From Saccoglossus kowalevskii (Eukaryota; Hemichordata; Enteropneusta; Harrimaniidae): a DNA stretch of 62,295 nucleotides. This document shows, one piece after another, positions 1 to 62,295 of the stretch; position 1 is the first letter of the stretch, and the number at the start of each line of letters is the position of its first letter. Made by a program: the position numbers and the translations under genes. Below the pieces are notes generated by a model. That model saw nothing but the letters and a program-made list of their open reading frames with translations, was not told the DNA's origin and did no database searches. Location: assembly GCF_000003605.2 (NCBI RefSeq), contig NW_003151793.1, positions 49,344 through 111,638 on the forward strand, given 5' to 3'.

Positions 1-3000
1 CAATTCGTTTCAAAATCTGGTCAAGGATGGCCGATTGACAGCCATCTGACTTTTTGGCCTTACTACTATATTTCCACAATTTATGAACCATTTTCATTCG
101 TATTTGGCACATACATCATACATATCAGTGTGTTTCATAATCAGATCAAAGATGGCTGAATAACGACTGTTTTTATTTTGGCCATATTACTATGACACGA
201 AACACATGTTTTGATGTAAATAAACAATCTGTTGTATACGCCACTTGGAACTCAAGTTTCAAGGACATGCTCGCGACAACCCCTCCGCTTTAATATGACG
301 AGCACAAAGAGAACTTAACAGGGACTGTGTCATTTTCAATGACTTGTTATAATATATATTTCATTTTACTACAAAACTACAACAGAGCTAGAGTTGTTCG
401 CGGTGAAACAGCCGCCTTGAAGTCGATGCAACTTCAACTAGCCATTTCTTACCTTGAAATAAAAAAAAAAAACTAAAAATTCGAAGAGCATTGGGGAAAA
501 ATATTAATAATCATTCTTATCAATCGCTTGCTTTATTTTATTCGAATCCATGAAATTCATGAGATTTTTGACATTTGTTGGCAACTTCCGCTCTAAAAAA
601 GATTGAAAATGTGGGTGTGGTTCTTTTGCGAGGTCCTGTTGATAATACGGACAAATATGGTTCTGTCACCCAGGTTGTGCTCCGATCATGTGACTTTCAG
701 CCAATCTATATTTGACGCTAATTGAAGAGTGGTCGTACCATCCAATTTCCGGCGTCGATTCACATGGTGTTTTTGTGCTGTAACAGGCTTCAAAATTATT
801 CGCTGAAAAACATCGGTATATTTTGACAAACGGATGGAATTTGACCTCAGTTCAAAAAGAAAATACTAGGCTCAGATACATTAGAGTCCACGGTTGGGAA
901 ATAAAGTAAACCAGAGAAGAGTCGATGATTTTCAGCCCTGAATCCTGAGTTATGAATTGTTCATCGACTGGCCACCAAATATTTATGGCTATAACTAAAT
1001 TTGACACGTTTTTTTAAGCCCAATAATTTATTCATACTTTTCAAGCTCTGTTCAATTTATTTAGGGCATGTGGCAGTTTTTAGTAGAAAATATTTTTTGT
1101 GGGAACACTTTTATGGTATAGACTGAACTCATTCAATGATAGTGACTTATTTTTGAAAATTGAATGTCAAATTTTACCAGACATGGACCGACGTGGATAT
1201 GATATCGTTATTTTTGGAATTAATCATTAATATTTCTTCGTTTCTCTGCTCTGTCAAAATGAGTTATCTATGCTTTTTTCACGTAACTGTCATTAAAATA
1301 ATAAAAAATAGTACATCTAGAACAAGCACCCAAAACATGTAACAAGAGGTCACACTTCAGTTGCTTTCACGATACAAGTGTAATACAACTTACTATTAGA
1401 TTTGAAGTGTCGTTCAGAATGTAATAATTGTTAATACTAGTTGTATGTTCACACTTTACTATCAAAACTACCATTTCGACCACCCATGTGCCAGTGATCC
1501 GTGTTTGGGCGAGCGATTAAAATGCGCTCGGTTTCCGGTCGGACAAGACCGCATTGTCGGAAATTAAGCGATAAGCGGTTGATGTAAAAGCGGAAGGTTG
1601 GGCGAAATGAGTACTGTATGCCCGGACTGTATGACCATGTTTCTCAGACGAAGTCTCAACTGACAATAATGCTGACAATGGACGTTAGATAAACATGCAT
1701 TGTTTGCGACGGAAAGCTTATCACCCGTTACATGTATATCAGAATTGTCAACAACGAGTATACAGATAAGATGTTATCATTTAAACCCTTCCAAAGATAA
1801 ACATTATGCAAATATCCTCGAAACGGCAGTTGTAGTCTTTTCTTTTAGCGTTTTAAAACACTAATTTAAGCAACGTTATTTCGCAATTTCGATCTTTTGT
1901 AAACCTGAGATGATGTGTCGAGGTCTAAAGTAACCGTTTTATCAATTTTTGAAAAATCAAGAAAAAAGTGAAAATTTCCCTTCTCGCTACCTTAAGACTC
2001 TTGTGACCCAATGTGTAAAATGGCTGCTGTTATATATAGTGTTTGCCGTCTTCACAGTTGCTCCATGAAAAACCTCCCCATGAATCTTAGAATATAGAAG
2101 TATAGAATAAGAAACCTGTCTCAAACCTAAAGTAGTACCTTTTCTAAACTGATACTGATATCCATGTTTTTTTGTTTATTATTGTTGAGTATAGTGCAGT
2201 ATAAATTGTTAATTTTTCTCAATTCTCCCTGATCTTAGATTTTCAAGTTAAGCCTAAACAGCATATTTACTGTATATACAATTTTAAATAAGACAGATTA
2301 ATGGCATAAACAATTGTCCCATGATTCCTTGGTTGAGTCCCATGGATTGGCCCCCCCCTTCTCTGAAGTTTTGTCTTCTTTCATTGGAACTGTAAGCAAA
2401 ATTTTTGTTATGGAGCAGACTCCTCAGCCTGGTTGAAATCCATGTATATCAATTACCTACTTTGTTTAAATGGGTTTATGTGGCCTCATTAATATGCATA
2501 AGTGTAATTTCTCAAGCACTGTTGCAGATAAGGACATGCAACTTGTGCTATAATAAAGTCATTTGTCAAGAAATATGACCTCATTAATATGCATAAATGT
2601 AATATTTAAGACAAAGACAAGTCTGTGGTCGGAATAAAACATACTTTAATGATTCTGCTTTATGTGAATTGCAGATATGCTTCTAATATAGTAAATACAG
2701 TGTTCCTTATTTGTACTTCATGCCTGCAATACCCTTAGCACATGGGAGTTCTTTCTAAGCTTTCTTTTGATTGAATGACTATGACTAACAATCGTTTTTT
2801 CCACAGCTTTTCCATCATGTACTATTGTAACATTTTGTATCTGTAGTAATTTGTGTTTACTATGTGATTATTACATGTCTGTTTCTGCAAGTACATTTTG
2901 TTATTTTATCTATCTTGACTAGTACTAGATCATGTGACCACCATTGAATGAATCAAAACAAGCAATTAAGAAATGCCACTGACTGGATGTTAATTTGTTT

Positions 3001-3010
3001 TATTTTTCAG
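1..3010. other. 5' flank / upstream intron of the zinc-finger gene; no coding exon recognised
   Basis: AT-rich sequence with many stops in all frames. Earlier exons of the zinc-finger gene must lie in this stretch or before the window, because the exon at 3011 begins inside a codon, but I could not pick one out. Two things stand out: the right end of a TTAA-flanked inverted-repeat element near 290, and a 25-bp direct repeat containing ATTAATATGCATAA at 2484-2508 and 2579-2603. Confidence 0.5.
270..293. mobile_element. Family 2 TTAA element, copy A, right end only
   Basis: GCGACAACCCCTCCGCTTTAA matches the right end of the element at 8548-8788. Further left (about 218-270), TAAATAAACAAT and GTTGTATACGCC resemble the inverted interior of copy C. 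No left end was found, so the copy is truncated or its outer part is too diverged. Confidence 0.45.
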
Positions 3011-5053
3011 ACGATGGTATTATCTACTTCAGAGAAGGGAGGGAGAGGGTGCAGTGTAAAACATGTGACAAATGGTTACTGAAACAGGACTTTGAAGAGC
3101 ATGAGAATATACATACGGGGAGCAAACCACATGAATGCAACGAATGTGGCAAAGGGTTTGCTCAAAAAGCTGGACTTGGTGTACACATGAAAAAGGTACT
3201 ATGCAGCTATCATGTTACCTTATTAATCCTCTTTTCTAAAAATGGAAATACAATCAGCTTGTACCTTTGCTTGATTCCATGGAAACATAGCTAACTCTTG
3301 TGGGAATTTGGGGGAATTTTGACAGTGTGAAGGGTTTACTAAAGTGAAAAAATTGATTGCAATTATGTCTTGTCACATGTCATTCTGGCGCCCTCTACAG
3401 GTGGAATATATGCATTATACATATATTTACTGTAAGTTTGGTCCTTTTGGTTTTTTTTCAAATTAAATACAGAAACAAGACTTAATAATGTACATGTACA
3501 CTTCAATCCAAATTTATCCGCCAATTATAACATGCATCAAGGCATGCCTGGGATGATTTCAGTCAAAGTTGATGTGAATATCACACATGTAGTCAGTGTA
3601 AGCATTGATGTTGGGATTTTGTCATCAATCTTCACTGGATTTTATTTTTGTTTACTTGACTGATTTAGTGCCCAAGATTCTCGACTCTAGAAAACATATT
3701 TTTAGCTCCGCTGTTCGTCGTTGTCAAACCGCAAGTACCTTGGATGGTTTTTTCTCAAATTTGTTCATATCATGTCAAAATCTCAAATTCTCTAATTTTG
3801 ATGAATATTTTTGTCATTTTTGGTAAAAAGTGATATTTTCAGCTTCTTGTTAAAAACCACAAGTCTGATTGCTTTGATATTACATATATAAGTAATACAA
3901 TATACATTAAATTTTATTATTTGGAACTAGGTTTCATGACTAGATAGTCAAGTTTAGAGAGTTTTTTATCGGATAGGCCCCAAGTCGAACTTGACCTCAA
4001 AATTTAAAATCTCTAAAAAGTTGCTCAAGCATGTGCACTGAAAAAAAAAGTTTATGCTTTAAAGTAGAAGCCTACTCATGAATGCAAAAACCCAGTATTT
4101 ATTCATTTTCCAATAAATTATACTAAAGGGCATTATAAGGATATTGAATTAAAAAAAAAGTTCGGGGTCACCAGCTTAATTTTCAAGAAAATTATGGTTG
4201 TATTTTAGTGGATAGTGGCAATTTTGGCAGTATTATAATGTTTTACCGTAGGTTCGGAATTTATGGCAGAGATACGTCATATCTCAATTTGTAGCCTGGT
4301 GACATAGGCTAGAAAAATCATACATTGTTTAATGGTGGGGTACTTATTGTTGTCTTAAAATATTTTAAAAAATCTTAAAAAATCTGGGTTTTAAAAAATA
4401 TCCAAAAATGCAATTAACATTGTGTTCCATGGAATTGTTCTAAAAATAGCGATTTTTGTAAAATAATAGAACAAGTTTCTCAAAATATGTCACTGTAACA
4501 CACAATAGAATGCCATTTAGTGGTGCCATGGGACAGTAACTTCATGATTTTACTTGATAGACCAATGAACGCTCATGCGATTTCTGACCAACGTCTCCAA
4601 AATTAGGAGTAGGATTCTCCCTTAAATATAAGATCAAAAAGCAGAATAATTGAAGAAGACCTGATTGAAATCTTCAAAAACTTACAATTAAATAAATATG
4701 CTTAACTTACTTTAAATTATTTCTTTCAGTCACATTCAGATGAGAAAAACTATAAGTGTGATATTTGCACAAAAGCTTTCAAACTGAAGAGTTACCTCAG
4801 GCAACACATGGTGACCCATTCAGCTGAAAAACCCCACGAGTGCTCGGTATGCGGCAAGCGATTCACTCGAAAAGCATTTATGAAGAAACATGAAAAACGT
4901 CACATCGATTCCAAAGACGGGAGCAAGGATGATGTAAAGGACGAAGTGGAGGAGGGAGAAATGAAGAAAAGTGATGACGAAAAAGATGATAAGTCAGAAG
5001 ATGGTAAAGAGGAGAGCGATGTGGATACCAAGAAGGAGGAGGAAGATTTGTAG
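3011..5053 (+). CDS. C2H2 zinc-finger protein, 3' part (two exons: 3011-3195 and 4730-5053)
   Basis: This is the C-terminal part of a C2H2 zinc-finger protein, probably a nuclear nucleic-acid-binding regulator. Exon 3011-3195 follows a TTTTTCAG acceptor and ends at AAG|GTACTA. Exon 4730-5053 follows TTTCTTTCAG and ends in TAG. Joining them keeps the frame and rebuilds finger 2 across the junction (C-x2-C-x12-H-x4-H), which is strong support for the splice. Fingers 3 and 4 are canonical (CDIC...H-x3-H, CSVC...H-x3-H), with linkers close to TGEKPY/HEC. The first finger (CKTC...HENIH) has 11 instead of 12 residues between the second Cys and the first His and lacks the usual core Phe, so it may be degenerate. 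After finger 4 comes a roughly 50-residue tail of alternating Lys and Asp/Glu with no further domain. At least 168 residues are present and the N-terminus is missing. The family is certain; the orthologue is not recognisable. Confidence 0.85.
3196..4729 (+). other. Intron between the two zinc-finger exons
   Basis: A 1,534-base GT-AG intron. ORFs inside it are short, AT-rich and unlike any family I know. No repeat element or RNA gene recognised. Confidence 0.7.
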
Positions 5054-5808
5054 TTGTTTATTTAGAGAAAGAATCTGTAAATTATTTAAATAACATTTAA
5101 TATAACAGGATGGGTTGTTATCTTTTTTTTATAAAAAAAAATATAGGAAACGCAGTTATTTCATCAATATCTGTGGCAAATGTTACATCTTGTAATAACT
5201 CTTGTTGCTAGGACACAAGTCAGCAAATTAGTATTTAGAAAACAACAATTATGGAATCCAATAATCTTGTGTATGGTATTATCCCAGGCAATGAATCACT
5301 ATATATATATATATCATGTATATACAATTATTGCCCCACAATGTCTTGTGTGATAAACATTTTTAATTGCTGTGAACATTTCAGCAACAGCATTTTGTGA
5401 GAAAATTGTGGGGATCAATTTATTATTATTTTTCTAGAATAGACTTTTTGATTTTTTTAGTGTACAAAAAGTGCTTCATGTTGATTGCACTGTTTTAGCC
5501 AACACTTCTACACATTTTTAATCTACACTTCTTTCTTTTAAATTCCAGTATCATTTGTCTTTCCAGGCTTTTTGCTTTAATAACTTTGGTTCTTTTTGTT
5601 TTGTCAGCAATGTGGAACTGTAGCAGTGCCTTTCATTTTGAACTATACATCATCATTCACTGTACGATGTTGTCTGTGGTATCAGTGTGGACCAGGCTTT
5701 TAGCCAGCCACCTGTCTGTCATTTTTGAGAGGTACAACAATTCATTTGACAGGCAAAATGTCTACAAACCTGTCCAGTTTTTATTGAAAATTGCCAGTAA
5801 ATGACAAA

Positions 5809-6022
5809 TTACTGTAGAATACTTTATTTTCGCTTGGAATTTATTTTCGCTATTTTCGCTGAAGACATGATACCGTGAAAATAAAATCCAGCGAATATAC
5901 TTTTTTTCCTATATTTTACATTAAACTCATCAAAAATCAGTGAAAATAAATTCCAAGCAAAACGCCCAAAAAACCTTTTCAGTGAAAATTAATTCCAGCG
6001 AAAATAAAGTATTCCACAGTAA
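5809..6022. mobile_element. MITE-like element, family 1, copy 1 (about 214 bp)
   Basis: The left end (TTACTGTAGAATACTTTATT...) and the reverse complement of the right end (TTACTGTGGAATACTTTATT...) match over roughly 30 bases with one or two differences. The interior is AT-rich with repeated GTGAAAATAAAWTCCA motifs and has no ORF. A TA dinucleotide at each edge would fit a Tc1/mariner-type target duplication, but the exact boundary is ambiguous. Related copies lie at 7462-7668 and near 30520-30695. Confidence 0.75.
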
Positions 6023-6965
6023 CCAAAAATATTTAGCCAAAAATTGATTATAAGTCTGTGGTTACAGGCTTGGGACTATAATTTTTCATTTCGATAAAGT
6101 TTTCAGACAGGCACTTTCTCTGGCTATAACCCTGGTGTCAACATCCACTGTGTTTTTATGCCTGTCAGTGCTGATCCATTTCACGTTTTTATGTACGTCA
6201 TTGGCTGCAATGTTCGTTTTCACAAATGGCATAGTAAATCAAGATTTTGATAATTATTTTTTTAAGCTGATCTTTTGTAGCATATTCAATCAAACATTTG
6301 AATCAAAGTTGGTGACCAGTAATTTCATAGTCTACAAACTATTTGCCTTCCCCCAAAGAAAGCAAACATTAAAAAAAAAGTTATCAAAAAAAAAAAAAAT
6401 TATCGTATCAAGAAAAAGTAATTTGAACTTTCTATGTTTGTTTTTGCTTCATGTTATCTTCCTATTAATCTGGTGGTTATTCACAAAACTGACCAGAGAA
6501 TATGTATTTGCCAATTTTTTTTTTAATTTTTGTATTTAAAAAAAATATGTGTTATAATTGTATCTGTAAACTTGACTGTAATGGTGAATGTGAATGGCGA
6601 AGGCTTATGTAAATCAATTTTGCCTGCAGAAAGTCTTAGAAGATGACAGAATCACTGAAAGAGAGGATATTTCTCTTGATTGTTGCTTCATTATCATATT
6701 ATTATGACTTTTACTCTAGATTAGGATTTCTAAAAAAAAAAACAATCTTACGATGTTATTGTACATGAATTTGTTACTTTCCAACTTCATGGGGCTATTA
6801 GACTCTCAGTATACTTTCAGTGTTTAATATATTTTTATTTTTTAAACTGTCAGTGTAGGCGCAGTAATTGGTAAATAGTTTGTAACAGTATCTAATTTCT
6901 CATGGATTTTTTTAGTGATTTAGACAAATATTTTACAAATTAGCATTAGTACTTGTTGCCACAGT

Positions 6966-6971
6966 AATAAA
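6966..6971 (+). terminator. Poly(A) signal AATAAA, zinc-finger gene
   Basis: AATAAA followed by a T/GT-rich stretch (GTGTATGTTTTTTAT), the usual layout of a polyadenylation site. Confidence 0.45.
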
Positions 6972-6995
6972 GTGTATGTTTTTTATATAAAAATT

Positions 6996-8547
6996 ATTTT
7001 GTGAGCAGATTTTCATGCATGTATTACATGCTTTCAAACCCCATATGACCCCTATTTCCTTTGAAATGGCAAGGCTTATTAATAGAAAACTCAAGAGTGA
7101 TCACATTAAAAGAACTGTCAGAGGTGGGAAAGGTTAATATTATGTTCCACTGATTTCTGACAGTCAAATTATTTCACATATCTTGTGAACAAACAATATT
7201 ATTTCACCAACAGCATTTTTCTTTTGCTCATTGCTGCATTTTTTCCCCTGTTCTATTTTCCTGTATGTAGCTGTTCTGTTTTTATATACAGTCAAACAAA
7301 ACAATGAGACAAGCAGCACTCCTACCCAGGTCTGTTTACTTGTGATATGAACCATGCAATAAACAAACTGACTTCTTGCTCAAAACAAAAATGTGTCATT
7401 GTTTTTTTGTTTTTTTTTCTCCCCAATTTGTGTCTGGTAATTGATTAGAATGGCTTGCGACTACTGTGAAATACTTTATTTTAGCTGCAATTAATTTTCA
7501 CTGAATAACTTTTTGGGTGTTTTGTATAGAATTTATTTTCGCTGATTTTCAAGTTGATGAGTTGAATGTAAAACATAGGAAAAAAGGTATATTCGCTAGA
7601 TTTTAGTTTCAATGAATCATTCTTTCAGAGAAAATTAATTCCAAGCGAAATTAAAGTATTTTACAATATTGGGAGTGGATTGGTTGATGTGATTTACACA
7701 GACACTGTTGTTTTTTTTTGAACAGTTGATTGTATAAAAAAAAAAAAAAAACGCAAAGATGTCAGATTGCTATAATGTTCTCCAGAACTAACTAACTAAT
7801 TAATAAATGTTAGGCTGGTTCTATCTGGTGTAACTGCTATTCAAGACCATAAATACCAGTATAGGCATACAAATGAAAATATATTTTTACCTCCATTGTA
7901 TAGGGAATAGCTGAAGGTGGAGTTTCATTTACATGATGCTCACTAGATGTGAATAATATCTGTCAACATTTGGGGGGGGGGTCGTGACGTAGCTCCATCT
8001 TTGAGAATAGCTACTCTAACCACAGGACTGTGCCCTAAACGAATCCTACCTAGGGCATTATGGGTACTGACTCCTCGAATTCCAAAACTTGAAACCTCGG
8101 CAAGCTCAACGTGCTTAACACTCGGCGTGATTTGCATAAACTGATGGATATCTTGTGATTTTATTCAACGCCGCGTGACCGGCTCTCCTCTAATCAGCAT
8201 ACTATAATATGAGTGATGACAATATACTAAGTTACGCGTCCGTCCGTAAAACGCCAAACGGACGTGTTTGAACGTTTTACCTACCTATTTATGTAGGAGC
8301 GCTGTCAGCACAAGTTGGAAATGTAATCCTACCACTGAACGCGTAAACGTTCGCAAAGCGCGCAACGCGCGGGCTGTCTTCTCTCGTTAAATTATAATTA
8401 CAAAAAGGGAAAGTTTTATAATAATAGAAGGAAGTACCGTAATGCATACACATTCGCTATTCGTCGGTCAATACGATCACCGTATTAAACCTCGATAACA
8501 TCGGGAACACTTTTATTATTTATATACAGATATGCGAGGCTCCAACC
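6996..8547. other. Intergenic, no gene recognised
   Basis: Contains the second family-1 MITE (7462-7668) and, at about 7980-8150, a segment whose reverse complement resembles one at 23120-23345. The ORFs here are short and lack recognisable domains. Confidence 0.5.
7462..7668. mobile_element. MITE-like element, family 1, copy 2 (about 207 bp)
   Basis: Left end TACTGTGAAATACTTTATTT and, inverted, right end TATTGTAAAATACTTTAATT; both continue into ...GCTxGxAATTAATTTTC. It shares the same inner blocks (AATTTATTTTCGCT, GAAAATTAATTCCAAGCG) as the copy at 5809 but has diverged at many positions, so it is an older insertion. Confidence 0.7.
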
Positions 8548-8788
8548 TTAAAGCGGGGGAGTCGTCACCTGTGCATGCGTCAGATGGCCATAGTGTGTCA
8601 TTGGCTGGTCCCCGCCTCTACGCGCAAGCTCAGTCGGGTCACGTGATCTTACGCACAGTTCAGCGAAAGCGTGTCATTGTTTACAAACAAGCGTCTATCC
8701 ATGAGCCTTTGCGTCTTTAGCGTGTGTTGTTCTTGTCGCCTGGGACTCAATTCCCGTGCGTGCGTAGGTGACGACCCTCCCGCTTTAA
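8548..8788. mobile_element. TTAA-bounded MITE-like element, family 2, copy B (about 241 bp)
   Basis: Left end TTAAAGCGGGGGAGTCGTCA and, inverted, right end TTAAAGCGGGAGGGTCGTCA match almost fully for about 25 bases, then continue into similar GTGCGT/ATGCGT blocks. TTAA at both edges is compatible with TTAA-targeting transposons of the piggyBac kind, although the inner ends are not the classic piggyBac CCC. GC-rich compared with its surroundings; no transposase. Confidence 0.7.
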
Positions 8789-9557
8789 GTGAAAATCACG
8801 GCCTGGGATGCAAAATTCCTCAAAAAACCCACCGCTTGAAACAAATTCTCAGGAAAAACCTATTCCTTGAAACAAATTCTCAAGAAATTAAAACGCACTT
8901 TATAAATTTCGTGGGTGCCTCACATACCCACTGGTAGGTTTCTACTAGGGACCCCCAGGTTGAAAATAAAATAAATCTGTTTTCGTACAGTTCTGTTGTT
9001 ACGATTCTGTTGAGACTACAAACTTTCAAACCATAAAACGGTTTTGACAACTTCCTAATTTAAAACAATTATTAGCTGTGAGCTTCGGTGTATATGAAAA
9101 TTTTAATATATCCCTTAGTTGCAGTTGCAATAATTGTTTTATTGTCCTTTTTTGTATGAGCAGTGCCCGCAACGGTGGCTTTGTGACATACTAGTTTACA
9201 TAGCGCTCGAAGCAAATTATTTTGTTCGGTTACATTGTCTGTCATTTGGGATTTAGCAAATCTCTCAAATCAATCGGTTTCCCATATACGTCAAGTCATC
9301 ACTCCAGGTCTCAAACGGACTTTTTGTACATGGGCAAGCTATTAATGGTTGCATTACTGTAAAATGATTATTTTCCCCGATGTTTGCCCAATTTGATGAT
9401 TTGACGGCACACGTCAGGGTGAGAACGAAACTCGTGGGCTTAAAATGTTCACTGCTACAACATTTCTTTTTTTTTTTTTTTTTCGGCTTGTGTGTTACGA
9501 AATTAAAGCATTCAAGAATGTTCAAAGTACATGTTACTTTGGCCAACCATAGTAATA

Positions 9558-9692
9558 TTAAAGGGCGGCAGTCGCCGTGCCGCGTCCTGTTCGATATGGG
9601 ACTCATAGCGACGTATACAACGCATGTAAAATACATTGTTTATTTATACATGAAATTCGAACACGCGCTGCCCGACGACCACCGCGCTTTAA
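9558..9692. mobile_element. Family 2 TTAA element, copy C (about 135 bp)
   Basis: Left TTAAAGGGCGGCAGTCGCCG and inverted right TTAAAGCGCGGTGGTCGTCG form imperfect terminal inverted repeats with TTAA at both edges. In the reverse complement its interior (TAAATAAACAAT...GTTGTATACG) resembles copy A. It is shorter than copy B, so probably an internal deletion derivative. Confidence 0.55.
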
Positions 9693-9720
9693 CTAATCTC
9701 ATTATTTGCATATACATATT

Positions 9721-10347
9721 GTGTGAAAGAATCATACATAGACATGGAATTGACCAACCATAATGTTCGCCATCCTCAACATTTACATATATGTACTTGG
9801 TCAGTGTGAAAGAATCATACATAGACATGGAATTGACCAACCATAATGTTCGCCATCCTCAACATTTACATATATGTACTTGGTCAGTGTGAAAGAATCA
9901 TACATAGACATGGAATTGACCAACCATAATGTTCGCCATCCTCAACATTTACATATATGTACTTGGTCAGTGTGAAAGAATCATACATAGACATGGAATT
10001 GACCAACCATAATGTTCGCCATCCTCAACATTTACATATATGTACTTGGTCAGTGTGAAATAATCATACATAGACATGGAATTGACCAACCATAATGTTC
10101 ACCATTCTCAACATTTACATATATGTACTTGGTCAGTGTGAAAGAATCATACATAGACATGGAATTGACAAACCATAATGTTCACCACCCTCAACATTTA
10201 CATATATGTACTTGGTCAGTGTGAAAGAATCATACATAGACATGGAATTGACAAACCATAATGTTCACCACCCTCAACATTTACATATATGTACTTGGTC
10301 AGTGTGAAAGAATCATACATAGACATGGAATTGACCAACCATAATGT
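9721..10347. repeat. 83-bp minisatellite, about 7.5 head-to-tail copies
   Basis: Units start at 9721, 9804, 9887, 9970, 10053, 10136, 10219 and 10302 with GTGTGAAAGAATCATACATA; the last stops after 46 bases. Copies 1-4 are nearly identical. Copy 5 carries GAAATAATC and TTCACCATTC, and copies 6 and 7 share ACAAACC and TTCACCACCC. The variants cluster by position, the mark of recent unequal exchange. The unit length is not a multiple of three and no long ORF runs through it. There are no unique spacers, so it is not a CRISPR array. Confidence 0.95.
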
Positions 10348-12700
10348 ACTTAAAAATGTTCGTTTGAATGTATCTTTCAAAATTTGACTGAAAAATCATC
10401 TAATTTTCCAGCTCTGAAGTTCTATTTTTTTCATCGAGTGGCCTAAGTGATTACCTAATTAAGTAACGTGTTCCTTGAGGAATAACTTGTTTTTCAATTA
10501 CCACCATCATGATGTAACCAACACACTCCAGTTTATTAGTCACAAATAAAACAATGTTATCGAAGATAGAAGTGTCTTCGCAGAGATGCTGAGTTGTTCG
10601 AGTTACGGACATCGACCACGCCCATATTTTAGAGACCACGCCCACTTTCGCGAAACCACGCCAAAATTGTAACTCGATGTTCAATTAACAGATCTTATGG
10701 GTGTTACGGGTAATATAAATTTTTGTTTTTCTTGAACGTCCACATTTAGTAATTCGAATTTTAATTTAACAGTTAACCGAACTTCGAGTGAAAAGAAAAA
10801 AAATCGTGCATGAAATGATTGTGTTTGTCGTTCACTTGACCACATAGTGGCGCTCTACTGCATGTAATGGTCATTCGTGACTATGAAAAGGTTTTGAATC
10901 AAATCAAATTCACTGATATCAAATACCCGAGAGTCACGTCATAAATTATGTTTTTGTAAACCTACTTTTGATGGACAGATATTTGTTCTTATCATGCAAA
11001 AGGCTGCTGGGATCAAAAAGACACATACAAAAGCTGTTACCATGGAAACTATGGATATTCGTCAGATTAATGGGGTATTGGTTCATTTGGGTTAACGTGA
11101 AAAATGAGCAGTTGACAAAACAAGCGCTTGCAGATGTTGCCAAAGGTGTCGTCTGCTACTACGGTGGCCCGGAAATGCAAGGTTGTGGCCATAAAACAGC
11201 TCACATATTAATATAAATATATTATACAAAACAGGGAAAGTAGTTCTGATTTGTTTCATTATTGTTTAAAAACCACTTATTTTTGTTTTCGTAAGAAATA
11301 TCAATATTGTAGTTTCAGTGCAAGAGTATTTTAGGCACGAACATATCCTTCAATTACAATGTTGTTTGCGTTGGTGAGGAGAATAAATGTAATTCTGGAA
11401 ATGACCACTACAAGTGATGTCACATCTACTCTCCATGTGTATATATTCAATGTTACGTTATATGCAACAGGTGTTTTGAATTCCGTTTTTATTTTATTTT
11501 CTACCTTAATATAACGATAGCAAATACCGCTCTTTCATGTGGGCAATATTATGGCAATTGATATAGTGGATTTTCAGTGATTTTTGGTAAACGATTCCCT
11601 GCACATTTTGGTCACCACGACTGTCCTGAGAAGAAACTATACCCGTCAAAGGATTCGCTGGTGACACGTGGAAACGTAATCAGTACTCCTGCGAATTGCG
11701 CAAACTGGATGCTATTTTAATTGGCTGAATTGGCGTCTTTGTGGTTGATAAATAATGCAATCTAAAGGCGTATTCATTGTTGTGCGTAACAGCTGTCCGC
11801 ACAATATTGATGACGTTGTTCGATGTGTCGTATAGTGCACTCCAATGGCGCATGTCCAAGGGACGGTAATATGTTCTGCAAATGATCGCGAAACAATATA
11901 TATGGAAATTGGGCGCGGAAGAATGTCTGTGTTCATGTCCCGATAGAGTCTTGTAAATGGAATAACTTTTGTAACGACTGCGAGGAAGCATATCCGTGAG
12001 TGTTGTTCAAATCACGTTGAAAACAAAACAAATGTGGTGGAACGTGAAATGACAATCCTGTTTAAGCTAAATATCCGGTCAACATGTTAAAAATCACGTC
12101 ATATAAGATTTAAACATTATGAACATTAAACGATATTATGGTCCCCTAAGATGGCAGTGGAGTTGGAGGGGGGGCATTATAGTGCTTCGGTAACGGTTTG
12201 TAACTAATCAGCGTGTGTACGTCTCAAAACATAATACTGATTTTCGTAATAATATGTCAACGTGGCTCATGCGATGTTATTTCAACAGAACATCTGACAC
12301 CTAAATGCCAAGCAGTGTGAATGGTTGATTGAATTTCCCCTTAAAAAATCATACTGATAAACAATATAATTTATATATGTATATTAAAAATGTCAATATA
12401 ATTACACATTTGTTCATAAAAAATAACTGAATTTGAAATGAATACTTTTACAATTTGGTCGTGATGAAAAGGCGTGTGCAATGATCGGTAATTTTGTAAG
12501 AGGTGTGAAAACATGGTTCCCGGGACTCTCGCCAGTCTACGTCACAGCCTGACACCTTTCACCGAATAGTGCAATGGACAACTACGAAAGAAAGTCACTA
12601 ATGAAGTGCGAACGATTCTCTCCAAGAGTATATTAAGTTGCGAATACGTCACGAGGTCAGAGGTTACCGGTGGCGCATCTGGTGCCCGACTAGTGAATGA
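10348..12700. other. Intergenic / upstream region of the LARGE-like gene
   Basis: No exon of a known family. The ORFs at 10968-11216 (+) and 11680-11991 (-) are open but have no domain I recognise. Conserved promoter features appear only at the right edge, near 12711. Confidence 0.5.
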
Positions 12701-12710
12701 CAATCCGACC

Positions 12711-12718
12711 TGACGTCA
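12711..12718 (+). promoter_or_regulatory. Consensus cAMP-response element (TGACGTCA) just upstream of the LARGE-like start
   Basis: A perfect palindromic CRE 57 bases before the preferred ATG at 12775. Another copy lies at 13567 just inside intron 2, and one near the promoter of the UST-like gene at 36848. CRE is the known binding site of CREB/ATF factors; use of this one is inferred from position. Confidence 0.4.
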
Positions 12719-12774
12719 GCATATACGTGTTGGTTCAGTGGTTTGTCGCAGTCGGCTCTGTGCTTTCCATCACG

Positions 12775-22084
<9,310 letters not shown>

Positions 22085-23030
22085 GACGACGATGGAGTGC
22101 GCACATCTGTCTTCCAGTACTGTGTTCATATTCTCGCGAGAGCTGCGACTACATGTGATGAACATATATATGACTCATTGACATTTAAAACAGACGCACA
22201 TTTGAATTTGTAATAATTCCGATTTATACTTGTTTCTGCTACAGATGTCAGATCATTTAACCTAAATTACGATTTCCACTACCGCGTTTGCGGTGCTTGT
22301 AATATTTGTCTGCCCATGCCCTTAGATATCCGTGCACTGATAAATCAAAGTAGTCTTCTACACGACCACGTGTCTACGTATTTTTTAAAGAAAGAAACAA
22401 AAAGAGAACAGAATTAATTGTTCTTTTTGACATTTTGTAACTGTACTCTACTTTGATTTTATTTGAATTTGAATATTTTACCATAATAGCTAATATTAGC
22501 CAGCTGTCATGCAAGCTGTGTGCACTAGATCTATCAAAACACGGTGCCTCCAATACGTGTTTATGTTTCTTGTATAATGATAATGCTTTTCTTATTCTGA
22601 AGATAACATGATTATTAGTAATACCGGTATATATTTCGTATATCGACTCTCTTAGTTTGAACACAGCATTTTCTTAATGTAAATGTTTTATTTGACAATG
22701 ATAAGCTATTTTCCCCCTTTTTTGCTGGTGTTGTGCGACCTTACACACAACCCTAGTTTAGATGAGTTGACGATGGTGTGATAAATCGGAATCTGCCACG
22801 TGACAATATTTATTTTAGGAGCGTTCGAGTGATGGGGACAAATCAGCCAACTTTAAAAAAAAAACAGAATTTTATAATGTAATGGTGTGGTGTGGTGTAC
22901 ACGTTCAACGGGGCTCATAATATGGTCTGTAGATGACACTATCATGAACTATTAACATACGTCAAACATAAATGTATAATGTCAAAGTAAATATTTGAAA
23001 TACTTGAAATAAAGAAAATTTTATCCAAAT
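22085..23030 (+). other. 3'UTR of the LARGE-like gene
   Basis: No coding signal after the TAA at 22082-22084. The poly(A) signal AATAAA at 23008-23013 is followed by T-rich sequence, giving a 3'UTR of about 0.95 kb. Confidence 0.6.
23008..23013 (+). terminator. Poly(A) signal AATAAA, LARGE-like gene
   Basis: AATAAA in GAAATAAAG, followed within 35 bases by GTGTTTTTTAG, a GT/T-rich element typical of cleavage sites. Confidence 0.55.
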
Positions 23031-24224
23031 TTGACTCAGTGTTTTTTAGTAGTAAAGTGGTTTGTATTCTGTAGTATTATTTGTATAGCTTCCACACTAA
23101 GTCAGAATTATTTGTATATCATGAGACCGAAGACGAAGTATTTCGTCAAACGTCTTCATTTGTATAGTTATCCAAACTAAATCCCATATGATGTACGGGT
23201 TATAGATATTGACTCCCAATGCTAACCTCATGATTCGAACTATTCCAATAGCCGAGAAAGAGCTATCATTCACCTCTAAAATTCCAAACCTTGACACTTT
23301 GCCAAGCTCTAAGTTTAAAAGCGATTAACACCAAAACAGTATGTGAATTACTAATCTGCATAATACACCAACTGGAATTGTGATTGTTAATTGTATGCAT
23401 ATGAAAAAAACCGCGGTGATATAAAATCTACTGAAATCCAGTGTAGAGATACAAAAATAAACAAGGTGCAATACTTTTTAACTTGACACCTTACGTAGTT
23501 ATGAAATGATCGAAATCAACAGTATGGACATTAAATTTTATGCTGTAAATCGTTAATAAAAATCGAGTTGTAAAGTGTGGGAATCGGGACTAGGTTTGAT
23601 ACCTATAGGTCATCAAAACTAGTTTGCATATTTGCTGTACATTTCCTGAACACTAAATTTGAAGTTGGTGTCGTTTATGGGAGCGTAACTTCTGTAGCAG
23701 GGCATTGCTTCATATATACTGTCAGTCAAATATATGTACAAGGCTCTCTGATTGGCCTGACTGTTAGTTGTTAGGACTGGGGAGCCAATCGGGCACATTC
23801 TTGTAAGTAGTAGCTTCGCTTTTAGTTTGCGTTGTTACTGCTCCATGCAATACTTTCCGTGTGTCGTGCCTTATCCACTCCAACCATATTTGGAGATCTC
23901 TACTACGCTGTACCAAAGGCACAGTTTTAACTAGTGTGAATTTCAACTTTAAGCTGTCGTAGTAATATAAATTAATCGTTTATCTTGAAATTAAAATTTT
24001 AATTAAATCAAGCAATAATTGTCAATATAATAATCACTTATTCGTCGCGATCTTATCTTTCAATAGAAATTCAACATAGTTCTGCATGATCATACATACT
24101 TACGTAATACGAAGTGCAACGACGTCATGTGTGGGGACGTGGTTATTTTGTTACAATTAACATGCAGCCAATCAAATACTTTCACACCGACCTCTTTGGT
24201 ATTACCTGGTCCTTAATAGTGTCT
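23031..24224. other. Intergenic, no gene recognised
   Basis: Includes about 23120-23345, whose reverse complement resembles 7980-8150 (shared core near GAGCTTGSCRARGT). Remaining ORFs are short and featureless. Confidence 0.5.
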
Positions 24225-24306
24225 GCTGTGATGGACGAGTGGTTACGGCGTTGGACTCGAAATCCAATAGCGTCTCCCCACACAGGTTCGAACCCTGTTC
24301 GCAGCG
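24225..24306 (+). pseudogene. tRNA-Ser(CGA) pseudogene (near-full-length)
   Basis: 82 bases aligned along the whole tRNA-Ser(CGA) with anticodon loop CTCGAAA and box B intact and a TTTTT stop. The D stem reads GAC against GGC (mispaired), box A is TGGACGAGTGG, and the variable arm GGGG/CCCC has become AGCG/CCCC. The acceptor stem still pairs, with one G-T. Most likely a recently decayed gene; residual function cannot be excluded. Confidence 0.75.
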
Positions 24307-24625
24307 ATATTTTTACTAAATAAATAATAACACAATTTGTGGGGACAATATTACGATTCGTTGTCTGCCCAGAGGATGTTGATCATGACCATAATATTGA
24401 AGTCAATGCGAAGTTACTTACACGATTCCCGGCTATTGTACCTATTTATTAAACCTAGCAAATAGACCAATCAGCTATATGCTTCCACCCTCAAATAATA
24501 TCATCACAAGTCTACATATGTATGCAAGCTACTAATAACTGGCAAAACTATATTTATGAATCTTGAAAAGTTGTAAAACTATTGTGCAACACAAAAATGT
24601 AAGACCTGTTCACATATTGCTGTCA

Positions 24626-24701
24626 GCTGAAATAGCCGAGTGGTTAAAGCGATGACATACAATTTGATCTTCCTGCACAGGATCGAATTCTGATCACAGC
24701 G
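24626..24701 (+). pseudogene. tRNA-Ser pseudogene (strongly decayed)
   Basis: GCTGAAATAGCCGAGTGGTT and the 3' half (CACAGGATCGAATTC..., CACAGCG) are clearly derived from the same tRNA-Ser. The anticodon arm is destroyed, the variable arm is reduced, and no T-run follows. It shares the preceding TGCTGTCA with the intact gene at 17296, which suggests copying together with 5' flank. Confidence 0.8.
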
Positions 24702-26435
24702 TCTACCAATTTAGTTAATTTAAAATCATCCAAGAGCTTTGTGGCAACTTACTGTTTGTACATTGGTTAAATGATTGATACCGCGAACAGCCTATCAGTG
24801 ACAAGGATGCAGCTGCGAATTCTTTCATTATTAAGTGGCAAGGCATGATGTAACTGTGCATAATTTCTCACAGCAAACCTAAAAGCAGCTGGTCTGAAAA
24901 TGTCAATGATTTGTTGAAATGATGAAGCTGGAAATTACTAAATAGTTTGATGTTTTGCTAGAGTAGTGTTCTTTTGTCAACAATAAACTAAACCATATGA
25001 TTCTAGGAGCACCATCAACACCTAGTATCGTTTTCAATGACGAAACACGGTAATATGCATATTAGCTGCCATGTTACGGTTCTTACCATGGTGATTATAT
25101 TTCCCAAAGATCGACAACATTTTTAGCACCTCTATAAATTGTCTTTCACCAGACTTTGAGGTAAATTTGAAATTCCGATCACACATTGCAAAACGTACTT
25201 TTGAAAAACAAAAAGTGCAGACTCCTTGGGAATTTAATAGGGCCCAAAATGATAGTAAGCCAGTAAAAATATTTTTGAGAAATCAATGTACAATTACAAA
25301 TAGTACGAATTATAGAGAGCACTGAGTAATTTAATGTGATGTAACAAGTGTGCACATTACTAATCTACATGTAGACGAATCGAAACTGTGGTTATAACTA
25401 ATATTCATATGAAAAATGCATACTAATTTGCATTTGGCAAAAACGTGTTGCTGGTTACAGATCTACATAGAACAGAAGACCAAGTGTGGAGTTACAGAAA
25501 AGAACACGCAGCTAGAACAATGGATCATATGAGTATATGTAGAACATTAGAATAAATTGTCTTTAATTGTATGTATGATGTCGAAATGCATGTATTTGAC
25601 GTCGTTTTTCAACACGAGAAAAAAATCAATTCTAATGTGAACAAAATTGTCGCCGTGTCTCTCTATCGTTACAACTACTGCCGCATATTCATAGAAGCCC
25701 CCAGGAATAACGTTATTATCAGCGCATATATCAACCATATCGCTAATGCTAACACAAAGTGTTTTTTATACTAATACGTTCCTGGTCAACAAATTGCATT
25801 TTTACTAAAACATGCTTGAAGCAAAATTGATCGCCTTTCTGTATATTTAGAGCATTGAAATAAAAAATATAGTTCATGCTATAGAAACAATTACATTCCG
25901 TTTCAGACACTTCCTGTCCCCCGAAATGCCTGTTTCATTTGCACACCCAGAAAATAAAGAATGGCTCCATTCTATATTGAAAACCTTATATGAATCATAT
26001 TTCAATGCAGAGAAAGCATGGGCACCAAAAAGTGAGATAAAATGTCAAATTTACAATTACAATTATTATTATTTAAAGTTTTATAGTAATGCCACGACCA
26101 AATGCACTCCAGCAGCATATGTCAGGGTATTAGTCCCTCAGCAGGACTGTGGTCAGGGCGTTCACTTTCACAACGTAATCAAAAATGTAAATAAACGAAC
26201 ACTGAGTTACTTGTGTTGTAATTGCTCAATATGCAAATTAATAATTTGTATTGCATCCAAACATTTATTAGCGACGTTGTTTTGTGACGTGGCAAGAAGT
26301 CAAGTAATAATTCAATGTGACACTGAATCCGGCCATTGTTACTCCTGTAGCAAATTTAAAAGTGAAATACTGTAATTATTGCAACCCAGAATATTTCGAA
26401 CGAAAAGTAAATCCATTGGCAATTAGCTTTCATCA
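24702..26435 (+). other. Intergenic with one orphan open frame
   Basis: Nothing recognised except the open frame near 25905-26375, described separately. A further short open segment at 25457-25530 follows an ACAG but has no supporting context. Confidence 0.4.
25905..26375 (+). CDS. Unrecognised open reading frame, possibly an orphan exon
   Basis: Open for more than 150 codons in AT-rich DNA. The ATG at 25926 starts MPVSFAHPENKEWLHS..., and the frame continues upstream to a CCGTTTCAG acceptor-like site at about 25905, which suggests the first part (to about 26030) was once a spliced exon with the helical-looking sequence LHSILKTLYESYFNAEKAW. The second half is low-complexity (YNYNYYYLKFY) and Cys-rich. 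I recognise no family and found no partner exons nearby, so it may be a stray fragment or chance. Confidence 0.25.
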   Translation, partial: RHFLSPEMPVSFAHPENKEWLHSILKTLYESYFNAEKAWAPKSEIKCQIYNYNYYYLKFYSNATTKCTPAAYVRVLVPQQDCGQGVHFHNVIKNVNKRTLSYLCCNCSICKLIICIASKHLLATLFCDVARSQVIIQCDTESGHCYSCSKFKSEIL

Positions 26436-26517
26436 GCTGTGATGGCCGAGTGGTTAAGGCGTTGGACTCGAAATCCAATGGGGTCTCCCCGCACAGGTTC
26501 GAACCCTGTTCGCAGCG
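26436..26517 (+). tRNA. tRNA-Ser (anticodon CGA)
   Basis: 82 bases, identical to the copy at 17296 except for GCTGTGA in place of GCTGCGA in the acceptor strand (a G-U pair). D, anticodon, variable and T arms are intact, box A and box B are canonical, and a run of seven T follows at about 26522. A functional gene is likely. Confidence 0.95.
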
Positions 26518-29288
26518 TCAGCTTTTTTTATCACAATTTGGACACTGTAACTATAGTAACGTATATTTTTTGGTCAATCAATTTGAAAAATAATATATCA
26601 GAAGGTATTAATACAATTAAAAATAATCTATAAAAATAATGAGCAGAATCTTCCGGATTAACATATACAGGTTCTATTTAATTTAGTCCTAAACTAGCTG
26701 AAAAACTAGAACATAGGTGGTATAAAGCCAATTTGTATTAGTTATTGGATTGGAGAAAGAGGTAGTTGATCTGAATGAATACTACCACAAGGTTAACCTT
26801 GAAGTGAGTAGGATTCTCGGCACAAATGATGTGAAAAAGATACAGATAAAACATCATGCTACAGAAAATCTTCCCTCATAAACAGCAAACGAAATAGACA
26901 TAACTCAACAGGTGTAAAAACAACGGAAAGCGCAATCTTGACGACGTATTAATATGTAAAGGATAACGCACGAGTGGCGTGCACTCGTTCACATATTTGA
27001 CCGCGATGAGGGCAAAGGCCCGAGTGGTGGTCATTATGTGATTAATGCACGATACGAGTGCATTATATGACTTACGTGATCAACACCTGGTGTTTGCACT
27101 TGTCAATCACATTCAACTAACTGTGTTGGTATACATTCGTACACGTGTACCGGGTTTTGTTTTCCCATAATGTGCATAAGTGTACATATTGAATATATCG
27201 CAGGTGGTCGACGTTGTAACCGACTACTACGACTACAAATTTCTAGTAGACCAAAGCAAGGTATTTAAAGTTTACATAGCGGGTGGGCAATATCTAAATA
27301 ATGCCCGCACGTATTATCTAGAGAATGTCTAGCACCTAAACAATCGCAAAGACTGACCCACAAAAACAACAACAAAGATAACATGAAGTGTTGTTTTATA
27401 TGCAAACTCCACCTTGACGGTCTCTATTTGGCAAAAATGCGGATATTTGTGATGAAGTGCGGAACTTGAATATAATACTATAATTATAAACAAGGAAACC
27501 GACGTCAACATGGTTATATTATGTCATTGATTTGTTTTATCTCTAATTTTGTTTGTTTTTAACAATTTTTACATTTTTAAAATGACCCTCCACAACGACA
27601 GTTAAACAATTAAATGTAAATCTGAAATATAACCTTCCCAAATGCCACTTTGAAACTGCTTTTAACCCAATGTCAGTCCTTAACCTTAATTAACTGATTG
27701 ACACCTCTATGCGTATTTCTTTTTATTCAACTGCTAAAGATCATTATTATTATTCATTTATTTATTTTTATTTTGTTCATAGGCAGATATTACAGACTTT
27801 CTAAAAAAAGTTACGTTTTATGAAAAAAGCTATACAATATTTTATGAAACTAAATGGCTTCCATCATAATTTAAACAACATGCGGCTAGTGTAGACACAG
27901 CTTAAAGCTTAGGGCAGTTTTGCTGAAGTCTTTAAAAATCTTTAGTGTAAGGTAAAGTTACGTAAACAACCCCTGAAAATTAATTGATCATACTATGGAA
28001 GACAATTAACGAGTTAACACCAACATTAAAGACACAATCAGATACTACTAGATCATGACATCATATTTTCGTCATCCAAGTAATATATATCAAAACAATA
28101 ATAATAATAATAATATTGCTAACACCCAGTTTATAAATTTTTACCATATAATCGCCCTGTCTGGCGTATCTCTTAATCAACTAAAATTAGCTAAATTCAT
28201 CCCATTTTCAAAAACAATTACCCTGAAATTACAGACTAATTTGAATATTTCTGTGTTAAATGGAAATGTTCAACAATGAAAAAAAATATTATTCAAGGAG
28301 CCAATTAGCCAATCAAAAAGTGTTCAAGGTTCTACGTGTAATGAGGAGTTCGTATGCAAGGAATTTCTTCATGCAAATACCATTTTGTTTACGCGGAATT
28401 GGCTCAATGACACCCTCAGCGTATTGTTTGGCTGTGAAAGTTTGGTAATTTTCCCCGATGTGTAGTAATCTGAAAAACCCGTTTTTCCATTTTTCTCTTT
28501 TTATGGTTTCGAACCTTATTCAAGATAACGGCCTCTATATAGCCCTGAATATCCGTAAAGTAATCGCATTTATTTTATTACACTTGTACGCAAGTTGAGT
28601 GCATGTCTGTATGTGGTAACACACTGTTTTTTTATTGCGGCATACTAACCTATAAACTACTAGACTCATACGTCATATACAAACTGAAGTATGAATATGG
28701 AATTGCACTGGTAATTCAAACTTTATGTTAAAATTAAATCCTGATATATGTAACAGCTGCTAAACTTTTGATCACGGCTTGTGGAGTCGGTCTATTTATC
28801 AAAAATTATGTTTCTGATTTCTCACTATCGAAACCACGTCACACTGGTCGATTTAAATGTAAAACGGGGAAATGAGTCTGATTGAAGTTTCCTAGCAGCA
28901 AAATACATTCAAATTCAGTTCCGAAGTTTCATCAATTATTATTTGCACGTATTCTACTAGTTTGCGTATTAGTATACATATACCCGTACAATGTACCCAT
29001 TTCCTATTATGCCCAACTCCTTAAAATTGTGGACAATCCTGTCCAGATGTATTTTATTTGCGTTCATATGTGCATTGCTATCCCATAATACTACGATCGT
29101 GATTTGACATGTAACACATACATAAGCAAAGTAAATTAACAATGTTGTCTTAAACAATAGATTTATTACAAGTCGGTGAAATTTTTTTCAATTGCTGATC
29201 GATGTGCATATGCGCCAATAATTGCTTGGCGGTATATGTGTCTTGGTCAAGCAATATTTCCATCTGACATGCCAGCAGACATTGTACT

Positions 29289-29486
29289 CTATTGTGCTAT
29301 AAAAATCGTAATTATTGCAAACAGTGATATTAGTAAAGACATAGAGCCTCGAACCAAAATTGTGCAGATTGTGGCAATCGAGAACAAATGTCGTGGTACT
29401 ATCAATTTAACTCCGAATATCAGCCCCGTGTGAACACTTGTAATGTAGTTTTCAATGGCCATGAGTGTAAACTCAAGCCGCGACAC
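29289..29486 (-). pseudogene. Possible relic of a rhodopsin-type GPCR (TM3-TM4 region)
   Basis: Read on the minus strand, EFTLMAIENYI followed by SVH, then VPRH and a hydrophobic stretch with LLISLFAIITIF, resembles the end of TM3 (family pattern LTLMAIERYI), loop 2 (xxHP...PRR) and TM4 of class A receptors. Upstream, a TTAVVW-like piece lies in another frame and stops interrupt both sides. No other receptor segments were found. The match is short and could be chance. Confidence 0.25.
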
Positions 29487-30371
29487 TAATCAGAACCATT
29501 CCAAACCACAGCTGTTGTAGCTTTCGCTACACGTTTACAATTATTACCCATTGTACACGATGCGATTATACACAACATATATTTGTGTAGTGCACCCCAC
29601 ATAAGTCCTGATACCGCGTCCACATGAGCCCCACTGTCCCGCGAACCACGTAAATTAAACGACCTGATATTACTTACAGCGCATTGCTTATTTCAAAGCT
29701 TACATACATTTGAAATAATTTTTTTTAAAATTAGTGCGTTTTGCATATTTGTCATTATTTTCAACTTTCTGTCACTACGCATCGACGAGATTTCAAGGCA
29801 ACACAGTCACCGTAAAACGTGCGTTCGAATTATTTTCCTTGCGGATTTTATGAACCTCCAACAAATGAAATATGTGTATCAAATGCAGCAATAACAAACT
29901 AATATATGAGTAAGCAATTATATATTTAAATTTATGTAAATTATGTATCTGAACATAGAGAAGAGATTGCCACTTAATTACAAAATTATTTGAATTAATA
30001 AACACTACATATTATATATTTACATTTGACCATGCCACGTTTTATCTTATTTAATTATTTGTTGATTTATCCGTTCGGTTACGCTGTCATCTTTATAGTA
30101 ACTGTATCATAGGTATGATTGCCTAAGGTCATATACTGGAATAAATATATTATTAATATTATTATTGTAAATGTTAACAATATTGGGCGGCGGCGCGCCA
30201 CTACTGAGTGTGTTAATCAATATTTAGAAAACGTTTGAACAGAATCTTAGTTCTTCCTTTCTGATAAAAAGATTAACCCAATTTGAATCGAATGACAAAT
30301 CGAATGAAATGTGTAATTCTGACTAGAAGTTTAGCATTGCCAGGATTAAGCACACGTTCACCCGACGTTGT

Positions 30372-30406
30372 TGACTGGCTGACTGACTGACTGACTGACT
30401 GACTGG
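30372..30406. repeat. (CTGA)n microsatellite, about 6 units
   Basis: TGACTGGCTGACTGACTGAC and on to GACTGGC; simple tandem tetranucleotide. Confidence 0.85.
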
Positions 30407-30519
30407 CTTTACACTAACTTGCATTCATTCACGTCAAATTACTGGTTATCAGTAATTAAAGTTGTAATTGGGAAGTGTTCATTGGGTGATTACTCGTTAT
30501 CGTATGATACATACACATA

Positions 30520-30695
30520 AAATACTAATTTTTGATATTTTCGCTATTGAAAAAAAATATACAGCAAATATAACTTTTTTCCTGTAATTTGCATCCAACC
30601 CACCAGAAATCAGTGAAAATAAATTCCATAAAAAACATCGAAAATATCCCTTTAGTGAAAATTATTTCCAGCTAAAACAAAGTATTTTACAGTAA
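30520..30695. mobile_element. MITE-like element, family 1, copy 3 (left end degraded)
   Basis: The right end is well kept (CAAAGTATTTTACAGTAA), as are internal blocks: TTTTCGCTATT, ATATAACTTTTTTCCTGTAA and CAGTGAAAATAAATTCCA, in the same order as in the copy at 5809-6022. The left terminal repeat is barely recognisable. Confidence 0.65.
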
Positions 30696-32388
30696 TCAGT
30701 GCTGTGTCATGGAAGTACGTTGCCCCTGATTAAGGTGCGTTAATGACAGTTGTCATCTTTAGGAGTCTGCTGCCAACAATTAGATCAATATTATCTATCA
30801 TATGTTGCATCGGTATTAGAATAAAACAATTCACTTGAACTGCGGTGATGATCAACATGATCGATTTCAATTTTAAGTAGAAAAATACTGGTAATTGATA
30901 AGTGTACCTATCGCATTTAAACCCGGACATTAGTGTCAGATAGTGTTTCGCTCTGTCGATATTAAAACAGATGAGAAATTGGTCGGTGTTTCAGCAATTA
31001 CTTGGGATTCTAATGGAAGTGAATCAGTAACAAGTGAGGGCGCAATAATATATAAATATGAAACTCGGTATTTAATGTTCGGAGTACATCTGTACATTTT
31101 CTTTTTAGAATTGAATTCAGGGGATATCAGTTTTCCATTTTATATACACGTCACATACAATCATAGGCTTGAGATTACCATACACGTCATCAGCACTGAG
31201 TTTATTCATCAATTTATAGTACACAATTCACACATACGTCACATACGACATGAACAGCCTGTTACATTTTAATCAACCCATGTCATCCAGAATGTGGATT
31301 AATTTCTCTATCCTACTAAATTTACATTTTACTAGTCGATTGCATTTTGGTCTTCTAAATTGTCACAATATTAATTTTTAAGAAAACAAATTACATGTAA
31401 CGAATGATTTCCAGCCACAATTCTGGTGCGACAGTATTTATATTTTTCTTGTAAAAAGTTACTGAACAGTTATAGAGAGTTTTTCGTTATTTAATTTTAT
31501 TTTATTAAGCCATGGTTCTTGTAAATATAACTTTGACCCAACACCGCTACATAGTCAATAACACATACTTAAGTAGTTTTCAGCAGGTAACGTAAATCGT
31601 CAAAGACTCAACGAATCTACTTATTTAGCTTATGAAAGACACGAGTGATTCCTTGAAGACGTCTGGTGACGGCATCGCTCATGCAAAATATATTTGACAT
31701 GTAAAATTATCGGAAAAATTAGGTTTCCTTGAAAAAAACATTAGTGTAGCATCTCAAATTATTAGTAAAGTTTGATATCTTTATTTTGATATTTGTTTTC
31801 TAATGTAAAAATGCTCACCCCTAAAATACGCTTATAAAGCTTAAAAATAAACCCAATTTCGAATTATAACAATAAGAAAATGAACATGCAATGGCTCACG
31901 CCACTTGTAATGTTTGTTGATATAAAATAAACAAACAATTATACAGAGTAAAGCCTGCTTAATCAACTTCGCTTACTCATTTTTTTACAAATAGGCTAAA
32001 TAATAAAAACTCGTATTTTTTTTAATTGTTTTTCGTGCCGGTTTGCCAAAAATAAGAATAGCGAATCACAATTTTAGATAATTAAAAAGTGATCTAAATT
32101 TGGCTAGATATACCCCCGGAGTTCCTTGCAGGGTAACTGAGCGCCTTTGTTTGAACTGGTAGCCGCTGGTGCATACATATGCAAGTGACATCAGTGAAAC
32201 CATGGATACATCATGAATGACCTTTGGTAGTCAGTTTGGTATTATAACGTATAGGGAATAAATACAGTGTTTCAGTCTTCTAGTGAGAATAATGTTAATA
32301 TTACAATTTTAAGTTATAAGAAGATGGACCAAAGGACGTGGATTGGTGACAGATCCGGGAAATATTATTATAGTAATTCATTTTTTTT

Positions 32389-33396
32389 TTACATTGGGTG
32401 TTCTGGGATACCTAACTGCTGTTTGATCAATAGCATGCGTGCTTTCACGAATTCATAGAATTCTACTTCTAAAGCCATGCGCTCACGTTGAATTTTTAAG
32501 ACTTCTTCTGATGGCTCTATCTTGGATTTGGACTTAAACTGGTCTCGGATTGTACTGAGGGTAATCTTATATGATTCTAGCGCCCCTTCAAAAAACTGGG
32601 GAAGGAGGCGTTCTAAAACTACAAGGGTGGAGTTAAAGTCCTCGGTTATACCGACGAACAGGAATTTTTCGACTACGTTTCGCTTGGCTTGCTCTACGGC
32701 CCATCGACTGGCAGTACGGCATTCGTCGTCTTGTCCACAGAAGTAGGGTACAACTCGGAAAGTGTTCTGCGTACTACATTCAAATTTGTCTTGTAATACA
32801 CACTGGTCGAAAGTTTGGTTAAAATCTTCAGCTGCTCCGGTCCATTCTGGTACAGAGAAGGAGTCGCCGAATCGCGTGTAGTAGTAGAAGGAGACAAGTC
32901 TACTGACAGGGTCTCTGGTCAAGTTGATCCAGGTTGGAGGCTTAGATGCATGGCGCTCAAAATCCACGTAGTCCAAGTGACGGTCGTAGATGAATGGAGG
33001 GGTTATAACTTCTATTTCTTTGGTGAATATCTTCTGGCCTGTCTCGTTGAGGAAGACTTTCACGAATACCGGACTTCTTGCGCGCTCAAACTTGTTTTTC
33101 TGCGACAGCTTCATAATGACGTTTAGGAGACTTCGACTACCTACTTTGCTCACTCTGTTGAAAATGACTCGAGACTCGTTCCAGGCTGCAGTTGGGTCGA
33201 GCGGTAACCCCATGTCAGGAGTCAGGGGTGAGTCACCTGTGAATCGCAAACTGGTATCGAGTAATCCAGAAGAGTAGAGCGGTGAAATGTGGTTGGATGT
33301 GAGTTTGAAGACTACGGCAAAGAAGAGAACTGTTCCCAGCATAAGAACTAGTCTGGCCGGTGAGATAAAAATACGCCCTATTCGTATCATCAGCAT
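32389..33396 (-). CDS. Uronyl 2-O-sulfotransferase-like protein A (335 residues)
   Basis: Predicted Golgi type II sulfotransferase that moves sulfate from PAPS to C2 of a uronic acid in chondroitin/dermatan-type chains. Order: cytosolic tail 1-15, signal anchor about 16-33, short stem, sulfotransferase domain about 75-330. The PAPS 5'-phosphosulfate loop is FNRVSK84VGSRS (UST has KCGSR). The catalytic-base region IYDRH140LDYVDF keeps the His. The 3'-phosphate loop is R161DPVSRLVS169FYYYTRFGD. C-terminal hallmarks are CVLQDKFEC, PYFCG...CR, WAVEQAKRNV, VGI.EDFN and the EFYEFVK helix. N-x-S/T sites at 73, 117, 158, 193 and 255. Coding region in one exon, start ATG at 33396 with a second ATG two codons later. 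Family assignment is very secure; substrate specificity is inferred. Confidence 0.93.
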   Translation of the reverse strand: MLMIRIGRIFISPARLVLMLGTVLFFAVVFKLTSNHISPLYSSGLLDTSLRFTGDSPLTPDMGLPLDPTAAWNESRVIFNRVSKVGSRSLLNVIMKLSQKNKFERARSPVFVKVFLNETGQKIFTKEIEVITPPFIYDRHLDYVDFERHASKPPTWINLTRDPVSRLVSFYYYTRFGDSFSVPEWTGAAEDFNQTFDQCVLQDKFECSTQNTFRVVPYFCGQDDECRTASRWAVEQAKRNVVEKFLFVGITEDFNSTLVVLERLLPQFFEGALESYKITLSTIRDQFKSKSKIEPSEEVLKIQRERMALEVEFYEFVKARMLLIKQQLGIPEHPM

Positions 33397-36300
33397 GGTC
33401 GCTGCCGGGGTTTGAGACGCTTGTGGAGCCAGTGTGACTGATTGGTGTACAATTTATTTAAACTGTAACGAACAAAAATATAACAGAAACAGATGAATAA
33501 AATACCAAGAATTGTAATAAAATGGACTGTCAGTTTTGACTTTCTGTCGAAACTTTTAAACATCTCGTTGTCATTATGACATAGTGTGTGTGTCGCACTG
33601 ACATAGTTCTATGCTCAAACTTACGTTACATAGTACAGATCCGTCGCAATAACAACAATGTTTAAACAATTATTTTTCTAAAAACACATTAACACATTTG
33701 TCCCCCCCCCCACTTTAATGATTTTGTTGGCAACACATTGTGCAAGTTGTTGTCGCCTGATTGACAGATCATTGTTTGTTTTTCAAATATTATTATTACC
33801 AATGGTAGACTCCACTGAGATATGCCAAAGGCAGATGTTGTTCGCGTGTCAGCTGTGCGATGGTGGCTCGTTACTTTGCCGGTGACACGTGGAAAAAGGG
33901 GCACACTTCAGTATTGCGATGTACATACACCGAAGTAGACGATAATGAATATATTATTCAGATAAACATGCATTGTGTCATGACGTAGATGGCATCATGT
34001 AAGTGGTAGCATGAAGACATATCTGACATTTACTGATGCCGGACAATTCATAATCTATTTATCGCGTCCCTCCGCCATATGCGATTGGTAGTGGGTTATT
34101 CCTTTTTTTTAATTTAGTGCCTTTTAATCCCCATACCAAGGTGAGCCAGATTTGTGTGATAACCGAAGCGCACTTGATTTTGATCCGATGTATATTCTGC
34201 AAGCGGTTTCATCATCATTGCAGACAATGAGCTGAATTTAATGTATTTGCCAGCCAGTATTTTTTTCTTGGTTTCCGCGGAAATTAAATAGAATAATTAT
34301 AATTTAACTGAGAATGGAAAATTGCCACGGTTAGCTATATACGATTTATTACAACTATGTGTATTTGAAACGTCAATACCCGGTCGCTCCATGGTGACCT
34401 ATCGATTAAGACAGTCCGAGGCTTGTCTCGCCGGGAGTCGTCAGGGCCAATTTACCCTAATACCACGTAAACTGGTTAATTATGATCGCTCGGTCCGGGT
34501 ACCTTCGTTTTGTATGACTAGAAACAACTTGCGTCATTGAGAGAGACAAATTGGAATGTAAGAAGGGGTATTAGTTGTGTGTAGAATGCTTGTGAGTATA
34601 AAAATATAGAGTAGAACAATAAGATGACACATGGAACCAGTGTGACAATACACTACTCGGTGACACGACAACATTTCATTAAATACCATTTTTCTGACCG
34701 AGACAGTTCAACATATTTTAACTGAACAGCGTTGTTGAATTTGACATGTAGCGGACGAAAACTGTTTTTAAGGTGCCGGTTTACTTTTTTAGTTAGGCGG
34801 AGTTGGTGTATACTTATTCACATATCTCCAACTGACTTGGCAAAAAAACGAGTAACACCAACCAGTACGTCAGAAACCGTACAACTGTCTACAGTAGGAA
34901 CACGACGGATATATAATAACGGTAATTGACGCGTAGAATATATAATAGTGTCCATTGACTCGTTTTCTGGATGATCGATCAAATGGAGCTAAGTATCACG
35001 AGAAGTCAACATTTTTGAATATTTCACGAGAATTTAGACAATGTACGTAGACTGGTTTAATATAGCAAAATTAATATCGACAAAATGTATAATTATTTTC
35101 GTTTGAAGTGGTGGCAACAACACTCCCGTATAAGAACTATCATGTGTGTGAGCGCCGTTTAAACCGACGGGTAAAGTGTTTTACATTTGAAATTGACTTA
35201 CCTCAGAAAAATGCTTCTACCATCTACCCAGGAATTGATGCAAGTGGAAAGTGCCAACACTGACTGATTTGTGCTTCACGTCACCGGGGTCATACATTCA
35301 CTTCCTGGTATGACGTGTCGCCAGGGATTAACTCGTTACGATTATGTTTTTGGAGTAAATACACGATTTGAATATCATCATATCACGATTTGAATAAAAC
35401 GTACAATTCGTAACAACCGTAACTCGTACAGTAACTAACCACTTCTGGTTAAATCTAAAAAAATAATAATAACAGAACGCCATAAATTAACGATTATGAT
35501 TTTTTTAATATTTGATACCCTACAATTGATAGTTGCGGATGTCCTTGGGATCACTGACTGGGGCACACGTGTTGACAGCGTGGGTATTAACGAACGAAAA
35601 CAGAATGAATAGTATACATATATATCATGATTATTTTCTTGTCTGAGATTTTGACTAGAATAATAATATAAAAAATCACTGGTACGTGATGCAATAACTC
35701 TGGTTGCGTTCAAAATATCTCGGGAAATATGATTTTATTCTTATTGGGACAGTTTCTTAACTTATGAACTACTTACTGAAACTTATTTCGTTAGTAAACT
35801 AATGCAGTATTTTTTTCATTTGACAGTATATCAGCGATATGCACTCAAACAGACAATACAGTGTGTGAAATTCGGCATAGAAAAGCAAGATTAAAGTCAG
35901 CTGTAATCAATGAATGATTACTGAATGTAAAGTAAAAGAATCTATATATATTTGCATATATATCAGCTGACGACATAATTGACACTCGAGTCCCTCAATG
36001 GGATCGCCATTGATATGCATTTGTAAGTACCACGCGTGGTTCAATCCTGTCGGCGTGACACCGCGTGACACCACTTTCCGTCCACGTCCATCTAACCCGT
36101 GTCATTGAAAAGTACGTCCAAGGTTTATGTCAAAAACAAAACGTAAAGCCGGGAAAGAAAACACAATTATGATATGCTATATTAAACATAGCGCTTGATT
36201 GAGTGCCAGCACATATCACACCAGTTTTATATTATCAAAAAACAATCCGTCGCGTATTTATTAATTACAGGGGGTGGCCCAAGTGGCAATTGTATTCTAT

Positions 36301-36840
36301 CACTGCGAATGAACTGCTTGTCACCGTGCCTTCTCGCGCCGTTCATAGCGTTGCCGCATTCCTAACTTCGACTTGGCCTCAAATGCAAGTGTCATTTCTA
36401 CAGTCGTCAACGCGTAGTAACTATACGGTATATACGCTCGGCTAATAAAAATGAATTCCGAATTTGTAACAGATATATTGTCTGACACGTGTCTCAGTTG
36501 TGCTAGATACTAACATCAGTCAGATTTGACACAGGTTACAAATTTGACACATATCGATCAGATGAATAAATGATTTGATTAACTCAAATTAACAGCAGAT
36601 ACACTCGTGGGAAATTATAGTATGCCTTAAAACTAAAAATCGATTCACAATTATTGCTAATTTGCACAATAAAGAAATTTATCGTACAATTGTATAATTA
36701 ATCTGTGAAACATGTTACATTTTTGTTAAAAAAGAACAACTGACGCTAGATGAAATCAAGGACACACAATGCTTGTTACAATTTGCATATGTTAACTAGT
36801 GGATGGGAACATCGGTGAAATCTGTTGGCGTCCGACACGT
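33397..36840. other. Interval between UST-like genes A and B (head-to-head)
   Basis: Contains the 5'UTR intron proposed for gene A and no recognised coding sequence. Open frames such as 34322-34540 and 36203-36445 match no family. Confidence 0.5.
35202..35330 (-). other. Tentative noncoding leader exon of UST-like gene A
   Basis: On the minus strand CTGAG|GTAAGTC (exon end at 35202) is a strong donor upstream of gene A, and an acceptor AATCAG lies at about 33437 before the ATG. This would mirror genes B and C, which also show a 5'UTR intron. The upstream end of the exon is a guess; CACGTCAC/TGACGTG motifs lie around 35275-35320. Confidence 0.3.
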
Positions 36841-36847
36841 CATTTTG

Positions 36848-36868
36848 TGACGTCACCGGCCGCCATTG
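36848..36868 (+). promoter_or_regulatory. Core promoter of UST-like gene B: CRE plus YY1-like site
   Basis: TGACGTCA (36848-36855) is followed directly by CCGGCCGCCATTG, which contains the YY1-type motif GCCGCCAT. This arrangement is typical of TATA-less promoters. A clear donor (AGAAG|GTAAGC) lies about 100 bases downstream, so transcription probably starts near here. Confidence 0.5.
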
Positions 36869-36869
36869 C

Positions 36870-36965
36870 TTCATATTTGTAGCCAAGTTGCGTTACATCC
36901 ACCTTTCCTCTGTCATTTGTTGACTGTTTAGTACTCCTGGTGGAATCAAAGAAACTGTACAGAAG
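36870..36965 (+). other. Noncoding first exon of UST-like gene B
   Basis: The exon ends at AGAAG|GTAAGCG (36965). The matching acceptor TTATTTTATTTCAG ends at 37403, so a 438-base intron separates this leader from the coding exon. The 5' boundary is estimated from the promoter motifs. Confidence 0.5.
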
Positions 36966-37481
36966 GTAAGCGTAGTACTTATTATTTGTTGCCATTATAT
37001 TTGTAATTATTCAGGTTTCCAACAGGATCGCGACTCGTTAGCCAACCAATGACCCATAGCTACGAAACCACTGATTTTTTCTTAGATTATAAATATTATC
37101 ATCATCCATGTCGAAAGACTAAGAATAATTACACCCATGTTTTAGCAAGAAAACTTACATCGAGAACGTCATTATACAAAACAACGTAGTTTTATTCAAT
37201 TGACGATTCAGACGATGTGATATTTCCAATTTCAGAGTTTAGATTCGAACATAATCTGTACTGCACCTGTTGCTGCTGTGTGATGTGACGTTTAGATCAC
37301 AGTACATGCACAAATGCACGAACTCATTCAATTGTTCAATTATTATCCAGTTATCATCAAATTGGTAGAAATTAGGTAACAGTATTATATTATTTTATTT
37401 CAGAAAAGCGGGCGAGGTTTTGAGAAATAGTTGTGCCAATGTGACTGCTTGACTGAAAGGGAACAGAACAACAGCGCAGCC

Positions 37482-38675
37482 ATGAGGACGGAGGTTTATA
37501 TGCGATATTTCCGTACTTTCGTCACGCCGACACGTTTTTTGATGACGAGTACTTTCATGACTTGTCTTATTGTCATTGTGTTTGTTACATCACCAAGACG
37601 ACTGCCGTATGCACCGGGTGCTGCCAGATATTCGTCTGCAATGAACGTTGACACTAGGTCACTCACGAATGACCAACCCGCGGCGCCCGACCCACCTGCA
37701 GCGGTCGTACCTGATGCCGACCCTCCCGCTGAGGAAAAGCCCCCAGAAGCTGCCGGCGACGAAGCAGCAGCCCCGGCGGCCCCAGCGGCCCCAGCGGCTC
37801 CAGCGGCACCGGCAGCGCCTGCCGCCCCGGTGGCTGCTGGCGACGTTGACCCAGCTGCTGGTATACCATTTGACGTAACTAAGTACCACAGTCTTGATAG
37901 AGCAGTGTACAATCGTGTCGATAAATGCGGCAGTCGTAGTCTTCTCTACACCATAGATCAGCTGACAGTGAAACACGGCTACGAAAAAGTGACAAGTGCC
38001 GAGTACAACAAAAAGAATTTGACGGTGGAAGAACAAAAAGAACTCGTTGACGAAATCAACGGTCTCAAGCCTCCCTTCATTTATGATAGGCATGTTTACT
38101 TTACTCCGTTCCAGAGGTTCGGTTCCAAGAACCCTGTCTGGTTTAATTTGATCAGGGACCCACTTCGCCGGTTCATCTCCCTCTATTACTTCAAGCGTTT
38201 CGGCGATCCTCACACCGCTGCGGGAGAATTCAACATGCCAGAGGAAATCGTCAATCGATCATTTGACGACTGCGTTCTTAACAACGTCTTTGAATGCAGC
38301 ACCAAAGCAAGTTTCCGCGTAGTGCCTTATTTCTGTGGACACGGGGAAGGATGCCGAATGCCGAACAAATGGGCAGTTGAGCAAGCTAAGAAAAACGTAG
38401 TCGAAAATTACGCCTTGGTGGGAGTTCTGGAAGAGTTTAACACCACTTTAAAAGTTTTGGACAAGCTTGTACCGCAATATTTCGAGGGTGCCATGGCAGC
38501 GTACGAGTCAGTACAAAGTACAGGTATCGTTGAAAAGTTCAAGTCTTATGCCGGTAAGCCACCCAGTGAAGAAGCCATGGCCAAGATGAAAGAACGACTA
38601 GGTTTAGAATATGACTTTTATAATTTTGTAGTTGCAAGACAGCATGCTTTAAAGGACATGCTTGGAATAGAATAA
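37482..38675 (+). CDS. Uronyl 2-O-sulfotransferase-like protein B (397 residues), with Ala/Pro-rich stalk
   Basis: PAPS-dependent Golgi sulfotransferase of the UST/HS2ST family. Start at 37482 (GCAGCCATGA, good context); the frame runs 17 codons further up without an ATG. Tail 1-18, signal anchor about 19-36, then a stalk 65-128 rich in Pro and Ala with a perfect PAA tripeptide run (about 98-116) encoded by GCGGCCCCA-like repeats. The catalytic domain follows: YNRVDK148CGSRS, IYDRH204VYF, R225DPLRRFIS233LYYFKRFGD, CVLNNVFEC, PYFCG...CR, EQAKKNV, VGVLEEFN and the EYDFYNFV helix. All catalytic positions expected for the family are present, so this is the best candidate for an active enzyme in the cluster. 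Repeat content makes the stalk prone to length change. Confidence 0.95.
   Translation: MRTEVYMRYFRTFVTPTRFLMTSTFMTCLIVIVFVTSPRRLPYAPGAARYSSAMNVDTRSLTNDQPAAPDPPAAVVPDADPPAEEKPPEAAGDEAAAPAAPAAPAAPAAPAAPAAPVAAGDVDPAAGIPFDVTKYHSLDRAVYNRVDKCGSRSLLYTIDQLTVKHGYEKVTSAEYNKKNLTVEEQKELVDEINGLKPPFIYDRHVYFTPFQRFGSKNPVWFNLIRDPLRRFISLYYFKRFGDPHTAAGEFNMPEEIVNRSFDDCVLNNVFECSTKASFRVVPYFCGHGEGCRMPNKWAVEQAKKNVVENYALVGVLEEFNTTLKVLDKLVPQYFEGAMAAYESVQSTGIVEKFKSYAGKPPSEEAMAKMKERLGLEYDFYNFVVARQHALKDMLGIE
37785..37845 (+). repeat. In-frame GC-rich repeat coding for (PAA)n in the stalk
   Basis: Six or so 9-base units of the type GCGGCCCCA/GCGGCTCCA in an otherwise AT-rich locus, open in several frames on both strands, which explains the overlapping antisense ORFs. 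The translated run is APAAPAAPAAP and so on. Confidence 0.85.
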
Positions 38676-38804
38676 TATCTTTTGAGCTTACTAACCATGA
38701 AAAAAGAAAACAGTTTTGTAATATGAATATGATGATTAACTATTCAAAACACAAATCTTGTTCTGTTGGCACGCTGAAATGAAAACTAACCATTTCTTAG
38801 CAAT

Positions 38805-39020
38805 ATTCATTCATTCATTCATTCATCCTTGCTGCCATTCATTCATCCTTGCTGCCATTCATTCATTCATCCTTGCTGCCATTCATTCATCCTTGCTGCC
38901 ATTCATTCATTCATTCATTCATTCATTCATTCATTCATTCATTCATTCATTCATTCATTCATTCATTCATTCATTCATTCATTCTTTCTTGCTGCCATTC
39001 ATTCATTTATTCATTTATAT
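38805..39020. repeat. Compound (ATTC)n microsatellite with CTTGCTGC interruptions
   Basis: 21 perfect ATTC units at 38901-38984, preceded and followed by higher-order units of the form CCTTGCTGCCATTCATTCAT. It lies about 130 bases after the stop of UST-like gene B, probably within its 3'UTR. Explains the Ile/His/Ser/Phe-rich spurious ORFs here. Confidence 0.97.
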
Positions 39021-42000
39021 GTTAATTTATTTATTCATTCGTTTGTCAACATTCCTCCACAATTTCCTCCACCCATTTCAACGCATAGTCACTGACTTCA
39101 CAGACTATAAAACTATTTGTTCGTGACGTCAGTTGCGAATTTCTTCGCATATTTGCTTAAACCAATCTCCGCCTTGTCTTGGAAGGCGTAACACGTGTCC
39201 CCGTTTTACAACTTACTAAAACAGTTCTTTGTTCACGGCGTTAGTATATTTTAGTTTACGCTCAGTGATGTTTTTCACTAAATGTATAGACTCTTTTTTT
39301 ATCTGTTAAATCTAAACTTGAAGACACTTTATACTTAGTTGAGTATTTAAATACTATATTACCCCAAATTTTGCTGGCAATATATACAACTGCACGAACT
39401 CCCACTTGTTCTTACCCCACTCTGATAGCAGCATGTGTGGCGGTCTACAGAAACAAATATGAATATCTTTTTCATATAGTCCCGTTTCAATCAACAGTTT
39501 GTGTATTTTACGTTGATTAAATAAAAAAAAAACATCATTGTAGTGTTCACACGTCTTCAAATTACCAGGGAATTATGAACAGTCTGGAGCTATTTTAGCT
39601 GGTGTCAATAAAACAGCATAGCATTTAATATTTACCATCTCGAATTTATTTAACAATTCTATAATATTTCCACATTTAATACAACACAGAAATGGGTTGC
39701 ATTCATATACAAACATGTTATAGTTTCTTTTTATCTTTCTCTCCCATCTGTTACCCGGTAATCCGTGCAATCCACAACTTCCTGTGCAGCTGTGGCACTG
39801 TTGCCTTTACAAGTACCATCTAAAATTGATAAATGTGGACGAAAATTACAATCGGGTATTTAAAACTGAAAAAACCCGAAATATTTCGTTTGTATATTGA
39901 AGGATGGGTAACATTACATGGTAAATACTCACTAGTCATAATGGATGTTTCACTGATTTTGGTGCTATGTGGTTTATACGTTGTCAATTATTTTTTTTTA
40001 CAATTTGGATAGATTGTGAAAAAAAACCTATTAGCTCGGACAAAACTTTGATCAGAAAATATACAGATTAATATTTTCGTGCGCAACTGATTGTTGGGAG
40101 TCACGATTATAGCATCCTCGTTCGTGGCCGAGAGCGCCACTAGCGGCACTGTGGTTGTGGCGTGATTGCAATAATTTTGCTGTACAAAATGTACATATCC
40201 GTTAAAAGGGTTTTGAAAAGTGGAATATTAACGAGGTGCCTCGAGGAATGCTCGTGTCTAGGAAGTCATAAACAAAATGTATTGACTAATGCATATCATT
40301 TAGAAATAGCTTTATGTGGTCGAGTGGTGGCGCTGTATATGTGCTGTGTACTTTTCGCAATGGGCATTTTATTATGAACTCCTGACCCGATTGACATTCC
40401 AAGTTTTAATGAAATGACGTCAGCGACTGTATTCTGTATTTTACACCTCATACGAAATAAAATATTAATTATACCGTATGAAATGTGGTATTAGTTTATT
40501 TCATAAGTTCCACCGAATCGGCATTAAAATAAATCGATTACTTTCTGACGTCACTCAACGCGCATTTCACGTGTTCAGTCTCCTAGTAGGCCTAAAATAT
40601 GGGTAACTGTTGAATATTGAAGTAAGCAACGATAACAGCCCGAATTAGACTCAAGAAAACCTTCTAATAAGACGACTAAACAAGTTCCGTGCATTACGTG
40701 ATAGGATATTAAATTTTATGGGTAAGGTATCTGTCTTAATTATGAAAATTGTATACTAATACTCGGGACTGCTCACTGTCACCGTGACTGTGACCACAAA
40801 CTGACCTAGTAACAAAGATCACCCAGATCAATTACCATTATACATGTGTAAACAAGATACATGCTACACATAACTACTAGTACTCAAACACTAAATTACA
40901 TTTTTCGTGGAAAAGAGCCAGCCAGCCAATTAATCAACTGACCTACCGACCGACCACAGACAGCAGCCAAAATTAAAACAAATGATGAAGCACATATTGC
41001 ATGTACCGTTGATGGCGCTAAATAAATACGATCAGAACCTTATCTATGCTGCCGTTGTCGGTATACATTCAAGTTAAATTCCATGCAACGAGCGCATGTG
41101 CACTAGATGCTATTTACCATAATGCATATGTGCAATAGCACACTGCAGTCCTTCATTTGTAGATCACATGACCGCCATTTATTTGTGGAAGGAATAATGA
41201 TCCCATTCTGTTTATTGACAGTGTTCAATTAAACGATAATTTGTTTCAAAAACCATGGGAAAGTGTTCCAGCTTTCGAGTTCATATGTAGGGAATTATTT
41301 CCACCCAAAAATGCAGTTTCCCAACTTGTTTCTTTCTTGTAGTTTCGAGCCGTATTCAACATATCAGCCCACATATCATAGTAAATATCGGCGAATTAAC
41401 CGCATTTTGTCACATATGTACACCAAATGACTGTAGTTAAAGGGTGAGAAAATATATGTCATCAATTCTGTAGATTGGTGAATTCGTGATTGGTGATCGT
41501 CACGGTGTCAGCGATATTAATGCAGCGACACACGTGGGCATTATAACATCGATGCGTCATTGGGATGCAATCTAAACTAACACAAGATATAACTTAGTGA
41601 CGTGTGCTATTTATTGGCTCAAAATGGCATGTTGCACATCATCGGAACCTTACATGTTGTGTTATTTTACTAACCCAATTTTAGCGATATTGTTTTCAAT
41701 TGTTATACTGTTTGTTTCCTCAAGGAGGATAGTTTATCATCATCATCTTCTTGCGGAACCATGTATGAACACACGTAATGAAAACACTTTGATTCTCTGT
41801 CATGTGACTGTGACCATTCGTTGTTTCAATTAACCTCCCAATACTTTTGCTATTTAATATAAACGACCTCTACTTTAAACAAGTCAATGGCTCTGTTCTC
41901 ACGGTTGCCGAACATTACATCTGCGACAGAATGCCATCATTATGTCCTAACATTGTAGTTAGTGTAAACCGCGTGTGAGCGGATATGGATATTTCCCCGA

Positions 42001-45000
42001 GCCCAGGACAAACGTTGCTGACTAGTTTATCTCAATAAACCCTATTTCGGCAGTCGGTATAATACAAATGGACAACTAGAACAGGAAACGGGAATTTCGG
42101 CTGAGTATTTGAATAAACATGAATGAAAAACACATTGTGGTTTTGACCACAATAAAACCAAGCTATTAAGAGATATTAAGAACTTGGAAAGAAGAGGCGC
42201 AAACTATTAGTCGAATTAGTGACCACATGAAGTTGCAGGAATTAAATAAAAACGTATATTGAAAGTATTGTACATTGACATATCAGAGCATTTATTTCAT
42301 TATCAATAACCACTTAATACGATGAATATTTACAATGTAATGTTTAGGTGTCTCCCAGCTTGTGAATTCATAGCTTACATTACGTGGACCGATGTAGAAA
42401 ACAAAGCATATGCATATCACAACTGCTGTTAGTTTAACATTGCATGTGCATTCCCGTGGAGCATGGTGGTCTTTACACAGATTGCTTTGTTGTTGAATAA
42501 CATATGTTGCAGCATTCGAGGTTATTATTTGAATATGTTTGTAATGTTCTATACAATGCCATGTATCAGCCTGGGGTTAAAATGTTAATTATAATGTATA
42601 CTGACAACGTCAACCAACTACTAGTAATTTATTCAATATTATAACCCTCATACCTTGCGATAGCGAAATGGTCTTTCATAATTGTCAAATTTTAATTTGT
42701 ACTTAATAATTTCGTTCTGGAATAAAGTTTCTGCGTTCGGCGATTTGTTTTATGCCCGTGTAATTTGTTTAACGACAACCCCTTCCCTCCCCCCACCACA
42801 CACACATATACATACACCACATATATGCTATTATGTACACATATACAGTACATGCTTGGACTTTAACCGATTTGACTTATAATATCCAATTACATACATC
42901 TTGAAGAATAAGGGTTTTTGCCGCAACTATCATTAAATAAAGAATTTGAATTATTGAGAGATGCTCTTATCGCTATCATATCGTACTACAAACTTAAACT
43001 CTGACCTACAATTATCTGAATACATTATACCATATTAGCGATTAGGGTATAACCCTGAATCCCGTCATGCATTGCAACTCAGATACCACAGGAAACATGT
43101 AATGTCGATACTCAAATGCAATAAGTAACTTAAGCCCCTACATTTTTGTATTTTCACTCCGTATTTTGAATTTTGCAATCCGGGAGTGTGTTTTTACAAA
43201 ATGTATTCTTGGTCTTCTCACTCATGTTTGATGAATCGGTGTCAAATCAGATGTCAATGGCAGCTGTATTAATACAGTTTGTAATAGTATACATTTACAA
43301 ATTACAGTCTGGGACAGAGCAAACTGTGGCGTGCTGTTACATATGTTTCGGCAAGGATGTGCGTAGACGTGGCGAGACATGGTTGTTTATAACATATAAA
43401 CGCGGCAAGACTATGAAATATTTAGCACAACACATGTGCATTTGAATATTGGTACGATAAGTGGCCTGGTCGGTTCATTTATATCCTAGTAATTTATAGT
43501 TTTGATTTTTAAAATTTGTTTTATAGTTTTACCCTTTGATTGTTCTTGGTTTTATCAATGTGAACGCGAATACGCTCTTTTTAATCCTTTCGACTTTTAA
43601 GCAATAGTGTTAAAATAATGGTGTAGAGGCATGACGTAATTATGAACCAAGAATATTCCATATTACGTTTCACGTGACACCCTTTACCCCTTTGTGCATT
43701 TTGATGTTTGCATACGACACGCCCGGCGATAATTATCATGTCAGGGATTGACCATTATAAGTCGGGGAGGGATTAGATTTTTGCAAAAAATAATATAATA
43801 GGGAAAAGTCCATAATAAATAAATATTTGAAAAAAAACCCACACAATTCATAGAGGAAAAGACAATATAACAACAATACTAATAGATCGTCATGTTTTGT
43901 ATAAAGAGAATAACTTTTGACGCAGGTAAACGATTCATTCAAACGAATAATTAGAAGTTTCGAGAAAACTCACACTCCTATCTTTACGATATAATTTCGC
44001 CATTTCTTTTCAGAAACTGCTGTTTAACTTTTTAAAAGTAGAATGTATGTTTCAAATAACTCTAGTTTTACGAGCTTCTACACTTTACTTTAAAAAGTAC
44101 ATGGTATAGTTTTCAGTTATTGTTGAACAACGTTCTAATAAAGCTGACTTTAGAATGCATGTAATCTTGGATATCTGTTCTTACTAGAAAATCGATGTAT
44201 ACAAAATCTTGATAATTACACCCCAACAACGTAAGTCGTTTGATTGAACAAAAGTAGTTTTACATTTGACAGTTGACAAATTGGTTGCGCAGTACAAGTA
44301 AATGACGGAGCTGAGATGTTGAGAAGATCCAAAAATATGAGACTCCAATACTCATCCAACAACCCGTCCAATAATATGTGCATTGTATGTATTGTGAATA
44401 TTTACACCTTATGATTCGGACATATGCGAATTCAATGACGTTTTGTATAAGACAATTAATTGTATGACCAGGGAAAAGTTTCGAAATAACTAGAAGCCTA
44501 GATTTCACAAAAATTCTGTTATCGTTCTATTTGATAATATCACTTTTTTGCCCGCATGCTCTTGCCTCAAGTTTCTCCCAGAACTCATTCCATCGATAAA
44601 CAACCTCTTCAAAGGTAGTGACGGCGACACGAAATGTTGCATTGGGGGAGGGGGGGGGGTCTGCTCACCAACCTTGCGCCGAGAGCGCGACCTTACAAGG
44701 GGGTCCAGGGGCATACTCATTGAATTCTATACTCTCTGAACCGCTATTTCCTGCTTTTTGAGGGGCAAATTTTACTGACACAAAGGGTTTCAGCTTGATT
44801 TTGAAGAGGCAAGCGCCCTTGTGCCGCCGATACTGAAAGGGTATATCACAAACTATTTAAAATCAAGCTCCAAACCAAGTTCAGGAAATCAGTAAAAGGG
44901 AAATTATAACAATACGATTAGCCGTCAGGAATTTCAAACGAGTGGTCCAATTATAAAGCTTTTCTATTAAGAAGCATGACGTTTACAACCGTATTCATTC

Positions 45001-45834
45001 ATCGATAAAAATGTGTTTGAGATATTTAATACAGTCTGAGATATTTAATACACAACCAAACACAACTGTCGCTCTCACGATATTGCTTTCACACATTACG
45101 TCATTACGAAGTCACCGAGGCACTCCATCGTTGATGTCGCGATTTATATGGAATATATTCTATTATCATTACATGAGTAACCTTTGTCCCCAAATATCTG
45201 GTTATCCACCAAGTGTATGAAATATGTATCTAAACTGTTACGACACCTGATAGGTGACACAGTACACTGTCGTTACGTTGAACACAGGGTAAATATTGGC
45301 GCTGTTCATAAATTCCAACAATCTATGCCACATTATGATGTCACTGAGGTGTACTTTACTGTCCCGCTGAGGTTAAGTACAGTTAACCTCCACTCACATC
45401 AAAGGATTCAAGTACAGTGCATATCACTCATAATACAAAGTATGAAACAAATGTATGTTTATTGATAATGATATGTAACATGTCTCCCTCTGGTGGTTGC
45501 ATCATTGAATATCTTGTTTTTATGTTGATTTCTCGCGGTGCACCGCCTGTACAAGTATGTGATATGACAGTCAGCTGGCGCAGATGGTCAAATACACAAT
45601 TCAATGAATTTACTGATAGTTACTATATAGGGGAAATATCTTGCATTCTTGTTGTAATGTTTATATAAAAAAAACATTCTGAAACGCAATTTTATGATTC
45701 TTATAATACACGCCTAAGATAAAACGTATTGAGGCCATCCCTGGTAGGGTGACAGTTTCGCCCTGTTTGGCAAAGATTCAAGATGGCTAGCCCCATATAT
45801 AATGTTCGTAGTAATCTTCGGTAATTTCATTGAA

Positions 45835-45840
45835 TTTATT
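45835..45840 (-). terminator. Possible poly(A) signal of UST-like gene C
   Basis: TTTATT on the plus strand (AATAAA on the minus strand), about 410 bases beyond the stop codon of gene C. Position fits; not otherwise supported. Confidence 0.35.
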
Positions 45841-46248
45841 ATATTGTTAACAGTAGGCCAGCTGAATATGCCATGGAAGTATGTATAGGTAGGAAACTCG
45901 CATTGAATTGACATGCACGTGCAAGACACTTCGTTCTGCGAGAGTTTCACCGTATAGTATATAAATAAACAATAATAAGCTCGGACACTGAATACTAGTA
46001 TATAATAATCTAACGCGAGGTGCTCGAATCCAAATCGTCACAAGATGGCGCGGTTTATGGGTATGGTGTAGAATTCTTTACTGTAAATATTTCACAATCA
46101 CTCGTCATCGGAAATTCCCCCAATAACATTTCTATCTGATAGATTCTGTAACCGGGCTGAATAGTTGAACATTTTGAAAAGTGAAATCATAATAGATGCG
46201 AACCTGTTCAACCTTTTCCCGATGCGCGAACATGTGTCAAGTTTGTCA

Positions 46249-47487
46249 TCAGCTATCTGTATTGTCAATGACTAATACGTTTTCAGTAGTTTCTTCGTCG
46301 GTAGCTTGATTTTGGCCTTCAATGTCTTGGTTCATTTCAGCGTCGACACCGAGTTCGTCAGCTACTTCTGTTTTATTATCATGAACGTCCGCAATACTAG
46401 CTTGGCTAGGCATGCTTTCAAGGGCACTAAATTGTTTTTTCATAAACATGAGTCGCTGTTTAACAAAATCATAGAATTCATATTCCAGGGCCAGTCTCTT
46501 CTTCATTTCTTCCATCGCTTCAGTTGAGGGAGTATCGTCGGTTTGTGAAGAATAATCTTGAATGACACCAGCATAGATTAGTGATAGGTGAGCGTCTCTA
46601 CTGCCTTTGAAAAACTGCGGAAGGACATTCTCAAGAACAAACAGGGTTGAATTTAAATCTTCGAGAATCCCTACTACATCAAAATTGTCAATGACGTTTC
46701 TCTGCGCAGTTTCTAGGGCCCAGCGATTTGGAATTCGACATCCCGCTCCTTGTCCACAGAAATAAGGTATTACTTGCATGGCATTTTTTTTGTTGCATTC
46801 CTTGTGGTTATTTAACACACACTTATCAAATGTTTGTTTTGCGATAGAGTCTGTAATGTTGGTAAATGTATCTGGCCTCGTTCGCTTATCGCCATAGCGT
46901 TTGTAATAAAACTGAGACATGAATCGCTGGAGAGGGTCTCGAATGAGGCTGATCCAAGATGGACGCTGGGCGCCATAGCGCGGGAAATGTACATAATGTA
47001 TGGATCTGTCGTAGAGCAACGGCAGCTCCAAACTATTAACTTCTGTTAGAAAAGCCTTCTGCGCTTCTGCTCCAGTATACTTGTGCGCCCAAAGCCTACT
47101 AGAACCGTGGTTGAATTTATTCCGAAGCGCAAGTTTCTGCACTATATACAAGAAAGTTCGACTGCCACATTTTTCTACTTTGTTGTATATTACTTTCGTC
47201 TCTTTACATGTTCTGCTGACGTCCATTGGAAGTCCAGCTTCCGGTGTTGGAGGGCGTAATTCAAACACTGGTTCCTTGTATGCGGTCAAATCGGGCGCCA
47301 TGCTTCCTTCTCCCGTGGCAGTATTACGTCCACTGCCCTGAAAGATATTGAGCATGCTAAGAATAAGCAGTATAGCTATGGCAGCCACTGCAGTGCCGCC
47401 TTGGTAATATCGTTTGAGATGGTGAACATGGATATTGCTACCACCGAGTCTTTTGAAGATCAAATCTAACGGAATATCTAACTGCAT
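46249..47487 (-). CDS. Uronyl 2-O-sulfotransferase-like protein C (412 residues), catalytic His replaced by Ser
   Basis: Same fold and order as its neighbours: long cytosolic tail 1-30, signal anchor about 31-49, stem, then YNKVEK107CGSRT (PAPS loop), R183DPLQRFMS191QFYYKRYGD, CVLNNHKEC, PYFCG...CR, ETAQRNV, VGILEDLN and EYEFYDFVK. At the catalytic-base position, where UST has RH and genes A and B have RH, this protein has LYDRS162IHYVHF (codon TCC). PAPS-binding motifs are intact. There is an extra acidic C-terminal tail (about 355-412) that the other two lack. Start is the ATG at 47487; the codon before it is GTG. An acceptor (TATTGCAG) at 47515 places a splice in the 5'UTR. Either a pseudoenzyme that still binds PAPS, or an enzyme using His164. 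Confidence 0.93.
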   Translation of the reverse strand: MQLDIPLDLIFKRLGGSNIHVHHLKRYYQGGTAVAAIAILLILSMLNIFQGSGRNTATGEGSMAPDLTAYKEPVFELRPPTPEAGLPMDVSRTCKETKVIYNKVEKCGSRTFLYIVQKLALRNKFNHGSSRLWAHKYTGAEAQKAFLTEVNSLELPLLYDRSIHYVHFPRYGAQRPSWISLIRDPLQRFMSQFYYKRYGDKRTRPDTFTNITDSIAKQTFDKCVLNNHKECNKKNAMQVIPYFCGQGAGCRIPNRWALETAQRNVIDNFDVVGILEDLNSTLFVLENVLPQFFKGSRDAHLSLIYAGVIQDYSSQTDDTPSTEAMEEMKKRLALEYEFYDFVKQRLMFMKKQFSALESMPSQASIADVHDNKTEVADELGVDAEMNQDIEGQNQATDEETTENVLVIDNTDS

Positions 47488-48193
47488 CACGCTTCAAAGA
47501 CAATATTAGTTTGACCTGCAATACAATATAAGCGATATACAAAATTAATTTAAGTACAATTTAAGTACTTTGTTCAGGGTTGGTACATGATGTTATAGTG
47601 AAGAATTACATTTTTTGACAAATATTTTATGGCACGTATTTATCACATTATAATAAACAAATATGACTGGAATTAGTCGTGTTATAGTAGCCGTACGTAT
47701 TACTATATGTGTGTAGCAGATGACACTTGTATCGATATCATGTTACACGTTGCTATCACGCACGACGATACACATGCCAAATAGGAGTATTTTAAATCTG
47801 GTATTATAAAAAAACTAGTCAAAAACAAGGGAAACGTCGACTTGAACATAATATAAACACGATACACATACCGTAGTTTCGTAATTCCGATGGCGACACT
47901 TGTTACCATATATACACCATGTTCACCATGTTAGCCAAGGTCTGATTCGTTATTGTGTAGAAAATAATGTATATACTGCAAAAAGGAATGAGACTCAGAA
48001 ATAAATTTAAAAACAGCATGGCGCGTTGGATGATATACTCCCCAGTTTTGCCTAGCCACTGAACTTGACATATGAAAACAACTGATGTTTTATTGACATT
48101 CATTTTTAATGATTTAACAAAATGGATATCTAATTAGTTGCCGCCCTATGTCCCAACCATTAAACTATCCTAAAACAATGGCGTGGTACTTAC

Positions 48194-48300
48194 TAGATTT
48201 TGTTTGATAGCTTCCACTCTAAGATGAACCTGTGTAGTTGTATTACTGTCTAGACGAGATCACTCGTTCGCCACTCAGTGTAGAAGCGGTCATTAATATT
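48194..48300 (-). other. Noncoding leader exon of UST-like gene C (tentative)
   Basis: On the minus strand AAATCTA|GTAAGTACC is a good donor (exon end 48194) that pairs with the acceptor at 47515. The exon end resembles that of gene B (GTGGAA...ATCAAA...AAA before the donor), suggesting a leader inherited from a common ancestor. The upstream boundary is estimated. Confidence 0.4.
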
Positions 48301-50940
48301 TAGTGGTGATGCCCTTCCAGTGAGGCGTACTCGATTATAGCTCTAATATCTCAATATTGACACTAGGTGGCGTCATGGATGAATGCCCAGTATGTTGCCA
48401 CGTTGTAACCACGCTGTCTATTCAACGTGAAATTTATTTAAAAAATATATAAATAAATAAATGACCCTCGCCTGTAATCAGAAAGTAAAATTTCCTACTT
48501 TAGCTTTCCGAACATCTGCTGTTTTATTAGCATACGATACGATGACGTAATATATTACGTATATTATCCGTGTCAATGGGTGTCACCGATGTCCTAATTT
48601 GTTTTCCGTCACATCAGTTACGTGTGACCAGCTTACGTAGGACAGAAAGAACATTTAAAACTAACCATTCAAGTAATATCAGCTTTGATTGGTTATTTAT
48701 CGCCGTATTATTTATGAGAGGATTAGTGGGCGCTATGAATTTATAATAGTGGAATGATTGCAACATGCTGCACACATGTGAATTGTCTAACGTGGCATGT
48801 CTTTAATGACTCCACGGGAAACATCGGCCATATGTGAATGGGACGGGGTCAAGGCACGGATTTGCGCGCCATAGATAATTTTTAATGAATGAAGAAATTG
48901 ACAATGGAATCGTTGACGTATTAGGTGTGCACAATTATGACAATTTATCTGCCTCCCACGCCTGTATTCAGGTGTAAGTGATTTTATACAACAACAAATT
49001 AAGACTAAATTAATATATTGTTAAGCATATATGGGCGTCGATTATGTGATTCTCGCGATAAAATTGTCATTATTCTGTGTCCGGGCAAATATTAAGATCA
49101 TTGATGCATAATTTCCCGTAACACGGCATTTTATCACAAATCACACTGACCAAAGTTCAAAAATACTGTAATTCTTGTTTTCCTGATCGGCAAAATGTGA
49201 TTTTGGTGCCATTTACCATTGGTTTATATGGTAAAAACGTTTCACCATATCTCAAAATTCGCTTCAGTTACACTTTGTGGCAAAATCATACTTTATAACA
49301 AAATCAGTAGTCATGGTTGTCGAAAATTATTAGAAAATTCAGGTGAATATTATTTATTTTTTGTGAAGTCACACTTTAACATGGACACCTCAGTATTGTA
49401 TTCCCAAAATGTCTATTTTTGAATTTTCAGACAGTTTTCTCTACAAAATATATTTCGTGCCGGGTTAAAATGTCGAACAGTTTGTGATATATTCTAATCA
49501 ATTACAAAGTACAACTTGTTTCGTGACGTTATGTCAAAATAGAACGGCACACTAACTTTATTGCTCTCATAAATACTATAAACATCTATATATGGATTAT
49601 TTCTTTCTCATCAGGTTTTACGATCCATGAATACAAACCGCGTCTGTATTGGTACAAACCCTTTTTACATCCTGAAACACGTTGCATCTCACCAGTTGCG
49701 TTATTTTATGTTCTAAAAATAATAACTTATCACTGAAACACGTGGGTATTTTTTTCACCGTACGTTGGTTTCCATCCCTCTCATGCACATGCTATTGGTA
49801 CAGTAACATTACCATCCCATGAGTGAAAGAGGGCGTACTTGCGTTATCATATCACTATGATATTAGAAAATGTATTCTGAATGAATTACGTCACAATTAT
49901 TTCAGAAATATTAATGCACGTCGTTGGAAAATGACAAAATTCATTGAACGTCGAATATTTAAGATTGAAAAAAAAAACCTTCTATTACGCAGACTTTTAG
50001 CAAACTACGGCTAAAAATAATTTCAACTGTAAAGATAATTTTCGAGTCTGACTCGTTTTCTCAAGTTATTCCATAGCTCCTGAGAGCGAGGTTATTTGTA
50101 GATATGTTGGCGATCGCCGCTGTGTCTGCGGAAGTACTATGGGAGATTGCATGATGGCAGTGAAAAGTCTTTTGATCAGTAAGATAATTTTAGAAAAGTG
50201 AAAACTAGAGTGACTGTGAAATAAAGGTTGGTTTTAAATAAAACAATATCATGATATCTGGATAAAATAATGAAAGAAAATTGAACGGGTATGAAAGGGC
50301 AGTAAATGTGGCAAGAATGCAAGGTCAGAATCCGGGGGTCAAAATACGTCATAATACATCCATCGGTAAAAGTCTTGATTTGCAGTTTGCGTGAATGGCC
50401 GGGGAAAAAATCATGCCAATTCTGTGCTTCAGTAACAGTATTTGCTGCTTTTTTGTGCAATGGAAATTAATTCAAGAAGTGCTGTCAAAGGACATTTTCT
50501 TCTAGTAAACAAAACAACCCTGGAATGCTTATCTTGTGAAATTGAGAAGACGAAAATCTCTTGGGACAGTCATTGTTGTGAAACAATGGACATACTTCTC
50601 CAGGGTATCAAGGGTAGTTTTGATCACTAGAAGAAGGAAACTGCTGCTTTATGAAGAGCAAATTTCAATGTCATTGGCCACAGTAAGGCAACACCGACTT
50701 AATTTTATGGATGACATCCGCGAGCTCATTAGTTTTCGCCTGTTCTCCAAAAAAAAAAAAAAATATCTCCGACGACGAGTCTCCACAGATCGGTTTTCTG
50801 TCTGGAACTTGCCGACTCCTATTGTCGCAAAGCGCCAACTTGTCGTAAAACTCGTTTTGGACTACCTCTAAACCAAATTCCGCACAGTTAGATGTGCGTT
50901 ACGTAAAGCGCAAAGACCTATGGGAAAGAGATTGCCTCAA
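48301..50940. other. Intergenic, no gene recognised
   Basis: Short AT-rich ORFs only, including 50536-50871 (+), which is basic and without known motifs. The segment about 49601-49830 resembles 53955-54190. Confidence 0.45.
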
Positions 50941-50971
50941 AACGTGCAAATTTTGTCATAAATGATCCAAC

Positions 50972-51810
50972 ATGGCGACCACACCACCAAAATACGCGAG
51001 TATGAATGAAAGTTCAGAGGTAAAACGGAGGGATTGTTGTAGACTGGTACGCAATTGACGTTGGCCAGGGAGATGTGACATTTACACAGCTATACGAAAG
51101 ATCGGTAGCGGCAAGGGAGTCCCGCCCAGACAACTTTAAGGACATATTGTCCAGAGTGGCTGTCTCGCGTTTCTTCTGCAACGATGAGAGAAATGGGAGA
51201 GGAGTGGAGGTGTATTATGGTGACCTAAAAGTTGGTCAGGCGACAAGTCAGTTCGGTTGCTTTGTCTGCATTGAAGTCGACAAAACTGCAACGAAAGCAG
51301 CAGGATCTCCTCGGCCGAAGTCCCCTTTCGGGGTGAATGAAAAGTTTCTTATTTTTTGTTTTTCATTTTCTGATTCGGGTGCAAGCACACGCAGTCATTA
51401 ATATTTTGATCATATGACAAATTTTCATCAAGATACATGTACATAATTTTCTGCATCCAAATTTTTGTTGACTCTCTGTTCGTGTTTTTTTTTTCAATAT
51501 CGAGCCTCTTATAATTTGTTACATAGTTGAAGTAGTTCTAGAGCATTTGTGTTTACACTTAGTCTATATGAAGTGTCACTTTAAAAGCTGTTGTTTGAAT
51601 GTCAAAGAAGTTAATTTCCAGGTTGCTGTTGACAAACTTATTGTTCATTTTTAATTATTTTTTTTTTCAATACTTTGGCAAAGCTAACATCTGCCTTATC
51701 CTCTTGCCATTCCAAAATCAAAGGTGATGATACCTGTGACAGTAATACAGTATGAGATGTGTACATCAACATGTGCCTCCTACAAATAAAGACTTGTTTT
51801 TTTGTTGTTG
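50972..51810 (+). pseudogene. Possible broken single-exon transcription unit, unknown protein
   Basis: CCAACATGGCGACC at 50972 combines a strong start context with a YY1-like promoter motif, and begins a 28-codon frame (MATTPPKYAS...) that stops at about 51056. A different frame is then open from about 51036 to 51401 with no ATG (contains DNFKDILSRVAVSRFF and GRGVEVYYGDLKVG), and looks coding by composition. AATAAA at 51785 followed by a T/G-rich tail would close the unit. The frame break suggests a decayed gene or retrocopy, or an unseen small intron. No family recognised. Confidence 0.25.
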
Positions 51811-52079
51811 ATACACTGTGGTTCAATTCGTAATAACAGCTTCGTAGTCCTGTGGTTTTAGCAGCATTTTTTTTGGCATGATTTTTTTTCGCCCTCTCGC
51901 ATTAGTTTTGGGGTCTTCAGAGGATGTCATCCATAACATTAAATCAGTGTGGCCTAATTCTAAATCGATGTTGGTTTTAATTGGTGTTACCTGGTGTAAA
52001 AGTAATAACATTACGATGTTTTCAAGTTTAATAGTAAATTATTAATATTAAGAAATTAATAGTAAATGGTAGACTCCCT

Positions 52080-52604
52080 TTTGAATAACATCAACCAGTC
52101 TAACCTGGTTGACAAAAATGAAATTCCAACAGCAAGGCAATTAGGACAAATTAATAAAAATATACAAACATCATTTATATCAACTTGGAAAAGTGAATTA
52201 CAAAACGACAATCAATCAAAACAAAATGAAATATAAATAAATTAAGAACATACAGTGAATTAAAAAAACAACAATTTTGCTTTTTAAACCTACCTTGTTA
52301 CCCTGCAAAATATTGAGATGCGCAAAAATTTAAATAATTCCGCCTCAGTGACCATAACTTGAAAACTGTGACAGACAGACACAACGGAATACCCTTTGCT
52401 AATAAATTATGTAACCTTTGTGATCAGAATCAAGTAGAAGATGAGTATCACCTAATGATGTCACCGAAAAGTTATACCCCGATAGAAATGTCTTATTTGA
52501 AATGGCAAAAACTAAAGTTTGTCGCCAAAGACACAATTCATAGTCTTGCTAAACAACAATGGTCTAACACTCCCTGTAGAAAGGTACCTAAAGAAGTGTT
52601 TTGA
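52080..52604 (+). mobile_element. Degenerate LINE remnant, 3' end of the reverse-transcriptase ORF
   Basis: 52359-52604 encodes GIPFANKLCNLCDQNQVEDEYHLM, matching the Cys-containing block typical of the end of non-LTR retrotransposon ORF2 (R-x-C-x2-C-x6-EDExHF). Upstream, about 52080-52350, the expected preceding segment (TFISTWKSEL-like, then LRTYSELKK, then SDHNLK) is visible but interrupted by stops and frame shifts. Dead copy. Confidence 0.75.
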
Positions 52605-55370
52605 AATAAGACAGCAACCCCAGTGACAATTTTCTTCCCCAGTTAAGTTTTGCATTTTTTCTATCTTTTTATTGTATAATAATTTAGTCTCAATATTTTC
52701 TTTCTCTGTTACAGTAATGTATTAGCTTAGTTTTTTGTATTTTTTTAATTTTTTTTTTAATCTTTTATTTTTTTATAATGTCTTGTTTGTATTTGCACAA
52801 TGTGAAAGAGGGGTTTATTGTCAAAATGTACTAGTATATGGGTGGTTGTATGCATATTGAACTATACAGAATTTGAATTATGTCACCAAACTGTACGTTT
52901 TGACGACTCGTATGCAATTGTAAGATTGTATTTCTGATATACTCGAAGTGAATCTCAGCTCTGTGCTTTTTATAAATGTTATAGTTCGGTTAATAATTTC
53001 CTGGAAACTGTACATAAAATCACAGACTTTCATTATTTTTTGTTCATAGTTTTTCTAAATTTCAGTTTTTATTGTTCATAATTATTTACAGCAATAACAC
53101 TTTTTTCCGTTGTGAAACCATTTCCAGTTATTATGATTGTGTACATGACAGCTTTGTCCCACACATTAAGACATGTATGGATATGTGCGAGTATGTTTCA
53201 TGGGTTAATAGGCCACTTCTTTATATCCCACAATGTCTGGTAATTTTAACCAACTACTATTTTGCAAAATTTGCGTAGCCTTGCTTCTACTCCCATATTG
53301 TCCTTAATAGTGAAGGTTAATGCGGATATATTGTAAATTACACAGAGGTAACACTACAATACATTTCTCTTTACATTCCCTTGTATTACACAACAGCCTT
53401 TGTGCTGAGGCTGTTATGGTTCACAACCATCACCAGTTCTCTTGTATCTCTTTGTTCTCATAAATTGTCCGTGACTTATGTACAGATCAAGAAGACACCA
53501 CAAACGTCACGTTGGATTTGAGAGCAGCTCACACTGACAATGAACACTCATTTAGCAATCATAATACGATGTCAGTCATTGGCTATTATGCTATTCTATT
53601 GTATGACCATATTAGGTCATGAATATTCATAAGTTGAAATTAGTAGATCTAGCGTATACGATCCACCTGCCTTATTTTCAGTATGAATATTTACCGTGGA
53701 TGTCCTATGTTTTCTTGGGCACTAAAAGATCTACATATCGGGATTATTAATTGACTCGGGGGTCAAACACTGACAACAGTGCAGGAAGCACAACTCAGAT
53801 TGTGTTTGACATCGTCATAGAAATGACGTAAAATATTGTCTTTTGTTCACATATTAGTTGACATGTCAACATGCATCATAATTATTAACGATATTACGGT
53901 GTCGTAACTTTGGGATTTTTGTATTAACAACATATTTTTTCCATAAAGCTTTCATTTTTCTCTCTCCTGGTTTGGATTTACGATCGAGTTTGTTATTTAC
54001 CTATTCAAGTGTGTAAACTGGATATAGGATAACGCTCTAGTTGAATCAATCAAATCACTACACCTCATTAGCTGCATTATTTTATGATCTGGAAATAATG
54101 ACGGTCCCAGAAACACATGGATATATTCGATATATTGGCTTCATCATACACATCTCTCGCATGTACATGTTAAAGTAATAGTCATCTCCCGCGGCAGGGG
54201 GATGCTCCTAAATTATACGACTTTTGTTAGATTTCACTTGTTGGATAGTTCATGTGTTCTTTCTGGAAACGATATAAATACACCAAAAAAGGCTGTTGAA
54301 GGGGTGATTAAATGCAACTGTACTCGAGTTGTTTCAAAATATATGCTAATTTAACCAGCTATTACTACGATTTCAGAAAATAAAACACGCCCTCTGTTGT
54401 CCTCATAGACAGAGTACAATTTCAAATTCAAACACAGTGACGTCAATAATATATCACATATAAATGGAGTATGTATAAAATGTATAAAGCTCACTTGTCG
54501 TAGAATGCGCATGTTTAATCTGTCATGATGTTTACACCTTACATTGTTACCAGATTTCAAAATGTCTAGCTTAATACTGGACACTCTCATAGTCGAATAA
54601 TTCAGGTTTTCTAATTTGTATTAAATTAGACAGCCAACTTCCCAAATAATATACATAACATTTTAAATCACCAGATCCTAGACAATCCCTCAGAAAAATT
54701 AGATGGAAATATACCATGCGTCACGCATACTCCGCTGTAGGCCCTAGCATAAAGTTAAATATAAAGTCCATCATGCCAGAAAGATTGTGTCTTGTGACGC
54801 AGGTAAAATGCTATCGAATACTATATCATGCAACTGCAGAATGAAAATGATACGAGTATAATCTCATACCTCTAAGTCATAGGAAGAAATGTCACATTTA
54901 ACAAGGGTCCTTAACGACTGTGAGAAATCTTACCCAGATCTTGATATGTGATTTTGTCTCTCACAGCGTATAATATCAAACTGATGAGATGTGTTTGAAA
55001 ATTCAAAGTTTTGTATTTATTTTATCAAACTTAAGGTATTAGGTACTAATATGAAGTAAAATTAGTAATAAGGTTAACTATTTTATCAAGAAGAGTCATC
55101 GTCTGCTTGCACTGTGTTGTTTTGTTCGGAAATTCCATCCTCTACAACCCCGTTCTGTAACTCCATTCCTAACCGTGTATGTCACGTGGTCGCGCGATTG
55201 AAAGTTTACCGACCGATAGAAATCTTTGTTACAAAGACTGCCAAAAAGCGCTTGGAGCTTTTGATTTTTTATGTCTTCGGCTTCATTTCTGCCGATATAT
55301 GTCATGAGCTTTGAAGTATAACACATACTAGTACTCTTCTATAATACTCAACAGTGGTGACAACACTTAC
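52605..55370. other. Intergenic, no gene recognised
   Basis: Only short ORFs. 53955-54190 is a diverged relative of about 49601-49830. A perfect TGACGTCA lies at 54438. Confidence 0.5.
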
Positions 55371-55595
55371 CACGCTCGATGGTCGCAAGTACGGTAAAGC
55401 ATAATAACATAATGATTTACCATTTCCAGTGCGACTAAAAACGAACACACCAGACTCAGAACTAAGTACATGAATAGCTTTGGTTTGAATATCAGTGAGT
55501 TGCATAATGTATGGATATCGTCGTTGTATTGCCTCGACATCCAAGCCAACACAGCCTCCACTGTACTCAGCGACATTTATTTTCGGGGCGGGCAT
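55371..55595 (-). pseudogene. Orphan RecQ-helicase-like exon (75 codons, Walker A region)
   Basis: On the minus strand an ATG at 55595 opens 75 codons ending exactly at AGCGTG|GTAAGTG, a strong donor. The product has the start of a RecQ-type helicase core: a Q-motif-like LTDIQTKAIHVLSSESGVFVF followed by Walker A RTGNGKSLCYYALPYL (RecQ consensus PTGxGKSLCYQLPAL). The residues expected to bind ATP (GNGKS) are intact. No exon with the remaining helicase motifs (DEAH, Arg finger) appears in the following 3 kb, so this looks like the first exon of a lost or partly duplicated gene. Confidence 0.55.
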
Positions 55596-57950
55596 TTTCA
55601 CCGCCTGGCAACCATCATGGTGAAAACAAAGGCCAACAACCTAACTCTCAGAAAACGGTACATTGGGTTGGTTGTTGACACTCCCGTGAACAGTGTAACA
55701 AGATTACCCCTACATATAAAAACATATTTAAACTTGGTTGTTTAGGATTACTTCAAAGTTGAGTTTGTGGTGTTTTCTCGATATTAGCTGTTTTCACCTG
55801 CTTTTCGACCGACATTCCACAGTAGCTCGCGCAGAGGCCATTCAAATACATGGTAGAGTGGTGCGCGTATTTACATGTAATAGCAACGTGGCGCGTCTTG
55901 TGACTTTGATAGCTTGGCCAAGCGCGTTGATAAAAGAAGCAATATGATTGGCTGTTGGTAAACTGATTCTAAACTGTGAGGGCATTGTCACATACACATA
56001 GTCCTAATGAAATACTTCAAGGTGACAGTGGAGTGCTTCGCCGGAACATTCACCTTGAAAATTCAAGATGAGAAAAGTTGATTGGATACTGGACATTTTT
56101 TACAATTTATTTCGTGAAGAATACTTTTCAAATATAACGACATTAAATTCCAAAAATATTGAGTTAGTGGAATTTGCCTTAAATTCAGTGATCGTGTGTT
56201 GCGTTGCGTCGCACGTGTTTTTTATATGATAGCTAATATAACGTGTCTCGCATATCAAACACGATGTCTAGAATGGAATAAATCGCACTTTTAACAATAT
56301 TAATTTATTCAAAATTGGTACTTTCGATGATTTATACTGAAAAACTAAGACAATTACAAATAAAATAATTGTTATCAAATCTTCTCTAAGATTGTTATAT
56401 TTATATATTAGTGCATTAGTTACCTTTTTCATTCCATCTATACCAACCATCTTCTCTTGGCATGTACCTAAAACTTAGTTTGTTACTACTTATTCTGGCC
56501 AGAAATAATCCTTTGTCGTGTTTATGACCAATTCACCCAAAAATGTAGTGTCTTTCTGTGTCTTTTATGATTAAAATTTTAATTGGGGCGTTCGAGGAGG
56601 CCGCATAGTTGCTGGGATACATACTATTGCTAAGCCAACTTAATTCTAAAGGAAATTGGCAGCTGTGGTTTGTTGACAGCTGGGTAGTTCATAACGCGTA
56701 TGTAAAAACTGTAGTTATTAGTTACTCTGGTATATTTTCAAATTTACTTAGATCTTTTATTATGAAAGAAGTACCAGTGACCTATATTTGTTTATCGCTT
56801 ATTAAAAGTCCGACATTGTTCGCACGTATCGGGGCTTAAACTTGGTTACTGAGTGTTAGCCACCAGCTGTGGTTCATTTCGTGTACACTGATGAGGCACA
56901 CCGTGACTTTAATGTGCTAACTTGAACACCCACGAGTGAATTTAGCAAACAAGTTGACATAATGTCACAGACATTTGATTGACTAGTCAATGGATCAAGT
57001 TCGGTACAACACAGAACTAAAACAAATTTAATTCCATGACATTAAATACCCACGATTTCACTTCACCTCTGTCTCTGTGTAATAGGATTCTGACCATGGT
57101 TACGGTCATTAACTCCAATGTAATTAATTTTGTCAACATCATTCGGTTCACATATAATTCAAAGTTGACCTATTTATATGGGTGGAGTTTTAGCGGTAGC
57201 GAAAATGTTGTCTATTCCCTTTCGGACATTTCTTTTTTTCATTCATTAAATATAATATCTTACCTGTAAACAAATTCGTTAATATGTCGTATTGTAACAT
57301 TTCAGTGCTATTATATATCATATTCCTGATTTTATTTGAATTATTACTAGAAGAGCACTTCATTCAATCGATTTCTATCCACATGGTGTTTGGTAGCGTG
57401 ATTGGATATGCTGAACCACCTGTTTGAATCTATATTTGTGTTTAAATTGACGTGAACACATTGGTAACGCATGTCAACATTATTAGTCAAAGTATTGGGC
57501 TTTCACACGTTTCATCTGCCACTATTTCACATGACATCTTTGACTAATTCTATGAATGCATAATAATTATTAATTACAATATGTTGATTGTAGAGAAGAA
57601 GCCGACTATATGAGTATGTATAAGATGACGGATGTATATTGTCTTGCGGATATATCTGGATGCGTAGGCATAGAAAAGACATGTTTGATTTGCGCGATGA
57701 GTTGGATAATTATGGCGGAATTGTTACGTCATAAATTATGTTAAATGACGCCATCCGTATATTATAATGTCAAGTATTATATGTAAAAAACGAATAATAA
57801 CTAAATAAATAGGTAAATTGAGATGCTTTTCAGGTGAAATTGTAATATATTAATATTGTTGTACTGCAAATATAACAGCTAACCAAACCAAACCAAACAA
57901 AACAAAAAGTCAACCGAACTAAAAAAAAAAATACCTGGGTTTCATTTTAA
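55596..57950. other. Intergenic, no gene recognised
   Basis: ORFs 55470-55745 and 55738-55947 (+) run antisense to or beside the RecQ-like exon and look like chance. Nothing else recognised. Confidence 0.45.
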
Positions 57951-58009
57951 AAGTTCGCTTTACCACAGTAACTTTGTACTTATTTAAATCGCTGGTTATT
58001 CTTGTTTTA

Positions 58010-58110
58010 TATTTATGACCTGCCGGCCTGGAATGCCAATAATGTTAAACGAGAAGAGTTGAAGAGTGTCCAGCGTGGAGCAATGCGCATCATACTCACA
58101 ATAGGGACAT
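58010..58110 (+). mobile_element. LINE remnant, reverse-transcriptase fragment
   Basis: Encodes LPAWNANNVKREELKSVQRG followed by AMRIIL, the familiar end-of-RT segment of non-LTR retrotransposons (family pattern YxxPVWxxH...LExVQRRAxRxI). Too short to assign a clade. Not in frame with any further RT motif. Confidence 0.65.
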
Positions 58111-58705
58111 CATACAGTGTCAATTGTCGAGTTCTGAATTGGTATACATACATTTTTATTATTAAACTTTGTTGCAACATTGTTGTTTTTTGAATTATAG
58201 TGAAAAGTATCATTGTATCGAAGAATACAATCGCCGTTAATCGCCGTCATATGAATTTTGTTCATCTTCCTACACATACAATTCAGCTACATTGTTTTCA
58301 AGTTCACGTATTTCCTCGTATATGGGACCACGCATACTTTGTTTTGTATTAATTGTATTCCCACTCAATAGTTGACATGTAAACAGGGACAAGTTCTTTG
58401 TTTTCTATTGATATCTATTTTTATTTCAGCTGGAATGTATTTTGTAACCCTTCGAATTAAAGGCAACATCACTTTTATCAGTTTTATCAGTTCTCGTAAT
58501 CTTTGTTTTTGTGATGTATAAATAATTATAATAAAACAGAACATTTTTTTGTGTTTTTATCTATTTATGTTAATATATATTAGGCAATGATAATTGGTTA
58601 TTATTAATAAATATTTAGACAGAGAAAAAAATCGATTACTCTGCAAAGATGGCGTAATTGTGACTCATTACTGTCATTACACTGCAGAAGTATCATGTGT
58701 TCTTG

Positions 58706-58800
58706 TTATGTTATGTTATGTTATGTTATGTTATGTTATGTTATGTTATGTTATGTTATGTTATGTTATGTTATGTTATGTTATGTTATGTTATGTTATG
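58706..58800. repeat. (TTATG)19 microsatellite
   Basis: Nineteen perfect pentanucleotide units. Perfection over 95 bases implies recent expansion and likely length polymorphism. Confidence 0.98.
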
Positions 58801-61800
58801 AAATACATTATACCGTGCATGTTGTATAGTGCACAGTGTAATTAAGCAGAGTAATACACTGACAATGACTTCTTGCCTAGTTAAATGATGGTTTGAACTT
58901 ACTAAGGAGCTTATGTTCTACAAAATGTTCCCACCCCAAACCATGTATTTAAACTATCTACAATAGTTTTTTTTTTCTAGAGACAAGTAATCGGAAAGTC
59001 ATTCCCATGTCCCTTTCATTTAAACTGATTATAATTTCTGTTGAAAATAGGCATGTTATCCATGCCTCGGTTCGTCCATCCAACTCAAAGCATGCAAAAG
59101 AAATTGTATTTCATAACAGTTCCCCTTGATTGTAAATTTGTAGTAACATTTAGTAATCTATTTATTGTAAGCGTGTATTAGCCATTCTTTTCGAATAATA
59201 TTAAAACAAGGCAGCCTTTCACAGTCTCTCAAGTCCATAGAGGATGTAATATTTTTTGCCAGACCTTTTTGCACTCTCTTCCATGTCATAACATACATAA
59301 TCTGCATACATCCATTCTCTCAATGATCAAAATATATATTCACTGGCACCACTGTGTTTTTATTTTAATCTCTTCCATTGACATTCTGCAGATCGGAATA
59401 AGGAACACATCAAGATGAATGAAGGGAAGAAAATGATAAATAAATAAGCAGACGGAAAGTTTACCATTTCAGTTTAATGCTGTGCAATTGAACAAAAAAC
59501 TGCTCACGTCGGCGACAGGGGTGCGTCAAGCTTTCGTTTGTTTAATCTACACTTGCACTCGAGTAGAGTAAACTTCGTTGGTGTTTTTTTCTTCATGACA
59601 AAATTAAATTCGAAAGCTATGTTAAGTCAGCAATACAAGGAATACTATTTCTCAATATTAATGCGATTTACCAGCATTATATTAAGTTCTTGTTTCCACT
59701 TTGGCCGTACAAACGACATGTTTGAAAAGAAAATGGCTACCAGGTCAGAGATCAATGTCTCAATAAAACTTTTCTTGACGTGATTGCGAAAATAAAGTGT
59801 ATCTATCTTCATTTTATCAAAGCAGATTAATTAATTAAAGTAGTTAAATCGTAACTAGTAGGGCGACAAAATGAATATTAATTAGCTCATTAGTGAGTTC
59901 ATGAATATTAATTAGCGACCGCCACTTAAATCGGGCTGGGACTTTTGTGTTGTTACTTGCCATGAACATTTACATAAATTAAACCCAAATATTCGTACAG
60001 CCACACAATCACAATGCGTTAATTTCCAAATTGACATACTTTTTATTCCTCAAAATTGTCAGCATTCGATGAATTATTTTGGTTTTGTGTAATGTCCTCT
60101 TGCAAATACAATCAGCCGCAGCATACACTCCTGACGTACACCCATCTCCAGTGTAAAATAATCAGATGTACCTGCTACCTTAACACAAGACTTTACATCA
60201 CTATATGTATCCATGAATTCCATTCACCGCTAGCCTGTACATCATGATATAATTGTTCACGGAATTAAAAAGTTTTCTTTAAATTCTAAATAATGCAGTT
60301 TCCCGCCCCTCATTACGTGACAGGCTTCTTTGGATGATAGAAGTAATACATGCTCGATAGTGCAGTAGCCATCCATCAAATATGATTGAGTTTCTTGGGT
60401 TTTATCTTAGCAATTTGTCCCACATTTTAAAGTAAAAATGTTGCTGCATACTATAAACTAGGAAATATGGTCCCCAGAGACCATTCCTTGGGAAGACAAT
60501 CAGTATGAAATATTACTTTAAACAGCTTATTCATAAATGGAATTGCCAAATCAATCGAGTATATAAAACAATCCTGAATAATTAAATATTCTTTAGAATA
60601 ACCACCGTTTTTAAAAGCATGTCAATGTTTGGTCCATTGGAAATTAAATTTGAGTCATCCATACGCTAAGATTATTCAATCGCGTCCACCTCATCTGACA
60701 TAATATTTTCAACTTTCGCTGCTTTATGCAAGTTTTCGAAGTATTTCTCCCATTCAATAATTATTACTCTATTGGATGAGATAACCGCCAATGTCCCTTA
60801 ATAAAACACTCTCTTATTTTTCCATTCTTGATTTAAAATGTACGGAAGACACTTGAGTATATACCATGCTTGGTTACAATGTATATGCACAGGGCATTAT
60901 TAGTCAAATAAGGAATGCCCTTCTCGATCGAGTTACAAATTTGTGTGAAAAAAACCTGCAAATGTAATTTCTAGTCCACAGATTCCCTCGAAAGCCCTAA
61001 CACATGTCAGACCACTTGGTTTTGTTTATAAGAATATCTGCGCTGACTGCCTCCGATTCCACAAGAGTACTGTATAACACAGTGGAAATAGTCAGGTATA
61101 CAATTTAACATTATTTACATAATTATATAAATCAGTGAAAACTTTGTTTACTCATTAACTAATGTTGCATTGTCAACTCTATTCTTTTTATGATGGTAAT
61201 TATTAGCGCGTACGTTCGTGTTCTCTGTGGCCTGAAATACATTCACACACGACAGACGCAGAAACATTTGTATAAACCTGTCAGCTAATGAAAATATGGC
61301 TATGTAGTGTGTGCCTCAACTAATACATATATAGATTTGAACAACATGTCCATATTCATACTTTTGCACAATTTCTTATTTATGTAATGTTCTGTGCAAA
61401 ACCCAATTAACAATATATTTTACATTAGTTGTATCCTGCGTCGCTTACATGATTTATTTTTTATTTTTTATTTTTGCACGAGTGAATCACAGCAAATGCT
61501 CGTATTAATACTAACTACAGGGCTTAAGGCTAATGCCTTAATCGCGACGAAATAGACCTGCGGCCCTTGTGATTGGAAAGAGTCACACGCCAACACGAAC
61601 GAACAGATCAAATATATTACAAAAATTGTTTAAAAAAAGATAAAGTTAACAAGGCTTGATATATATAGGTATGTGATATTGTATATCACCGTGTGTGTGT
61701 GTGGGGGGGGTCTATGGTATAGCTTAGTTGTATGTTTTCATCTCAGTTTATACATATGTTACAATTGTGTAACAATATAATAAAATTAATATAAACATTG

Positions 61801-62295
61801 TCTGTGAACGTTACGAGATATTTTAAGGTAGATGTTGCCATAGAGAATGGTGGGTAACGACAAACATGCATACATTCGAACTCGTGATCACTTTATGCGC
61901 CACTGCAGACAAGCGCGTTTCCCGTATAATGAGGGATTGGTCAGCTCTGTAAATAAATACCACACGTATTATCAGCTGAATAATACATTTACATCAGAAT
62001 ATTAAAGACTGGTGTATAACGAAAATGAAGCATATAAACAAAATTAGTGATATCATCAATAAAGAAGGGTTTTTCGTGACTGGTAATATTAAAAAATAAT
62101 TGTATTAAAATTAAAATTAAACATATTTCTCGAATTTCACAATGGTCCTTAAACATAACGTTTACCGTGTATGGTTTACCGTGTATGGTTTACCGTGTAT
62201 GGTTTGGCGTGTATATACAAATTGATTCCCTGACCTTGTCAAATGTGTGCACTAATTTGCAAGGACATTATAGATGTATCGGCTGTCAAGAACAT
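58801..62295. other. Intergenic, no gene recognised
   Basis: AT-rich, with short ORFs lacking domains. Small structures only: a 16-base exact direct repeat ATGAATATTAATTAGC at 59871 and 59901, and a 14-base tandem repeat at 62160-62214. Confidence 0.5.
62160..62214. repeat. 14-bp tandem repeat (GTTTACCGTGTATG), 3 exact copies plus 1 diverged
   Basis: GTTTACCGTGTATG repeated three times, then GTTTGGCGTGTATA. Short minisatellite near the window end. Confidence 0.9.

Follow-up and report, generated by a model that had tools for sequence, protein, structure and literature searches.

Sulfotransferase genes and other features of the window

The stretch of 62,295 nucleotides of Saccoglossus kowalevskii DNA that was analysed here, hereafter the window, carries three intronless coding sequences with a Sulfotransfer_2 domain. 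These genes, A, B and C, share 41-47% identity with one another according to tblastn. Paralogue A is located on the plus strand (37482..38672) and paralogue B on the minus strand (32392..33396), as judged from their open reading frames and tblastn matches. Gene C, identified from its product of 412 residues, its Pfam match and its alignment to 4NDZ as a UST/HS2ST-like Golgi-type sulfotransferase gene, occupies positions 46249..47487 of the minus strand including the stop codon (coding sequence 46252-47487). The ATG starts at 47487, the stop codon is found at 46251-46249, and the frame is open for 412 codons, as had been stated in the initial annotation. PF03567 (Sulfotransfer_2) was detected in the product of gene C with a score of 50.1 bits, the curated cut-off being 22. 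No further significant match was obtained inside the window by tblastn.

A hydrophobic N-terminal stretch is present in the hydropathy profile of each of the three proteins. In C, this stretch comprises residues 31-49 (mean hydropathy 2.31) and represents a putative type II membrane anchor. By eye, a putative 3' splice acceptor AG was located just upstream of the ATG of gene C (47516..47517, minus strand), which would belong to an intron in the 5'UTR, and putative acceptors likewise lie shortly 5' of the ATG in A, B and a fourth gene, D, that is described below. The pipe locus of Drosophila contains alternative catalytic exons. A pipe-like arrangement of this kind was ruled out for the present locus, because the strand changes from one gene to the next and every gene has its own hydrophobic N-terminus. 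The C-terminus of C (46252-46428) forms an acidic tail of 59 residues with 16 D/E and 1 K/R. In gene A, by contrast, the stalk includes an Ala/Pro repeat that is encoded by a tandem repeat (37765-37835).

The sites for the sulfate donor PAPS are intact in C. Based on alignment to HS2ST and relatives, the 5' phosphosulfate-binding (PSB) loop K106-C-G-S-R110 is encoded at 47158..47172 and the 3' phosphate-binding segment R183-D-P...S191 at 46915..46941, both on the minus strand. The view that both loops are preserved is thus upheld at the level of individual residues: K106 (HS2ST K83), G108-S109-R110, R183 and S191 are all present. The same is true for the four cysteines that had been noted as being of the disulfide type (Cys 223, 231, 244 and 250), which presumably form disulfides in C as well. 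At the position of HS2ST Arg80, in the N-sulfate pocket, C has a lysine (Lys103; 47179..47181, minus strand), in contrast to the Arg of A, B, D and HS2ST; this residue had gone unmentioned in the initial annotation. The PSB loop of gene B reads KVGSR, with Val, compared to KCGSR in A and C.

Elsewhere in the window, three tRNA-Ser(CGA) genes are located on the plus strand (17296-17377, 24224-24307 and 26436-26517), the other two being 92% and 99% like the first. Beside the first of these genes, at 17378-17593, a stretch of 83 bp is repeated at 99% identity on either side of a gap of 50 N (17461-17510), and this repeat looks like an assembly artefact. A tandem array with a unit of 83 bp (7.6 copies, 98% matches) is found at 9721-10347. 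Two plus-strand open reading frames (2983-3291 and 4706-5050) match C2H2 zinc fingers and are probably exons of a neighbouring gene.

Relatives of gene C in the genome

The assembly from which the window was taken (572 Mb, 4830 contigs; the window corresponds to C4203:49344-111638) was searched with C as the query. At least 18 matching rows were obtained, ten from intronless genes and eight from exons of four multi-exon genes. The intronless UST-like set consists of A, B, C and D (L010) on contig C4203, L012 and L017 on C4123, L014-L016 on C2526, and L018 on C2561. Gene D (C4203:117068-117898) is located 5.4 kb beyond the right end of the window, and its core is 52% identical to that of C. The multi-exon genes, which we take to be the UST genes of this animal, are located on contigs C126, C2303, C3286 and C11, and all four have kept the base histidine; for the gene on C11, the exon with this position was seen by a tblastn match only (E 7e-5 to 5e-4). 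Judging from the search with C and a pattern search, it is unlikely that further copies closer to D than to C were missed.

Genome-wide, at least 71 rows matched PF03567, many of them in long open frames, which points to a large carbohydrate-sulfotransferase repertoire. Ten of these loci (L027-L036; open frames of 362-452 residues) were considered as UST-like and rejected, because their scores were far below those of the UST-like genes: six matched the UST-like profile at E-values of 1e-7 to 3e-6 and three at 4e-5 to 2e-3, while L036 gave no match. Scans of prokaryotic and viral sequence collections with two short peptide patterns each returned 87 and 29 pattern stretches, respectively, among which there were 0 relatives.

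Two other members of the family are divergent in their own ways. The intronless L018 (C2561:256565-257377, minus strand) has kept the histidine, but its PSB lysine is replaced by Gln and its equivalent of Arg80 by Cys, and REP and KINE stand in place of RDP and RFGD. Judged by these residues, L018 probably represents a second, different route to an inactive member. The multi-exon UST-like gene L037 (C11:358000-367900) has RRP for RDP at the 3' phosphate site and RH at the base position.

A serine at the position of the catalytic histidine

The initial annotation had drawn attention to a serine in C at the place where A and B keep the catalytic histidine, and this was borne out. Residues 159-168 of C read YDRSIHYVHF, with Ser162 following the arginine, whereas A reads IYDRHVYF (His204) and B reads IYDRHLDYVDF (His140). 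The corresponding motif of human UST is RHVHF. In a single-sequence search of the PDB, C matched chicken HS2ST (4NDZ) with an E-value of 2.4e-32 and no gap across the motif, so that the TCC codon of Ser162 (47002..47004, minus strand) falls on HS2ST His142, the catalytic base, and His164 falls on Ser144. Both pairings were repeated by an A/B/C profile and by MAFFT. The HS2ST numbering was anchored on the PSB lysine K83 and agrees with the published positions R80, K83, T84, S172, Y173, R288 and T290.

The codon TCC is at least two base changes away from the histidine codons of A (CAT) and B (CAC), and one miscalled base can therefore not account for Ser162. D also has a serine at the base position, encoded by TCT, which is synonymous with the TCC of C. 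Over the block around this position, D reads YDQSVHYIHFPRYG and C reads YDRSIHYVHFPRYG. In D, Gln replaces the Arg directly before the serine, and Arg is found at the PSB lysine (HS2ST K83). Altogether, the base position is a histidine in 12 of the 14 UST-like genes examined (8 of 10 intronless and 4 of 4 multi-exon genes), and serine is restricted to C and D. C thus lacks a residue whose necessity for catalysis is known from HS2ST, as reported in PMC6094399.

Changes linked to the serine

The core alignment comprises 243 ungapped columns, 33 of which are invariant in the eight other intronless genes and HS2ST. C departs from these invariant columns at three positions, namely His>Ser162, Asn>Ser180 and Tyr>His300. 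The departures of D are confined to these three columns and show identical residues, and 30 of the 33 are therefore kept in both proteins. Ser180 (AGC, 46948..46950, minus strand) corresponds to HS2ST Asn161, and Asn is found here in the other eight intronless genes, the four multi-exon genes and HS2ST. His300 (CAC, 46588..46590, minus strand) corresponds to HS2ST Tyr279 and is Tyr in the other eight intronless genes and HS2ST; the multi-exon genes have F, L or A instead, in a region where their alignment is uncertain. When the exon fragments of the multi-exon genes were added, 24 of the 33 columns remained unchanged in the fragments covering them, and C and D depart at two of these (His162 and Asn180). 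His162 is present in all three covering fragments (apart from the C11 exon, known from tblastn) and Asn180 in all four. Hence, two of the three changes in C and D affect residues that are constant throughout the family, and the third affects a residue that is constant among the other intronless genes and HS2ST.

A further residue particular to C and D is His167 (CAT, 46987..46989, minus strand), five positions after the serine and equivalent to HS2ST Asp147. Among the genes examined, His occurs here in these two only; of the other eight intronless genes, six have Asp, one has Asn and one has Pro, and the multi-exon genes have Asp. A degenerate DNA search for the block H-Y-[VI]-H-F-P-R-Y-G matched only C and D in the genome, and the reversed control gave 0 matches. 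The situation is different for His164 (CAT, 46996..46998, minus strand), two positions after the serine. This position is labile, and His occurs there alongside the normal histidine in 3 of the 8 His-bearing intronless paralogues and 3 of the 4 multi-exon genes, the rest having Y, D, N or V.

Over all 45 pairs of intronless genes, C and D share three changes of this kind, whereas every other pair shares at most one. Other stems of the tree carry 0-2 such changes, and a longer stem leading to four genes has 2. When evolution was simulated on the tree, 30 of 1000 replicates produced three or more changes of this kind; the replicates averaged 25.9 invariant columns, compared to the 33 observed. 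It should be noted that the C/D pair was singled out after the data had been seen. Taken alone, the count of three shared departures is thus modest evidence, and it gains its weight from the identity of one of the residues affected.

Age and constraint of the C/D pair

Between the cores of C and D, pS amounts to 0.81, indicating that the synonymous sites are saturated, and pN to 0.32. These values, together with the 30 of 33 columns that were kept, indicate retention of the sequences by selection. In relative-rate comparisons with HS2ST as the outgroup, C had accumulated 28 changes against 21 in A (p-value of 0.39) and 25 against 13 in B (p-value of 0.07). The acceleration of C relative to A or B is therefore not significant, and the branch of C in the tree is somewhat longer than those of D and A. 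Given the saturated synonymous sites and the open frames of both genes, C and D look like an old, selectively kept subclade, neither an error nor a decaying copy. The earlier proposal that selection has kept protein C thus gains from D, which has this serine too and, among the 33 conserved columns, has otherwise changed only at the two that are also altered in C.

The grouping of C with D as sisters was supported by values of 96.6/95 with all columns and 77.8/70 without four key columns. When all 11 columns specific to C and D were removed, a procedure that is biased against a C+D clade, this clade was not recovered and A+D appeared with 42.7/57. The simplest history is that the serine was acquired once, before the split of C and D, but the tree alone is no proof of this.

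Pseudo-sulfotransferase or remodelled enzyme?

The reading that we favour, with moderate confidence, is that C and D form a selectively maintained pseudo-sulfotransferase branch within an intronless, tandemly duplicated UST/HS2ST-like family. In this branch, the canonical catalytic histidine would most likely have been lost before C and D diverged. Both proteins would probably still fold, reside in the Golgi membrane and bind PAPS or PAP together with an acidic glycan, but they would transfer sulfate poorly or not at all. The basis for this proposal is the HS2ST mutant H142A, which is reported to have less than 1% activity, to appear folded and to keep PAPS and heparin binding (PMC6094399), with its affinity for heparan oligosaccharides being increased about 2-3 fold (PMC6081452). 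Since this mutant still binds without being efficient in transfer, C and D most likely do the same with donor and chain. HS2ST is described as a trimer (PMC6094399), and C and D may have a regulatory role, either by entering mixed oligomers with active paralogues and dominating them, or as glycan-holding regulators. The serine and its presence in D, the preserved PAPS loops and the long-lasting constraint can all be read from the sequences. Our preference is based on the gap-free placement of Ser162 on His142, the serine in D and the histidine in 12 of the 14 genes; on the survival of the PAPS loops at 52% core identity and saturated synonymous sites; on the departure of C and D at the same three columns only, with no significant acceleration of C; and on the Arg at the PSB lysine of D.

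Several observations count against this reading. The PAPS loops of C are complete, which is what an active enzyme would require, and the two histidines that both genes have acquired, His167 and His300, could serve as a base. In the simulation, three shared departures proved only modestly unusual, and this for a pair picked post hoc, and the support for C+D drops or vanishes upon removal of the signature columns. A serious, though less probable, alternative is that C and D are remodelled active sulfotransferases with the base elsewhere (His167, His300 or His164) and perhaps a changed acceptor. We are a little more doubtful of the narrower version in which the base has moved to His167 or His300 in linkage with Asn>Ser180, so that the active site would be arranged in a new way and might act on a new acceptor. 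All three histidines are common to C and D, two of them lie in the block that is confined to these genes, and sulfotransferase families are reported to use His or Glu as the base at positions that do not align between families (PMC11625862). On the other hand, mutation of the base alone nearly abolishes the activity of HS2ST (PMC6094399), the multi-exon genes have F, L or A at position 300 (with uncertain alignment), and an AlphaFold model of A, B and C, built from three sequences, was too poor (mean pLDDT of 42) to place any of these histidines by the acceptor. The idea of the initial annotation that the base had shifted to His164 is weakened. His164 behaves as an ordinary variant of a labile site that is also found in His-bearing relatives, which argues against a newly moved base. 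Within the intronless set, a histidine was gained at positions 167 and 300 in C and D alone, and His167 and His300 would, from these sequences, be better candidates, and His164 the weakest of the three.

An ordinary weak enzyme, in which C and D use the serine site without a dedicated base through substrate-assisted or very slow transfer, would also explain the retention of the PAPS loops. We consider this improbable in view of the residual activity of HS2ST H142A of less than 1% (PMC6094399) and because the widely conserved Asn180 was changed as well, which a merely slow enzyme would not need. Least credible of all is that the serine reflects an error of sequencing or assembly, or that the genes are young pseudogenes in decay. 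The assembly does contain gaps, namely the N run at 17461-17510 in the window and another at positions 1-424 of the L010 locus, outside D. However, the open frames of 414 and 363 residues in C and D and the absence of any additional loss at the 33 columns speak against decay, and a sequencing error was rejected as the source of the serine in view of the two base changes needed and the same serine in D with another codon.

Under either reading, Pfam-style annotation labels C and D as enzymes, because PF03567 ignores the base (PMC11625862). His-less 2-O-sulfotransferase relatives that occur naturally beside His-bearing paralogues allow the contribution of the base to be tested side by side. Should C and D be inactive, they would represent naturally occurring pseudo-sulfotransferases in the glycosaminoglycan pathway and might regulate sulfation through the binding of PAPS or chains. 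Should they be active, they would illustrate how the base of a sulfotransferase can relocate.

Comparison with known sulfotransferases

SULT4A1 belongs to another sulfotransferase family than UST/HS2ST. It is described as a conserved sulfotransferase without detectable activity (PMC12204008), and pseudo-sulfotransferases are named as a recognised class in PMC9539457. Within the UST/HS2ST family, no description of a pseudo-sulfotransferase was found in the open-licence literature searched. According to PMC11625862, sulfotransferases of this fold require the PSB lysine (or Arg), the serine of the 3' site and a base, which can be His or Glu.

The PDB sequences matched by C were those of chicken HS2ST only (4NDZ and 3F5F), at E-values up to 0.001 and, for the A/B/C profile, up to 1. 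C has in common with HS2ST the PSB lysine, the Arg and Ser of the 3' phosphate site and the four cysteines. Together with D it differs from HS2ST by Ser for His142, Ser for Asn161, His for Tyr279 and His for Asp147. C, but not D, furthermore has Lys for Arg80, a residue of the N-sulfate pocket in HS2ST, to which R288 and K350 also belong (PMC6081452). The multi-exon UST-type genes resemble C in their KCGSR PSB loop (4 of 4) and in the same motif neighbourhood, but all four have RH at the base position, whereas C and D lack introns and carry Ser there. A laboratory parallel to C and D is the H142A mutant of HS2ST, in which the same side chain is gone (PMC6094399). However, this mutant carries one engineered change, whereas C and D are natural proteins in which the loss is accompanied by other, linked changes.
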